Shown here in pieces: positions 1-64,000 of a stretch of 64,000 bases of DNA. Position numbers and translations under genes: made by a program. Positions within the stretch are counted from its first letter, which is position 1. Every line of letters starts with the position of its first letter. Below the pieces are notes generated by a model. The model saw only the letters and a program-made list of their open reading frames with translations. It had not been told where the DNA came from and did no database searches. The DNA comes from Phycisphaerales bacterium (lineage in GTDB: Bacteria; Planctomycetota; Phycisphaerae; Sedimentisphaerales; Anaerobacaceae): the NCBI GenBank assembly GCA_030602885.1, contig JAUVYV010000007.1, positions 1 through 64,000 on the forward strand, read 5' to 3'.

Positions 1-12
1 CACTAGCGCAGA

Positions 13-36
13 CCCCGCACTCAGCGTAGTGCGGGG
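13..36. repeat. GC-rich hairpin (9-bp perfect stem, 6-nt loop), possible terminator of an upstream gene
   Basis: ccccgcact-cagcgt-agtgcgggg followed by an A-rich stretch. Confidence 0.5.
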
Positions 37-416
37 GGAAAAATAAACCGTTGTGGGGTTGTCGGTTTTGGGTATAATGTCGGGGTATGAAAAAGTCGTT
101 AGCATATTTGCCGAATACGGCCAAAAACTGCACGAAGTGACGGAAAAGATATGCAAAGAGAAGATAGGGTCGTTTATATAATCGCAGGTTCTGCAAATTC
201 TGCCACAATTTCCCAGGTGCCAGCAAAAAAACAAATTCTGAGCAACACTGTTATTAGTCCCAAAAACACGATTTTTCATTTTTGGGTTGTTTTTTTGAAG
301 ATTTATCCTTGGAAAATTCTTGCGTCCGGCTGTATTAACCGATACTTTATATGAAATGACAATCTAAGATAACTGCCGTTTTTGCAGAAAATATGCAAAA
401 TCGGCAATAATATTGT

Positions 417-1742
417 GTGGAGAATCAAATGTTAGTCGAATTTCGAATAAAAAATTTCCGCTCTTTTCGAGATGAACAAGTGCTTAGTCTTGTCGCAAGT
501 AACGATACTGTGTTGGAGGAGAATTGTGCTACTGAGGGTAAATTGCGACTCTTAAAAGCTGTTGGAATCTACGGCCCAAATGCATCAGGCAAAAGTAATC
601 TTCTAAGGGCTTTGTCTACAATGAAGCAAATTATTATTGAAGGGCCAGCAAAGCCTGGAGAAAAACTACCTGTAACAGCCTTTAAGTTAAGTCATAAATA
701 CAGTAAAAAACCAAGTTCTTTTGAGGTCACTTTTTACCACGGGAAATTTCGTTATCAATATGGTTTTACCGCAACCAGCGAACAAATTCATGACGAATGG
801 CTTTATGCATATCCTATGGGTCGATTAAGAGACATACCACAAACTTTGTTTGAAAGAAAATTCAACAGAAAGACAGGTAAAACTGATTGGAAATTTGGTT
901 CTTATCTAAAAGGTGAAAAAGAAAAATTGAAAAATAGGGCCAAGAATAACGTCTTATTTCTTTCCGCTGGGGCGCAATGGAATAATGAGCAATTAACTAG
1001 GGTTTACGAATGGTTTTCAGAAAAGATTCTAATTATTCTACCTTCCGAGCGTTCTCCAGTATTAACAATTGATATGTTGATGAGTGCTGAGGAAGATGAG
1101 GAAAGGAAAAAACTCTCTTATAAATATATAAATATTATGATGAGACGTGCTGACTTCGGAATACATCGAATAAATATTGAAAAGGAAAAATTTGCACCAG
1201 AAGAGGTTAACCTTAAAAAAGTAGAATTCTCACCGACTGTACCGGAACAAGCACGCAATAAAATTCTGGAAGCTTTAAGAATCAAGGTCGAGTTTATCCA
1301 TCGAGTCGAACCGGCTTTAAGAGATGTACATTTTACTCCTTTAGAAGAATCAGATGGAACCAGGCGCTTTTTTGAGCTTGCTGGCCCTTGGCTGTTAGCA
1401 GTTACAAAGGGGATAACTTTATTGGTTGACGAAATTGAGACAAGCTTACATCCACATCTCGTTCGAGAATTGATTCAATTTATTCAGAGCCCAAAGCTTA
1501 AAAGAAAAGGAGCACAATTGATTTTTGTTACGCATGATACAACGCTTTTAGACCCAGAGTTGTTCCGGCGTGACCAGATATGGTTTACAGAAAAAGACAA
1601 AGGTGCTGGTACACAGTTGCATTCAATGTCGGATTATAAGGAGCGAAAACCAAGAAAAGGCGAAGCAATGCAAAAAGGATATTTGGCTGGCCGATACGGT
1701 GCAATTCCAATTCTGGAGGCATTTAGCATTCCCAATGGTTAG
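417..1742 (+). CDS. AAA family ATPase, AbiLi/RloA-like (putative anti-phage ATPase)
   Basis: N-terminal FRIKNFRSFRDEQVLSL, Walker A GPNASGKSNLLRAL, Walker B LLVDEIETSLHPHL, VTHDTTLLDPEL; directly followed by a RloB-like gene. Confidence 0.85.
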   Translation: MENQMLVEFRIKNFRSFRDEQVLSLVASNDTVLEENCATEGKLRLLKAVGIYGPNASGKSNLLRALSTMKQIIIEGPAKPGEKLPVTAFKLSHKYSKKPSSFEVTFYHGKFRYQYGFTATSEQIHDEWLYAYPMGRLRDIPQTLFERKFNRKTGKTDWKFGSYLKGEKEKLKNRAKNNVLFLSAGAQWNNEQLTRVYEWFSEKILIILPSERSPVLTIDMLMSAEEDEERKKLSYKYINIMMRRADFGIHRINIEKEKFAPEEVNLKKVEFSPTVPEQARNKILEALRIKVEFIHRVEPALRDVHFTPLEESDGTRRFFELAGPWLLAVTKGITLLVDEIETSLHPHLVRELIQFIQSPKLKRKGAQLIFVTHDTTLLDPELFRRDQIWFTEKDKGAGTQLHSMSDYKERKPRKGEAMQKGYLAGRYGAIPILEAFSIPNG

Positions 1743-2355
1743 ATCACGCCCAAGAAAAGAACTTAAACGCAAACCACCTTACAGAACTCCAAACAAGATA
1801 GAGCTTATTGTATGTGAAGGCTCGGCTACAGAGCCAGCGTATTTCAACGCATTGAGACGCAAATGGCGTGTTCAAATTAATGTGATTAGTCCAAGTGAAT
1901 CTGAGCCAATCACAGTTGTTGAGCGGGCCATTGCTAAAAAGAAAGAAATGGCAAAGCTTGGTATTCCATACGAAAAAGTGTGGTGTGTTGTGGATGTGGA
2001 AATACCGCCACATAACACGCTTGATAAAGCGTGGGAAAAAGCGAGGGAGACAGATGGGTTAGAACTTATCTTGACTAATCCGTGTATTGAATACTGGTTT
2101 CTTCTGCATTTCAAAAAGCGTACGGCACCATTTGGCAATAATGCCGATGCGATGGATGCACTCAACGCAGTTCATCCGTCTTATAAAAAAAGCCGTATTG
2201 GCTTTGATATTCTTTATCCTCGTACAGATACTGCAATTAAACATTCCAGGGAAGTGTTAGAAGAAAAAAGGTGTGGTGAGTACCTTCGAGATTGCAATCC
2301 TTCTGCCCACATACATAAAATTGTTGAACATCTTCGAAACATTGCTGCACTGTAA
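1735..2355 (+). CDS. RloB-like (AbiLii-like) protein
   Basis: In-frame ATG at 1735 overlaps the upstream stop by 8 nt; IELIVCEGSATEPAYFNALRR, VWCVVDVE, NPCIEYWFLLHF are RloB-type motifs. The ORF-track start at 1570 lies inside the upstream gene. Confidence 0.85.
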   Translation: MVRSRPRKELKRKPPYRTPNKIELIVCEGSATEPAYFNALRRKWRVQINVISPSESEPITVVERAIAKKKEMAKLGIPYEKVWCVVDVEIPPHNTLDKAWEKARETDGLELILTNPCIEYWFLLHFKKRTAPFGNNADAMDALNAVHPSYKKSRIGFDILYPRTDTAIKHSREVLEEKRCGEYLRDCNPSAHIHKIVEHLRNIAAL

Positions 2356-2526
2356 GTTTTTATTTTGCCAACAACAATAGGCCCAGACACCCGCCATTCG
2401 GCGGAGGTATCTCGAATTCGGCTACATCAAAGCAGCCAACGCAAAGCATTCCCACAGGGCAGGCTGGCAAGGCCCAAACCCCGCCCTTGCCGCCAAGGAA
2501 AAGATAGCGTATAGCGTATTTTTTGA

Positions 2527-2600
2527 GATTGCCACAGTCGCTTCGCTCCACTCGGAATGACGGAAAAGAATAGACCTCTCGACTGCGCTCGAGGTGACGA
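2527..2600. repeat. Dispersed intergenic repeat (gattgcc..cagtcgcttcgctc..ctcggaatgac type) plus adjacent ctcgactgcgctcgaggtgac element
   Basis: Direct reading; resembles widespread noncoding repeats of the form gtcatt-cgag...gcgac-ggcaatc (reverse complement). Confidence 0.5.
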
Positions 2601-2695
2601 TGTTATGGATTCGCTAACGCGGCTCTACGCTTTGTTTGAGCCTTTTTGCAGCAAAATCGGCCTTGAAGCCCCAAAATGCGGCTTGTCTCTGCTGC

Positions 2696-4288
2696 CTACC
2701 AGAACTTGATGTAGATAGCGACCATGACGGTGACCCAGACGGCACACCACAGCCAGAGGTTCTTGTACCATGGGTAACCGAGTGCGAGCTCGGCTTCGGG
2801 CAGCTTCATCATCGAGGGACGCCAGACAAGCCCTTCTATCTGTTCGGGTTTGGGCGGCTTAGTAACGAGACTGAGCAGGGCTACGAAAACAAACGAGACA
2901 ACGAAGATAACGCCTGCCAGGTTGTACTCGTTCATCTGCCAGCCATAGCCCTGTTTGCCTACAAGCATCACGTAGGGCAGGACAAAGAGCGGCAATACAA
3001 GGAGCAGTCCCCATAATGCAGCGGTGTGTGTGGTTCGCTTCCAGAGGACGGCAAGAAGGAAGACGGCAGCGACGGGAGCGGCGATGAAGAACCAGCACTT
3101 CTGGAAGAACTCGAAGATGGAGCCGAACTGTCCCACCATGGGCGCCCACAAGGTGCCTACGATAAGGATGGTGGCGCTGGCCCATCGGCCTACCGTGATG
3201 AGCTTCTTGTCGGGCGTGTCCTTAAAGAATCTTGTGTATAAGTCCAGGGTGAAGATTGCGGAAGAAGAATGCATCAGTGCTTCAATTGTACTCATAACGG
3301 CCCCGCACAGGCCTGCCAGGACCAGGCCCTTGAGTCCGGTGCTGACAAGCTGTTTGACAACGAAGGGATAGGCAGTGTCGGGGTTCTCGAGATTCGGGTT
3401 GAGTGCATACGCGATGAGGCCGGGGAATTCGACGCAGAGACCGGTCAGAATCATTAAAAATCCGAGGAAGATTATACCCATTTTGCCGTCCCAGCGTGAT
3501 TTTGCCCCGAGGCAGCTCTGGACGATGGCCTGGTTGGTGCAGAAGTACCAGATGTTGGTTGAAAAGACGAGGACGACTATTGCCGTCCAGGGCAGCTCCG
3601 GATGGCTTCGCGGCAGGATGAGGTGGTTTCTTGCATCTTCCTCGGCCCAGAGGATTGCGCTGAGGCCTCCGGGGATTTTGTTAATGGCGAGGAAGAAGAC
3701 AAGGATGCCTGAAGCAAGCAGGAGGATTGCCTGAAACGTCTGTGCCCAGGCCACGGAAATCATCCCGCCGTAGATAGTAAAGCCTCCGGCCACGATTGCC
3801 ATGAGCCAGATGCCGCTCTGGAGAGGGATTGCCGGGAAGATTTCGTTCAAAAGCAGCCCGCCCGTATAAAGAACCCCGGGCAGAATGATAAAAACCGCCG
3901 CGAGGATACTGATAGCTGCATAAAGGTTACGAGGGCCGTCGCCGAATCGCTTTTCGAGATAGCCGGGCATCGTGACTATTCTCTTATTCAGGTAAATGGG
4001 CAGGAAAATCCAGAGCAGTATCAGCATCGCTGGCCAGTTACACCACTCCCAGTTGAAGACGACGATTCCCCAGCGGTGTGTGAAGCCAGCCGAGCCGACA
4101 AACTGCTCGGTGCTTATGGAAGAGGCGACCATTGCGAATCCGATGACGTACCAGGGCAGACGGCTTGATGTAACGAAGTAATCGCGTGCGGACTCCTTCT
4201 TCTTTCGGCCCATATAAAAGCCGATGAGAACAACGATGACAAAGTAGGCAACGAAAACGCCGGTATCGAGAACGCCGATTTCCTCCAT
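2696..4288 (-). CDS. Sodium:solute symporter (SSS family)
   Basis: 530 aa, multi-TM, GFYMGRKKKESARDYFVTSSRLPWYVIGFAMVASSISTEQFVGSAG typical of SSS. Confidence 0.9.
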   Translation of the reverse strand: MEEIGVLDTGVFVAYFVIVVLIGFYMGRKKKESARDYFVTSSRLPWYVIGFAMVASSISTEQFVGSAGFTHRWGIVVFNWEWCNWPAMLILLWIFLPIYLNKRIVTMPGYLEKRFGDGPRNLYAAISILAAVFIILPGVLYTGGLLLNEIFPAIPLQSGIWLMAIVAGGFTIYGGMISVAWAQTFQAILLLASGILVFFLAINKIPGGLSAILWAEEDARNHLILPRSHPELPWTAIVVLVFSTNIWYFCTNQAIVQSCLGAKSRWDGKMGIIFLGFLMILTGLCVEFPGLIAYALNPNLENPDTAYPFVVKQLVSTGLKGLVLAGLCGAVMSTIEALMHSSSAIFTLDLYTRFFKDTPDKKLITVGRWASATILIVGTLWAPMVGQFGSIFEFFQKCWFFIAAPVAAVFLLAVLWKRTTHTAALWGLLLVLPLFVLPYVMLVGKQGYGWQMNEYNLAGVIFVVSFVFVALLSLVTKPPKPEQIEGLVWRPSMMKLPEAELALGYPWYKNLWLWCAVWVTVMVAIYIKFW

Positions 4289-4300
4289 GGGTAACTCCTG

Positions 4301-5800
4301 TTATAATGCAAAACACCTTTCGTTTGCTTCCACGAACTTCTCGAAGATAGTCTGATATGCTCTGACATTCTGCTCGATGGGTACTACAACGGATTCGGTC
4401 TGTACTATACTGTCGGCGGCCTGCTCGAAGCTGTCGAATATCCCTATTGCCCTAGCCTGCAGGATGGCAGTGCCCACCGCCGCCGCCTCCGCACACTTCA
4501 TCGTTGTTACGGGCTTGCCCAGGATGTCCGCTTTTATCTGATTCCAGAGCCGGCTTTTTGAGCCTCCGCCCAACGACCGAATCTCTTTGCATTCAAGGCC
4601 GAGTCGCTCCATCTCGGTGATATATTGTTTCAGGACAAATCCTATTGACTCCATCACCGCCCTGGCGAAGTGCGGGCGGTCGTGGTGCAGCTCGAGTCCG
4701 CAGAATACGCCCTTTGCATCGGCCCTGATGTCACCGGTGCCGGGTCCCGCGAGGTACGGCAGGAAGATAAGCCCCTGACTGCCCGGCGGAATTTCAGCCG
4801 CCAGCGCAGTCATCCGGTCGTAGGCATCTGCCCCCGTCCCGGCTGCCCGGTCTTTTTCTGCTGTGAAGAATACGTCCCGGAGCCATTTGAATGCCATTCC
4901 TCCGGTTGGGCACCAGCCAATGAGGAAATACTCGTCGGGTATGGCGTGGTATTGTACTGCCATACTTCTCTTCCCGCTTTTGTCGGGGAAGGACGCGATG
5001 GTTCCGCAAACGGCCAGGGCCGCTCCGGTCGTCTCGGTGACGATGCCGCTTTTTATATTGCCGGCTCCAATCATTGCTGCGGTCTGGTCCATCGCCCCGG
5101 TGACGACCTTTGTGCCGGCGGCAAGGCCGGTCTGTTTGCACACGGACGGCTGCACCTCGCCGATCACTTCGCCCGATTCACACAGTTCAACGAGCATCTC
5201 GGTCGAAACGCCAACGTAGTCAAGAATCTCGGCCCACCACTTTTTGTTTATGATGTCGAGCATGAACGATGAGGTGTAGAGCGAGTACTCGCCTTTGAAC
5301 AGTCCCGTCAGGCGGTACAGGATATAGTCTTCGGGAAGGAGGAACTTGCGAGTCTTCCGGTAGGTGTCGGGCTCATTCTTCTTCAGCCAGAGCATCTTGG
5401 TGATTGGCCAGGTGGCTACGACATCCAATTGGCCGGTATTGTTCTCCGTCTTCAGGGCGGCCTTTATCTCTTCGGCTTCTCTGCCCGAGCGGTTGTCCAT
5501 CCAGACAATGGCGTTGCGCAGGGTATTGCCTTGCTTGTCGAGGCAGATCAGCGTTTCGCCCTGACTGCAGATGCCCACAGATTTGATTTGCGCAGTGGGG
5601 ACTTTGGATTTTTCCAGCACCTCTTTGATGCCTTCGACGCAGCAGTTCCAGTAAATCTCCGGATTCAATTCGACAATATTCTCGGCGGGCGTATGCAGGG
5701 TGTATTCTCTCGTCGATATGGCGCCGACCTCGCCGTCGCTGCCGACGAGAGCAACCTTCACCGACGTCGTGCCGATATCGAGTGAGATGAAGTGATCCAA
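4301..5800 (-). CDS. xylB: FGGY-family carbohydrate kinase, xylulokinase-like
   Basis: MDHFISLDIGTTSVKVALVG, IVWMDNRSGREAEEI, GAMDQTAAMIGAGNI, GGGSKSRLWNQIKADILG. Confidence 0.85.
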   Translation of the reverse strand: MDHFISLDIGTTSVKVALVGSDGEVGAISTREYTLHTPAENIVELNPEIYWNCCVEGIKEVLEKSKVPTAQIKSVGICSQGETLICLDKQGNTLRNAIVWMDNRSGREAEEIKAALKTENNTGQLDVVATWPITKMLWLKKNEPDTYRKTRKFLLPEDYILYRLTGLFKGEYSLYTSSFMLDIINKKWWAEILDYVGVSTEMLVELCESGEVIGEVQPSVCKQTGLAAGTKVVTGAMDQTAAMIGAGNIKSGIVTETTGAALAVCGTIASFPDKSGKRSMAVQYHAIPDEYFLIGWCPTGGMAFKWLRDVFFTAEKDRAAGTGADAYDRMTALAAEIPPGSQGLIFLPYLAGPGTGDIRADAKGVFCGLELHHDRPHFARAVMESIGFVLKQYITEMERLGLECKEIRSLGGGSKSRLWNQIKADILGKPVTTMKCAEAAAVGTAILQARAIGIFDSFEQAADSIVQTESVVVPIEQNVRAYQTIFEKFVEANERCFAL

Positions 5801-5810
5801 CTCCCTCTCC

Positions 5811-7175
5811 TTACATTCCTTCGTAAACGAGCTCGACGCCCAATAGCTTGCACAGATATGTCATTTCCACCGCCCAGTCGCCGTACACAATAGAGAAATG
5901 CTGTGCAGGCACGTGGTCCACGAAGTGCTTCAGCGTCCCGTCCAGGACAATCTCAACGCTCGGATGCATCCCCGGCTCTTCGAAGCCGACCTCAATCCAC
6001 TTCCTTGCTTCGACCGCTTTGCCTGTCACCATGTGAATCTTCGGTACTCCACCTGAGACATAAGGTCTGATCATCGTAACTCTGCCTGTCTTCATCTTCG
6101 AGCAGTTCATCAGCCCTTCCCACGGGTCGGTCGTGAAGAGCTTGCCTTGTTTTTGTCCCTTGATCATCGAAGGCGGCAGGAATCCGCAAACGCCGAACAG
6201 GATCCGGTCGTCCCAGAGCTCATACGATTCGACAAATGTGGCGACCTCGTCGCTGACGGAATTCAGGAGCACATGTCCCAGCATCCCCGCTATATCGTTT
6301 TCGCAAACATAAAAGCAGTCATCGCCGACGAGGGTGCCTATCATACAGGGTGCACAGCTCATGTGTGACATCATACCTTCGACGCACTTGAGTGATATGG
6401 CGGAGAGTTTCTTTTCCCTTATGATTTTGCGGACGGCGAGGGTGAGGGAGGCGACCCTTTGGAGTGTTTCGTCTTTTGGTTTTTGGCCTAAGAACTTCCA
6501 TTCCTTCTTCAGCTCAGCCACAAGTCTGTTTGCCTGCGCTTTGCCTACAGCCGCCGCCTTATTCTCGACCTCGAGCATGTCGAAGAAATCAGTTTGAACG
6601 CCAAAAGTGTTGCGCAGAAGCGTTTTGTCCATGTCGGTGGTGTACAAACCCATGTCGCCGAAACCCATGCTGCCGAGGCGTTTGCTCTTCAGGTCGTTGA
6701 CCGCTTTTGCTGCCTTCGCAAACTGCAATATCTCACCGACCTTTGTATCGGTATCCGGCGGCTCATGTAGAAAATCGAATTCGATCCCCGCAGCCCGCAT
6801 CGGCTCCAGTATCCCCGGTGCTCCCGCCCCTGCGGCAGGTGTGAGAATATATCCCTGCTTTTGCGTCCTGCCGCCTGTGGCGTAGAGCAGCATCGGCAGA
6901 TGCTTGTTGGCGAGCAAAAAGGGCATCGCGCCCCTGGCATCCAGCCAGCTTGCCACGACAACAAGAAGCAGGTCACAGCCCTTCGGCGAAAATGCTTCGA
7001 TCGCCGCCTGCCCCTGTTCGTAGTTCTGCACCTTCGGGATTTGTCTGAATGTAAACGCTCCTGTCTTCTGCAGGTCCTTGCGGACACGGGCGGTTATCTT
7101 ATCGACGAAACCCAGGGAATATCCCTCGTATCCAAGTCCGACGATACCGGCGACGATTCTTTTTCGGTCAGCCAT
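5811..7175 (-). CDS. L-fucose/L-arabinose isomerase-like family protein
   Basis: 454 aa; overall fucose-isomerase-like pattern; sits with sugar kinase and symporter in one operon. Confidence 0.7.
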   Translation of the reverse strand: MADRKRIVAGIVGLGYEGYSLGFVDKITARVRKDLQKTGAFTFRQIPKVQNYEQGQAAIEAFSPKGCDLLLVVVASWLDARGAMPFLLANKHLPMLLYATGGRTQKQGYILTPAAGAGAPGILEPMRAAGIEFDFLHEPPDTDTKVGEILQFAKAAKAVNDLKSKRLGSMGFGDMGLYTTDMDKTLLRNTFGVQTDFFDMLEVENKAAAVGKAQANRLVAELKKEWKFLGQKPKDETLQRVASLTLAVRKIIREKKLSAISLKCVEGMMSHMSCAPCMIGTLVGDDCFYVCENDIAGMLGHVLLNSVSDEVATFVESYELWDDRILFGVCGFLPPSMIKGQKQGKLFTTDPWEGLMNCSKMKTGRVTMIRPYVSGGVPKIHMVTGKAVEARKWIEVGFEEPGMHPSVEIVLDGTLKHFVDHVPAQHFSIVYGDWAVEMTYLCKLLGVELVYEGM

Positions 7176-7247
7176 TGTATATCTCCTGCAATGTTTGGTC
7201 CTGCCTGAATCCTCATCAGATTACGCAAAATCTTAGTTGCGTGCCAT

Positions 7248-7292
7248 TATACGAAATGTTAAATTGTGTTCAAGTGTGTTTTTTAATAACAT
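7248..7292 (-). promoter_or_regulatory. Promoter/operator copy 1 (sigma70-like, -strand)
   Basis: Reverse strand: TTGAAC-16 bp-TATAAT; 42/45 identical to the reverse complement of 13819-13863; 5' of the isomerase operon. Confidence 0.75.
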
Positions 7293-7322
7293 TTTATTGC
7301 CGCCGGGCCAGAGAGTTAACAA

Positions 7323-7410
7323 CCACGGGTTAAAACCCGTGGCATAGCCGGTTCGGGCTTTGCCCGTCCGCCTTTGGCGGGTAACTTCATCTACGGGTTG
7401 AACCCCGTAG
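7323..7410. repeat. Cluster of short hairpins (ccacgggttaaaacccgtgg; cgggctttgcccg; ccgcctttggcgg; ctacgggttgaaccccgtag)
   Basis: Consecutive perfect or near-perfect inverted repeats in an intergenic region. Confidence 0.75.
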
Positions 7411-7492
7411 AATTGCGGCGGAAGATTAAAATTGTAAAGCGTGAACAGATAGGTTAAAATCCAGAAAAATTGGGTGAAGAAGGAGACAAATA

Positions 7493-8797
7493 ATGGGTCA
7501 CAAAACACATGACAAATCGGGCAGATTATCCCGAAGGGATTTCATCAAGACCTCCACGGCCGTTTCATTGGCGGCTCTGGGCTCCGGGGCAAGCAAGGTA
7601 TTTGCTGCCGGCTCGGAAAAAATACGGTACGGGATAATAGGTTTTGGAGGCCGTGCCTCCGGAGCGGCAAGCAACGCCGTCTTCGCCGACCCCGCTGTAG
7701 AAATCGTCGCTGCGGCGGATATGTTCGACGACCATATCGACAAATCGCTCAACAAGCTCAGAAATGGATCGCAGTGGGTCACCAAGATACCGAGCGAGAA
7801 ACTCAAGATAACCAAAGACACCAGGTTCACCGGCTTCGACGCATATAAGAAGCTGCTCGAATGCGACGTGGACGTCGTCATCCTGGCCTCGTCGCCGGGC
7901 TTCAGGCCCAGACACCTCAAGGCTTGCGTCGAGGCGGGCAAACACATCTTCATGGAGAAACCCGTTGCGGTGGACCCTGTCGGCGTCCACTCGATAATAG
8001 CTTCCTGTGAAAAGGCCAAGGAAAAAGGGCTTACCGTCGTCGCCGGGACCATGAAACGTCACGACCCCTCTTACATTGAAATCATGGAGCGAATTCATGG
8101 CGGAGCCATAGGCGAGCTCGTGGCAGGCCAGTGCTACTACAACACCGGCCTGCTCTGGATCCATCCCAGACGGCCCGAATGGTCCGACATGGAATGGCAG
8201 ATTCGTAACTGGTATTACTTAACATGGCTTTCCGGCGACCATATCGTCGAGCAGCACATCCACAATATCGATGCGCTCAACTGGGCATTCAACGGCCATC
8301 CGGTCAAGTGCCTCGGCGTGGGCGGCCGAGAAGTTCGTACCGATCCGAAATGGGGCAATATCTATGACCATTTCACGACCGAGTTCGAATATGCCAACGG
8401 CGCAAGGGTCATGAGCATGTGTCGCCAGACGGACGGATGCAGCGACCGCATGTCGGAGAGAGTCGTTGGAACAAAGGGCGTTGCGATTCTGGAAAGACGC
8501 GAAATCCAGGGCGAAAATGCCTACAAGTACGAGGCCGAGCGCGTTGACCCATACATTCAGGAACATAAAGACCTGATTGAAAGTATGCGCCAGGGCAAGG
8601 CCGTCAACGAAGGCCAACAGGTTGCCGAAAGCACTCTCACCGCTGTCATGGGCAGGATGAGCGCCTATACAGGCCGAGAACTGAAATGGGACTGGGTTAT
8701 GAACGCATCCAAGCTCGACCTGATGCCGGAAAAACTCGAGTTCGGCGATTTGCCCGTCAGGCCGGTAGCTGTACCCGGACAAACACAGTTAGTCTGA
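7493..8797 (+). CDS. Gfo/Idh/MocA family oxidoreductase with Tat-type signal
   Basis: SRRDFIKTSTAVSLAALGSG leader; IRYGIIGFGGRASG; CVEAGKHIFMEKPVAVDP. Confidence 0.9.
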   Translation: MGHKTHDKSGRLSRRDFIKTSTAVSLAALGSGASKVFAAGSEKIRYGIIGFGGRASGAASNAVFADPAVEIVAAADMFDDHIDKSLNKLRNGSQWVTKIPSEKLKITKDTRFTGFDAYKKLLECDVDVVILASSPGFRPRHLKACVEAGKHIFMEKPVAVDPVGVHSIIASCEKAKEKGLTVVAGTMKRHDPSYIEIMERIHGGAIGELVAGQCYYNTGLLWIHPRRPEWSDMEWQIRNWYYLTWLSGDHIVEQHIHNIDALNWAFNGHPVKCLGVGGREVRTDPKWGNIYDHFTTEFEYANGARVMSMCRQTDGCSDRMSERVVGTKGVAILERREIQGENAYKYEAERVDPYIQEHKDLIESMRQGKAVNEGQQVAESTLTAVMGRMSAYTGRELKWDWVMNASKLDLMPEKLEFGDLPVRPVAVPGQTQLV

Positions 8798-9113
8798 GAT
8801 GTGATTTTCGCATAAACCACAAATTAAAATAAATTGCCCGATAATTGGAAGTGGCAAAATGCCCTCAGGGTTTGAAGAAAGCATGAAATACAACATCGAC
8901 TACCTCAGAAAAATATTTCCGCCATCAGTCAGCGCCTGACAGAAGGCGCCGATTTGTTTCTGCACGCGGGGCGTGCTGAGAGACGAGCCTGCCATCTGTA
9001 ACGCAGGATATCAGTTTCTGCTTAAGTATGCTGTTTTGTAACGTTTCTATTTCGCTCCGGCAGGCCCGCGCTGGGCGTACCGGTAAACGCATGACTTTTA
9101 TGGAGACCATCTG

Positions 9114-10772
9114 ATGAATCCAAAACTTGCACTTCTGACACTAATTAGCATTTTATTGACTTCAGCAGGCGCGCAGGAAGAGATATGCTCGCACAAGGTT
9201 CAGCGCGACGCCAGCGGCAAAATCCTTGCCTGGCATGCCCCACAGACCCCCGGCGCGGGATACGTCCACGTCTGCAAACTGGCTTCGGAGTTTATCAAGT
9301 CGGGTACGCCCGCGGACCCGAAGACCGGCAAGAAATTGTATCTGCTTTACTGCTGCTTCGATGGTCCTCATATCAAGAGTCAGGAGGCCTTCGATACCGG
9401 CAAGACAGCGGGGGGCTGGATGCACAATCCTGCGTGTGTCTATGCCGGCCTCGTGCAGGGTCTGGTCCTCGACTGGCGTGTTTTTACCGGCGACGATTCA
9501 TATATCGATGTTGTGCGTGAAATGCTCGACCACCAAATCGACTTCGGCAGCACAGAACCCGACTGGAAATGGCCGAATGTCCCTTACGCCAGCTCCGACC
9601 CCGGCGAAGTCGTCTATGTTGGCGCCACTAAGTGGGAGCACGAGGCGATGCGAGGCGAAGGTCTGCACGGCATCGAGCCGGACAAACTCGGCGAGCTCGG
9701 TATTGGGTATGTGAAGTTCTATGAAGTTACCGAAGAGAAAAAATATCTCGATGCGGCCATTCACTGTGCCGATGCACTCGCCAAACATGCAAGAGTGATT
9801 CCCGAAGACCCCAATATTTTCTTAGGGCCGCAAGCCGACAAGTCTCCCTGGCCTTACCGGGTCAACGCGAGGACAGGTGTTGTTATATCTGAGTACTGCT
9901 CGAATGTGATTGAGCCGATCCGCCTCTTCGATGAGCTTATCAGAATAAAGAATCGCATAGGACTCAGCGATGAGAAAGTCGGCGCCTACCAGAAGGCAAG
10001 AGATATTGCGTGGAAATGGCTTTACTGCAGGTATGGGCCGATGAAGACCTTTATCTGGAATGCTTATTTTGAGGATGTCCCCAACGACCCGGGCAGGTTG
10101 AACAGAGTCCAGATTACTCCTCTCGAAACAGCCCGCTATCTGCTCAAGCACCCTGAGATGGATCCTGATATCGCCTCGAATGTCCCCGCCCTGATTTACT
10201 GGGTGGCCGGTGCGTTTGCGACCGAAGGTATGGATGCCATTAAGGAGCAGACCTGGTGCTATGAGCCGATGGGCAGCCATACGGCCCGATACGCATCGAT
10301 TTGCGCAATGTGGTATGAGCGCACGCGCGACCCGTACTTCAAAGAGCAGGCTTACCGCTTCTTCAATTTCGCCTCCTATATGACCTACGACAGCGGCGTA
10401 GTGGCAGTAGGACCCAGATGGCTCGGCTCGTGGTTCTCCGATGGGTATGGTGATTACATTCGTCACTTTATGGAAGGCCTGGCCGCGATACCGGAATGGG
10501 CGCCCGCCGACGAAAATCACCTGCTCCGTTCAACGTCTGTTGTTCAGAAAATCAAATACTCATCTAATCGAATTGAGTATAAAACCTACGATGATGACTC
10601 AACGGAAGTGCTTCGCATAACATCAAAGCCAAAAAAGATAACGGTAAACGGCAAAGGAATCGAGCTTCGAACCGACCTCAACGCCGAAGGCTGGACATGG
10701 CAGCCGCTCAAAGAAGGTGGCGTACTTAAAATCAGACACACCGAAGGCCCTGAAATAACCATAAACATGTAA
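9114..10772 (+). CDS. Secreted hypothetical protein, possible six-hairpin glycosidase-like fold
   Basis: Signal peptide MNPKLALLTLISILLTSAGAQ; repeated aromatic helical hairpin-like segments; fold call is inference. Confidence 0.5.
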   Translation: MNPKLALLTLISILLTSAGAQEEICSHKVQRDASGKILAWHAPQTPGAGYVHVCKLASEFIKSGTPADPKTGKKLYLLYCCFDGPHIKSQEAFDTGKTAGGWMHNPACVYAGLVQGLVLDWRVFTGDDSYIDVVREMLDHQIDFGSTEPDWKWPNVPYASSDPGEVVYVGATKWEHEAMRGEGLHGIEPDKLGELGIGYVKFYEVTEEKKYLDAAIHCADALAKHARVIPEDPNIFLGPQADKSPWPYRVNARTGVVISEYCSNVIEPIRLFDELIRIKNRIGLSDEKVGAYQKARDIAWKWLYCRYGPMKTFIWNAYFEDVPNDPGRLNRVQITPLETARYLLKHPEMDPDIASNVPALIYWVAGAFATEGMDAIKEQTWCYEPMGSHTARYASICAMWYERTRDPYFKEQAYRFFNFASYMTYDSGVVAVGPRWLGSWFSDGYGDYIRHFMEGLAAIPEWAPADENHLLRSTSVVQKIKYSSNRIEYKTYDDDSTEVLRITSKPKKITVNGKGIELRTDLNAEGWTWQPLKEGGVLKIRHTEGPEITINM

Positions 10773-10783
10773 GCTCAAAATCA

Positions 10784-12067
10784 CTAAACAAGCTGCCGGT
10801 CGAGGAAATCGATCTCCTGCTGTTTGTCCCAGTAGTCAACGGTTTTCAGTGGCGTGTGCTTGATGTGGGGGTAGAGAATCGCCTTACCGTCTATTTTGGT
10901 CTCTTTGATCATCCTGAGCACATCGACGGCGTTATCGAGTGAGCCGACCGCAGCGACGTAGTTGCCGGGGTCGATTTCTTTGTTCTTAATCGCATCGAGT
11001 GTCGCAGCCATGTCACTGGGGTCGCCGCCGCTTGAACCCACAACCTTGATTTCGCGGTAGTGAACGGCTATCGCGTCAAGCTCCAGGATATGCTGTCCGC
11101 GAGGCAGTCCGCCAAACAGGTTGGCCACACCGCCAGGTGCGAGCAGACCGAGTGCCTCCTGCTGAACAGGCCTGATACCTACCGCAAGTATGATGTCATC
11201 TGCTCCCTTGTTTCCTGACAGCTCTTTGACGGTTTGCCCGAGCTTGTCCGCGGTTATGCAGACAAGCCGGACTTCGGATTCTTTGGCCTTTTGGCCGATT
11301 GCGATTACTGTTTTGTCGAGCCGCTCCTGCTGGAGGTCTGAAACAATCAGGGTAGCGGGCTTGAAACGCAGGGCCAGCTCGGCGTGCATTCTGCCCATGG
11401 CGCCGGCGCCGACTATCACAGTGACACCACCCGGCAGTATGCCCATATGCGGCCTGCGCTCGGCAAACGGGCTGTCCTTGAGTGTGTGATAGTTTCTCTG
11501 CTGCGCAGAATAAACGCAGCTTACTGGTTCTGCCATCGAAACCTCAAAATACGCCATCTCATCATCGGGCAGCGGCAGCAGGCATTGGCCCCGCAGCACC
11601 TCCTCCTGGATACAGATGTATTGAGCGAGATGGCCGGGCAGCGAATAGCCGACGCCGCACTTGAACATACCCTCGCCCTTGTTGTTATACCTCTCCCTAT
11701 GCACAATCGGCCCGACATTTACCGCGGGCTGAATTGCGTAACGGGAACCCGGCTTGTACCTGTCTTTGAGGTTCTCGCCGACTTTGACAAGTGTTAGCGA
11801 GCCCTCGTCGCCTAAGATCAACGGCCACTTCTTCATATCCCAGCCGTTGATGTAAGTATGCTTTTCGCCCTGCTCAATCAGTTTCAGGATACTCGTGCAC
11901 ACCCCTGCTGCATCGACGCGGGCCAGAAGCTGGTCGGGCCAGATTTGCGGCACAGGTATCTCGGCCACCCTCAAATTCTCAAAACCCGTCCCTGCGGCAA
12001 TCACCGCCTGCATCGTTTCCGGTATCGCATAGTCAGTATTGCTTCTGTATTTTGCATACTTAGGCAT
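10784..12067 (-). CDS. Zinc-type alcohol dehydrogenase-like (MDR family) protein
   Basis: RVDAAGVCTSILKLIEQG, VIVGAGAMGRMHAELALRFKPATLIVSD, LFGGLPRGQ. Confidence 0.8.
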   Translation of the reverse strand: MPKYAKYRSNTDYAIPETMQAVIAAGTGFENLRVAEIPVPQIWPDQLLARVDAAGVCTSILKLIEQGEKHTYINGWDMKKWPLILGDEGSLTLVKVGENLKDRYKPGSRYAIQPAVNVGPIVHRERYNNKGEGMFKCGVGYSLPGHLAQYICIQEEVLRGQCLLPLPDDEMAYFEVSMAEPVSCVYSAQQRNYHTLKDSPFAERRPHMGILPGGVTVIVGAGAMGRMHAELALRFKPATLIVSDLQQERLDKTVIAIGQKAKESEVRLVCITADKLGQTVKELSGNKGADDIILAVGIRPVQQEALGLLAPGGVANLFGGLPRGQHILELDAIAVHYREIKVVGSSGGDPSDMAATLDAIKNKEIDPGNYVAAVGSLDNAVDVLRMIKETKIDGKAILYPHIKHTPLKTVDYWDKQQEIDFLDRQLV

Positions 12068-12133
12068 TGACTCTTCCCCTGCCTAATGCGCTTACAGGGA
12101 TGACTCCGAGAGGAGTAGCCCATTCAAACGGTG

Positions 12134-12946
12134 TTACGACAGGCCATGTCTCTCCGCAGCTTCCGCCGGGCTGATATTGTTCTTAACCACGTCGAGCAGT
12201 GCCTTCTGCAGCTCCAAAGGTTTGTCTGACTGAATGACGTACCTGCCGAAGACTATACCTGCCGCTCCGGAATCGACCTGCTGCCGTGCGAGTTTCAGCG
12301 CATCAAGGTCGCTGCCAAGGCGTTTTCCGCCGAGTGCCAGTATGGGCGTCGGACAGCTGGCTGCCACCTGCTCAAAGTCCTTCGTATAGAACGTCTTTAT
12401 TACATCGGCGCCGAGCTCATAAAGTATTCTTGCACCAATCTTTATCTCACTGTAGAGTTCATCGGCGCTCATGTTCTCATCATCAACCGGGAAATACTCA
12501 CCTATCACCGGCAGGGACAATTCGTGTGCCTCCGTGCAGAGCTTTGCGAATATCTCCACGTTCTTCGCGTCGCGCTGCTCGCTTGCGGTCTGCAGCGTGA
12601 GCGAAATGAGGACCATCTGAGCACCCAACTGTAATGCCTGCTTCGGCGTATAAACCTGCACCGTGCTGCCTGAATGATAATCCCAACTGAAGCAATATGT
12701 CGAAGACCAGTTGATTCTCGTTATCGGCATCGGACTACCGCGATGGCCGCATAGGTCCGGCCCGATATCCCTCAGCATACCCGGCGACATCAAAACTCCG
12801 TCGATCTCCGGCAGTATCTTTCCCGGAATCTCCGCCACCTTGTCCACACCGGTTATAGGCCCGTCAAAGAATCCGTGATCAAACGCGACTACTATCACCG
12901 GGCCCGTACTGAAGAAACGTGATAAAAACAGGTTGTGACTTTCCAC
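12134..12946 (-). CDS. Class I (DhnA/LsrF-type) aldolase
   Basis: VIVAFDHGFFDGPI, VLMSPGMLRD, YELGADVIKTFYTKDFEQV, ILALGGKRL, GAAGIVFGRYVIQ. Confidence 0.8.
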   Translation of the reverse strand: MESHNLFLSRFFSTGPVIVVAFDHGFFDGPITGVDKVAEIPGKILPEIDGVLMSPGMLRDIGPDLCGHRGSPMPITRINWSSTYCFSWDYHSGSTVQVYTPKQALQLGAQMVLISLTLQTASEQRDAKNVEIFAKLCTEAHELSLPVIGEYFPVDDENMSADELYSEIKIGARILYELGADVIKTFYTKDFEQVAASCPTPILALGGKRLGSDLDALKLARQQVDSGAAGIVFGRYVIQSDKPLELQKALLDVVKNNISPAEAAERHGLS

Positions 12947-12965
12947 GAATACTCTCCTTATATTC

Positions 12966-13748
12966 CTAAGCCAATTCGAGTTTCACCTTTTTCCTGGTCA
13001 GTTGTTTAGATATCTCTTTGTCAATCTTTCTGTCAGTTATAACAAGATCGTAGTCGCGACAGCCGAACACCTTGCACATCGCCGTTCTGCCGAACTTGCT
13101 GCTGTCGGCGACGACAATCACCTTTTTTGCATTTGCAGCCATTTTTTTGTCAAGGTTTGCGACGCGCAGGTCGTCGGTGTAGGTATTGCCGATACTGTCA
13201 ACGGCATCGGCGCCCATGAAAGCGACATCGGTGCGGAAGAGCTCGACGTTCTGCTCGGTAAGAGGCCCGTGCAGATCGGGTGAGCCGCCTCGCAAGAATC
13301 CCCCTAAAAGAACCACCTCAACGTTCGGGGCAAACTGTACCTTCGAGACAATTGCAAGCGAGGTGGTAATAATAGTGATGTTCTTCTTGCCGGTCAGCTC
13401 TTCTGCAATCTGCAGTGTGGTCGTGCCCGTGTCGAGCATTATCACCCGGCCGTCCCTGACGTGTTTGACCGCCTGTCGTGCTATTCGCCTCTTTTGCTCA
13501 ATGTTCCTGTTCTGTTTGTTGCGGAACGAAAACTCAAAAGTGAGTCTTTTTGCCGGTGTCGCCCCACCATGAGTCCGGATTACATCGCCCTGAGATTCCA
13601 GGACTTCCAAATCCCGCCGAACAGTCATCCCGCTGACGCCGAATCTACGAGCGAGCTTCTCAATCGAGACCTCTTCGCCGTCCAGCAGTTTCCCGCGTAT
13701 CTCCTCGATACGCTGATTCTGGCTTGGTTTATTGCCTTTCTTTGCCAT
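12966..13748 (-). CDS. DeoR/GlpR family transcriptional regulator
   Basis: VSIEKLARRFGVSGMTVRRDLEVLESQGDVIRTHGGA; C-terminal DeoRC-type VIMLDTGTTTLQIAEEL. Confidence 0.92.
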   Translation of the reverse strand: MAKKGNKPSQNQRIEEIRGKLLDGEEVSIEKLARRFGVSGMTVRRDLEVLESQGDVIRTHGGATPAKRLTFEFSFRNKQNRNIEQKRRIARQAVKHVRDGRVIMLDTGTTTLQIAEELTGKKNITIITTSLAIVSKVQFAPNVEVVLLGGFLRGGSPDLHGPLTEQNVELFRTDVAFMGADAVDSIGNTYTDDLRVANLDKKMAANAKKVIVVADSSKFGRTAMCKVFGCRDYDLVITDRKIDKEISKQLTRKKVKLELA

Positions 13749-13818
13749 TTACCTTCCCAAAACTGTATTCAACGCGGCGAAGCGGAGCGTCACAGCCGAA
13801 TTCGCGAAAAAACTTCAG

Positions 13819-13863
13819 ATGTTATTATGAAACACACTTGAACATAATTTAACATTTCGTATA
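13819..13863 (+). promoter_or_regulatory. Promoter/operator copy 2 (sigma70-like, +strand)
   Basis: TTGAAC (13838-13843)-16 bp-TATAAT (13860-13865); 42/45 match to reverse complement of 7248-7292. Confidence 0.75.
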
Positions 13864-14005
13864 ATTGATTGCAAGGCCGTTTTTCGGGAAAAATTTCCAA
13901 AATTGCAGAAGTGCAAACACCCAGGCCGGTAAAGCGATTCCAATAAGAGCATGTTTGGTGAACGATATAAATACCGCCGATGGCATGGCAGTGAAAGGTG
14001 CAAAA

Positions 14006-15364
14006 ATGTATGATCCTGCTGCGTACAGCATCGATTTGAATCAGTGGCCGAACGTCAAAGTCACACCGCCAGGACCTGAGAGCGAGCGACTGCACGGCAG
14101 GGCTTCGGCGATAATGAAAGGGCTGTCAGGGCAAGTCCGGCTGTTTCCGGTTGTCTTCAGCGAAGGGAGGGGCTGTACGCTGACTGACGTTGACGGCAAC
14201 AGATACATCGATTTTTCAAGCGGCATATACGTTACAACGCTCGGCCACTGCCACCCTAAGGTAAGCGAAGCCGTGGCTAAATGGGCAGGGCGGTTGATGA
14301 ACGCTCACGATTTCACAACGCCGGTTAAAGTCGAGCTGCTCGAAAAGCTGCTTGAGGTGCTGCCCAAGGGCTATGGCGGGGTTCAGTTGTATGATTCAGG
14401 GACTACGGCCGTCGAAGCCGCCCTGCGTACCTGCAGAGCTGCTACGGGAAAGCACGAGTTTATCTCCTGCTTTATGGACTTCCACGGCAAGAGCGGCCAC
14501 GCGGTTTCCCTGGCTCGAATGAATTCGTTCTACGGGCCGACGCGGGCGCCGGGCTTCTATATGGTGCCGCGCCCTGATACGTATAGGCCGTGGTGGACAA
14601 GGACGGACGGCAGTCTGGATACGGAAAAGTATCTTGAATTTTACGATGAATTCATCAAAGAGGGCACAACCGGCCAAATTGCCGCCTTTGTTCTTGAGCC
14701 AATCCAGGGCTGGGGCGGGACGATTATGCCGCCTGACGACTTTTTCGGCAAGCTTCGTAAGTTCTGTGATGAGCGAAAGATACTGCTCGTTGCCGACGAG
14801 GTCCTGACGAGCATGGGCCGAACGGGCAAGTACCTCTGTATGGAGCACTGGGATGTGGTGCCGGACGTCGTAACTTTAGGCAAGGGCTTCGGGAACGGCT
14901 TTCCGGTAACGGCAATGGTGGTCAAAGAACAATACGCTGATGCTGTGGACAAGATAAGTGCATCGACGAGCTATGGCGGCAACCCGATGGCCTGTGCCGC
15001 TGCGCTTGCCTGTATCGAGGTAATAGAAGAAGAAGGCCTGCTCGCCCACGCTACCGAGCTCGGCCAGTATTTCACCAAACGTATGACCGACTGGGTGAAG
15101 AAGTACGCTATTGTCGGCGATACCCGGTGCAAGGGCTGCCTTATGGGCGTCGAATTGGTCAAGGACAAGAACACGAAAGAGCCGTTCGATGAAGCCGGCA
15201 AAATGGTCTATCAAAAGGCGTTTACGAAGGGCTTGGCGTGGATACCGGCCGGCCATATACTGCGAATGAGTCCACCGATAATTATGCCGATGGACGTTGC
15301 CGCAAAGGCGATGGACATCATCGAAGAAGCGATCGCAGAAACGCAGAAAGAACTCGGATACTGA
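14006..15364 (+). CDS. Class III aminotransferase (aspartate aminotransferase family/4-aminobutyrate-type)
   Basis: Start moved from 13865 (inside the -10 box) to ATG 14006 with upstream AAAGGTG (ATG 13985 also possible); GVQLYDSGTTAVEAALRTCRAATGK, LLVADEVLTSMGRTG, VTLGKGFGNGFP. Confidence 0.85.
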   Translation: MYDPAAYSIDLNQWPNVKVTPPGPESERLHGRASAIMKGLSGQVRLFPVVFSEGRGCTLTDVDGNRYIDFSSGIYVTTLGHCHPKVSEAVAKWAGRLMNAHDFTTPVKVELLEKLLEVLPKGYGGVQLYDSGTTAVEAALRTCRAATGKHEFISCFMDFHGKSGHAVSLARMNSFYGPTRAPGFYMVPRPDTYRPWWTRTDGSLDTEKYLEFYDEFIKEGTTGQIAAFVLEPIQGWGGTIMPPDDFFGKLRKFCDERKILLVADEVLTSMGRTGKYLCMEHWDVVPDVVTLGKGFGNGFPVTAMVVKEQYADAVDKISASTSYGGNPMACAAALACIEVIEEEGLLAHATELGQYFTKRMTDWVKKYAIVGDTRCKGCLMGVELVKDKNTKEPFDEAGKMVYQKAFTKGLAWIPAGHILRMSPPIIMPMDVAAKAMDIIEEAIAETQKELGY

Positions 15365-15380
15365 AAAGTGAGGTAGCAAA

Positions 15381-16229
15381 ATGAACAACGTAAGTCGAAG
15401 AAAATTCATGTCAGGGGCAATAGCAGCAGGAGCCGGGTTGGCTGTCGCGCAGTCAGTTAAGGGGCAGGAACAAAAATCTAACGTAAAAAAATGGCGATGG
15501 GAGCAGATGCGTCCTGACGATCTGAAAGAGGCGATCGCGGAGCGGCCTGTAGCGTGGATTATGTTTAGTCCGCTGGAGTGGCATGGTGAGGCCATGTCAT
15601 TCGGGTGCGATCCCATTATCGGGCAGACGGTGGTTGATAAAGCGTGGGAGAAAGTTGGCGGCGTGCGTATTCCGACGATCTACATAGGAGCGGAGACGGA
15701 CTACAAATACTGGGGCGAAAAAGGGCTGATGAGTCACTGGGGGCTGGAGCAGATAACGGAGGAGCATAATCCGGGTTCGCTGTACGTTCGGCCTATCACG
15801 CTGCAATTGGTGGTGGAAGATTATCTGTACTTCCTTCAGCGCGAGGGATTCAAGCTGGTTGTGGTCTCGACCGGTCACGGGGCGACCGAGCATATCAAGG
15901 TGCTGAATGAAGTGTGCGGTCGATATAAAGATGGTCCGATGAAGGTTATGTTCGGGCGAGGGTCCAGACGCACCAGGATGCCGGAGGAATTGCGTTTTGA
16001 AGGGTCCGGCGGCCATGCCGATTTCAGTGAGGCAAGTCTGCTCGGCGGCGTGGACCCAAACCTGGTGGATAAGAGCAAGTTCGGCGTGATTGAGCGTGAC
16101 CGGAAGGTGAAACTGCTGAAAGAGAATGTGGACAAGATCGATTTTGAGAAAGGCCGTAAAATCATCGAATTCAGGGCAAAACAACTTGAGATGAATGTTA
16201 AGGAGATTCTAAAGGAGCTGGGCTACTAA
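15381..16229 (+). CDS. Creatininase family protein with Tat-type signal
   Basis: NNVSRRKFMSGAIAAGAGLAVAQ leader; PLEWHGEAMSFGCDP, STGHGATEH, GGHADFSEASLL. Confidence 0.8.
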   Translation: MNNVSRRKFMSGAIAAGAGLAVAQSVKGQEQKSNVKKWRWEQMRPDDLKEAIAERPVAWIMFSPLEWHGEAMSFGCDPIIGQTVVDKAWEKVGGVRIPTIYIGAETDYKYWGEKGLMSHWGLEQITEEHNPGSLYVRPITLQLVVEDYLYFLQREGFKLVVVSTGHGATEHIKVLNEVCGRYKDGPMKVMFGRGSRRTRMPEELRFEGSGGHADFSEASLLGGVDPNLVDKSKFGVIERDRKVKLLKENVDKIDFEKGRKIIEFRAKQLEMNVKEILKELGY

Positions 16230-16389
16230 ATTGTTGCAAAGAGTCCCGACGGGTCGGGATGAACTCCGGAGCACCCCAGCCAGAGGCATGCCGGAGCAGG
16301 TAAGAGCATATAAGTGCTGGGGGCAAGAAAAGCAGGGCCCTGCGTGGGCAATCCCGCCAAAGAACGGGATTAAATAGAGTTGATTGCAT

Positions 16390-17538
16390 ATGCGGACGCT
16401 GCGATTTGGGATAATCGGCTGTGGTCTGATGGGGCGGGAATTCGCCAGTGCCGTTGCGCGCTGGTGCCATCTTACGGATATGAACATCAGGCCTGAGATT
16501 GTAGCGATATGCAATCGGACGCTCAGCCCGCAACGAATCGACTGGTTCAAAGACAACTTCACATCGATAAAGCAGGTCACAAGTGACTACACGGAACTGC
16601 TGGCAAATGACGGTATAGACGCGGTTTACGTAGCCGTGCCGCACAATATGCACGAGGAGATTTACTGCGCAGCACTGGAGGCCGGCAAGCACCTTTTAGG
16701 CGAAAAGCCGTTTGGTATAGACTTAGCGGCCAATGAGGCGATTCTTGAGGGCATAAAAGTTAATCAAAGATGTCACACTGGCTGTGCGAGCCAGTATATC
16801 TATTATCCTGCTGTTCAGCGGATATTGCAGATGGCGGAGGAAGGGGCTTTTGGGCGGATAATGGAGGTTGAGGCGGGCTTTCTGCACAGCAGCGATTTGA
16901 ATCCGAACAAGCCGATAAACTGGAAGCGCACAATAGAGGCCAACGGCGAATACGGTGTAATGGGTGATTTGGGGCCTCATATTGCACTGGTGCCGTATAG
17001 GTTGGGCTGGGTTGTTGAGAATGTCGGTGCAATCTGCTCGAACATAGTCAAGGAACGGCCTGATGGGACGGGCAAGCGTGTGCCGTGCGAGACGTGGGAC
17101 AACGTCATTATGCTGTGTGAGGCGCGCGACACAAGAGACGATGCAGCTTTCCCGTTAAGAATGCGGCTGGCGCGTATAATGCCGGGCGAGATGAATACGT
17201 GGTATCTGAAGATATTCGGCACTAAGGCGAGCGCTAAATTTTCGCTCAGAAACCCGAAATTGCTTCAAATACTGCGTTTTACGGGGGGTGAACAGGTCTG
17301 GGAAGATATCGAGATGGGATTTCAGACGGCATACAGGACGATTACGGGTGCGAATTTTGAGTTCGGCGCGACGGATGCGTTTATGCAGATGATGGCGGCG
17401 TTTATGTACGAAGTCTCGCACGGCAAAGAGCTTAGCAACACAGCCAAATGTTCGACGGCAGAGGAGATGCATGGCTGTCACCGATTGTTCACGGCAGCAC
17501 TGGAATCACATAAGACGGGTAATACAGTGAAGATATGA
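16390..17538 (+). CDS. Gfo/Idh/MocA family oxidoreductase
   Basis: MRTLRFGIIGCGLMGREFASAVARW; ALEAGKHLLGEKPFGID. Confidence 0.9.
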   Translation: MRTLRFGIIGCGLMGREFASAVARWCHLTDMNIRPEIVAICNRTLSPQRIDWFKDNFTSIKQVTSDYTELLANDGIDAVYVAVPHNMHEEIYCAALEAGKHLLGEKPFGIDLAANEAILEGIKVNQRCHTGCASQYIYYPAVQRILQMAEEGAFGRIMEVEAGFLHSSDLNPNKPINWKRTIEANGEYGVMGDLGPHIALVPYRLGWVVENVGAICSNIVKERPDGTGKRVPCETWDNVIMLCEARDTRDDAAFPLRMRLARIMPGEMNTWYLKIFGTKASAKFSLRNPKLLQILRFTGGEQVWEDIEMGFQTAYRTITGANFEFGATDAFMQMMAAFMYEVSHGKELSNTAKCSTAEEMHGCHRLFTAALESHKTGNTVKI

Positions 17539-18692
17539 GAACAGTTAGGTTTGGCATAATCGGTTGTGGCCTGATGGGGCGCGAGTTCGCCAGTGCCGCT
17601 GCACGCTGGTGCCATTTGCCGCAAATGCAGGTCAGGCCTGAGGTTGTGGCGGTGTGCGATGCCAATGAAAAGGCAATGGAGTGGTTTGCAGACTGTTGCA
17701 GTTCCGTCAGGCAGAAAACGTGTGATTACCGTGAATTGCTGGCGAATGAGGATGTCGAGGCGGTTTATATTGCTGTACCACACAATCTGCACGAGGAGTT
17801 CTATATCGCGGCATTAGAGGCGGGCAAGCACCTGATGGGTGAAAAGCCGTTCGGCATAGACAAAAAGGCCAACGATGCGATAAATGCCGGCATCGGCAGG
17901 CATCCGGAGCTGTTCGTGAGGTGCTCATCGGAGTTTCCATTTTTCCCGGCTATGCAGCGGATAGGGCGGATGATAGAGCGGGACGAATTTGCTGAAATAA
18001 TAGAGGTCAACAGCGGCTTTGTGCATTCAAGCGATTTGGACCCGGACAAGCCGATCAACTGGAAGAGAATGGTCGAATACTGCGGCGAATACGGCTGTCT
18101 GGGTGATTTGGGGATACATCCGTGCCATACGCCTTTTCGGGCGGGCTGGCTGCCGTCGAGCGTCAGGGCGGTGCTGTCGAACATTATGACGGATAGGCCG
18201 GATGGGAAGGGTGGCAGGGTTCCCTGCGAAACCTGGGATAATGCGACGCTTCTCTGTAAAACGGACGAGCCGAAGACGGGAAAGATGTTTCCGATGACTA
18301 TAAAAACTCAGCGCATAGCTCCGGGCGAGAAGGATACGTGGTATTTCGAGGTGATGGGGACGAAAAAAAGTGCGAAGTTTTCGACGAAAAACGCCAATTC
18401 CATTGAGATTATGGAGTACACGGGCGGCGGACCCCTTGGGGGCAGGCAGGCGTGGCAGCAAATCGATATGGGCCACGAGGTGACGTTCAAATCGATAACA
18501 GGGGGAATCTTTGAATTTGGGTTTTCAGATGCGATATTGCAGATGTGGGCGGGGTTTTTGTATGAGCTTGACAGGGGCGAGCCGATGTGCAAATTTGCCG
18601 GCTGCGTCACACCTGCCGAGGCGGCGTTGAGTCATCGGCTGTTTACGGCGGCGATGGAATCGCAGGCGAGGGCGGCTACGGTAGCGGTGTAG
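17535..18692 (+). CDS. Gfo/Idh/MocA family oxidoreductase (tandem paralogue of preceding gene)
   Basis: MRTVRFGIIGCGLMGREFASAAARW; ATGA overlap with preceding gene. Confidence 0.9.
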   Translation: MRTVRFGIIGCGLMGREFASAAARWCHLPQMQVRPEVVAVCDANEKAMEWFADCCSSVRQKTCDYRELLANEDVEAVYIAVPHNLHEEFYIAALEAGKHLMGEKPFGIDKKANDAINAGIGRHPELFVRCSSEFPFFPAMQRIGRMIERDEFAEIIEVNSGFVHSSDLDPDKPINWKRMVEYCGEYGCLGDLGIHPCHTPFRAGWLPSSVRAVLSNIMTDRPDGKGGRVPCETWDNATLLCKTDEPKTGKMFPMTIKTQRIAPGEKDTWYFEVMGTKKSAKFSTKNANSIEIMEYTGGGPLGGRQAWQQIDMGHEVTFKSITGGIFEFGFSDAILQMWAGFLYELDRGEPMCKFAGCVTPAEAALSHRLFTAAMESQARAATVAV

Positions 18693-18760
18693 AGTATAAG
18701 TATAGCTTATAGTGGTTTGGAAAAGGGGTTAGAAGGGGGCAAAGAGGGGGGTGGGGTGAT

Positions 18761-19693
18761 TCAGCGCATCATGCCTTTTCGGTATAGTGCGGTGCAGATT
18801 GGGGCGTAGAGGGAGATTTTTTCGGCTAAGGCCATGGGGACGATTCGGCAGTTTTTGAGGGACTGTGGCAGGGTTTCTTTTTTCAGTTCTTGCTGCATGG
18901 TCTTTTCGAAGAACTTTCCGCAGCGAAGGTAAAGACTGCCCAAGACAATGACCTCTGGATTCAATATATCGATAATCATCCCCAACCCCTGGCCTAAATA
19001 CTTGCCCGATATAGCTAAGATTTCCTGCGCTAACTTATCGCCGTTTTCAGCGGACACGGCGACGTCTTTGGTGGTGATGTCTTCAATTTTACCGGGATTG
19101 AATGCGACGTTGCCGTTCAGTTCTTTTGCCCTTTGCTGAGCGTATCTTGTGATGCCGCCGCCGCTGCACCAGCCCTCGAACGAGCCACGCTTTCCGTAGC
19201 CAACCGGCCCATCCTCGCTGAGCCGTGTATGACCAATCTCGCCCGCCGAGCCGTTTGTCCCCTCATACAACCGACCGTCCAAGATAAGCCCTGCTCCCAT
19301 CCCCGTCCCGTGCGTGCAGAAAACAACATTCTTACAGCCCTTTGCCGCGCCGAACTGCCATTCGGCAAGCGCGCCTGCGTTGGCATCATTCATCAAATAC
19401 GCCTCTCCGCCGAAGCGGTCGGTCATCTCCCTGACTATTTCGACATAATCCCAGCCGGGCATATTCGGCGGCCCTAACAGCAGCCCCTTCACCGCATCCA
19501 TAGGGTCGCCTGCTGAGATACCGAACACCGGCTTATCGCCGGGGTCCATCTGCTCGACCGCAGTGAATATCTTTGCAAGTGTTTCCTCGGGGCCTTGTGT
19601 GGGGAATCTGGCCACCTGCTGTGGGTTGCCTTTGTCGGTTCCCTTTATTACAGTGCACTTGGTCCCGCCGAGGTCCAGACCAATAATATCCAT
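18761..19693 (-). CDS. ROK family protein (sugar kinase, glucokinase-like)
   Basis: MDIIGLDLGGTKCTVIKG; NDANAGALAEWQFGAAKG; GTGMGAGLILDGRLYEGTNGSAGEIGHTRL. Confidence 0.9.
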   Translation of the reverse strand: MDIIGLDLGGTKCTVIKGTDKGNPQQVARFPTQGPEETLAKIFTAVEQMDPGDKPVFGISAGDPMDAVKGLLLGPPNMPGWDYVEIVREMTDRFGGEAYLMNDANAGALAEWQFGAAKGCKNVVFCTHGTGMGAGLILDGRLYEGTNGSAGEIGHTRLSEDGPVGYGKRGSFEGWCSGGGITRYAQQRAKELNGNVAFNPGKIEDITTKDVAVSAENGDKLAQEILAISGKYLGQGLGMIIDILNPEVIVLGSLYLRCGKFFEKTMQQELKKETLPQSLKNCRIVPMALAEKISLYAPICTALYRKGMMR

Positions 19694-19798
19694 GTCAAAC
19701 TCCTTTGCGATTCCTGCGGCAAAGCGTTAATTGTCCCGATTTGCACTGCGATTGCAATAGTGGCCCGCATAATGTACTCTTGTTATCAGAAAATGTAA

Positions 19799-20821
<1,023 letters not shown>

Positions 20822-20824
20822 ATT

Positions 20825-21610
20825 ATGAATCTGATAGCTGTTGACATAGGCAACACTAACATCACACTCGGGCTGTTCTTGAAGGGTGTTGAGCAATCCA
20901 TAGAATCAGTCCCCGGCAAAAGCGAAAAGAAGCTGGCCCAGCTCATCAAGGCCTTGTGGCAGAAGATACCCATCGCCAAACGCTCGAAAGAAAAAAAACG
21001 CGACGGTGTTATCGTGGCAAGCAGTGTAAAACCCGAATGGACAGAGCTTATCAGACAGACAGTAAAACAAACAACAGACGAGAAGATGCTGCTCATCGGC
21101 AAAGACATACCCTTCCCGATGAACTTGTCGATTAAGGAACCCGACAAGGTCGGAGCCGACAGAGTCCTCTCCGCTGCCGCCGCATACGCCGTCGTCGAGC
21201 AGGCAGTTGTCATCGCCGACTTTGGAACTGCAGTGACCATCGACCTGGTCGATGACCGCGGTATCTTTGTCGGCGGCGTCATATTCCCCGGCTTTGAAAT
21301 CAGCGCAGCGGCTCTGAAACGCAATACCGCTCAGCTTCCCGAAGTGACCGTCACCAGGCCCAAACGGCCTTTCGGCCAGGATACCGCCGAGGCAATCAAC
21401 TGCGGCCTGTACTATTCGGCCGTCAGCACCCTTCAGGAAGTAATCAGACGCTACGCAGAAGTAATCGGCACCTGGCCGCGAACCGTAATCACCGGCTCTG
21501 CCGCTGCACTTATCAAAGACGACTGCGAATTCATCGATTCCTACGTCCCGAACCTTGTGATAAAAGGCATCGCGCTTGCCCACAAAAAATACATCGAGTC
21601 GAAAGAATGA
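20825..21610 (+). CDS. coaX: Type III pantothenate kinase
   Basis: MNLIAVDIGNTNITLGLF; GADRVLSAAAAYA; VIADFGTAVTIDLVD; GGVIFPG. Confidence 0.93.
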   Translation: MNLIAVDIGNTNITLGLFLKGVEQSIESVPGKSEKKLAQLIKALWQKIPIAKRSKEKKRDGVIVASSVKPEWTELIRQTVKQTTDEKMLLIGKDIPFPMNLSIKEPDKVGADRVLSAAAAYAVVEQAVVIADFGTAVTIDLVDDRGIFVGGVIFPGFEISAAALKRNTAQLPEVTVTRPKRPFGQDTAEAINCGLYYSAVSTLQEVIRRYAEVIGTWPRTVITGSAAALIKDDCEFIDSYVPNLVIKGIALAHKKYIESKE

Positions 21611-22788
21611 GTTGGCTGGCTATGAGCGTTTTCGCTGCGGTGATGACTGGCAAAGGCACAGGGGCAATCGCAACGGTTCAACTGTTCGGCGATTCGGCGC
21701 AGACAATCCTCGAAAAGATATTCAAACCGGCGGGCACAATATCTGCTGAATTCCAGAGGGGCAAAATACTGCTCGGAGACATCATCGACGGTGACAACGC
21801 TATCGACCAGGTGACAATCGGCTGTGAGGGGCAAAACTGCTTCGCCGTCAACTGTCACGGCAACCCGCTCATCGTCGCCGACATAATGAAGCTGCTCCAA
21901 AAACACGGCGTCAAGCTGATCACCACAGAGCAGATGCTCTGCAAAATCCTCTCCGAAGACAAGACGCTGAATACAATCGCTATCGAGGCAAAGCTGGCCA
22001 TCCCCAAAGCCAAAACAGTCGAGGGAACAAAAATTCTCTCACATCAAATCCGGGCCGGCCTGACCAAGACCGCAGAAAATTGGTTACAGAACATTGACCG
22101 TCTATCCCTCGACAAAATCGCCGCTGAGGCGCAGCGCATACTCCAGGCAAGCCAAATCGCCAGGCTCATTATCTACGGCTCCCGGATAGTCATTGCAGGC
22201 CCGCCCGGCACCGGAAAGAGCACACTGCTGAACTATCTCTCCGGCCGGGAAAAAGCGATAGTTACCGGCATCAAAGGCACCACCCGCGATTGGGTTTCCG
22301 CCACCTGCCAAATAGGTCCACTTGCCGCTGAGCTTATCGACACTGCGGGCCTTTCCGAAGACCTTGAAAGAGAACGTGCCAATATGGAATCACAGCAGAA
22401 AGCGGCTGAACTCATAACGCACGCAGACCTAATCCTGCTCGTTCTCGACATCAGCGAAGCCGGCAGCCGGCTCGACGACCGGCTTATCGAGGTCTTGGCC
22501 GGCAAAAAAACGCTCACAATCCTGAACAAATCCGACCTGCCTGCCAGATTCGACCTGGCAAAACTGCCTCAATCACTCACTAACACAGTCCGGATAAGCG
22601 CCAAGACCGGTGACCGTATCGATAAGCTGCTCGCCGCAGCTCGGAAGACACTCGGTGTAACGAACTTCGACCCGGCTCAGCCGGTCTGCTTTACAAGCCG
22701 CCAGCAATCCTTGCTGCAGGAACTGTCAACCCCCAAATCCAAAGACCACACACGCTCAATCATAACAGAGTTGTTAAACAGATGGTGA
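21607..22788 (+). CDS. MnmE/TrmE-like GTPase lacking the canonical C-terminal CIGK motif
   Basis: G1 GPPGTGKSTLLNYLSG, G2/G3 IKGTTRDWVS...ELIDTAGLSED, G4 NKSD; MnmE-like domain order; ends ...ELLNRW. Confidence 0.8.
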   Translation: MSWLAMSVFAAVMTGKGTGAIATVQLFGDSAQTILEKIFKPAGTISAEFQRGKILLGDIIDGDNAIDQVTIGCEGQNCFAVNCHGNPLIVADIMKLLQKHGVKLITTEQMLCKILSEDKTLNTIAIEAKLAIPKAKTVEGTKILSHQIRAGLTKTAENWLQNIDRLSLDKIAAEAQRILQASQIARLIIYGSRIVIAGPPGTGKSTLLNYLSGREKAIVTGIKGTTRDWVSATCQIGPLAAELIDTAGLSEDLERERANMESQQKAAELITHADLILLVLDISEAGSRLDDRLIEVLAGKKTLTILNKSDLPARFDLAKLPQSLTNTVRISAKTGDRIDKLLAAARKTLGVTNFDPAQPVCFTSRQQSLLQELSTPKSKDHTRSIITELLNRW

Positions 22789-22974
22789 AAAATAAATGGT
22801 GGGCAGACCCCGCTCTACGTGCTAAAATTGCGAAATCTGTTCAACCTAATGGTTTGCTATTGTAATTGTACGAAGAAACCTTCCATGGAAGGCTGCATAA
22901 TGTCCACTATTTTTTATCCACTTTTCACCAACTTTTTTGCAGTTGACCCTAAGATGTAAATAGAGGTGTAGATT

Positions 22975-24627
22975 ATGAACATGTTTTGTTATCAGTGTGA
23001 GCAGACGGCAAAGGGCGCCGGCTGCACTGCGTTCGGTGCCTGCGGCAAAGGGCCCGAGACGGCTGCGCTGCAGGACCTGTTGATTTATGCGGTAAAGGAT
23101 ATTTCGCGATATGCTCACGGAGCTCGAACGCTTGGCAGTACGGACAGGGACGTAAACGTTTTTACGGTGAAGGCGATGTTCAGTACTTTGACCAATGTGG
23201 ATTTCGACCCGGTGCGTTTCCAGCAACTGTTAAAGCGCGCGGCACAGGTCAGGTCAAAGGCGCAGAAGCTGTATGAAGATGCGTGCGGCAAATCGGGTAA
23301 GAGCCCCGAGCAATTTGAATGTCCCGTCGAGTGGTGGTCGGGACTCGACGATTTGAACGGTCTTATCGGTAAAGGAGAAGAGGTATCGGTTCGCAAACGG
23401 ATTGACGAGCTTGGTGATACGGTCGCGGGCCTGCAGGAGCTTATAGTCTATGGTATCAAAGGTGCAGCCTCCTACGCTGACCACGCCCAGATTCTCGGCA
23501 AACAAGATGATTCGGTCTATGCCTTCATGCACAAGACACTCGCTCGGCTCACCGAAAGCCCAACCGATATCGATGAGCTTCTCGCTGCCGCACTGGCCAC
23601 CGGCGAAGTGAATCTAAAAGCTATGGAGCTTCTGGATACCGCCAACACAGCCACGTATGGCCATCCGGAGCCGACTCAGGTAAGGATTACACCTGTAAAA
23701 GGCAAATGTATTCTGGTGTCGGGACACGACCTCAAGGACCTCGATGAACTGCTAAAACAGACCGAGGGCAAGGGCATCAACGTCTATACGCATGGCGAGA
23801 TGCTGCCCTGCAACGCGTATCCTGAACTCAAGAAGTACAAGCATCTGGTCGGCAACTATGGCGGCGCCTGGCAGGACCAGAGAAAGGAATTCGATGAATT
23901 CCCCGGCGCGATCCTGATGACCACGAACTGCCTGCAAAAACCGAAGGACAGCTACAAGGGCAGGATTTTCACTTCAGGCCTTGTCGGCTGGCCCGATGTC
24001 GTGCATATTTCAGACCGCGATTTCAAACCTGTTATTGATGCTGCCTTGGCATCGCCGGGATTTTCTAAAGATGCGCCGGAGAAATTCATTACGACCGGTT
24101 TTGCGCGTAACACCGTTATGAGCGTGGCCGACAAGGTCGTTGAAGCCGTCAAAGCGGGCAAGATCAAACATTTCTTCCTCATTGGCGGCTGTGACGGTGC
24201 CAAGCCGGGAAGGAACTACTATACCGAGTTTGCCGAGAAGGTCCCCGGTGACTGCGTTATCCTGACGTTAGCCTGCGGCAAGTACCGATTCAATAAGCTT
24301 GAGTTTGGCTCGATAGACGGAATACCTCGCCTGCTCGACTGCGGGCAATGTAATGATGCCTACTCGGCTATACAGATCGCTGTCGCACTGGCAAAGGCAT
24401 TCAACTGCGATGTCAACGACCTGCCGCTCTCGTTTATCCTTTCCTGGTATGAGCAAAAGGCCGTTGCAATCTTGCTGACATTGCTATACTTGGGGATAAA
24501 GAACATCAAGCTTGGACCGAGCCTGCCTGCGTTTGTCAGCCCGGCTGTCCTTAATGTGCTTGTGGAAAAGTTCAACATCGCGCCAATCGGCAGCGTGGAA
24601 GAAGACTTGGCCGCAATACTGAAATAG
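22975..24627 (+). CDS. hcp: Hydroxylamine reductase / hybrid cluster protein
   Basis: MNMFCYQCEQTAKGAGCTAFGACGKGPETAALQDLL; CGQCNDAYSAIQIA. Confidence 0.96.
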   Translation: MNMFCYQCEQTAKGAGCTAFGACGKGPETAALQDLLIYAVKDISRYAHGARTLGSTDRDVNVFTVKAMFSTLTNVDFDPVRFQQLLKRAAQVRSKAQKLYEDACGKSGKSPEQFECPVEWWSGLDDLNGLIGKGEEVSVRKRIDELGDTVAGLQELIVYGIKGAASYADHAQILGKQDDSVYAFMHKTLARLTESPTDIDELLAAALATGEVNLKAMELLDTANTATYGHPEPTQVRITPVKGKCILVSGHDLKDLDELLKQTEGKGINVYTHGEMLPCNAYPELKKYKHLVGNYGGAWQDQRKEFDEFPGAILMTTNCLQKPKDSYKGRIFTSGLVGWPDVVHISDRDFKPVIDAALASPGFSKDAPEKFITTGFARNTVMSVADKVVEAVKAGKIKHFFLIGGCDGAKPGRNYYTEFAEKVPGDCVILTLACGKYRFNKLEFGSIDGIPRLLDCGQCNDAYSAIQIAVALAKAFNCDVNDLPLSFILSWYEQKAVAILLTLLYLGIKNIKLGPSLPAFVSPAVLNVLVEKFNIAPIGSVEEDLAAILK

Positions 24628-24648
24628 CATTGGTCGTGAGCGACGGAA

Positions 24649-25674
24649 ATGGAGATGTTAAAATCCATACTGCTTGATTTCTGGAACACGCTGGCCGAGA
24701 TGTCACCCTATCTGCTCTTCGGCTTTTTCATGGCGGGCGTTCTCTCGGTCTTCGTATCGCAGCGACTCGTCGAAAAGCATCTGGGCGGCAGGGGATTTTG
24801 GCCTCTTGTAAAGGCATCTGTCTTCGGAGTCCCTCTGCCGCTGTGCTCCTGCAGCGTCATCCCTGTCACAATGTCGCTTCACAAACACGGTGCAGGCAAG
24901 GGCTCGGCCATAGCGTTCTTGCTCTCGACGCCGCAAACAGGTGTGGACAGTATTTTCGTCACCTACAGTCTGCTTGGGCCGGTCTTTGCTGTTTTCAGAC
25001 CGATTGCGGCGCTTGTTACGGGGATTATCGGCGGCACTTTTGTCAATATTCTCGACCGGTCAATATCTGGTGACTCAAGGGCAGCTTCAAAATGTGAAGA
25101 CCAGTGCTGCAGGTACGATCAGGAAGCCGGCAGGTTGGTCCGAATATTGAAGTATGGTTTTGTGACACTGCCCCGAGATATAGGCAAACCCATGCTCCTC
25201 GGCTTGATTATCGCTGCCTTCATCTCCGCCCTGGTTCCCGACGGTTACTTTGCGGAAAAGCTCGGGACAGGTATCCTCGCAATGATTGTGATGATGCTTC
25301 TCGGCATACCGGTTTACGTCTGTGCGACCGCGTCGGTACCGATAGCCGCAGCACTGATACTCAAAGGTGTCACACCGGGTGCGGCACTGGTCTTTCTAAT
25401 GACCGGCCCCGCGACCAACGCCGCTTCATTTGTAACAATTTACAGAACCCTCGGCAGGGCGACTGCCGGCATTTACATGGCTACCGTGGCCGGCTGCGCC
25501 CTCCTGGGCGGTCTGCTGTTGGACTATATCGCGGCAGGTGTGGACTTTGAGATTGTCGCAAAGCCGGGCTGGATGCTGCCCATGCCCGTCAAGTATGCCG
25601 CCGCAATTGTCCTCTTCGCCGTGTTGTTATTCGCTATACTACCAGGCCGAAGGAAACCAAAGGACAAACATTAA
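24649..25674 (+). CDS. Permease, DUF318/SO_0444-like putative metal efflux transporter
   Basis: LLFGFFMAGVLSVFVS; GVPLPLCSCSVIPVTMSLHKHGAGKGSAIAFLLSTPQTG; LMTGPATNAASF. Confidence 0.85.
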   Translation: MEMLKSILLDFWNTLAEMSPYLLFGFFMAGVLSVFVSQRLVEKHLGGRGFWPLVKASVFGVPLPLCSCSVIPVTMSLHKHGAGKGSAIAFLLSTPQTGVDSIFVTYSLLGPVFAVFRPIAALVTGIIGGTFVNILDRSISGDSRAASKCEDQCCRYDQEAGRLVRILKYGFVTLPRDIGKPMLLGLIIAAFISALVPDGYFAEKLGTGILAMIVMMLLGIPVYVCATASVPIAAALILKGVTPGAALVFLMTGPATNAASFVTIYRTLGRATAGIYMATVAGCALLGGLLLDYIAAGVDFEIVAKPGWMLPMPVKYAAAIVLFAVLLFAILPGRRKPKDKH

Positions 25675-26206
25675 ATGGGGTTTCGCTTTCGTACTTTCGC
25701 CGGCTAAGGGTCTGAAGGGTAACAGTTGTCGGTGTTTGCACCAGGGGGCGACTTGGGTGCTGAGTCGCAGTAGGTCCTATAACGGCTGTCTGAGCAGAAC
25801 AAACCCTTTCGCGTGCTCCGGTTGCTGATAGAGTTGTCGTGCAATTTTGGCTTTTTCGCAAATCCGCCCATCGAAACTAACCATATCCTCGGCTAAAAAG
25901 GGTGGTTTTCCTATCAAATATGCGGTGTGAAATGCCGATGATGTAGTCAGGATTGGCCCAGAGTCGCCATTCGTTTACGGGGGTGTGTACTGAGACATCA
26001 GAGTCTGTGTTTAGAGTTATGTGAGCGCGAGTATGGCAATTCGATGGACAATGCTCTTGTGTTGATGAGCACACCCAAAGAGCGGACCACGGTTCGTTGC
26101 CACGGGCCGGGTGATTTGTGGAGATGTAGCTCCCTTTGGGTAGAATCGAAGACAGTCTGCAGGACTGTTTCTTTCACGAAGCTGTCGAAGAAATTGGGGG
26201 TTAGAA

Positions 26207-26680
26207 ATGCGAAGCCTGAAGCCGGTGATGCTCGTTGAAGATGATAATGTTGATGCCATGACCGTCAAAAGGGCGCTCAAGGAATTGAAGGTTGCCAATG
26301 AGCTGACGCGCGCTGTAAATGGCGAGGAGGCACTTGAGCATCTAAGAGATGCGGCAAATGAAGCGCCCTGTGTGATATTTTTGGACTTGAATATGCCGAA
26401 AATGAATGGCATAGAGTTTCTGAAGATCGTAAAAGCCGACGAACGGCTTAGAAAGATACCGGTTGTGGTTCTGACCACATCGAAGGAGGACCAGGATAAG
26501 GCGGAGAGCTTCAAGCTGAGTGTTGCCGGTTACATAGTCAAGCCCGTTAATTACCAGGGGTTTGTAAAAGCAATGAAGGTAATCGATTTGTATTGGAGTT
26601 TGAGTGAGCTGCCGGAGCACGAATTTGAAGCCGTCGGTAGCTGGGCCGAGACAAAAACTTTGACTGAGTCGCAACTTTGA
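26207..26680 (+). CDS. Response regulator (CheY/Rcp1-like single receiver domain)
   Basis: PVMLVEDDNVDAMTVKRAL; IFLDLNMPKMNGIEFL; VVVLTTSKEDQD; GYIVKPV. Confidence 0.92.
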   Translation: MRSLKPVMLVEDDNVDAMTVKRALKELKVANELTRAVNGEEALEHLRDAANEAPCVIFLDLNMPKMNGIEFLKIVKADERLRKIPVVVLTTSKEDQDKAESFKLSVAGYIVKPVNYQGFVKAMKVIDLYWSLSELPEHEFEAVGSWAETKTLTESQL

Positions 26681-26851
26681 GTTTTGGCGCACGTCCTTGA
26701 ACGATTGGCTCGAAAGGCAAAGAAGCATTCTTAAGTGTATTAACGCACAACGTGACGATCATTAGCCGTGCCACCTGAGCTTTTCAGCAGAGCAAAATGA
26801 CATCCCGTTTTGCTTGATATAGAAGCGTGTCTTCTCGGCAGCACTGCAGCC

Positions 26852-28258
26852 CTACAGCATCCAACCGCTGCGGTATGGTGTGTGTATATATTCATTCGCC
26901 TCGGGTACGTTGATAACCTTCATATTCGGTGCGTCCCAGTACAGCTTTCTGCCGGTGCGCAGTGCCACGTTACCCAACAATAAAGCTTCGGTTATTGGGC
27001 CCGCAATTTCGAAATTGGCGCCGGCCGGTTTGCCGCCCCTGCACGCTTCAAACCATTCCTTGTCGTGCCCGATCGACCTGGGCAGTGTTTTCGGCGGCTG
27101 TTTGTACGCCTTCATTTTCGATTCCGGTATCACTTGTGGCTCGCTGCCCATGAACCTGCAGAGGATTTTACCTTTGTCACCAACAAACAGTAAGCCCCCA
27201 TTCCAGTCTCCCATATCCCGGCCTGGTTCGAGCTCTTCCGGCCTGGGAGGTTTCAGTCCGCCGTCATACCAGGTGAGTCTGACAGGTGGCATGGCTTCAC
27301 GAGCACCGAATTCGTAATGTATTATGGAGGCCAATGGGTAACTTTCAGAGTTCACCTCGGTTGAAACAGCTTCCACACTCGTCGGAGCTTTCAGCTTGAG
27401 CACGCGGAAGATTGTATCAAAAGCGTAGCAGCCCATATCGCCTAAAGCCCCGGTGCCGAAATCCAGCCAGCCACGCCATATGAACGGCAGATATGCCGGA
27501 TGATATGGCCGATACGCTGCCGGACCAAGCCACAAATCCCAGTCCAGATTAGCCGGTACCGGCGGCGTTTCCTCCGGCCGTTCAAGCCCCTGTGGCCATA
27601 TAGGCCTGTTTGACCAGTTATGTACCTCTCGCACCGGACCGATAGCGCCGTCCCATATCCATTCGCACAGCAGGCGAGTGGATTCAGATGCCTGCACTGC
27701 CGTAAATACCTGGGTCGCAACCTTGTACTTGCGTGCGGCCTCGGCGAGCTTTCGAGCTTCATATATCGAATGTGTCACCGGCTTTTGACAATGCACATGT
27801 TTACCCGCCTTCATCGCCTCAAGTGAAACCACGGCGTGGGAATGGTCCGGCGTCGCCACCAAAACCGCATCTACATCTTTCTCTTTGACAAGCAGTTCGC
27901 GAAAATCGTTGTAAGCGGCACATCCCCTGTAAGAGCCTGACGGCGTCTGGCCGGCGTAATATTCGTCCACCTCTTCTCGGCCTGGCTCACGTCCAAGAGT
28001 AGCACCCTTGGGATAGTCATCGCCGGCCTTGTTGACATCGCAGACAGCGATTACCTGAACCTGGGGTTTCTTCAGGTATTCCTTCATAACACGCATGCCC
28101 TGGTCACCCACACCGATGCATGCAAGATTGATCTTTTTGCTCGGCGCAGTGTTGCCGATACCGCTTAAAACGTGACGGGGCACAATCGTAAAAGCCGTTG
28201 TCACAGCCGCTGCGTGGCCCATAAACCGGCGTCGGCTAATCTTATTCTCTTTTGACAT
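26852..28258 (-). CDS. Gfo/Idh/MocA family oxidoreductase with Tat-type signal
   Basis: KISRRRFMGHAAAVTTAFTIVP leader; INLACIGVGDQGM; AMKAGKHVHCQKPVTHSI. Confidence 0.92.
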   Translation of the reverse strand: MSKENKISRRRFMGHAAAVTTAFTIVPRHVLSGIGNTAPSKKINLACIGVGDQGMRVMKEYLKKPQVQVIAVCDVNKAGDDYPKGATLGREPGREEVDEYYAGQTPSGSYRGCAAYNDFRELLVKEKDVDAVLVATPDHSHAVVSLEAMKAGKHVHCQKPVTHSIYEARKLAEAARKYKVATQVFTAVQASESTRLLCEWIWDGAIGPVREVHNWSNRPIWPQGLERPEETPPVPANLDWDLWLGPAAYRPYHPAYLPFIWRGWLDFGTGALGDMGCYAFDTIFRVLKLKAPTSVEAVSTEVNSESYPLASIIHYEFGAREAMPPVRLTWYDGGLKPPRPEELEPGRDMGDWNGGLLFVGDKGKILCRFMGSEPQVIPESKMKAYKQPPKTLPRSIGHDKEWFEACRGGKPAGANFEIAGPITEALLLGNVALRTGRKLYWDAPNMKVINVPEANEYIHTPYRSGWML

Positions 28259-28346
28259 TATTAGTTCCCTCAGAGTTTCAAATTCATCTATTATTCACCA
28301 AACGCAGCATCAAATGCGCTCTCCGTTGGGTGTGACAAAGTTTGCT

Positions 28347-28374
28347 TTGACACGCAGCCAATATAGGCTATAAA
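28347..28374 (+). promoter_or_regulatory. Sigma70-like promoter upstream of araB-like gene
   Basis: TTGACA (28347)-16 bp-TATAAA (28369-28374), 63 nt before the ATG at 28438; preceded by caaag/ctttg inverted repeat. Confidence 0.5.
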
Positions 28375-28437
28375 TCTACTCCGGTCAACGGCTGAACAAC
28401 TGCAATAATTCCTGGACGAATATCATAGGAGTCGAAG

Positions 28438-30132
28438 ATGACATACACAATAGGCCTTGATTTTGGAACGAATTCGGTCAGGTGCTTGATTGTCAACACT
28501 GACAGCGGTGATGAGCATGGGACAGCCATCTATGAATACGAGACAGGCCGGGCGGGTATAATTCTCGACTCGTCGGATCACAATCTTGCCAGGCAAAATC
28601 CTGCTGACTACATCAAGGGGATAGAGGTTACAGTCAAAGAGGCAATAGCCCGGGCAAAGAAGAATGACAAGCAATTTGAGCCGAGTGACATCATTGGTAT
28701 AGGAGTTGACACCACAGGTTCTACGCCCATACCTGTCGATGCCCGGGGCATGCCGTTGAACATGCTCGTTAATTTTAAGGACAATCCAAATGCCTGCGCC
28801 TGGCTGTGGAAGGATCATACCGGATATGCTGAAGCAGCCGAGATAACCGAATTGGCTGCGAAGGAGCATCCGGAGTATCTTGCCAAGTGCGGCGGAACAT
28901 ATTCCTCGGAATGGTTCTTCAGCAAGATACTTCACTGCCTGAGGGTGGACCGGGAGGTCTTTGATGCTGCTTATACGTGGGTAGAGTGTGCCGACTATGT
29001 ACCGGCTGTTCTTACCGGCACTACAGACCCGAAGCAAATCAAGCGATGTCGTTGTGCGGCAGGTCACAAGGCGATGTTTAGTGATAGCTGGGGTGGCTAT
29101 CCGGCGAAAGAGTTTCTGTCAAAGCTCGACCCCAAACTCGGCGAGCTTCGCAGAACCCTCAGTGACGAAACGTTGCCTATCGATAAGGCCGCAGGGGGGC
29201 TGACAAACGAGTGGGCCGGGAAGCTCGGCCTGCCCAAAGGCATACCTGTTGCGATGGGCGCCTTCGATGCCCACCTCGGAGCCGTGGGTTCCGGAATTGC
29301 TCCGGGCAAGCTTGTAAAGATTATCGGCACCAGCACGTGCGACATGGTCATCTGGCCGACGGATTCCGACTTGGCTGATGTCCCCGGTATATGCGGAATT
29401 GTTGACGGCTCTATAGTGCCCGGATTTTGGGGGCTCGAAGCGGGCCAATCTGCGGTCGGTGACATCTTCAACTGGTTCGTCAATTACATCCAGCCGGGCG
29501 GCGCATCGGAAGGGTCTCACGAGGTATTGACTGAAAAGGCGGCAAATCTAAGACCCGGCCAGTCCGGCCTGCTGGCTCTCGACTGGAACAACGGCAACCG
29601 AACCATACTTGTCGATCAGCGGCTGACCGGCCTGCTGCTGGGACAGACACTGCATACAAAACCGGAGGAGATATACAGGGCACTGATTGAAGCGACTGCT
29701 TTTGGTGCTCTTACAATAATAGATAGGTTTGAAGAATACGGCGTTAAGATTAACGAGGTTATCAACTGCGGCGGCATCGCGGAAAAGAATGCGATGCTCA
29801 TGCAGATTTATGCTGATGTCACGGGAAGGGAAATGAAGATTTCTCGCTCGAGCCAGAGTTGTGCGCTGGGCTCAACTATCGCCGGTGCTGTGGTTGCGGG
29901 AAAGGAGAAAGGGGGCCATGAGAGTGTCGCCGAGGCACAGGCGGCCATGTGCGGAATAAAAGAACAAACGTTCAAGCCAATACCTGAAAACCGACAAGTC
30001 TATCAGGAACTTCATAGACTCTACAAGCAGTTGCACGATGCCTTTGGCCTGGCTGATTATTCGGGCACACTGGCCAACGTGATGAAGAAGCTGCTGAGCA
30101 TAAAAGAGCAGCAGCAGACAGCGATTGCCTGA
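28438..30132 (+). CDS. araB: Ribulokinase (FGGY family)
   Basis: MTYTIGLDFGTNSVRCLIVNTDSGDE; SARQNPADY-like LARQNPADYIKG; GVDTTGSTPIPVD; GAFDAHLGAVGSG; NCGGIAEKNAMLMQIYADV. Confidence 0.9.
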   Translation: MTYTIGLDFGTNSVRCLIVNTDSGDEHGTAIYEYETGRAGIILDSSDHNLARQNPADYIKGIEVTVKEAIARAKKNDKQFEPSDIIGIGVDTTGSTPIPVDARGMPLNMLVNFKDNPNACAWLWKDHTGYAEAAEITELAAKEHPEYLAKCGGTYSSEWFFSKILHCLRVDREVFDAAYTWVECADYVPAVLTGTTDPKQIKRCRCAAGHKAMFSDSWGGYPAKEFLSKLDPKLGELRRTLSDETLPIDKAAGGLTNEWAGKLGLPKGIPVAMGAFDAHLGAVGSGIAPGKLVKIIGTSTCDMVIWPTDSDLADVPGICGIVDGSIVPGFWGLEAGQSAVGDIFNWFVNYIQPGGASEGSHEVLTEKAANLRPGQSGLLALDWNNGNRTILVDQRLTGLLLGQTLHTKPEEIYRALIEATAFGALTIIDRFEEYGVKINEVINCGGIAEKNAMLMQIYADVTGREMKISRSSQSCALGSTIAGAVVAGKEKGGHESVAEAQAAMCGIKEQTFKPIPENRQVYQELHRLYKQLHDAFGLADYSGTLANVMKKLLSIKEQQQTAIA

Positions 30133-30430
30133 CACGGTGGCCTTAGTGAATAAGTAATACAAATATAACATGCTCGCTTTGCCCGGCCGAAGCCTTGGGC
30201 AACTATATGGCCTGGGATATCTATCGACATGTCTGATTCTTCATGCCAATATCGGCCTTGCAGGATTGAGCGGAAACACGTATTATATCTTTGTTCGGGC
30301 GGCTGGCTTTACCCGGAAAGCATACACTGCCGGGCGAGCCGAATTTAGACGCCCCGGTATGGAATCCGGTCGCCGAAGCAATGCTTAGAGCGTGCTCAAA
30401 ACTTCGAAACTTTTTGGAAGGAGACAAAAC

Positions 30431-33400
30431 ATGAAACGTCGCATATTGATAGGGTTTTGCGTCACATTATTCTGTCAGCTAATCACACCTTTGTCCGCAG
30501 GCGCCACACCTCTCGTCGAGGAAATTGCCATCAAGCGCGGCCTCTGCGTGATTCTTGGCGACACAAAGTGTGAGCTTGCTATCCGGCTTGCAAACGAAAC
30601 GGACCTGCTTATCTACGTCCAGTTAGAGCACACTAAGGATGTTGAAGCGGCACGTCGCAAGGCCGATGCCGAGGGATTCTATGGCAGACGGATATGGATA
30701 GAAAAGGGACCTCTGACGAATATCCATCTTGGCGGCAATCTGGTCGATGTCCTGGTCGCAGTTGGCAATGCGGCAGAAGAAATCTCCGAAGCTGAGGCAC
30801 TGCGGGTTTTATGTCCGCGAGGCAGGGCCTTTATCGGTGAAAAGAGACTCCTCAAGCCGTTTCCAAAAGGTATCGACGACTGGAGCCATCCGTATCATGG
30901 CCCGGACAACAATCCGCAATCAAAGGACCAGCTTGCGCGGGCCCCTTACCTTACGCAGTTTCTTGCCGAGCCGTATTATGCGCCGCTTACCCAGGTGGCC
31001 GTGACTTCAGCAGGCCGGCTGTTCAAGGCATTCGGCAACTTGGCGTTCCATGTGCGGGAAGAACACCTGCTAAATTCGCTCGTGGCATTCAACGGCTACA
31101 ATGGCACGATGCTCTGGAGACGACGCCTCACGCCCGGCGTTATGATACACCGCAACACGATGATAGCGACACCCGAGATACTCTACGTCGGCGACGACAA
31201 GTCCTGCAAGCTCATTGACACTGCAACAGGACGCCTGAAAGATGAAATCATTCCTCCGAAAGACCTCGCCAGCGGGACGTTCTGGAAGTGGATGGCGCTC
31301 GAGGACGGCGTGCTGTATGCGATGATTGGCCGGCAGGAACAAAAGGACCCCGTCACCCGCCAGCGTCGAAAAGCCCACGGCTGGCCCTGGGACCCGCTGT
31401 CAAAAGGATTCAACCAGCCCGACAACCCCTGGGGCTTCGGCAGAAACGTCCTTGCTATCGACCCGAAAACGAAGAAGGTCCTCTGGCACTACCACGAGAA
31501 AGAGCCCATTGACGGCCGGGCGATATGTATGAAAAACGGCCGAATCTATTTCTACCGGCATGCCACTTTTCTCGCCTGTCTCGATGCCGGGACAGGCAGG
31601 ATAATCTGGCGCAAAACACCAGACAACGCTCCCGAGCTGTTTGAAGAGCTCGGCAGGCACCTGCCCAGACAGGATTATCGAACGAACTGGCGAACCACCG
31701 CCTATCTGAAGTGCAGCGACAAGGCGCTTTATTTCGCCGGTCCTACGGTCGATAAGCTCCTCGCAGTGTCGGCTAAAGATGGAACCGTGATGTGGGAACA
31801 TCCCTATAACAACTTCCAGTTGGTCCTGCGTGATGACGGACTGTACGCTATCAGCGGCCAGGTTGACAAAGTCCTGAGTATGAAGTTCGACCCGATTACC
31901 GGTGAGGTGCTTGCCAAACTCAGGACTCATCGCCGTGCCTGCACCCGGCCCAACGGGGCGATAGACGCCATCTTCTATCGTGCGCTGGGCGGCTCTGTGC
32001 GGCTCGATATGGCCAGCGGCAATCCGCAATGGGTTTCGCCTATGAGGGCGCAGTGTCACGACGGCGTGACGATTGCCAACGGGCTGCTGTACTGGTGGCC
32101 GTCTGTCTGCGACTGCCAGAACACGCTTTACGGCCTCACATGTCTCGGCCCTGCCGGCGACTTTGGCTTCAGCCGAGAAGCAAACGAAGACAAACGGCTT
32201 GAGATGGGCGGCGGCGACACAGCCGAGATTGCACTCCTGCCCCAATCACCGGATGACTGGCCGACCTATAGGGCAGACAGTGCATGTACGGTGACGACCG
32301 AGGCGAGAATCTCAAAGAACACAACGCGGCTCTGGTGGTTCACGCCCGGCACAGCATTTACCCCAACAGCTCCCGTCTCGGCAGGAGGGCTCGCCTTCTT
32401 CGGCGGTTCCGATGGCATCGTCAGGGCACTGGACATGAGGACAGGAGAAGTCAAATGGAAGGCTTATACTGGGGGTAGTGTTCGTTTCTCTCCAACCGTG
32501 TGGAAGGGCCGGCTGTTTGTTGGCTCAGGCGATGGTTGGATGTATGCCTTTGAGGCGGCCACGGGGCGAATGCTGTGGCGATTTCGTGCAGCCCCCGCCG
32601 AACGATGGATACCTGTTTATGGTGCGCTTATGTCAACCTGGCCGGTTACAAGCGGCGTCCTTGTCGAAGACGGCGTCGTCTATTTCGCAGCCGGCATTGT
32701 CAACTATGATGGCACGCACGTGTATGCACTCGACGCCGAGACCGGCAGGATAAAGTGGCAGAACAATACGTCGGGGCACTTATACGCCGAAGCGCGAACC
32801 GGCGTCAGCGTACAGGGACACATGCTCATCAATAATGGCAAACTCTATCTGGCCGGTGGAACCTCTGTCTCCCCCGCTGTTTACGATATCACTAACGGCA
32901 AATGCCTTAATGACCCCGCTCCACTCAAACTCTGCGGCTCAACAAGCGTCCGTGGTCGGGACCTGTTCAAGATTGGTGATGCTGTCGCTGTTGGCGGGAT
33001 GCCTCTGTACGGCCATCCTGACTACCCGGTGTATGACCCAACAGTGACTCAAAAGATGCTGCATACTTCAGCACACGGACGAGACATAGTCTGGATTAAC
33101 GACAAGAAAATTATGTGTTTTAACCCAATCGATAAGACGGCGTTGAATCGCTGCGTAGCAAGGCCGTCGAAAACCCCCGTGTTCATGATAAACGGCTGGG
33201 GTAAATTCGACATCACAGACAAACCACTGTGGGAATATGATTGTGATGGAAGTGTCGCTTTGGCGCGTTGCAAGAATGTTGTCCTGTTCGCCGGAACCGG
33301 CCCGCAAGGGCCACCGAGCGTCGAGGCGGTGGATATTGGAACCGGCGAAAAATTCTGGAAGTATGGAAAACCGCTGCAAGGCTCGCCGGTTGACTGGGGC

Positions 33401-33499
33401 ATGACTGTTGATAGCGAAGGCCGAATTGTGGTCGCACTAAAAGACGGGCAGATCATGTGCTTCGGGAATAAGGATGCAACCGTCGCCTCCGCTCAATGA
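30431..33499 (+). CDS. Secreted PQQ-binding-like beta-propeller repeat protein with N-terminal Rossmann/methyltransferase-like segment
   Basis: Start at ATG 30431 with GGAAGGAG RBS; signal peptide; repeated YALDAETGRIKWQ, RALDMRTGEVKWKAYTGG, YAFEAATGRMLWRFR blade motifs. Confidence 0.85.
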   Translation: MKRRILIGFCVTLFCQLITPLSAGATPLVEEIAIKRGLCVILGDTKCELAIRLANETDLLIYVQLEHTKDVEAARRKADAEGFYGRRIWIEKGPLTNIHLGGNLVDVLVAVGNAAEEISEAEALRVLCPRGRAFIGEKRLLKPFPKGIDDWSHPYHGPDNNPQSKDQLARAPYLTQFLAEPYYAPLTQVAVTSAGRLFKAFGNLAFHVREEHLLNSLVAFNGYNGTMLWRRRLTPGVMIHRNTMIATPEILYVGDDKSCKLIDTATGRLKDEIIPPKDLASGTFWKWMALEDGVLYAMIGRQEQKDPVTRQRRKAHGWPWDPLSKGFNQPDNPWGFGRNVLAIDPKTKKVLWHYHEKEPIDGRAICMKNGRIYFYRHATFLACLDAGTGRIIWRKTPDNAPELFEELGRHLPRQDYRTNWRTTAYLKCSDKALYFAGPTVDKLLAVSAKDGTVMWEHPYNNFQLVLRDDGLYAISGQVDKVLSMKFDPITGEVLAKLRTHRRACTRPNGAIDAIFYRALGGSVRLDMASGNPQWVSPMRAQCHDGVTIANGLLYWWPSVCDCQNTLYGLTCLGPAGDFGFSREANEDKRLEMGGGDTAEIALLPQSPDDWPTYRADSACTVTTEARISKNTTRLWWFTPGTAFTPTAPVSAGGLAFFGGSDGIVRALDMRTGEVKWKAYTGGSVRFSPTVWKGRLFVGSGDGWMYAFEAATGRMLWRFRAAPAERWIPVYGALMSTWPVTSGVLVEDGVVYFAAGIVNYDGTHVYALDAETGRIKWQNNTSGHLYAEARTGVSVQGHMLINNGKLYLAGGTSVSPAVYDITNGKCLNDPAPLKLCGSTSVRGRDLFKIGDAVAVGGMPLYGHPDYPVYDPTVTQKMLHTSAHGRDIVWINDKKIMCFNPIDKTALNRCVARPSKTPVFMINGWGKFDITDKPLWEYDCDGSVALARCKNVVLFAGTGPQGPPSVEAVDIGTGEKFWKYGKPLQGSPVDWGMTVDSEGRIVVALKDGQIMCFGNKDATVASAQ

Positions 33500-34275
33500 A
33501 AAATGTATCATTCGCCGATTTATGTTTGCATACGACCATGTTTGCTAAGAAGAACCGTCGCCGACATGCTTTTACGCTGGTCGAGCTGCTCGTTGTCATC
33601 GGCATAATCGGCCTGCTGATGGCGATACTTATCCCTGTTCTGGGCAAGGCAAGGTTCCGCGCTAACGAAGCGGCCTGTGCCAGCAATCTCCGTCAGATTA
33701 ACATTGCTTTGACGGCATACGCTCAGGACGATGCACACGGCTGCTATCCACTCGAGCCGACCGAGCACAATCCACACCGGTCCCTCCTGAAAATACTCGG
33801 TGCCTATCGAGATCAGAGACTGCTCGATGCGTTCTACTGTCCTCAGGCAAAACTCCTGGAGCCGTTTGCACAGAGTCCCGAGGGCCAGCCGAAAGGAGGC
33901 ACGGACTCGGTCATCGATACCCCTGATAACCGCGAGGCCGGCAATGTCACGTACATATATTGGGGATTCGAAAATAACAAGTCTCTGGAGAATACACTGC
34001 CGACGCCCCAGACTTGCTGGCGCGATCCGCGATACTTTTATGCCCGCGAGCTTATGGTTACAGGAATCAGGTGGCTCGCTGACCCCTATGACAGCAAGCA
34101 CCCGCGGCCAAACGCCGCCATAGGCGAACGATGGGTCATCAGTGATTTTTTCCGGAAAAAATCCGTCTTCCCGCATGGCCGTAAGCCGGGCAGCAGGGAA
34201 GGCGGTGTCAACGTGGCATTCCTTGATGGCCACGTCAACATTGTGTTCAAAAGACCGAGAGACTGCTGGCGATGA
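33496..34275 (+). CDS. Prepilin-type N-terminal cleavage/methylation domain protein (pseudopilin, DUF1559-like)
   Basis: HAFTLVELLVVIGIIGLLMAILIPVLGKAR; C-terminal VNVAFLDGHVNI; ATGA overlap with upstream gene (alternative start 33538). Confidence 0.88.
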   Translation: MKNVSFADLCLHTTMFAKKNRRRHAFTLVELLVVIGIIGLLMAILIPVLGKARFRANEAACASNLRQINIALTAYAQDDAHGCYPLEPTEHNPHRSLLKILGAYRDQRLLDAFYCPQAKLLEPFAQSPEGQPKGGTDSVIDTPDNREAGNVTYIYWGFENNKSLENTLPTPQTCWRDPRYFYARELMVTGIRWLADPYDSKHPRPNAAIGERWVISDFFRKKSVFPHGRKPGSREGGVNVAFLDGHVNIVFKRPRDCWR

Positions 34276-34312
34276 CGGCCAATTTCTCTAACCTATACGA
34301 CCAGGGTGTGAA

Positions 34313-35518
34313 ATGAAGCTTCTGTCCGAACAAAACCGCACAACAGCAGTGCAGTGGCACGCGATTGTACTTGCTGTGTCACTCTGCTTCGCAGTAAACA
34401 TTCGCACTGCTGCAGCGTGCATGTACAATGTGCGGGAGACGGGTTTTGTCTACCTGGGCTTCGAGCCGTACCGGCTCTGGTGCTATGTGGATCAGAACAC
34501 CCCATCCCGGACAGTCGCCGAGATGCAACGGATTGCCGAGCAAGTCCTGACCGAGAGCAGTATACGATTCGAGGTGATTCGTGTTGACGCAGACAAAACG
34601 CATCCTGCTTTGGACTTCTTCGACCCGAACGAGACTAAGTCCCTGCCCGCTGCTGTCCTGCTCTCACCGCAGGAAGCGGCCCTGCCTGTCTCAATGCCTC
34701 AGCTCAACCCTGATTTCGCGAGCAGCTTTCGGTCACTGCTCATTGAGCTTGTTCACTCCCCGCTTCGTGACGAGCTCGTCCGCCAGGCTGCTGAGAACTA
34801 CGCGGTCGTCTTGTTGATGGACGGGACCGACGCCAACCAGAACACTGCGGCCGTACAAGCTGTTCACCGTGCCATAGAGAGCATTCACAGGCACATAGAG
34901 TTTATGCCCAAAGATATCACCAACCCACCCGTCCTCGTAAGGCTCCCGCGACAGCACGCCGGCCGGGAGAGAATCCTGATGTGGAGTCTGGGCGCCGATG
35001 AGACACAGACGCAGAAAGCCCATGCTGCCGTCATCTACGGCAGGGCTCGATGGATAGGGCCCCTGTTGAAAGGTAATCAGATAACCACCGAATTCATCGA
35101 AAACATTCTATCGGTCGTTGGTGCAGATTGTGAGTGCGGTCTCGACAGGAGACTCATACGAGGAACAATACTGCCGGTCAAATGGAATGAGCAAACCGAC
35201 ACACTGGTGGCAGACGACCTGGGATTTGATCCCGATGACCCCACAGTCAAAATGGAAGTCAGTCAAATCCTCCGACTAAACTCCACTGCCTACCCGTCCG
35301 TCCCCGCAGCACGCCGAGCACGGCAGCAGGATGATGCCGGAGCAGCCGCCTATGACTTGCCCATACCGTTCGTTGAAGATACCGTTGCCGCCGAGTCCGT
35401 CCTGGCCGAAACCGGCACCTGTGTACTTAACTCAGTCGTCGCAATTGTAGCACTGGCCGCTTTGACCGTCGCTGCAGGGCTGCTGATTCTACTACGGCGT
35501 GGCGCAGAGAACCGATGA
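34313..35518 (+). CDS. Hypothetical exported protein with C-terminal TM segment, cysteine containing
   Basis: Signal peptide followed by AACMYNVRETGFVYLG; C-terminal VVAIVALAALTVAAGLLILLRR; overlaps FtsX-like gene. Confidence 0.6.
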   Translation: MKLLSEQNRTTAVQWHAIVLAVSLCFAVNIRTAAACMYNVRETGFVYLGFEPYRLWCYVDQNTPSRTVAEMQRIAEQVLTESSIRFEVIRVDADKTHPALDFFDPNETKSLPAAVLLSPQEAALPVSMPQLNPDFASSFRSLLIELVHSPLRDELVRQAAENYAVVLLMDGTDANQNTAAVQAVHRAIESIHRHIEFMPKDITNPPVLVRLPRQHAGRERILMWSLGADETQTQKAHAAVIYGRARWIGPLLKGNQITTEFIENILSVVGADCECGLDRRLIRGTILPVKWNEQTDTLVADDLGFDPDDPTVKMEVSQILRLNSTAYPSVPAARRARQQDDAGAAAYDLPIPFVEDTVAAESVLAETGTCVLNSVVAIVALAALTVAAGLLILLRRGAENR

Positions 35519-36663
35519 AGATACTAAGCCTTATAGCCAAAGAGATTCGTCACCGTTGGATTAACTTCCTGCTCGCCGTCTTGGCCGTGACCATAGCAGT
35601 AGCGATGTTCGTCTCCTTTTGCACAGCCGAGCGAGCCTCCGAACGCGAAACTGCCCGAATCATGCTGACCATGGGCTACAACCTCCACATCCTCCCTGAG
35701 AATACGGATATTGACCGGTTCCTGCTAACCGGCCTTTCGGACGGGACAATGCCCGAGCAATACCTCGAAAAGCTCGCTTCACGGAAGGGCTTTTCGTACA
35801 ACCACCTGCTCGCCTCGCTCCAGCGGAAAATGAAACTCCGGGGCGTTGAGATTGTCTTGACCGGACTGGCTCCCGAACTCTGCCCACCGGGCCACAAAAA
35901 ACCGCCCATGATTTATCAAATCGAGCACGGCACCGCTTATGTCGGCTATCGCGCGGCAGAGAAACTCGGCATCGAAGAGGGAGACCTTCTCGAACTCGAA
36001 GATAAGAAACTCAAAGTGGTCAACTGCCTCAAAGAGCAGGGGGGCATCGCTGACATCAGAATTCAGTGTCACCTTCACGATGCGCAGCAGATTCTGCACC
36101 TGCCCGACAGAATCAGTCAGATACAGGCTGTCGATTGTCTCTGTTTTGCCCCCACCGATGACCCCGTTTCGATTCTGCGAAGCCAAATCAAATCAGTACT
36201 CCCGGATGCTCAGGTACTACAGTCAAGGTCCATGGCCACGGCTCGTACACGCCAAAGGCGGATGATAAGAGACATATTCGCCGTCGTCATGCCCGGCATC
36301 GCAATCGCCTGCGGCATCTGGATTGCCGTCTTGACCATGATGAATGTTCGTGACAGAGAGCACGAGATAGGAATCCTGCGAGCAGTCGGGTACGGTGCCG
36401 GTAGGGTACTGTTGCTCTTCCTCGGCAGGGCAGTTGTTGTCGGCCTGCTCGGAGCAATGCTGGGCTTCCTTTTCGGCACGGCCCTGGCACAGTATTTCGG
36501 GCCCGGCGTTTTTAAAATTACCGCCCCGACAATCTTAAGCCCTCAGCTTGCCTGGCTTCTCTGGTCACTGCTTTTGGCGCCTGTCTTTTCGGCAATCGCA
36601 AGCTTTATTCCAACCGTGCTTGCCGCCACGATGGATCCCGCCGCAATCCTGACAGAGGAGTAG
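35515..36663 (+). CDS. ABC transporter permease, FtsX/MacB-like
   Basis: N-terminal TM; MMNVRDREHEIGILRAVGYGAGRVLLLFLGRAVVVGLLGAMLGFLFG typical FtsX-like core. Confidence 0.88.
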   Translation: MKILSLIAKEIRHRWINFLLAVLAVTIAVAMFVSFCTAERASERETARIMLTMGYNLHILPENTDIDRFLLTGLSDGTMPEQYLEKLASRKGFSYNHLLASLQRKMKLRGVEIVLTGLAPELCPPGHKKPPMIYQIEHGTAYVGYRAAEKLGIEEGDLLELEDKKLKVVNCLKEQGGIADIRIQCHLHDAQQILHLPDRISQIQAVDCLCFAPTDDPVSILRSQIKSVLPDAQVLQSRSMATARTRQRRMIRDIFAVVMPGIAIACGIWIAVLTMMNVRDREHEIGILRAVGYGAGRVLLLFLGRAVVVGLLGAMLGFLFGTALAQYFGPGVFKITAPTILSPQLAWLLWSLLLAPVFSAIASFIPTVLAATMDPAAILTEE

Positions 36664-36665
36664 AA

Positions 36666-37346
36666 GTGATAGTAATCGAGAACATAACGAAGATATACCA
36701 GACCCGACGAGGTTCGGTTACGGCCCTTGACGGTGTCCGCCTGGAAATCAACGACGGTGAATTCGTCGCTGTCCAGGGGCCGAGCGGAAGTGGCAAAACC
36801 ACCCTTCTAATGACCATCGCCGCCATGCTCCGACCGTCCCGAGGGCATGTGATTATCGACGGACACAAGCTTTATCAGATGAGTGTCGGCAAGAGAGCAC
36901 GTTTCAGAGCACGGGAAATCGGTTTTGTCTTTCAGATGTTTCATCTCATCCCTTACCTCACTGTCATCGATAATGTACTCCTCGCAGCCGGAGTCACCGC
37001 CGACAAGAATCCAACCGCTCGCGCTATGGAGCTCTTGAATGTCCTTGGCCTCCGGGACCGAGCTCAGCACAAACCATCCGCACTCAGCGCAGGCGAGAAA
37101 CAGCGTACCGCCATAGCCCGGGCACTTCTGAATAATCCTACGCTCTTGCTCGCAGATGAACCTACAGGCAATCTCGACCCGGCCAATGCCGACGTGGTCC
37201 TCAACCATTTGTCTGCCTTCCACAAGCACGGCGGGACCGTAATTCTTGCCACTCATAGTAGGCGGGCGGAGCAATTAGTTGATCGCACGGTTCACCTGCA
37301 AAATGGTGTTATCGGAAACTCCGCTGGATGCTCGCCGAGTAACTGA
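36666..37346 (+). CDS. ABC transporter ATP-binding protein (LolD/MacB-type)
   Basis: GPSGSGKTTLLMTIAAMLRPSRG; SAGEKQRTAIARALLNNPTLLLADEPTGNLDP; TVILATHSRRAEQL. Confidence 0.93.
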   Translation: MIVIENITKIYQTRRGSVTALDGVRLEINDGEFVAVQGPSGSGKTTLLMTIAAMLRPSRGHVIIDGHKLYQMSVGKRARFRAREIGFVFQMFHLIPYLTVIDNVLLAAGVTADKNPTARAMELLNVLGLRDRAQHKPSALSAGEKQRTAIARALLNNPTLLLADEPTGNLDPANADVVLNHLSAFHKHGGTVILATHSRRAEQLVDRTVHLQNGVIGNSAGCSPSN

Positions 37347-37480
37347 GGAGGTGATGCAGAGATGATGAATTACCGCAGCGACCCGGAACTGACCCACCCG
37401 GACGGCATTAGCACGAGATTGCATCCCTCGGTTAGTACTCCGAGAGCACGACCCCTCGGCAACACATGAGTTACAAAGAA

Positions 37481-37554
37481 TACGCCCGGCAGGACTCGAA
37501 CCTGCGACCCCCGGTTTAGGAAACCGATGCTCTATCCTACTGAGCTACGGGCGC
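37481..37554 (-). tRNA. tRNA-Arg (anticodon CCT)
   Basis: Minus strand gcgcccg-ta-gctc-agtaggata-gagc-a-tcggt-ttCCTaa-accgg-gggtc-gcagg-ttcgagt-cctgc-cgggcgt-a folds as a cloverleaf. Confidence 0.92.
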
Positions 37555-37873
37555 AACACCTTAAGTATTTGCAGTATAAATAATTCTTTCTGTTAATGTC
37601 AAATTCTTTCTCTCGCGAGAACCACCTTGCAACGCTGCCGCTTATAGGAAGCAATTCGCGGACTCCGAAACGATATTGTCCAAAGATGAAAGGCAAGGGC
37701 AGTCATTAATTTCCCGACTAAGGTATTGCGACATAATGACAAGGTTGGTACTATCAGGCCGATATTGGCTTTGGGACGTGATTGCCGGCTACAGGCGGCG
37801 TGTTGGTCCGGAGTGAATCGATTTACGTCAGGGTATAAGCCCGGCAGTGGGAACCGCAGATTGGAGAAATTTG

Positions 37874-38593
37874 ATGAATCGGACAAGACTGTTGATAGTG
37901 ATTTGCCTTTGTGCTGTCGCGGGGTGCGCTCGGCTGACAGAACTGGTTACTTTGGGAGATGCGCGGAATGAGAGAGCTGCTTTCGAGAACTACGATAAGC
38001 TAACTCTTGGGACGAGCAGCGCCGCTGATGTGTTGGCTGTTATCCGTACGGGCGAAACTGAATTGCTTAGCCAGAGCAGAAGCGTCATTGCCTCACAGGG
38101 GCAGAGGAATAAGAGAAATGTATTCTGGGTTAACATGGTTGCCTTCGATGAGAACGACCTCATAGCCAGGCGAAAGTATCTTGTAGTGGTGAACGAGGCG
38201 CTCAGCACTGCGTTCCTGGAGCAGCGCACCGGCCTTGGGTTCCGTGGGCAGATGGTTCTTGCCGATGACATACTTGGCAAACCGTTCGCCAACGACAACG
38301 CACGGCGAATTGCAATAATCAGGGAGCTTGCCACAAAGTTCATTCAAGACAAGGAGGAGATTGCTGCTGATAACGAGATTATCAATGTTGCGGCAATGAT
38401 GGTCAACCAGGCATTGAACACGATTCTCGTTGAGCTGGATGCTTCTCCGGTGCTGGCCGCGAAGTTGAGTGAGGAACATGGCCTTGACTTTGAACACATA
38501 AGTCTCGGCAAGGGCAGGGTCAAGATGGTCATGTTGGCAGATGACGTTGCCGCGTTCAGCATAAACATTGGTATGTCTTCACGCAAGTTCTGA
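37874..38593 (+). CDS. Hypothetical lipoprotein
   Basis: Lipobox-type leader MNRTRLLIVICLCAVAGCARL; start chosen at ATG 37874 after ggagaaattt. Confidence 0.6.
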   Translation: MNRTRLLIVICLCAVAGCARLTELVTLGDARNERAAFENYDKLTLGTSSAADVLAVIRTGETELLSQSRSVIASQGQRNKRNVFWVNMVAFDENDLIARRKYLVVVNEALSTAFLEQRTGLGFRGQMVLADDILGKPFANDNARRIAIIRELATKFIQDKEEIAADNEIINVAAMMVNQALNTILVELDASPVLAAKLSEEHGLDFEHISLGKGRVKMVMLADDVAAFSINIGMSSRKF

Positions 38594-38833
38594 TTTGCAG
38601 CGATTCCGGGGGGACCGTGGGATTCCGGGCCATTGATGACATGTGGCTTTGAGCTTTGCCGGGCCGGCGACTTCAATTAGACAAGGTTATTTTTCTCCGA
38701 TGCCCTGCGAATCCTGCGTCAGAACTGCCGATAAGCCCGGCTATGCCACCTCGGCTGCGACTCGTTATGGCCCAGGATATTGCAATGAGACCACTTTTGC
38801 GTTATACTGGTGTGTAACCATAGAGGAAAAATA

Positions 38834-39463
38834 GTGGAAAAAAAGGCAATTTCAACGGAACACTTGGCCGGTTTGCAGCATCTTATGGATAGGAAATCCG
38901 AACGGAGTAGTAGTACCGGTTCTTTGGAAAACAGGCAGAACTTGCTTGCAGGCCGGCTTAAAGCCGGAGACCATGCTGCTGCGGCTGAGCTCGTCGATAT
39001 GTACTACGAGCAGATTTACTGGTTCATGAGGCGACTGGGCCACAGCAGGGAGGCCGGCGAAGACCTGACGCAGGAAACCTTTATGCAGGCCTGGCATCAT
39101 GTGGGACAGTTGAGAAGCGGCAAGTCGTTGGGTAGCTGGCTCTATCACATCGCCGCAAATGTCTCCAGGATGTACTGGCGCCGCCACAAGCACAGTGAGC
39201 TGGTGAGCATTGAGCTCATCTCGGCAACCGGCGAAGACGACCGGAGCAGCACAGACGTGCTGAATCTTGAACAGCTTGCTCAGTTGAGAGATGCCGTTAT
39301 GAAACTGCCGATAAAACTTAGAGAAGCGGTTGTTTTGCATTATATGCAGCACCTGACGATAGCCGAAGCCGCTGAGGCAGCCGGAGTCGGCAAGGGCACC
39401 TTGAAAAGCCGGCTCAGCAGAGCCCTTGGGGTGCTGAGAAGGCAGTTGAACTCTGACCTGTGA
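38834..39463 (+). CDS. ECF-type RNA polymerase sigma factor
   Basis: MRRLGHSREAGEDLTQETFMQAWHHVGQLRSGKSLGSWLYHIAANVSRMYWRR; LREAVVLHYMQHLTIAEAAEAAGVGKGTLKSRLSRALGVLRRQL; start GTG 38834 with agagg RBS. Confidence 0.93.
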   Translation: MEKKAISTEHLAGLQHLMDRKSERSSSTGSLENRQNLLAGRLKAGDHAAAAELVDMYYEQIYWFMRRLGHSREAGEDLTQETFMQAWHHVGQLRSGKSLGSWLYHIAANVSRMYWRRHKHSELVSIELISATGEDDRSSTDVLNLEQLAQLRDAVMKLPIKLREAVVLHYMQHLTIAEAAEAAGVGKGTLKSRLSRALGVLRRQLNSDL

Positions 39464-40005
39464 AGGACAGACCGATGAATGAAGAAAAAATGGCGAATTT
39501 GCTGAGTGAATTGCGGGGTGCCTCAAGAGAGACCGTCAATTCCGCCCTTGCCGATGACATCAAGCGGCATATTCCCCTTAAGCTCCACCACAGGGGCGGC
39601 CTTGACAGCATAAGTATTATTATTGACTTGAGGATAAGCAAGCTTGCTGCCGCTGCCTCTATAATCATTACTATGATTGTGTGTGCGGCCCTGCTCGGTG
39701 GAAGAGACCCGAATAGTGACGGGATATTGCAGGAGATAAGATACTCGTTAGCCGCCGACAGCACAGGGAGGAATCAGTTGGTCGCCGGCCTGTCCGACCT
39801 TTATCAGCGTCTGCTCCATCAGGGCAAGGATGTTACTTATTATGATGAATATGTCGGCCGCAATGACCGCAACGCGATTCTGATGCACTGGAAGCTCGCC
39901 GATGGTAATTACAATGTTATCTTTACCGACTTTCGCCTCAAGACCGTGACCGCTGAGCAGTTGATACTGCTTCAGGCGCAGATGTTGAACAGTAAAGCCA
40001 AGTAA
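39460..40005 (+). CDS. Hypothetical membrane protein, putative anti-sigma-like partner
   Basis: 4-nt overlap with sigma gene; single TM KLAAAASIIITMIVCAALLGG after ~60 cytoplasmic residues. Confidence 0.55.
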   Translation: MKDRPMNEEKMANLLSELRGASRETVNSALADDIKRHIPLKLHHRGGLDSISIIIDLRISKLAAAASIIITMIVCAALLGGRDPNSDGILQEIRYSLAADSTGRNQLVAGLSDLYQRLLHQGKDVTYYDEYVGRNDRNAILMHWKLADGNYNVIFTDFRLKTVTAEQLILLQAQMLNSKAK

Positions 40006-40130
40006 TTCGCAGGAGATGTGGTTATTCCTCTTTTTGGATTGCGAGGTGTAAATGGTAAATAGTTGCCGATTGTTGCTGTTTTTTACGGACCAAACAATTT
40101 ATTCAGTGATTTTTCGAAAGGAGTAGTATT

Positions 40131-41075
40131 GTGGGTAGAAGAAAAGGGTTTACATTAATCGAGCTTTTAGTGGTTATTGCCATCATTGCTCTGCTCATGG
40201 CCGTCCTTATGCCCGCCTTGTCAAAGGCGAGAGAGCAGGGCAAACGCATGGTCTGCGGGAACAACCTCAAACAGTTGACTCTCGCGTGGGGTCTGTATTC
40301 GGATGACAACGACGACCGCCTCGTAAATGCCAGCGGCGGCTTCGGCAAAACTGCCGACGGAAAAGATGGTGTGGATTTAGGCGTGGCTGCTCTAGACGAC
40401 CCTTGGCCGCCATGGATTAATGCCTGGGACATCCGGTATGCGCAGGATGACGGCGAAATAGAAAAAGCAGAGGCTTACGTTAAAGCTACGGGCACTACGA
40501 CTGAAGATGTTATGACTACTACCGGTATACAGGATGTTCCTGGCACGAACTTCCTCTACAAGTACTGTCCGAATCTCAAGATGTACAAATGTCCTACGGG
40601 CGATAAGAACGAGGTCGTAACCTACTCCATTGTTGACAAGATGGCCGGTGCGGCGACCTGGCAAAGTAGCGTCGACGCCGGCGTGCCTGCCTTCATGATG
40701 AGGATGGAGATCAAAAGGCCGGCCGACCACTTTGTCTGGGTCGATGAAGGAAGGATCACCTGGGATGGCTGGACCATCCCCTACGACCCTACTACGAACC
40801 CGGAGGGGTATGTGCACGACCCGATACCCTGCAGGCACGGCAAAGGGGGAAACTGGTCTTACGCCGATGGGCACGTTGGACATTACAAGTGGACAACAAG
40901 CGAGGTGATAGGCGGATGCGGACTCGCCTGGTGGCAATGGCCTGGCTACGACAATGAGCTTGAGAATCAAGGCGACTGGGAGTGCAACAAGGACCTGCTC
41001 TGGACTCGGTATCATGCCTGGGGCGACCTTTCCTACCTCGAACCGGGTGAATGTCTCGATGACAGGCCTGACTAA
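40131..41075 (+). CDS. Prepilin-type cleavage/methylation domain protein (pseudopilin, DUF1559-like)
   Basis: [65 protein letters not shown] before GTG 40131. Confidence 0.9.
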
Positions 41076-41086
41076 TTCTGCAAACG

Positions 41087-41118
41087 AAAGGGGCCGGTCT
41101 GCACGGCCGGCCCCCTTT
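41087..41118. terminator. Hairpin terminator between convergent genes
   Basis: aaaggggccgg-tctgcacgg-ccggccccctt(t), 3' of pseudopilin and 3' of the convergent HTH gene. Confidence 0.65.
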
Positions 41119-41151
41119 GACTTCTGATATATTTGCGGTAAATTCGCTCGG

Positions 41152-41730
41152 TTAGTAGGTTATTGCTACGGCATCTTCGATTCTTCTGACGACCTCCGTC
41201 ATGTCACCGGGGTCCGATACATACCCGTCGAAACCCTTCTGTAACAAGGCATGTGCCTCCCCTTCGCTTAAATCGTTGGCCAGTGCAATGATTCGTATGC
41301 TCTGCAGCTCGTCGTTTGCGCGGATGTTTTCGCAGATATCCGGCGCGTCTATCTCTTTGGCCAGCAGGTTTAGAAGAAGAATGTGGGGGACAAGTTTCTG
41401 TGCCACAACCCCGGTTTCAAAAGTGCTCGTTACAATATCGACTTCGTAATCGGCTTTGCTCTTTAGTTCTTCCGCTAAGGCCGATGCCGTCACCGGGTCA
41501 CTGTCAACTATCAAAACCCGAGTCTTGCCGATCGACGGTACAGGCGACGGGATGTCGTGGCCCTTCATAAAGCGAATCAATTCGCTCAGGGGGATACGTC
41601 TGTCCTTGCTTCCGGGTATTCGGTAGCCCTTCAGTTTCCCGCTGTCGAACCACTTTGAGACCGTGCGCGGAGCTACGTTGCACATCTTCGCCACGTCGCC
41701 TGTCGTTAAAACATTCCTGCCTTTTGCCAT
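41152..41730 (-). CDS. Excisionase/MerR-type HTH fused to a degenerate receiver domain
   Basis: VLTTGDVAKMCNVAPRTVSKWFDSGKLKGYRIPGSKDRRIPLSELIRFM, then VLIVDSDPVTASALAEEL...HILLLNLL...GFDGYVSDP. Confidence 0.85.
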   Translation of the reverse strand: MAKGRNVLTTGDVAKMCNVAPRTVSKWFDSGKLKGYRIPGSKDRRIPLSELIRFMKGHDIPSPVPSIGKTRVLIVDSDPVTASALAEELKSKADYEVDIVTSTFETGVVAQKLVPHILLLNLLAKEIDAPDICENIRANDELQSIRIIALANDLSEGEAHALLQKGFDGYVSDPGDMTEVVRRIEDAVAITY

Positions 41731-42018
41731 TTTACTATCCCTCGGGTTATGCACCCATGCAGCACGACATTACGTTATTCGGCCTCAGGCGCCTGCCCGT
41801 TTAGCACGACAACGATGCTTCTCGGCTGCGCTACCGAGAAAGGCACGTTTATATGATAATACGTCCTATAAGCACCGGCTGTTTCTTTGGTCTTGTGCTG
41901 CGGCGGGAGCTGTTTCGCTCGTGTTTGAGGGGCGGGCGGAATAGCTTTGATTTATTGCCCGCGATTGTTAAAATGCCTTCGCACGTACAGGCCTTGTATT
42001 GAGTTGTAGGAGCATTCT

Positions 42019-43137
42019 ATGCGAATATATTTGTCTCGCCCGGACATCTCGGAAAGGGATATCGAAGCAGTCTGTGAGGTGCTTCGAAGTCCCGATCTTT
42101 CCCTTGGCCCGAAGCTCGTAGAATTTGAGCGTGCCGTCGCCGAATACATCGGCACAAAACACGCCGTCGCCGTCAACAGCGGAACAAGCGGTCTGTTCCT
42201 CTGTATGCTGGCCCTGGGCATCGGCCCAGGTGACGAGGTCATCACCACGCCGTTTACTTTCATCGCAACGGCAAATTGCATAATGATGGTTGGGGCAAAA
42301 CCGGTGTTTGTGGACATCGACCCCGTTACTCTGAACATCGACCCTGCAAAAATCGAATCAAAAATCACAGACAAAACCAAAGCTATTGTGCCCGTGGAAG
42401 TTTTTGGGAATCCCGCCGGTTTCGACAAAATCTGCCAAATAGCCGAAAAGCATAACCTCACTGTCATCGAGGACAGTTGCGAGGCGCTGGGATCGGAGCT
42501 CAATGGCAGGAAAGCGGGTACATTCGGGAAAATGAGCACTTTCGCATTCTACCCCAACAAGCAGATAACAACCGGAGAGGGCGGTATGATTCTTACCGAT
42601 GACGATGACCTGGCTGATATGTGTATCTCTCTGCGAAATCAGGGAAGGGGCAAAAACGCCGCCTGGCTAAGCCACGAGCGACTGGGCTACAACTTCCGAC
42701 TCAGCGACATAAACTGCGCCCTCGGAATAGCCCAGCTATCCAGAATTGACGAATTCAAGGCCAAACGCAAACAGGTCGCAAACTGGTATCAGCAAATGCT
42801 GGCCGATGATAATAGGTTGATTGTTCCTGCCGAAGCTGACAATTGCGATGTGAGCTGGTTTGTTTTTGTCGTTCGACTTGCCCGCAGTTTCAATCGTGCG
42901 CAGCGCGACGATGTGCTGCAGAAAATGCTCGCCGACGGCATACAGGTCGGCAACTACTTTTCGCCCGTACACCTCCAGCCGTTCATAGCTGATGCGCTCG
43001 GTTGCGAGCCGGCTGATTTTCCCGTCACACAGGCCGTATCCGAAAGGACCATCGCCTTGCCTTTCTACAACAATCTCACCAAAGACGATGTAGCTGTCGT
43101 TTGCTCAGTATTGACCAGCGCACTCGATAATCTTTGA
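42019..43137 (+). CDS. DegT/DnrJ/EryC1/StrS family aminotransferase
   Basis: AVNSGTSGLFLCMLALGIGPGDEVITTPFTFIATANCI; VIEDSCEALGSE; FAFYPNKQITTGEGG. Confidence 0.93.
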   Translation: MRIYLSRPDISERDIEAVCEVLRSPDLSLGPKLVEFERAVAEYIGTKHAVAVNSGTSGLFLCMLALGIGPGDEVITTPFTFIATANCIMMVGAKPVFVDIDPVTLNIDPAKIESKITDKTKAIVPVEVFGNPAGFDKICQIAEKHNLTVIEDSCEALGSELNGRKAGTFGKMSTFAFYPNKQITTGEGGMILTDDDDLADMCISLRNQGRGKNAAWLSHERLGYNFRLSDINCALGIAQLSRIDEFKAKRKQVANWYQQMLADDNRLIVPAEADNCDVSWFVFVVRLARSFNRAQRDDVLQKMLADGIQVGNYFSPVHLQPFIADALGCEPADFPVTQAVSERTIALPFYNNLTKDDVAVVCSVLTSALDNL

Positions 43138-43239
43138 CACATTATTTGGCCGGCCCGTTTTATATCCTATACTTTCCATAGAGGTCCCTGGTGCATCAGA
43201 TTCGATCTGTTTGTGCCGTGAATACACGACAGTAGAACG

Positions 43240-43265
43240 AAGGCCGGTTGGAGGGGGCCGGCCTT
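43240..43265. repeat. GC-rich hairpin (8-bp stem)
   Basis: aaggccgg-ttggaggggg-ccggcctt just upstream of small ORF 43299. Confidence 0.5.
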
Positions 43266-43298
43266 AACATATATCTGTCAACTTTTGGAGGGATGGAG

Positions 43299-43616
43299 AT
43301 GCCTGACTTAAAGGATCACTTAAAGAACGGTATGAGACGGTGTGGCAGAAAACTGGCCCTGATATTGGTGATTTATGTCGCGGGTTTCGTTACAGCCGCT
43401 TACTGGGCCGTTTCGCCTGCGACCGATACCGCCGACGCCGCCTCGGCTGTGGTAGAGACCCAGGAGAACCAGGAGAACCAGGAGAATCAAACGTTTCCCG
43501 AATCCGTCGGCCAGGCAGCGCACAAGTCGGTTGAATACGCAGGCGACGCCGCCAGAAGAACAGGCCGGCTTATAACAGGCCAGTCGGACAAGGACGAGGA
43601 CGAAGTCGAGCAGTAA
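43299..43616 (+). CDS. Small hypothetical membrane protein with QEN tandem repeat
   Basis: GGAGGG RBS; TM LALILVIYVAGFVTAAYWAV; three ccaggagaa copies at 43460-43486. Confidence 0.55.
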   Translation: MPDLKDHLKNGMRRCGRKLALILVIYVAGFVTAAYWAVSPATDTADAASAVVETQENQENQENQTFPESVGQAAHKSVEYAGDAARRTGRLITGQSDKDEDEVEQ

Positions 43617-43668
43617 TAAGGAACCGCGTCCGGGTTCTTGATTGCTAATTTTTTTCAACACTGCACTT

Positions 43669-43701
43669 GGCCGTGGGAACCGCCTCCCACGGCCATCTTT
43701 T
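43669..43701 (+). terminator. Rho-independent terminator
   Basis: ggccgtggga-accgcc-tcccacggcc followed by atctttttg. Confidence 0.8.
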
Positions 43702-43830
43702 TGCACAAAAAAAACACCGCCGACAAAAACCGCGGCAAAAAACGACGCAAATACTTTTTTTACGCCGTATCAACCGAGCAAAACGCCGTTTTCAGGCCAA
43801 AAACCTCGATCTCTGTGGCAAAGAAGCGTG

Positions 43831-44064
43831 TTAGACGACGTGGATTTTTCGGCCCTGGAACCGGACGGTGCCGTCGGCCTTGGCGAAGAGGGTGTAGTCG
43901 CGGCCCATGCCGACATTTTTGCCGGCGAAGAACTTCGTTCCGCACTGGCGAACGATGATTGAGCCGGCCTTTATCGATTGGCCGCCGTACAGCTTGACGG
44001 AGCGGTACTGGGGGTTGCTGTCTCTTCCGTTTCTTGTTGAGCCTTGTCCCTTTTTATGTGCCAT
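43831..44064 (-). CDS. rpmA: 50S ribosomal protein L27
   Basis: [65 protein letters not shown]. Confidence 0.97.
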
Positions 44065-44182
44065 AGGTACCCACCTTTTCTGTGCCTTCTGTTTAGCAAA
44101 ATCAGTCTGAACAACTGATTCTAAGTGTTTATTCCCTCTCTGTCCAGCAAATTTCGTAAAAATATTGAGTACAAACGGGTGC

Positions 44183-44866
44183 CTACTTTTCGGCTTCGAT
44201 TATGGCTTTCATGTCGGGCAGTGTCAGGAGTCCTACTGTTGCGAGCTTTATTTTACCTGCTGGTGTTATGAAGAAGCTGGAGGGTATTGCGTTGATTTGG
44301 CTGAACGGCGTGGGCAGATCGGCCGGATTGGCCGCGATTACAGTGTAGTTTATGTCGTTATGCTCTTCAGCGAAGGAACGTATTATCTGCTCAGAGTTCA
44401 TTGGGCCTATGTGCGAAATTGCGAGCATTGCGAGTTTGTCTTCGCCGATAATGTGCCGTAATTCAACAAGATGGGGAATTTCGATTATACAGGGTTTGCA
44501 CCAGGTTGCCCAGAAGATGAGCATTACGTTTTTGCCGCGATAGTCGCTGAGCCGGTGCTGTTTTCCGTCAAGGTCGGTGAGCGTGAAGTCCGGAGCTTCT
44601 TTGCCGTACCAGGGTATGTATTCAGGGCCCCAGTAGCGGGCGCGTGCCACGATTTCGGCGAGGGTCGGTTTGTTGACGGCAGTTTCGGTACTACGCTCAG
44701 TTACTGGTTCGTTTTGGTGCTGATGCCAGTCGCTGCTCTGGGCGGTGGGGTCCGGTTGTGCCGTATGGGGCTGCTGTTTCTTTTTGCAGCCGGCTGCTGT
44801 GGTGCTTAGGGCTATTGCAACGATCAGCAGCAAAAACAACTGTGCTTTTCTATTTTGCTTAGTCAT
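44183..44866 (-). CDS. TlpA/ResA-like thioredoxin-fold lipoprotein
   Basis: Lipobox-like [55 protein letters not shown]. Confidence 0.92.
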
Positions 44867-45094
44867 CTGAAATCCTCTCGTTTTTTCTGTCTTGTACGCG
44901 GACTATACCGCAATTGTGCTTACATACAAGACGAAAATGGGTAACATTCGGATTTGGGACGCAGAAGCGGCAAATATGGTTTTTGACGGATAGTCGCGTT
45001 GCCGGTATAATGCCGGGTCTTATTGGGGTTGGGATACCGTATGTTTTGCTTTGAGACTTTGTTTTGTGACACTTTCGGCTTTAGGAGTAAACAG

Positions 45095-46669
45095 ATGAAT
45101 CCCGAGAAGATGCATTACGGCAGGATGGTTGTTTTGGCTGGTGTATTGGCGGTTTTGACGGTCTGTGCTGCGAGTTCGCTGGCTGATGTGAAGCTGCCTG
45201 CGGTGATAGGTGACAATATGGTGCTGCAGCAGGGCCGGGAGGTGCCGATATGGGGCTGGGCGGAGCCGGGAGAGCAGATAGTTATCAAGTTTGGTCTATC
45301 GAGCGTAGCGTGGGGTGCAACTGCCGATGAGCAGGGCAGATGGTTGACAAAAATAGGGCCGTTCATTGCGGGCGGGCCTTTCGATATGAGCATTGAGGCA
45401 GAAAATACGATAGTGCTCAGGAACGTTCTGGTTGGTGAGGTTTGGGTCTGCTCGGGTCAGTCGAATATGGAATGGCCGGTCAAGCAGGCGGCAAATAGTG
45501 ATGTTGAAATCGCCGAGGCGAATTATCCGAATATCCGGCTTTTCACGGTGCAAAAAAGGGGCTCGGATGAGCCGATGAGCGATTGTGTGGGCAGGTGGCA
45601 GCAGTGCAGCCCGCAGGCGGTATGGGGGTTCTCCGCTGTCGGATACTTCTTCGGACGCGAGCTATATCAGAAACTCAACGTACCGATTGGTTTGATCCAC
45701 ACGTCGTGGGGAGGGACACCGGCTGAGGCCTGGACGAGCATGGACTACCTGGAGATTGACAAGGACTTCGAGCCGATGCTGGACCGTTACGCTGAAGCGG
45801 TTGCGAAATATCCTGAGCTCAAGAAGAAATTTGAAGAGGAGAGAAGGAAGTTCGAGGAGACGGCGGCGCAGCTCAAGGCCGAAGGCAAGAAGGTTCCGCG
45901 TCGGCCTCGCTTTCAGGCGCCGATGGGGCCCGACCATCCGCATTCGCCGGCGGGGCTGTATAACGGGATGCTCGCTCCGATTATTCCGTATGGAATCGCA
46001 GGGGCGATATGGTATCAGGGTGAATCCAACGCGAGCAGGGCATATCAGTATCGAAAGCTTTTTCCGACGATGATCAAGAGCTGGCGTAACAGTTGGCGGC
46101 AGGGCGACTTCTCGTTTTTATTCGTACAGCTTGCCAACTTTATGAAGGTCGTCGATGAGCCGACCGAGAGCGAATGGGCGGAGCTTCGTGAGGCACAGTC
46201 GATGACACTGTCGCTGCCAAGGACGGGGATGGCGGTCATTATCGATATCGGCGAGGCCAACGATATCCACCCCAAAAACAAGCAGGATGTCGGCAAACGG
46301 CTTGCCCTGTGGGCGCTGGCAAAGACATACGGCAGGGAGCTGGTTTATTCGGGGCCGACTTATAAGTCGATGGATATTGATGGAAATAAGGTTGCTCTGC
46401 ATTTCAAACACACGGGTGGTGGCCTGGAGGCGAAAGGGGGTTTGTTGAAAGGGTTTGCAATAGCAGGGGCCGACCGCAAATTTGTCTGGGCCGATGCGAA
46501 GATTGAGGGCGATACGGTTGTGGTAAGCTCAGAGAGTGTCGCCGAGCCGGTGGCCGTTCGATACGCGTGGGCGAACAACCCTGTCTGCAACCTCTATAAT
46601 GCCGAAGGTTTGCCTGCGTCGCCGTTCAGGACTGACATCTGGCCCGGCCTCAGCGCCAGGCGAAAGTAA
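45095..46669 (+). CDS. Sialate O-acetylesterase-like (SASA) esterase
   Basis: LPAVIGDNMVLQQGREVPIWGWAEPGE; VWVCSGQSNMEWPVKQA; LIHTSWGGTPAEAWTS; GAIWYQGESNA; RBS TAGGAG before ATG 45095. Confidence 0.92.
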   Translation: MNPEKMHYGRMVVLAGVLAVLTVCAASSLADVKLPAVIGDNMVLQQGREVPIWGWAEPGEQIVIKFGLSSVAWGATADEQGRWLTKIGPFIAGGPFDMSIEAENTIVLRNVLVGEVWVCSGQSNMEWPVKQAANSDVEIAEANYPNIRLFTVQKRGSDEPMSDCVGRWQQCSPQAVWGFSAVGYFFGRELYQKLNVPIGLIHTSWGGTPAEAWTSMDYLEIDKDFEPMLDRYAEAVAKYPELKKKFEEERRKFEETAAQLKAEGKKVPRRPRFQAPMGPDHPHSPAGLYNGMLAPIIPYGIAGAIWYQGESNASRAYQYRKLFPTMIKSWRNSWRQGDFSFLFVQLANFMKVVDEPTESEWAELREAQSMTLSLPRTGMAVIIDIGEANDIHPKNKQDVGKRLALWALAKTYGRELVYSGPTYKSMDIDGNKVALHFKHTGGGLEAKGGLLKGFAIAGADRKFVWADAKIEGDTVVVSSESVAEPVAVRYAWANNPVCNLYNAEGLPASPFRTDIWPGLSARRK

Positions 46670-46844
46670 GCCGGTATGCTCTATGCCGCAGTGGCGCAGG
46701 ATAGTCGTGGCGTAGAGGTCAGTTTGAACGCCGGCGTTTTTTTATGTCCGCCGGCCGGCAGAAATCGTTTGACAAAGTCATCGCCGCCACTACCATTAAC
46801 GATTTTTGAGTGGGCCGGGTGAGCTTGCTGCTCGGTAACAGGCA

Positions 46845-48542
46845 ATGACTGAACTGTTAGCTAATATTCTGCCCGAAGGTGTTGAGCACCTCAACATCGT
46901 CCTTGTGATAGGTATCGCCATCTTAGGCGGCACCGTCGGGGCAATACTAATACAGTTTCTCCGAATTCCCCGCATAATCGGCTACATCGCAATAGGCATA
47001 ATCCTGGGGCCTGTGCTCAGGATCATCTCGCCGGACGCTATCGAGGCGCTCGAACCGTTCAATTTCTTTGCGTTGGGTGTGATTGGGTTTCTCATTGGCG
47101 GAGAGCTCAAGCGAGACATCTTTGTCAAATTCGGCCGGCAGGTTGCCGCCATTTTGTTGTTCGAGGGCATAACGGCATTTTTGCTTGTGGCTCTGGCTGG
47201 GTTTCTTGTAATGCGTTTCTTCGTCGATTGGCAGACTGCCCTGGCGGTTGCTGTCGTCTTCGGCGCCATCTGTGCGGCTACCGACCCTGCCTCAACGGTA
47301 AACATCCTGTGGGAGTACAAAACTCGCGGGCCGCTCACTACCATGCTCACTGCCATCGTTGCGCTCGACGACGCACTCGCACTGGTCCTGTATATTGCCA
47401 GCGTCAGCCTGGCGACCCTGCTCATAGGCACCAGAGAAGCTCATATCGTCAGAATGATACTGCACGCGGTCTATGAGGTTATTGGTTCTCTCGGCCTTGG
47501 AGTGGCCGCCGGACTGCTCTTGCGATGGATTATCAGCAAAATCAAGGATAATGAGAAAACGCTCGTATTCACAATCGGCATCATCATTTTGACGATTGGC
47601 CTGGCCACCGCACTGGGCCTGGATGTAATTCTTTCGGCAATGGCCTGCGGTGTCACCTTGATAAACTCGGCGCCTCGCCGGAGTCTGCGAAGCTTTGAGA
47701 TTGTTCGCAAGTTCTCCCCGCCAATCTACGTCCTGTTCTTTGTCATCATCGGCACGCGACTCAATGTCCGTATGAACACCCAGGTCCTGCTGCTGGCGGC
47801 CACATACGTCATCGGCAGTATCGTTGGAAAGACTGCCGGTGCGTTCTGTGGCGCCGTCTATTCGAAGGCTGTCGGCTCGATACGAAAATACCTCGGCTTC
47901 TGCCTCTACCAGCAGGGAACCGTGGCCATTGCACTGCTCATAATGGCAAGTCATCGCTTCGAAGGCGAGACTCGTGATATGATGCTCTCGGTGATAATAC
48001 TCGGTGTCTTTGTGCTTCAGTTCATAGGGCCGCTCTTCACCAGGATCAGCGTCAGAAAAGCGGGCGAGGCAGGTCTCAATATCACCGAAGAAGACCTCGT
48101 CGCCACCTACACCGTCGCCGATGTGATGGATGCCGACGCCCCGGTCATACCCGCGGGGACATCGCTGAGCGAGGTGATCCGAATAGTCGGCGGCACCAGC
48201 AGTGCCTACTATCCCGTCGTCGATAAAGACAAGCAGCTTTTGGGGGCGGTCACCCTCGACGGCATGAGGAATGCCTTTGCCACGCAGGAATTGAACGACT
48301 GGCTGGTTGCCCTCGACATTACAGAGCCGGTCATCGCCACTGCCGCGCCGGGCCTTGCCCTCGCAGATGCACTCGAACAGGCCCGACACCTTGATATCGA
48401 ACATCTGCCGGTCATCGTTTCAAGCGAGGACAAGCGTTTAATCGGCGTCGTTGACTGCCGGGCGGTTCGCCGCAAGATTGCCGCTGAGGTCTTGGCGCGA
48501 CAGCAAAAAGCCGATATGATGCATAGTACCCAACCGGTTTGA
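46845..48542 (+). CDS. Cation:proton antiporter (CPA2-like) with C-terminal CBS pair
   Basis: GGTVGAILIQFLRIPRIIGYIAIGIILGPVL; AATDPASTVNILWEYKTRGPL; CBS-like TVADVMDADAPVIPAG and DIEHLPVIVSSEDKRLIGVVDC. Confidence 0.85.
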   Translation: MTELLANILPEGVEHLNIVLVIGIAILGGTVGAILIQFLRIPRIIGYIAIGIILGPVLRIISPDAIEALEPFNFFALGVIGFLIGGELKRDIFVKFGRQVAAILLFEGITAFLLVALAGFLVMRFFVDWQTALAVAVVFGAICAATDPASTVNILWEYKTRGPLTTMLTAIVALDDALALVLYIASVSLATLLIGTREAHIVRMILHAVYEVIGSLGLGVAAGLLLRWIISKIKDNEKTLVFTIGIIILTIGLATALGLDVILSAMACGVTLINSAPRRSLRSFEIVRKFSPPIYVLFFVIIGTRLNVRMNTQVLLLAATYVIGSIVGKTAGAFCGAVYSKAVGSIRKYLGFCLYQQGTVAIALLIMASHRFEGETRDMMLSVIILGVFVLQFIGPLFTRISVRKAGEAGLNITEEDLVATYTVADVMDADAPVIPAGTSLSEVIRIVGGTSSAYYPVVDKDKQLLGAVTLDGMRNAFATQELNDWLVALDITEPVIATAAPGLALADALEQARHLDIEHLPVIVSSEDKRLIGVVDCRAVRRKIAAEVLARQQKADMMHSTQPV

Positions 48543-48571
48543 TTTGCGTGAATTTGCTGTTTAGGAGTGGT

Positions 48572-50272
48572 ATGACTGCCTCCTCTATTGTTGCGGCTGT
48601 GGATTTCTCGGGCCATTTGAACATTGTTCTGCTGTTCGGGCTGGTTATACTCGGTGGGACGTTTGGGGCACGGCTTTTTCAGCAGCTCCATATTCCTCAG
48701 GTTGTCGGCTGCATTTTGGTGGGGGTAATTCTTGGTAATGTTCTGGGATGGATCACCGCCGAAAGGCTCGAGCACCTGGAGCCGTTTTCGATGCTGGCTC
48801 TGGGAATCATTGGCTTTATGATTGGTGCAGAGCTTCGGGCCGACGTTTTTAGGAAGTACGGTAAGCAGTTCTTCATAATTCTGTTCAGCCAGGGTATGGG
48901 GGCGTTTCTGCTTGTGGCCTTCGGCTGCTCAATAGTGTCATGGATGGTCACGAAGCAGGTGCGGTTTTCTATCGCGGTGGGCCTGGTACTTGGAGCGATT
49001 GCTTCGGCGACGGCGCCTGCGGCTACGGTGAATGTGTTGTGGGAATACAAGACTCGCGGGCCTCTAACTGCTGCCGTGCTGGCTATTGTGGCGCTGGATG
49101 ATGCGCTGGCACTTCTGCTATATCGCGGTGCTGCTACAGGCGCCAAGGCAATTATGGGGACAGCAGACAGCTCCGGTGCAATGACGACTCTGGTTTTGTT
49201 CGGCGAAATTCTGGGAGCCGTGGTGCTGGGTTTCCTGGCTGGTGTGGGGCTGTATGTTCTGTTGAAGTTCGTGCGGGCAGACGACAAAATACTGGGCTTT
49301 GCGATCAGCAGTCTGTTGCTGGTGGTCGGTGTCTCGATGAAGTTTGGGATTGACCCGATACTGCCCGCTATGACGTTTGGTATTACACTTGCGAACCTAG
49401 CACCGCGCCAGAGCAAGGGCACCTTCTCGCTGGTCGAGAAGTTCTCACCACCGATTTATACGTCATTTTTTGTCCTTGCCGGTGCACATATAGAGTTGGC
49501 ACATCTGGACAAGTGGATCATCGCTATGATTGTTGTCTATGTTCTGACTCGTGGGTTCGGTAAGGTCGTGGGTAGCTGGTTTGGCGCAAGATTGTCGAAG
49601 GCGCCGGGTGTTGTGCGGAAGTACCTCGGTATATGCCTGCTTCCTCAGGCGGGCGTTGCGATCGGGCTTGCGATTTTGACGGTCCAGCAGTTTAGCGAAC
49701 AGTTCGGCAAGGTTGTGGTTATGACGGTAATGACCGGGACGTTCCTGATGGAGATATTCGGGCCGATGCTCGTTAAGGTTGGCGTGAAGAAGGCCGGTGA
49801 GGTTGGGCTCAATATAACCGAGGAGGACCTGATAAAGACCTCCAGCGTTGGCGATGTGATGGAAAAGACGCCGACGGTCATAACGGAGGATTTGTCGCTT
49901 GAGCGGATTCTCGAGGTCTTCGGCGAAAGCGATACTGTTTATTATCCGGTTGTGGACAAGGAGCATCTGGTAGTAGGAGAAGTGAGCATTGCCGGCATCA
50001 AGGAGATGTTCGCTAATCGAGACGTGGCGGGATGGCTGCTGGCGTGTGATGTGGCCGAGCCCGTGCTGGACAGAACGACGCCGGAAAAACGGCTGGAAGA
50101 GGTGCTTGAGCATATGAGGAGGTACGACCTGGGCCATATTCCTGTCGTTGCGGCGGAAAAGAGCGACGAGCTTGTCGGTGTGCTTGACTATTCGCGTGCT
50201 ATGCGAAAAATAAGCGCCGAGGTCTTGAGCAGGCGCAAGACGGCTGATAGTATGGCTTCGGCGGCGGGTTAG
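48572..50272 (+). CDS. Cation:proton antiporter (CPA2-like) with C-terminal CBS pair, tandem paralogue
   Basis: GGTFGARLFQQLHIPQVVGCILVGVILGNVL; SATAPAATVNVLWEYKTRGPL; SVGDVMEKTPTVITED and DLGHIPVVAAEKSDELVGVLDY; start ATG 48572. Confidence 0.85.
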   Translation: MTASSIVAAVDFSGHLNIVLLFGLVILGGTFGARLFQQLHIPQVVGCILVGVILGNVLGWITAERLEHLEPFSMLALGIIGFMIGAELRADVFRKYGKQFFIILFSQGMGAFLLVAFGCSIVSWMVTKQVRFSIAVGLVLGAIASATAPAATVNVLWEYKTRGPLTAAVLAIVALDDALALLLYRGAATGAKAIMGTADSSGAMTTLVLFGEILGAVVLGFLAGVGLYVLLKFVRADDKILGFAISSLLLVVGVSMKFGIDPILPAMTFGITLANLAPRQSKGTFSLVEKFSPPIYTSFFVLAGAHIELAHLDKWIIAMIVVYVLTRGFGKVVGSWFGARLSKAPGVVRKYLGICLLPQAGVAIGLAILTVQQFSEQFGKVVVMTVMTGTFLMEIFGPMLVKVGVKKAGEVGLNITEEDLIKTSSVGDVMEKTPTVITEDLSLERILEVFGESDTVYYPVVDKEHLVVGEVSIAGIKEMFANRDVAGWLLACDVAEPVLDRTTPEKRLEEVLEHMRRYDLGHIPVVAAEKSDELVGVLDYSRAMRKISAEVLSRRKTADSMASAAG

Positions 50273-50362
50273 AAAATCTGTGATGCGAGTACGACGGGGC
50301 ATTTGCGGGCCTGGATTTGTGGTTTTTCCCCCGCGCTGTTTTGTGTATATTGTGGTGGAGCT

Positions 50363-50758
50363 TTGAAACGGTATTCACTGGGCAAGGGTAAACGGCTTGT
50401 CAGCAACGAGCAGTTTAAGACTGTTCTTGCATGCAAGCTGTGTGCGAGTGACGATTTTCTGATATTGTATATGCGCAAGAACGATTGCGGCTATCCTCGT
50501 TTGGGAGTATCGGTCGGCAAGGCGTTCGGAAAGGCCGTTGTGCGAAATCGCTTCAAGCGGGTGCTGAGAGAGGTCTTCAGGCAAAACCAGGATAGAATTC
50601 CACAAACTTTTGACTATTTGCTTATGGTTTCACGTCGGTGGTCAAAAAGGTCAAAGAAAAGAGTTTGCGCAGGAGAGAAGCTGAGTGGATTTGCATTTGA
50701 TAAGGTTATGGCCTCGTTTCTGTCTTTGGTCGGGAAAATAGCGCAAAAAGGCGGATAG
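50363..50758 (+). CDS. rnpA: Ribonuclease P protein component
   Basis: RYSLGKGKRLVSNEQFKTVL; RLGVSVGKAFGKAVVRNRFKRVLREVFR; TTG start after ggtggag. Confidence 0.9.
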   Translation: MKRYSLGKGKRLVSNEQFKTVLACKLCASDDFLILYMRKNDCGYPRLGVSVGKAFGKAVVRNRFKRVLREVFRQNQDRIPQTFDYLLMVSRRWSKRSKKRVCAGEKLSGFAFDKVMASFLSLVGKIAQKGG

Positions 50759-50809
50759 GCTTGTGCCGGCTCAATCGGCCTGGCCGGCTAATTTGGTTGA
50801 GAAGGGACC

Positions 50810-51070
50810 TTGGCTGATAAAAAGGAATTAGTTGCAATAGGGGTGGCGGCAAAAAAAGCTGGCATTTCTCGGCAGTCTCTGCAATATTACATTATGGTAG
50901 GCCTGCTCGAGCCGACCGAGATTACGCCTACCGGCAGACGGTTTTTTGACAAGAAGAGTGTCGAACGGATCAAGCTGATAAGAAAGCTCAACCAGAGCGG
51001 ATATCCGCTGCGTGCGATACGAGAGTTGTTTCTTGAAGGTCGGACTGATTTGAAAGGAATCAAGCAGTGA
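50810..51070 (+). CDS. MerR family transcriptional regulator
   Basis: GVAAKKAGISRQSLQYYIMVGLLEPTEITPTGRRFFDKKSVERIKLIRKLNQSGYPLRAIRELF. Confidence 0.88.
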   Translation: MADKKELVAIGVAAKKAGISRQSLQYYIMVGLLEPTEITPTGRRFFDKKSVERIKLIRKLNQSGYPLRAIRELFLEGRTDLKGIKQ

Positions 51071-52002
51071 GCGATTATGAAACCGCACAAAAGAGACGAA
51101 GCATGATTGTGGGAATCTTTGTCGTCATTGCCTTTCTTGCCTTCGGGTGGATGATATTTCAGTTTGGTGACCTGCCGATACTGGTCAGCGAGATAAGGTC
51201 TTACGAAGTGAAGGTACAGTTCCCGTCGGCGCCTGGTGTGCAGCGTGATACACCGGTTCGTTTTTGCGGTTATCAGATAGGCAGGGTGACGCACGTCAAG
51301 CCACCCGATACTATCAAGGACCTGAAGACAGGCGAATACTACCATCAGACCGTAGTGATTCTGAGCATCGATAATAAATTCGACAATATCCCAGCCGCCG
51401 TCGAGGTCAAGCTTATGACACGCGGGCTCGGAAGCAGCTATATCGAGCTAAAGGTTCCTCCGAGGGACATCAGGGATGGAAATGTTCTCCATGAGGGAAG
51501 TCTCCTGCAGGGCTCGACGGGCATGACCAGCGAGTTTTTTCCGGAGGAAAGCCAGCAGAAACTCGCCGATATGATAGACGGGATAGGCAGTTTCGTAAAG
51601 AACGCCAACGATATTTTCGGCGACCCCAATAACAAGGCAAATCTCAAATCGGCCCTGGCCGACCTGGCTGCCGCCACCGAGCAGGCAACAGACGTTATGA
51701 AAGAGCTAAGCCAGCTGGCATCTGCAGGCAGGCAGACTCTGAGCAATGCCGACAAGCGAATGGAAGAGGTCGTCGTCGCTATGGTGGGCACCAGCGAAAA
51801 GATGAATGAGGTGATGACGCAGTTGCATCAGATTCTTGAGAAGGTCAACAACGGCGAGGGGACTATGGCCAAGGTGATCAATGACGGGCGGCTGTATGAG
51901 GATTTGCTCGAGAACACCCACCAGCTTAAATTAGTGCTGGAGGATTTGCAGGTCTTTGTAGCCGAATCGCGAGAGAAAGGTGTACCCATCAAGCTCAAAT
52001 AA
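51067..52002 (+). CDS. MlaD/MCE family protein
   Basis: N-terminal TM; VKVQFPSAPGVQRDTPVRFCGYQIGRVTHV; GLGSSYIELKVPP; long coiled C-terminus. Confidence 0.88.
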   Translation: MSDYETAQKRRSMIVGIFVVIAFLAFGWMIFQFGDLPILVSEIRSYEVKVQFPSAPGVQRDTPVRFCGYQIGRVTHVKPPDTIKDLKTGEYYHQTVVILSIDNKFDNIPAAVEVKLMTRGLGSSYIELKVPPRDIRDGNVLHEGSLLQGSTGMTSEFFPEESQQKLADMIDGIGSFVKNANDIFGDPNNKANLKSALADLAAATEQATDVMKELSQLASAGRQTLSNADKRMEEVVVAMVGTSEKMNEVMTQLHQILEKVNNGEGTMAKVINDGRLYEDLLENTHQLKLVLEDLQVFVAESREKGVPIKLK

Positions 52003-52085
52003 ACGGCTTGTCCTGGTATCGGAGGTAGCGAAAGGGGCAAGGCAGCTGGTTCGGCAATTATTTTGCAGATGAAGGAGAGTATTTA

Positions 52086-53330
52086 ATGGAAGTGACATCT
52101 GAGGACAGAAAAGCCGTTGAGGAGATTACGAAGTTATCGAAGGAGGCCGGAATAGATATTGGCGGAGGCAAGGTGAAAAGGACGTCGTCGCGTTTTTGCT
52201 TGGGCGTGGAGCACGGCGATTATAACGGGACAGAGCTATTCGGTGTGGGAACAGACAGATTTATATGGATGGCTTATAAACCGAGCGGGACCGGCAAGGT
52301 GAGAATATTCAGCGGCAATTTCCCCGACGACGGCATGATTGAGTTCACCCTCGGCGATGTCCCCGAGCCGAAGTCAAAGATGATTGCCGATACATGGGCC
52401 CGTTTCCCATACGGTGTTGACTACATTCTCAGAAGGGCTGGTTACAAGCTCGAGCAGGGCATCGACGCCGTTATCTACGGCAATATACCGGGCGGCGGGA
52501 TGAGCCGCTCGGCATCGCTTACCTTGAATCTGATTTTATCGCTACTCGATGCCAATGGCATAGAAGAGCAGGACCAATTCAAAATCGTGGATATGGCCCA
52601 GCAGGTCGAGAATGACTATATTGGCTCGCCTTGCGGCAAGCTCGACCAGATTATGATACTCTTCGCCCGCGAGGGATTCGGTACCTACTACAACCCGAAA
52701 GATCGCAAAGTCGAATACATCCCCCTTGGTCAAAAGGCCGAAGACTTTTGCATAGTCGTAATGGATACCGGTACCGTCCGCCCGGGACTTGAAAAATCCA
52801 CCTACAAAATTCGCCGCGCCGAATGCGAGAAGCTCGTCGCAATGCTTCAAAGAACCGGCTACGACATCTCCTGCCTGGCAGATATCAAAACCGATGGCGT
52901 TTACGAAAAAGCCCTCGCCCAGTTCGCCGGCCCGCACCCCGACCTTACCGACCGCCTGCGGTATATCTTTCATGCCCAGCGTCGCTTCTATGAGATGTTA
53001 GACGCCTGGAAGCAAGGGAACATCGAAACGGTAGGGCGCATCTTCCGCGCCGACGGTATCGGCCTGCGTGATACATACAAAATCTCCGGCCCTGAATTAG
53101 AGACTATGTGTGATATCGCCCGAGCAGTCCCCGGCTGTCTGGGTGAAAGGATGCTCGGAGGCGGCGACAAAGGCGCCGCCGGCGCATTAGTCAAGGCCGA
53201 AGCCGTCGATGCCCTCAGAACCGCCGTCGATACCGCCTACCCACGCTCCCGCCCCGACTTCGCCGACAAATACGCAGTCCACATCTGCAAACCCGTTGCC
53301 GGCGTCAGATTATACGATAACCTGCTGTGA
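52086..53330 (+). CDS. GHMP-family kinase, galactokinase-like (divergent)
   Basis: RFCLGVEHGDYNGTELFG; NIPGGGMSRSASLTLNLILSLL; GKLDQIMILFAREG; LGERMLGGGDKGAAGALV. Confidence 0.85.
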   Translation: MEVTSEDRKAVEEITKLSKEAGIDIGGGKVKRTSSRFCLGVEHGDYNGTELFGVGTDRFIWMAYKPSGTGKVRIFSGNFPDDGMIEFTLGDVPEPKSKMIADTWARFPYGVDYILRRAGYKLEQGIDAVIYGNIPGGGMSRSASLTLNLILSLLDANGIEEQDQFKIVDMAQQVENDYIGSPCGKLDQIMILFAREGFGTYYNPKDRKVEYIPLGQKAEDFCIVVMDTGTVRPGLEKSTYKIRRAECEKLVAMLQRTGYDISCLADIKTDGVYEKALAQFAGPHPDLTDRLRYIFHAQRRFYEMLDAWKQGNIETVGRIFRADGIGLRDTYKISGPELETMCDIARAVPGCLGERMLGGGDKGAAGALVKAEAVDALRTAVDTAYPRSRPDFADKYAVHICKPVAGVRLYDNLL

Positions 53331-53341
53331 CCACTCTGTAG

Positions 53342-53360
53342 CACGGGCATCTTGCCCGTG
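53342..53360. repeat. Hairpin cacgggc-atctt-gcccgtg between convergent genes
   Basis: 7-bp perfect stem, 5-nt loop. Confidence 0.7.
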
Positions 53361-53369
53361 TATCCGATG

Positions 53370-53478
53370 TCATTACGAGGAGTCCCGCACCAATTGAATC
53401 CCTGCGGCATATAGGACTCACGAATTGTAACGAGCTCTGCTTTCCCAACCAATTGGTGCGGGGCGACGCGGCAATCTC
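53370..53478. repeat. Dispersed intergenic repeat apparently interrupted by a 79-bp inverted-repeat-bounded segment
   Basis: tcattacgagga...gcgacgcggcaatctc halves flank 13-bp perfect inverted repeat cccgcaccaattg (53384-53396)/caattggtgcggg (53450-53462). Confidence 0.6.
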
Positions 53479-53556
53479 GTTTTGAAGATTTGGGTTTTGG
53501 TTATTAGAATTTGTTTCGGATTTCGTGCTTAGGATTTCTACATCTCGAGATACAGT

Positions 53557-55152
53557 CTATTGTGTCGTCTTTATCTTCACCAGCACGACGCCGTGGGGGC
53601 GGACTTTGGCGGAGAATTCGTTGTCAAATACGCCAATGTCTTTCTGCCGCCACAAATCTCGCACAACCTGCTTTCCCTTGATGCCAAGGTCAGACCATTT
53701 GACAGTCACGGTTTCGGTCTCGGTGCCGATGTTGAACAGGCCGACGGCCAGCGAGCCGTCTTCGAGTTTCTTGGCGAGGACCTTGCCGTGCTCGCTTGAG
53801 GCGACCTGCGTTGCCTGGATGCCAAGCGGGTCCTGGTCTATGGCGAGGACTTCGTCGTTTGTAAGCAGGTTTAGGGTGAAATCGTCGAGCTTATCAAGCG
53901 GACAGCCGAGCAGCAGCGGCGCTGACCAGAGGCACCAAAGCGAGATGTGCGTGTACTGCTCATCGGGCGTAAGGTAGGTATCGTGCAGTTTCTTTCCCCA
54001 GCCGACCTTGCCGACGACTAACATATCGGCGTCGTTCCAGTGCCCGGGCCCGTTATAGGGCGCCCATTTTTCGTGCAGCTTCCAGATATCTAAGATTCCC
54101 AAGGCCCACTTCTCGCCGGGCGGTAGCTGTGCTTTGGTCCAGCCATCGCGGATGTCACCCGTTGTTCTCCAGCAGTTGGCTAATTTCACCCAGGTGTCGG
54201 CGTGCTCGAACGGAGCGGTGTTGGACAGCGAATAGACGATGTCACGGCCGCTGGCCAGCAGGGCGTCGGCCATTTGTTTTGTGTTGGCTTCGTCGTTGGG
54301 GTTCCAATCGTACTTCAGGTAATCCATTCCCCACGCCGCCCACTGCTTTGCATCGTTGGCAGCAAAGGAGTACTTGCCGTGCCGGTGGTTCTTATGATAG
54401 TTGTTGTAGCCGTTGACTTTTTCCCAGGACCCGTTCTTGTTGTCACTCGAGCCGCCGATGTACCCGGCATACGACGTAACCCAAGGGGTCGAGTAGATGC
54501 CGATTTTCAAGCCCAGCGAGTGGACGTAATCACACAGCCCCTTCATATCGCCGAATTTCTCATTGCCCAAAATGGCATTGAACTCGCCGCCGCGCGGTGC
54601 CTGCCAGGTATCGTCGATATTCATATAGACCCAGCCGTGATTAACCAGGCCGCTGTCCGCCATCGCTTTAGCGGATTGTCTTACGTTCTCATCCGACACC
54701 TCCGCCGCCCAGCAGTTCCAGCTATTCCAGCCCATAGGTGGTGTCAGTGCAATCTTGTCACCGACGACAATCTTCAGCCCACGTTCGGCCGTGCCGAGTG
54801 CATTTGTCGCCTTGAGCGTGACATTGTATGTGCCCGGCTGTTTGACTGACCCGGTGATGCGACCTGTATTATGGTCAACTTTCAGCCCCGTCGGTAGGTC
54901 TTCAGCGGCAAAGGTCATTGGGCGGTCGCCTGGGGCGGCAATCGTAAACAGAAACGGGCTGGCCGGACGAACGCCGAACACCTTCGGTGAATTTATCCGC
55001 GGCTCTGCACCCGCCTTCGGTGTCAGTATATACACCTCGCCCGCCGCCAGGTTTGTCTCCGCCGGCTCATACACCGTCGCACATCCCCCAAGCACCATTA
55101 CTGCCAACACAAGCAAGCCCAAAACATCCAGATGGTATCTCTTCTGTCTCAT
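53557..55152 (-). CDS. GH27-type alpha-galactosidase with N-terminal putative Ig-like (He_PIG-like) domain
   Basis: Lipobox VLGGCATVY; GLKVDHNTGRITGSVKQPGTYNVTLKATN; TPPMGWNSWNCWAAEVSDENVRQSAKAMADSGLVNHGWVYMNIDDTW; WGMDYLKYDWN; GHWNDADMLVVG. Confidence 0.93.
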   Translation of the reverse strand: MRQKRYHLDVLGLLVLAVMVLGGCATVYEPAETNLAAGEVYILTPKAGAEPRINSPKVFGVRPASPFLFTIAAPGDRPMTFAAEDLPTGLKVDHNTGRITGSVKQPGTYNVTLKATNALGTAERGLKIVVGDKIALTPPMGWNSWNCWAAEVSDENVRQSAKAMADSGLVNHGWVYMNIDDTWQAPRGGEFNAILGNEKFGDMKGLCDYVHSLGLKIGIYSTPWVTSYAGYIGGSSDNKNGSWEKVNGYNNYHKNHRHGKYSFAANDAKQWAAWGMDYLKYDWNPNDEANTKQMADALLASGRDIVYSLSNTAPFEHADTWVKLANCWRTTGDIRDGWTKAQLPPGEKWALGILDIWKLHEKWAPYNGPGHWNDADMLVVGKVGWGKKLHDTYLTPDEQYTHISLWCLWSAPLLLGCPLDKLDDFTLNLLTNDEVLAIDQDPLGIQATQVASSEHGKVLAKKLEDGSLAVGLFNIGTETETVTVKWSDLGIKGKQVVRDLWRQKDIGVFDNEFSAKVRPHGVVLVKIKTTQ

Positions 55153-55556
55153 TGCAATATTCCTTTCTCTTCACCAAATTGCGTCCAAAGCGTTTGTTTG
55201 ATGCAGTGCCAAGAATGTAACCTCTCACCGCGTGCGCATCAAGGCCCTTTGAAAAGAATATGGCGCCGCAGCTTCAGATCGAGCTTCAGTTTGATGACAT
55301 CACCGCCCTTGAGCGGCTTAGGCGGGATTTTCCAAACATATCACTGGATACGGTCAACAGGACGCTGCTGACTTCGACGGAGACCGGGGCTGCATTTGTA
55401 GTATAAGGTTCGAGGAATGTGAGGTATATTCGGCCGCAAATACGAAAAAAATGTTGACTTTAGAAGTTGACAGTGAGATGCTCAGACAGCAGCCAGGCAG
55501 GTCTTAGCGAGTTAAAATGAGGTTGTTAAAGGGGTTCGTAATAGAAGGAGGCTTAA

Positions 55557-56129
55557 ATGAATCTTAAAGGTACGCAGACGGAAAAGAATTTGCTGGCTGC
55601 ATTTGCAGGAGAATCACAGGCGCGAAACAGATACAATTATTTCGCCAGCCAAGCCAAGAAGGAAGGTTACGAGCAGATAGCGGCGATTTTCGAGGAGACG
55701 GCAAACCAGGAGAAAGAGCACGCCAAGCGCGAGTTCAAATTCCTGCAGGGCGGCGAAGTGGAAGTAACAGCGGCATTTCCTGCCGGCGTGATCGGTGGTA
55801 CGGTCGAGAACCTAAAGGCCGCTGCTGCGGGCGAGCACTACGAGACCACCGAGATGTATCCTGAATTTGCTGAGACGGCAGAGAAAGAGGAATTTTCTGA
55901 GATTGCGGAGGTTTTCAAAAACATTGCGATTGCAGAGAAGCGCCACGAAGACCGCTACGTGGCCCTGGCTAAGAACATAACTGATGGGGTTGTGTTCAAA
56001 CGTTCGAAGCCGGTCAGATGGGTTTGCAGAAATTGCGGTTACGTGTATGAGGGCACGGAGCCACCGGATATGTGCCCGGCCTGTGCGCATCCGAAGAGTT
56101 ATTATGAACTGGAAGCTGTTAATTACTAA
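55557..56129 (+). CDS. Rubrerythrin
   Basis: LKGTQTEKNLLAAFAGESQARNRYNYFASQAKKEGYEQIAAIFEETANQEKEHAK; C-terminal rubredoxin-like VCRNCGYVYEG...CPACAHPKSYYEL. Confidence 0.96.
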   Translation: MNLKGTQTEKNLLAAFAGESQARNRYNYFASQAKKEGYEQIAAIFEETANQEKEHAKREFKFLQGGEVEVTAAFPAGVIGGTVENLKAAAAGEHYETTEMYPEFAETAEKEEFSEIAEVFKNIAIAEKRHEDRYVALAKNITDGVVFKRSKPVRWVCRNCGYVYEGTEPPDMCPACAHPKSYYELEAVNY

Positions 56130-56254
56130 CATTTTGAGGTGCTCGGTTTCAGGGGAACATGGAAACCTCTGGGGACAAGAGGGTGCAGGTGTGGTGTGGC
56201 GGCGAGTGAGTATGGCTACTGTTGTGTTTTGGACTGCGTGGAAAGGAGGTGGCT

Positions 56255-56767
56255 ATGGACGAGCGGAAAGGTGTGGTAACAATGAAGGGCGATCCTGTTA
56301 CTTTGGTCGGCAAAGGCGTCAGGGTCGGAGAGAAGGCGCCGGATTTCGAAGTGCTGGCGAATGATTTGTCTGTTGTGCGGCTGTCGTCATTCCCGGGCAA
56401 GGTGTGCATTATCAGTTCGGTGCCCTCGCTTGACACTCCGGTCTGTGATGTTCAGACACGGCGTTTCAACGAGGAGGCGGTTAAATTAGGCAAAGATGTG
56501 GTGGTGCTTACAATCAGCATGGACCTGCCGTTTGCCCAGAGTCGCTGGTGCGGAGCGGCGGGTGTCAAGGACGTCAAGACGCTCTCGGACCATCGCGATG
56601 CCTCGTTCGGCAGGGCGTTCGGTGTGCTCATCAAGGAGCTGCGGCTTTTGGCACGTGCGGTATTTGTGGTGGATAAGGGCGGAGTTGTCAGATATGTGCA
56701 GGTGGTGCCTGAGCTGACAAAAGAGCCCGATTACGAGGCTGTGCTGAAGGTGGTTAGAGAACTGTAG
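56255..56767 (+). CDS. tpx: Thiol peroxidase (Tpx-type peroxiredoxin)
   Basis: AAAGGAGGT RBS; VTLVGKGVRVGEKAPDFEVLANDL; ISSVPSLDTPVCDVQTRRFNEEA; SMDLPFAQSRWC. Confidence 0.95.
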   Translation: MDERKGVVTMKGDPVTLVGKGVRVGEKAPDFEVLANDLSVVRLSSFPGKVCIISSVPSLDTPVCDVQTRRFNEEAVKLGKDVVVLTISMDLPFAQSRWCGAAGVKDVKTLSDHRDASFGRAFGVLIKELRLLARAVFVVDKGGVVRYVQVVPELTKEPDYEAVLKVVREL

Positions 56768-56919
56768 CGGACATTTGCGCAAGAGATGAAAGAATTCTCG
56801 GATGAGGAGGAGTATCCGTGCAGTGAGTTTCTCGGCTGGTCGCCGGGCGTGTTTGCCTACAGTTATAATTATCTCAACTAAAATTGAGGCGTTGATATTT
56901 AGTGAGGTAAATCCGTAAG

Positions 56920-58101
56920 ATGAACGAGCTTAGACGAAACGTCTTTTCGGTGGGGGCGATTGACTGGGACAGGCGATTGTTCGATGAGCTGATTCCGCTG
57001 CCCGATGGGACGAGCTACAATGCGTATCTGATTGGAGGCAGCGAAAAAACGGCCCTTATCGATACGGTTGACCCGACAAAGACGTCTGTTCTGATAGACA
57101 ACCTAATCAGGGCCGGTACGGACAGGATTGACTATGTTATCGCCAACCACGCTGAGCAGGACCATTCGGGCTCGCTGCCCGACATTCTTATGCTCTACCC
57201 GATGGCGAAAGTAGTCACCAGCCCGAAATGCAAAGCAATGCTGATCGATCTGCTGCGGCTGGAAGAGGATTCCTTTGTCGCTGTCGATGACGGCCAGACG
57301 CTTTCGCTCGGGGATAAGACCCTGAGGTTCATCTATACGCCGTGGGTGCACTGGCCTGAGACGATGAGCACGTATCTACAGGAAGACAAGATACTGTTTT
57401 CGTGCGACTTCTTCGGGTCACATCTGGCGACGAGCAGCTTGTTCGTTGAGGATGAGGCGCTGGTTTTAGAGTCGGCCAAGCGTTATTACGCAGAGATAAT
57501 GATGCCGTTTCGCACGCCGATAAGGACCAACCTTAAGAAGATTGACTCACTTGAGATTGAAATGATTGCGCCGAGTCACGGGCCGGTGTATCAGAAACCT
57601 GAGCTTATAGTCGATGCGTACAGGGACTGGGTGAGCGACGATGTAAAAAACGAAGTTGTGGTTGCGTATGTTTCGATGCATGAGAGTACGCGAAAGATGG
57701 TTGAGCATTTCGTCGACGCCCTGATTGAGCGAAACATTAAGGTCAAACAATTCAACCTTACGGTAACGGACATTGGTGAGCTGGCGATGTCGCTGGTGGA
57801 TGCGGCGACGATAGTGATAGGGTCGCCGACGGTGCTGGTGGGAGCTCATCCGGCGGCTGCTTATGCGGCCATACTGGCCAATGCGCTGAAGCCGAAGACC
57901 AGGTTTGCTTCGATAATCGGTTCTTTCGGCTGGGGCAGCAAAATGGTCGAGCAGTTGACGGGGCTGATGGGTAATCTTAAGGTCGAGGTCCTTGAGCCGG
58001 TACTGGCGAAGGGACATCCGGTGGACGACGATTTTGCGGCTCTGGATAAACTGGCTGACAAAATACTGAGCAAACACAAGGGTATTGGAATCGCGAGCTG
58101 A
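56920..58101 (+). CDS. FprA-family A-type flavoprotein (flavodiiron protein)
   Basis: NAYLIGGSEKTALIDTVDP; NHAEQDHSGSLP; FSCDFFGSH; C-terminal flavodoxin-like VVAYVSMHESTRKMVEHF, IIGSFGWGSKMVEQL. Confidence 0.95.
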   Translation: MNELRRNVFSVGAIDWDRRLFDELIPLPDGTSYNAYLIGGSEKTALIDTVDPTKTSVLIDNLIRAGTDRIDYVIANHAEQDHSGSLPDILMLYPMAKVVTSPKCKAMLIDLLRLEEDSFVAVDDGQTLSLGDKTLRFIYTPWVHWPETMSTYLQEDKILFSCDFFGSHLATSSLFVEDEALVLESAKRYYAEIMMPFRTPIRTNLKKIDSLEIEMIAPSHGPVYQKPELIVDAYRDWVSDDVKNEVVVAYVSMHESTRKMVEHFVDALIERNIKVKQFNLTVTDIGELAMSLVDAATIVIGSPTVLVGAHPAAAYAAILANALKPKTRFASIIGSFGWGSKMVEQLTGLMGNLKVEVLEPVLAKGHPVDDDFAALDKLADKILSKHKGIGIAS

Positions 58102-58159
58102 GATAAGAATTTCTGCGGAACAGGAGAATCCAACCACGTAAATGTGAAAGGGGAAAACG

Positions 58160-58543
58160 ATGGCCAAAAAACTTGAAGTATATGAGTGCAAGATCTGCGG
58201 TAATATTGTAGAGGTGCTTCGCGGAGGCGCCGGTGAGCTGGTCTGTTGCGGGCAGCCAATGGAAAATCTGGCTGTCAAGACGGCGGACGAGGGCAGGGAA
58301 AAGCATGTGCCGGTGATTGAGAAGATCGACGGCGGCTACAAAGTAAAGGTCGGTTCTGTTTCGCATCCTATGGAGCAGGAACATTTAATCGAATGGATAG
58401 AGCTGCTGGGCGACGGCAAGGCGTACCGACAATTCCTCAAGTATGGCGATGCGCCCGAGACGACATTTGCCGTTGAGGCACATGCGGTTGCCGCGCGAGA
58501 ACATTGTAACAAGCACGGTTTGTGGGAGGGCAAACAACCATGA
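58160..58543 (+). CDS. Desulfoferrodoxin / superoxide reductase
   Basis: [77 protein letters not shown]. Confidence 0.96.
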
Positions 58544-59055
58544 TTGGCAAAAGAATAGTCGATGCTCTCAATGAGCAGGTCAATGCGGAGCTTTACTCGG
58601 CGTACCTGTATCTTTCGATGGAGGCGTATTTCCACGATGCGGCTCTGGCGGGCTTTGCGAACTGGATGAGAATCCAGACGCAGGAGGAAGTTGTGCACGC
58701 GATGAAGATATACGACTATGTGGTTGAGCGCGGCGGCAGGGTCGTATTGAAGGCGATAGCCAGGCCTCAGGTGACATGGAAGTCTCCGCTGGATGCATTC
58801 AAAGCTGCATATAAGCACGAGCAGAAGGTAACGGGTTTGATAAACGGTCTGGTTGACCTTGCAATCAAAGAAAAAGACTACGCGACGAATAGCTTCCTGC
58901 AGTGGTTTGTTGATGAGCAGGTCGAAGAAGAGGCGTCTGCGGGTGATATAGTACAAAAGTTGAAGCTGGTGGAAAGGGCTCCGGGTGGGCTTTTCATGCT
59001 TGATAAGGAAATGGCTCAGCGTGTTTTCACGCCGCCTGCTGTGAAAGGAGAGTGA
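58540..59055 (+). CDS. Ferritin
   Basis: [70 protein letters not shown]. Confidence 0.95.
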
Positions 59056-59057
59056 AT

Positions 59058-59549
59058 ATGGGTACAACCTTCAATGCGGATGAGATTTTCGAGATGGCAG
59101 AGGAAATAGAGCGCAACGGAGCGATGTTCTATCGGGAAGCGGCGGCGAACACATCCGATAATGAAACAAAGCGGATGCTGCTTGATTTTGCTGATATGGA
59201 AGACGGACACCTGAAGACCTTTCAACAGATGAGAAAGGAACTGAGCTCGCGTGAGAAGGAAGAAACGGCATTTGACCCGTATAATGAGGCGGCGATGTAC
59301 CTGCAGACGATGGCCGACAGCCACGGCACAGAGGGCAGGAAAAGCCAGGATGTCAAACTGACCGGAAAAGAGACAACAAAAGAGATTCTCGAGATAGCCG
59401 TCAATGCCGAAAAGAACTCGGTCGTCTTCTATACCGGTCTAAAAGAGCTGGTTCCGCCCAGGGCCGGGAAGGACAAGGTCGAGGCAATCATCAGAGAAGA
59501 GCTCGGGCATCTTGCCGTTTTGAGCAACAAACTGGCGGATTTGGGATAG
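59058..59549 (+). CDS. Ferritin-like/rubrerythrin-type diiron protein
   Basis: FNADEIFEMAEEIERNGAMFYREAAANTSDNETKRMLLDFADMEDGHLKTF; ExxH motifs in two halves. Confidence 0.88.
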   Translation: MGTTFNADEIFEMAEEIERNGAMFYREAAANTSDNETKRMLLDFADMEDGHLKTFQQMRKELSSREKEETAFDPYNEAAMYLQTMADSHGTEGRKSQDVKLTGKETTKEILEIAVNAEKNSVVFYTGLKELVPPRAGKDKVEAIIREELGHLAVLSNKLADLG

Positions 59550-59599
59550 GCGCAGGTTAGCGGGGCGGTTATACCGCCGGGCTTACTACGGAGTAGTCG

Positions 59600-60310
59600 A
59601 TGCTGGATTTGGAATCTCTGTTCAAGCTCAGTTATGGCATGTGCATCCTCAGTTCGCGCAGGGACGGCAGGTTCAACGGTTGTATTGTGAATACCGTGTT
59701 CCAGGTGACACCAGAGCCGCCGATGGTGGCTGTGAGCGTTAACCGTGGATGCCTGACCCACGAATTCGTCGCTGAGAGCAGAGTCTTCACTGTCTCCATT
59801 TTGGCAGAAGAAACACCACCGCCGTTTATCGGCAAATTCGGATTCAGGTCAGGCAGGGACATAGACAAGTTCGAGGACGTCAGATTCCGGACGGGCGAGC
59901 TCGGCGTGCCGATAGTTCTGGATAATACTGTTGGATTCATTGAGGCCGAGGTCACTGAAAGCGTTGATGTAGAAAATCACACACTGTTCATCGCGAGGAT
60001 AGTAGCTTGTGAGACACTTGACAGCAGCAAATACCCGATGACGTATGCTTATTACCGGGACGTCAAACACGGCAGGACGCCCAAATCGGCTGCAACATAC
60101 ATTGAGAAGAAACCTGAGCAGCAGGCAAAGGAAGGAGTTAAAGGCATGAAGAAATACAAATGCATTATGTGTGGGTATATCTATGACCCGGCTGTTGGTG
60201 ACTCAGAGAACGGAGTACAGCCTGGAACTGCTTTTGAGAATCTGCCGGATGACTGGGTCTGTCCGGAGTGCGGGGCAGGTAAAGACCAGTTCGAGCCGGT
60301 CGAAGACTGA
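59600..60310 (+). CDS. Flavin reductase-rubredoxin fusion (high-molecular-weight rubredoxin-like)
   Basis: [43 protein letters not shown]-terminal [52 protein letters not shown]. Confidence 0.93.
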
Positions 60311-60369
60311 CGGTCGGCCGACGGTAGTATGCGTTGTTCCTGACATTTGGCTACTAATGGGGTGTTGCT

Positions 60370-61917
60370 ATGGAGAAGATTCACCCGAGCGCAGCTCGAC
60401 AGGATATAGTATGTGCGGAGGTCCCGGCGCCACCAGGCGCTCTGATAGTCTTCGGAGCTTCCGGTGACCTGGTCCGCAGAAAACTGCTTGTCAGTCTTTT
60501 TGAAGTCTTCAAACGCGGTTTGCTCGGTGAGGGGTTTTACCTTCTCGGATGCGGCAGAAAAGAATTCTCGGATGAGCAGTTTCGAGAAGTGGCACGGCAG
60601 CAGATAGGCCACAAGGCCGCCGGCGCTCCTGAAGATGCGCTGCAGCGCTTTACCGACAAGCTCTATTACATCAGTGGCGATTACAGCGACGCCGCTCTTT
60701 ATAACAGTATCAAAGCAAGACTTGCCGAGCTTGATAAGAAGCATAGTACTGACGGCAGCCATATCTTCTATCTTGCGGTGCCGCCGTTTCTCTACCCTAC
60801 TATTGTAGATGGGCTCGGCTCAGCGCGATTGGCCTGCCCCGATAAAGGCGCCTCTGGATATGTAAGATTGGTCGTCGAAAAGCCCTTCGGCAGGGATTTG
60901 GAGACCGCTCTTGAGCTGGACAGAGTAATACACAGATGTTTCGACGAGTCACAGATATATCGCATTGACCATTACCTGGGCAAAGAGACCGTCCAGAACA
61001 TACTGATGTTTCGCTTTGCCAACGCAATTTTCGAGCCGGTCTGGAATCGCAATTATATAGACCATATACAGATTACTTTAGCCGAGTCCCTTGGTATCGA
61101 GCATCGCGGGGGCTACTACGACAAATCCGGTGCGCTGCGTGACATGTTTCAAAATCATATGCTGGGAATGCTTGCATTGGTTGCGATGGAGCCGCCTGCG
61201 TCGTTCGGGGCCGACCATATACGGGATGAGAAGGTCAAAGTCCTTCGTTGTATCCGTCCCTTCACGGCGGAATCTATTGCGACCGATGTCGTCAGGGGCC
61301 AGTATGTTGCCGGAACAATAGACGGCTCGCCAGTTGTCGGCTATCGGCAGGAATCCGATGTCGATCCGAATTCGAGAACTGATACCCACGTTGTGGCAAA
61401 GCTGTTCGTGGACAACTGGCGCTGGCAGGGCGTGCCGTTCTATCTGCGAACCGGCAAACGGCTGGCGCGTAAAGATACGGAGATAGCCATTAAATTCAAG
61501 AAGGTGCCGCATTCGATGTTTGTCTCCGCCGGTCTGGGTGATTTGCCGGCCAATGTCCTTGTGATGCAGATTCAGCCGGCCGAGGGCATCTCGCTGAGCT
61601 TCCAGGCCAAGCGACCCGGCTCGAAGGTGTGCATGGGGACACTGAGAATGAGTTTTAGTTATCGTGACGTGTTCGGCGGCGAGGTGCCCGGAGCATACGA
61701 GCGGCTGCTGCTGGACTGTATGGTAGGTGACCAGACGCTTTTTACCAGGCAGGACGATGTGGAAGTCTCATGGCAGCTTGTGATGCCAATCCTCGATAAC
61801 TGGCGAAAGGGCAGCGCGACGCCATTCGAATACCCTGCGGGCTGTGAGAGTTTCCCCGAGGCCGATGCACTTATCGAATCGGACGGGCGGAAATGGAGAA
61901 GTCTGACGGAAGACTAA
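60370..61917 (+). CDS. zwf: Glucose-6-phosphate 1-dehydrogenase
   Basis: LIVFGASGDLVRRKLLVSLFEV; RLVVEKPFGRDLETA; YRIDHYLGKETVQNILMFRFAN; FYLRTGKRLARKDTEIAI. Confidence 0.96.
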   Translation: MEKIHPSAARQDIVCAEVPAPPGALIVFGASGDLVRRKLLVSLFEVFKRGLLGEGFYLLGCGRKEFSDEQFREVARQQIGHKAAGAPEDALQRFTDKLYYISGDYSDAALYNSIKARLAELDKKHSTDGSHIFYLAVPPFLYPTIVDGLGSARLACPDKGASGYVRLVVEKPFGRDLETALELDRVIHRCFDESQIYRIDHYLGKETVQNILMFRFANAIFEPVWNRNYIDHIQITLAESLGIEHRGGYYDKSGALRDMFQNHMLGMLALVAMEPPASFGADHIRDEKVKVLRCIRPFTAESIATDVVRGQYVAGTIDGSPVVGYRQESDVDPNSRTDTHVVAKLFVDNWRWQGVPFYLRTGKRLARKDTEIAIKFKKVPHSMFVSAGLGDLPANVLVMQIQPAEGISLSFQAKRPGSKVCMGTLRMSFSYRDVFGGEVPGAYERLLLDCMVGDQTLFTRQDDVEVSWQLVMPILDNWRKGSATPFEYPAGCESFPEADALIESDGRKWRSLTED

Positions 61918-61943
61918 CGGACATTGCATTCAGAGAAGTCGTA

Positions 61944-62429
61944 ATGGATATATTCGAATTTGCGATGAAAAAGGAAAAGCTGGCGGAATCTACCTATCGA
62001 GAGCTGGCAGGCAAGACGGCAAACAAAGGCCTCAGCAACATACTGACCATGCTCGCCGACGAAGAGGCCAAACACTACAAGATTATTTCCGCAGTGAAAG
62101 AATGTGCTGCCCTCGAGATTCCTGAAACGACGGTGCTGGTCGATGCGAAGGATGTGTTTGCGAAAATGAATAGGGGAGTTGAAAGCTTTGATTTTGATGT
62201 GAGTGAAGTGGAGTTGTACAAAAAGGCGCAGCAGTTCGAAGCCAACAGCATGAAATACTATCTTGAGAAAGCCAGTGAGGTAGAGGATGAGCACCAAAAG
62301 GCGGTACTGAGCTGGCTGGCGGAAGAGGAAAACAAGCATTACTTCTTGCTGGAGAACATAATCCAATTTGTGTCCCGGCCTGAGACATGGCTTGAGAATG
62401 CAGAGTTCTTCCATCTGGAGGACTATTAG
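61944..62429 (+). CDS. Ferritin-like/rubrerythrin-type diiron protein
   Basis: MDIFEFAMKKEKLAESTYRELAGKTANKGLSNILTMLADEEAKHYKII; LSWLAEEENKHYFLLENI. Confidence 0.88.
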   Translation: MDIFEFAMKKEKLAESTYRELAGKTANKGLSNILTMLADEEAKHYKIISAVKECAALEIPETTVLVDAKDVFAKMNRGVESFDFDVSEVELYKKAQQFEANSMKYYLEKASEVEDEHQKAVLSWLAEEENKHYFLLENIIQFVSRPETWLENAEFFHLEDY

Positions 62430-62492
62430 AAATCGATTACTTTTCAATTTACACAGGGGGCTGAAAGTGGCGGACGGATTTGCTCCAACCGG

Positions 62493-63368
62493 GTGACCAT
62501 GGATCGGGAGCGATTGTCACAGACTAAGGCGATACTCGAGAGGTTGTATGCGAAGTACAATCACCGTGAGCTGATAAAGCCGGACCCGCTGCAGTTCGTA
62601 TATCGTTACAGCGAGCCGGCGGATATGGAGATTGCGGGTTTTCTTGCATCCTGTCTTGCTTACGGCAGAGTGGAGCAGATTGAAAAAGATGTTGGCGGGC
62701 TGCTCGACAGGATGGGGGACAGCCCCTTTGAGTTTGTGAGGAACTTTGGCAAGAGCAAGAGGGCTAAACTGAAGGGTTTCAGGCATCGGTTCAATACGGG
62801 TGATGATATTTCGGACTTGTTCGAGCTGCTGCGAGGCATTGTTTTAAAATACGGCAGCATTGAAAAGTTCTTTGTGCAGGGCTACAATCCGACTGACGAG
62901 AATATAATTCCTGCACTGTCGAGATTCTGCGATACGCTCTTGAATGCGTATCGCGATTCTCATAGTCGCAATGTTCCAAAGGGGCTAAGTTACCTGCTTG
63001 CTCGGCCTGAGGCAGGTAGCGCTTGCAAGCGGCTGAATCTGTTTTTGCGATGGATGGTAAGAGACGATGAGGTCGATGTGGGACTCTTCAAGGCAATCGA
63101 CAGGTCAAAATTGGTTGTGCCGGTCGATGTGCATATGGGCCGGCTGTGCAGGATTCTCGGGTTTCACGGTCGCAAGACGATTTCTCTGAAAACAGCGGTT
63201 GAAATAACTGAAAGTTTTGCTCAAATTGAGCCGGGCGACCCGGTAAAATACGACTTTGCTCTTTCACGAATAGGAATTCTCGAAGACTGCACCGGCAAGT
63301 ATCGTTTGGAGTGCGACCAGTGCGAGTTGCTTGAATGGTGCGAAAAACAGCAGGCATGGAAACAGTGA
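62493..63368 (+). CDS. TIGR02757-type conserved hypothetical protein
   Basis: DPLQFVYRYSEPADMEIAGFLASCLAYGRVEQIEKDVGGLLDRMG; LNLFLRWMVRDDEVDVGLF; VPVDVHMGRLCRILG. Confidence 0.85.
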   Translation: MTMDRERLSQTKAILERLYAKYNHRELIKPDPLQFVYRYSEPADMEIAGFLASCLAYGRVEQIEKDVGGLLDRMGDSPFEFVRNFGKSKRAKLKGFRHRFNTGDDISDLFELLRGIVLKYGSIEKFFVQGYNPTDENIIPALSRFCDTLLNAYRDSHSRNVPKGLSYLLARPEAGSACKRLNLFLRWMVRDDEVDVGLFKAIDRSKLVVPVDVHMGRLCRILGFHGRKTISLKTAVEITESFAQIEPGDPVKYDFALSRIGILEDCTGKYRLECDQCELLEWCEKQQAWKQ

Positions 63369-64000
63369 AGACCGAAGAGCTTGAAAAGTATTCGTCGGCT
63401 GTGACGCTGTCGGATATGGAGATATTCGTTTTTCCCGAGCTGATATACAGTCTGGTTCTGGCGAATATCATGAGCCCGATTATCTGGAGGTGGCGAGATG
63501 AGGACTGCTTCAGAAAGCTCGACGGCAAGAGCAGCTATAAAAAGCTGATGCGCCTCAGGCAGTTTATCATGGACGAATACGAGTTTAACCTCGACCTCGA
63601 GACGTGGGGACTGACAAATAAAACCACCGAGCTGAAGCGTTTCGAAAAGGTTATGTCGTCTGATGATATCGTCAGGAGCAATGCTCTGTTCGGCTATGAG
63701 GGTGACAAGTATTATTTCGACGTCGATATTCGCAGGCATTTCGGTCTGGACAATTACGACGGTGACATTATTCCCTACTGGAAAACCGAAACCGTCGAGG
63801 CGATGGACGCCTTTCGATTAAAGCCGGGTTACACGAAAAAGGCCGGTGAATGCGTGTCGCTCTCGGCGCTGTATGCTGCCGCAGCCTTTGTTGTTTGTGG
63901 TGTGCCTCTCGAGGATATCTACATGGTGCTGACGCCGCTGCATTCGCAGAACTTCATCGATATACAGGACGGTATCCTGACCAACAACAGGCGGCTTGTC
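63356..64000 (+). CDS. Conserved hypothetical protein, truncated by window end
   Basis: Open frame METVKTEELEKYSSAVTLSDMEIFVFPELIYSLVLANIMSPIIWRWRDEDCF... runs to window end without stop; overlaps upstream gene by 13 nt; absent from ORF track because it has no stop. Confidence 0.65.
   Translation, partial: METVKTEELEKYSSAVTLSDMEIFVFPELIYSLVLANIMSPIIWRWRDEDCFRKLDGKSSYKKLMRLRQFIMDEYEFNLDLETWGLTNKTTELKRFEKVMSSDDIVRSNALFGYEGDKYYFDVDIRRHFGLDNYDGDIIPYWKTETVEAMDAFRLKPGYTKKAGECVSLSALYAAAAFVVCGVPLEDIYMVLTPLHSQNFIDIQDGILTNNRRLV

Follow-up and report, generated by a model that had tools for sequence, protein, structure and literature searches.

A candidate DeoR operator within interlocked divergent promoter-like sequences, shared by putative sugar-catabolic operons of a Phycisphaerales bacterium

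IolR, the DeoR-family regulator of the inositol regulon of Bacillus subtilis, has a tandem direct-repeat operator of 11-mers. Motifs of another member of the family, RhaR of rhamnose catabolism, consist of two imperfect direct repeats with a periodicity of 10-11 bp (PMC3870299). DeoR and CggR of Bacillus subtilis, both of the SorC family, are tetrameric repressors with extended promoter operators and sugar-phosphate effectors (PMC11229326). The locus described here lies in a window of 64,000 nucleotides (the whole stretch of DNA that was analysed) from a Phycisphaerales genome of 3.2 Mb in 128 contigs, 97.6% complete. It resembles local regulons of the DeoR/GlpR family such as that of RhaR in having an HTH_DeoR plus DeoRC repressor near an isomerase-kinase-aldolase-transporter set, as well as a direct-repeat operator of 10-11 bp period and few target operons. 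The operator repeat differs from that of RhaR, being TGTT/AACA in three direct boxes and one inverted box. Tandem direct repeats and a DeoR-family repressor are also shared with IolR, whereas the IolR 11-mers are of other sequence and the window genes do not form an inositol operon. In contrast to B. subtilis DeoR and CggR, which belong to a different family with a different effector domain, the window protein has a PF00455 DeoRC domain, and no SorC effector domain was found among its Pfam matches. Because the operator is of the RhaR style and both defining domains are present in the protein, the system is, on good sequence support, an ordinary regulon of an already known kind. What appears to be new lies in the details, namely the arrangement of three boxes plus one, the interlocked promoters and a possible copying of the whole cassette within the lineage.

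The genes concerned are as follows:

2696..4288, minus strand: sodium:solute symporter (domain match)
4301..5800, minus strand: FGGY-family sugar kinase (domain match)
5811..7175, minus strand: sugar isomerase, first gene of the site-1 operon, weakly like L-arabinose/sulfoquinovose isomerase
10784..12067, minus strand: zinc-type alcohol dehydrogenase (ADH), downstream of the aldolase
12134..12946, minus strand: DeoC/LacD-family aldolase, whose 68% identical ortholog adjoins deoR in genome G153
12966..13748, minus strand: DeoR-family repressor, HTH_DeoR plus DeoRC (Pfam matches)
13985..15364, plus strand: class III aminotransferase, first gene of the site-2 plus-strand operon (start corrected from TTG 13865)
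15381..16229, plus strand: creatininase-family protein (domain match)
16384..17538, plus strand: Gfo/Idh/MocA oxidoreductase 1 (domain match)
17535..18692, plus strand: Gfo/Idh/MocA oxidoreductase 2, its linkage to deoR and the aminotransferase gene conserved in five further genomes

Both family-defining domains are matched by the DeoR protein, PF08220 with E 1.7e-15 and PF00455 with E 2.2e-48, and its sensor domain matches the deoxyribose operon repressor of PDB 7l6l (E 4.3e-12). Its gene is linked to catabolic genes as deoR-aldolase-ADH with a divergent aminotransferase operon, a synteny that is conserved, and the aldolase is probably cotranscribed with deoR. The isomerase, FGGY kinase, DeoC/LacD aldolase, dehydrogenase and symporter suggest catabolism of a sugar or sugar derivative via a phosphorylated ketose. 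Against the sulfoquinovose isomerase SftI the isomerase scores 83 bits, with a cut-off of 700, and therefore no substrate is claimed. The mechanical ORF of the aminotransferase, which begins at TTG 13865, overlaps the -10 of a promoter-like sequence. Because alignment with homologs begins at about codon 51, the true start is likely ATG 13985 or 14006, which would leave a 5′ leader of at least 110 nt; the first 40 codons of the mechanical ORF (13865-13984) are probably untranslated leader. The two Gfo/Idh genes at 16384-18692 are adjacent and similar, and they are probably a tandem duplication, since each of five syntenic relatives has a single such gene, which is closer to the second copy.

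Judging from the sequence, a 45-bp element found before both operons is very probably the operator of this DeoR, embedded in a promoter region. Its two copies in the window comprise the following features:

7237..7265, plus strand: interlocked promoter-like TTGCGT (7237)-17 bp-TAAATT (7260) with upstream TG, toward the Gfo/Idh gene 7493-8797
7246..7273, minus strand: promoter-like TTGAAC (7273-7268)-16 bp-TATAAT (7251-7246), toward the isomerase operon
7257..7292, plus strand: putative operator copy 1, TGTT at 7257-7260, 7267-7270 and 7277-7280, inverted TAACAT at 7287-7292 (exact pattern match)
13819..13854, minus strand (toward deoR): putative operator copy 2, TGTT at 13854-13851, 13844-13841 and 13834-13831, inverted TAACAT at 13824-13819
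13838..13865, plus strand: promoter-like TTGAAC (13838-13843)-16 bp-TATAAT (13860-13865), toward the aminotransferase operon
13846..13874, minus strand: interlocked promoter-like TTGCAA (13874-13869)-17 bp-TAAATT (13851-13846) with upstream TG, toward deoR

The initial annotation had matched 7248-7292 to the reverse complement of 13819-13863 at 42 of 45 positions, a count that held when checked base by base. Identity extends past this interval, which as drawn truncates the -10, through the full TATAAT (ending at 7246 and 13865) to give 44 of 47, and GCAA follows 5 bp beyond TATAAT in both copies. The second copy does lie upstream of deoR, between it and the divergent aminotransferase operon, 70 bp from the deoR start at 13748. 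The atgtta/taacat arms and tgtgtt repeats noted at the outset are present, but they are parts of an array of three TGTT/AACA boxes plus one. When the element is read toward deoR, all three copies in the genome have TGTT at 0, +10 and +20 and an inverted TAACA at +30, which on the reverse strand gives the four-block pattern TGTTA-N6-AACA-N6-AACA-N6-AACA. That the isomerase and aminotransferase operons have this promoter/operator in common, and that it is tied to the adjacent DeoR, is a proposal that the sequence supports.

Many unrelated copies across the genome were to have counted against the operator, an objection that does not arise because a sequence search of the genome found just one more. 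In the 64-kb window there is no other close match, the next-best having at least 18 mismatches. The third copy, on another contig (C85:75816-75874; L007 9817-9875), is 81% identical over 59 bp. It is flanked by genes for an ArsP-family permease and a DMFA2_C-domain protein, which have no obvious pathway link to the window operons. All three copies sit between divergently oriented genes. The proposal of one regulon across 2.7-18.7 kb stands insofar as both operons share the site; its limits do not, because the third site lies on another contig, and several genes inside that span, for example 9114-10772, are without a site of their own and would at most be candidate targets. A wider regulon in this genome was considered and rejected, as the four-block pattern with up to three mismatches gave 11 matches in total and its reversed control 12, so that the extras are at chance level. 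Both matches with two mismatches are one repeated sequence.

In 162 genomes of the order there are four occurrences of the exact four-block pattern, three of them here and the fourth in G007, the only relative in the set whose DeoR exceeds 60% identity. In G007 the distance from the first box to the ATG of the downstream kinase is 54 bp, and this kinase heads a kinase-isomerase-DeoR (64%)-aminotransferase-amidohydrolase-symporter operon. The recognition-helix string VSGMTVRRDL is common to the two DeoR proteins, where others in the alignment read (S/T)EMTI(R/H)RDL. Sites 44-66 bp upstream of kinase orthologs were found in four further genomes, one of them exact (G168, from another order) and three imperfect, with one mismatch in G117, three in G177, and in G153 no box 4 and only part of box 3. 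The contigs of G168 and G177 end before a DeoR could be seen. Direct repeats of 10-bp period (TGTT at 0, +10 and +20) are found at the three sites here and in G007 and G168. A class-wide scan with an extended promoter pattern returned G117 and five unrelated matches with three mismatches, and a scan of genome contigs with the DeoR protein gave two distant loci only and was uninformative.

A distant DeoR group, 41-45% identical, shows synteny with orthologs of the aminotransferase and the second Gfo/Idh gene, and TGTT-N6-TGTT-N15/16-AACA stands 44-62 bp before deoR itself in G037, G055, G040, G051 and G160. In 317 kb of loci this pattern has 12 matches, all regulator-linked, against 0.2 expected from a mononucleotide shuffle, an excess that is partly by construction because the loci include those that suggested the pattern; the distant DeoR group played no part in defining the boxes. 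Two other genomes, G063 and G107, keep the kinase-isomerase-aminotransferase-amidohydrolase-symporter operon. The DeoR of G063 is a C-terminal fragment (residues 181-259; L094 10855-11094) inside an otherwise intact operon, and its site has decayed; the kinase operon locus of G107 has neither DeoR nor site. These cases of joint loss of the site and the DNA-binding part of DeoR are few, two in number, and both are as predicted. The box repeats, their spacing, their conservation and their link to deoR and kinase operons can all be read directly from these genomes. The site might instead belong to another regulator of the same pathway, for example a second DeoR paralog or an unseen factor, which we consider unlikely. 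G117, with a site and no DeoR on its 7-kb contig, would fit this idea, but sites track DeoR orthologs across families and precede deoR itself in the distant homologs. Moreover, the genome encodes just two DeoRC proteins; the other one, on C60, differs in its HTH, and its locus lacks a phased TGTT pair.

The initial annotation placed TTGAAC-16-TATAAT in both copies, facing the isomerase (minus) and aminotransferase (plus) operons. The coordinates are confirmed, but this promoter-like sequence is interlocked with a second, divergent one. The latter, TTGC-17-TGTTAnnnT, faces deoR here and the kinase operon in relatives, where its layout recurs, and the predicted starts of the two lie about 31 bp apart and run away from each other. 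The conserved kinase operon of the relatives lies opposite to the side that TTGAAC/TATAAT faces. The TTGAAC-16-TATAAT hexamers and their spacing are also found in G117 and G153; the pair is absent in G168 and G177, which have TTGCAT-16-TATAAT and TTGACA-16-TAGACT, respectively, toward the kinase. Because these two genomes keep the boxes and the predicted deoR/kinase-directed promoter without TTGAAC/TATAAT, the former are the more widely conserved parts of the element. An explanation of the element as a duplicated strong sigma-70-type promoter, with incidental repeats and no specific regulator binding, could appeal to good hexamers on both strands and to the three copies. It is even less probable than a site for another regulator: the G168 boxes are exact while TTGAAC/TATAAT is absent, conservation tracks the TGTT/AACA phase and not the hexamers, and the site decays where DeoR is lost.

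If the element is the operator of DeoR, as we favor, we infer binding, repression, transcription in both directions and an effector along the following lines. DeoR subunits would bind TGTT/AACA quarter-sites one helical turn apart (0, +10 and +20) and the inverted box at +30, and would overlie the hexamers of the two interlocked divergent promoters. TTGAAC-16-TATAAT would drive the isomerase and aminotransferase operons, and TTGC-17-TGTTAnnnT would drive deoR and perhaps, in the case of site 1, the Gfo/Idh gene at 7493. Occupancy by DeoR would block polymerase both ways. DeoR would be freed from the DNA by an effector derived from a sugar, probably one of the phosphorylated intermediates in the isomerase-kinase-aldolase pathway, so that deoR would control, by repression, both itself and its catabolic operons. 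With the interlocked promoters, a single repressor would neatly shut off transcription in two directions at once. This branch of DeoR repressors, hitherto uncharacterised, now has a candidate operator in the element, which links three promoters and a putative sugar-catabolic gene set in one candidate regulon. Searches with the conserved site may reveal further targets, which in turn may point to the substrate.

More tentatively, a cassette of about 60 bp, with the operator of three boxes plus one and the interlocked divergent promoters, may have been copied within the lineage, recruiting operons to the DeoR regulon, although we would sooner bet against this than for it. The three sites here share 11, 14 and 15 of 24 non-core positions in pairwise comparison, and pairs involving other genomes share 2-12 of 24, nearly all of them 10 or fewer, which is suggestive only of such copying. 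If it did occur, the regulon grew by pasting a whole bidirectional promoter-operator and not by point mutation. A reading of the two inverted, near-identical copies (7.25 and 13.86 kb) as the terminal repeats of a mobile element of 6.6 kb was rejected as scarcely credible: single copies before kinases in other genomes keep the box spacing and not the overall sequence, the large ORFs between the two copies include no mobilisation gene, and a solitary third copy lies elsewhere in the genome.

Two further features of the window were observed. One is a GC-rich multi-hairpin repeat (7318-7425) in the interval from site 1 to the Gfo/Idh gene at 7493; none of 200 shuffles folds as well (z -3.6), and the genome has another copy of it, 82% identical, at C9:31430-31535. 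At 417-2355, a gene for an AAA_21 ATPase is followed by an overlapping gene for an RloB-like protein; PADLOC matches to AbiLi (E 4e-99) and AbiLii (E 5.8e-26) make this a probable AbiL-type phage-defence pair.
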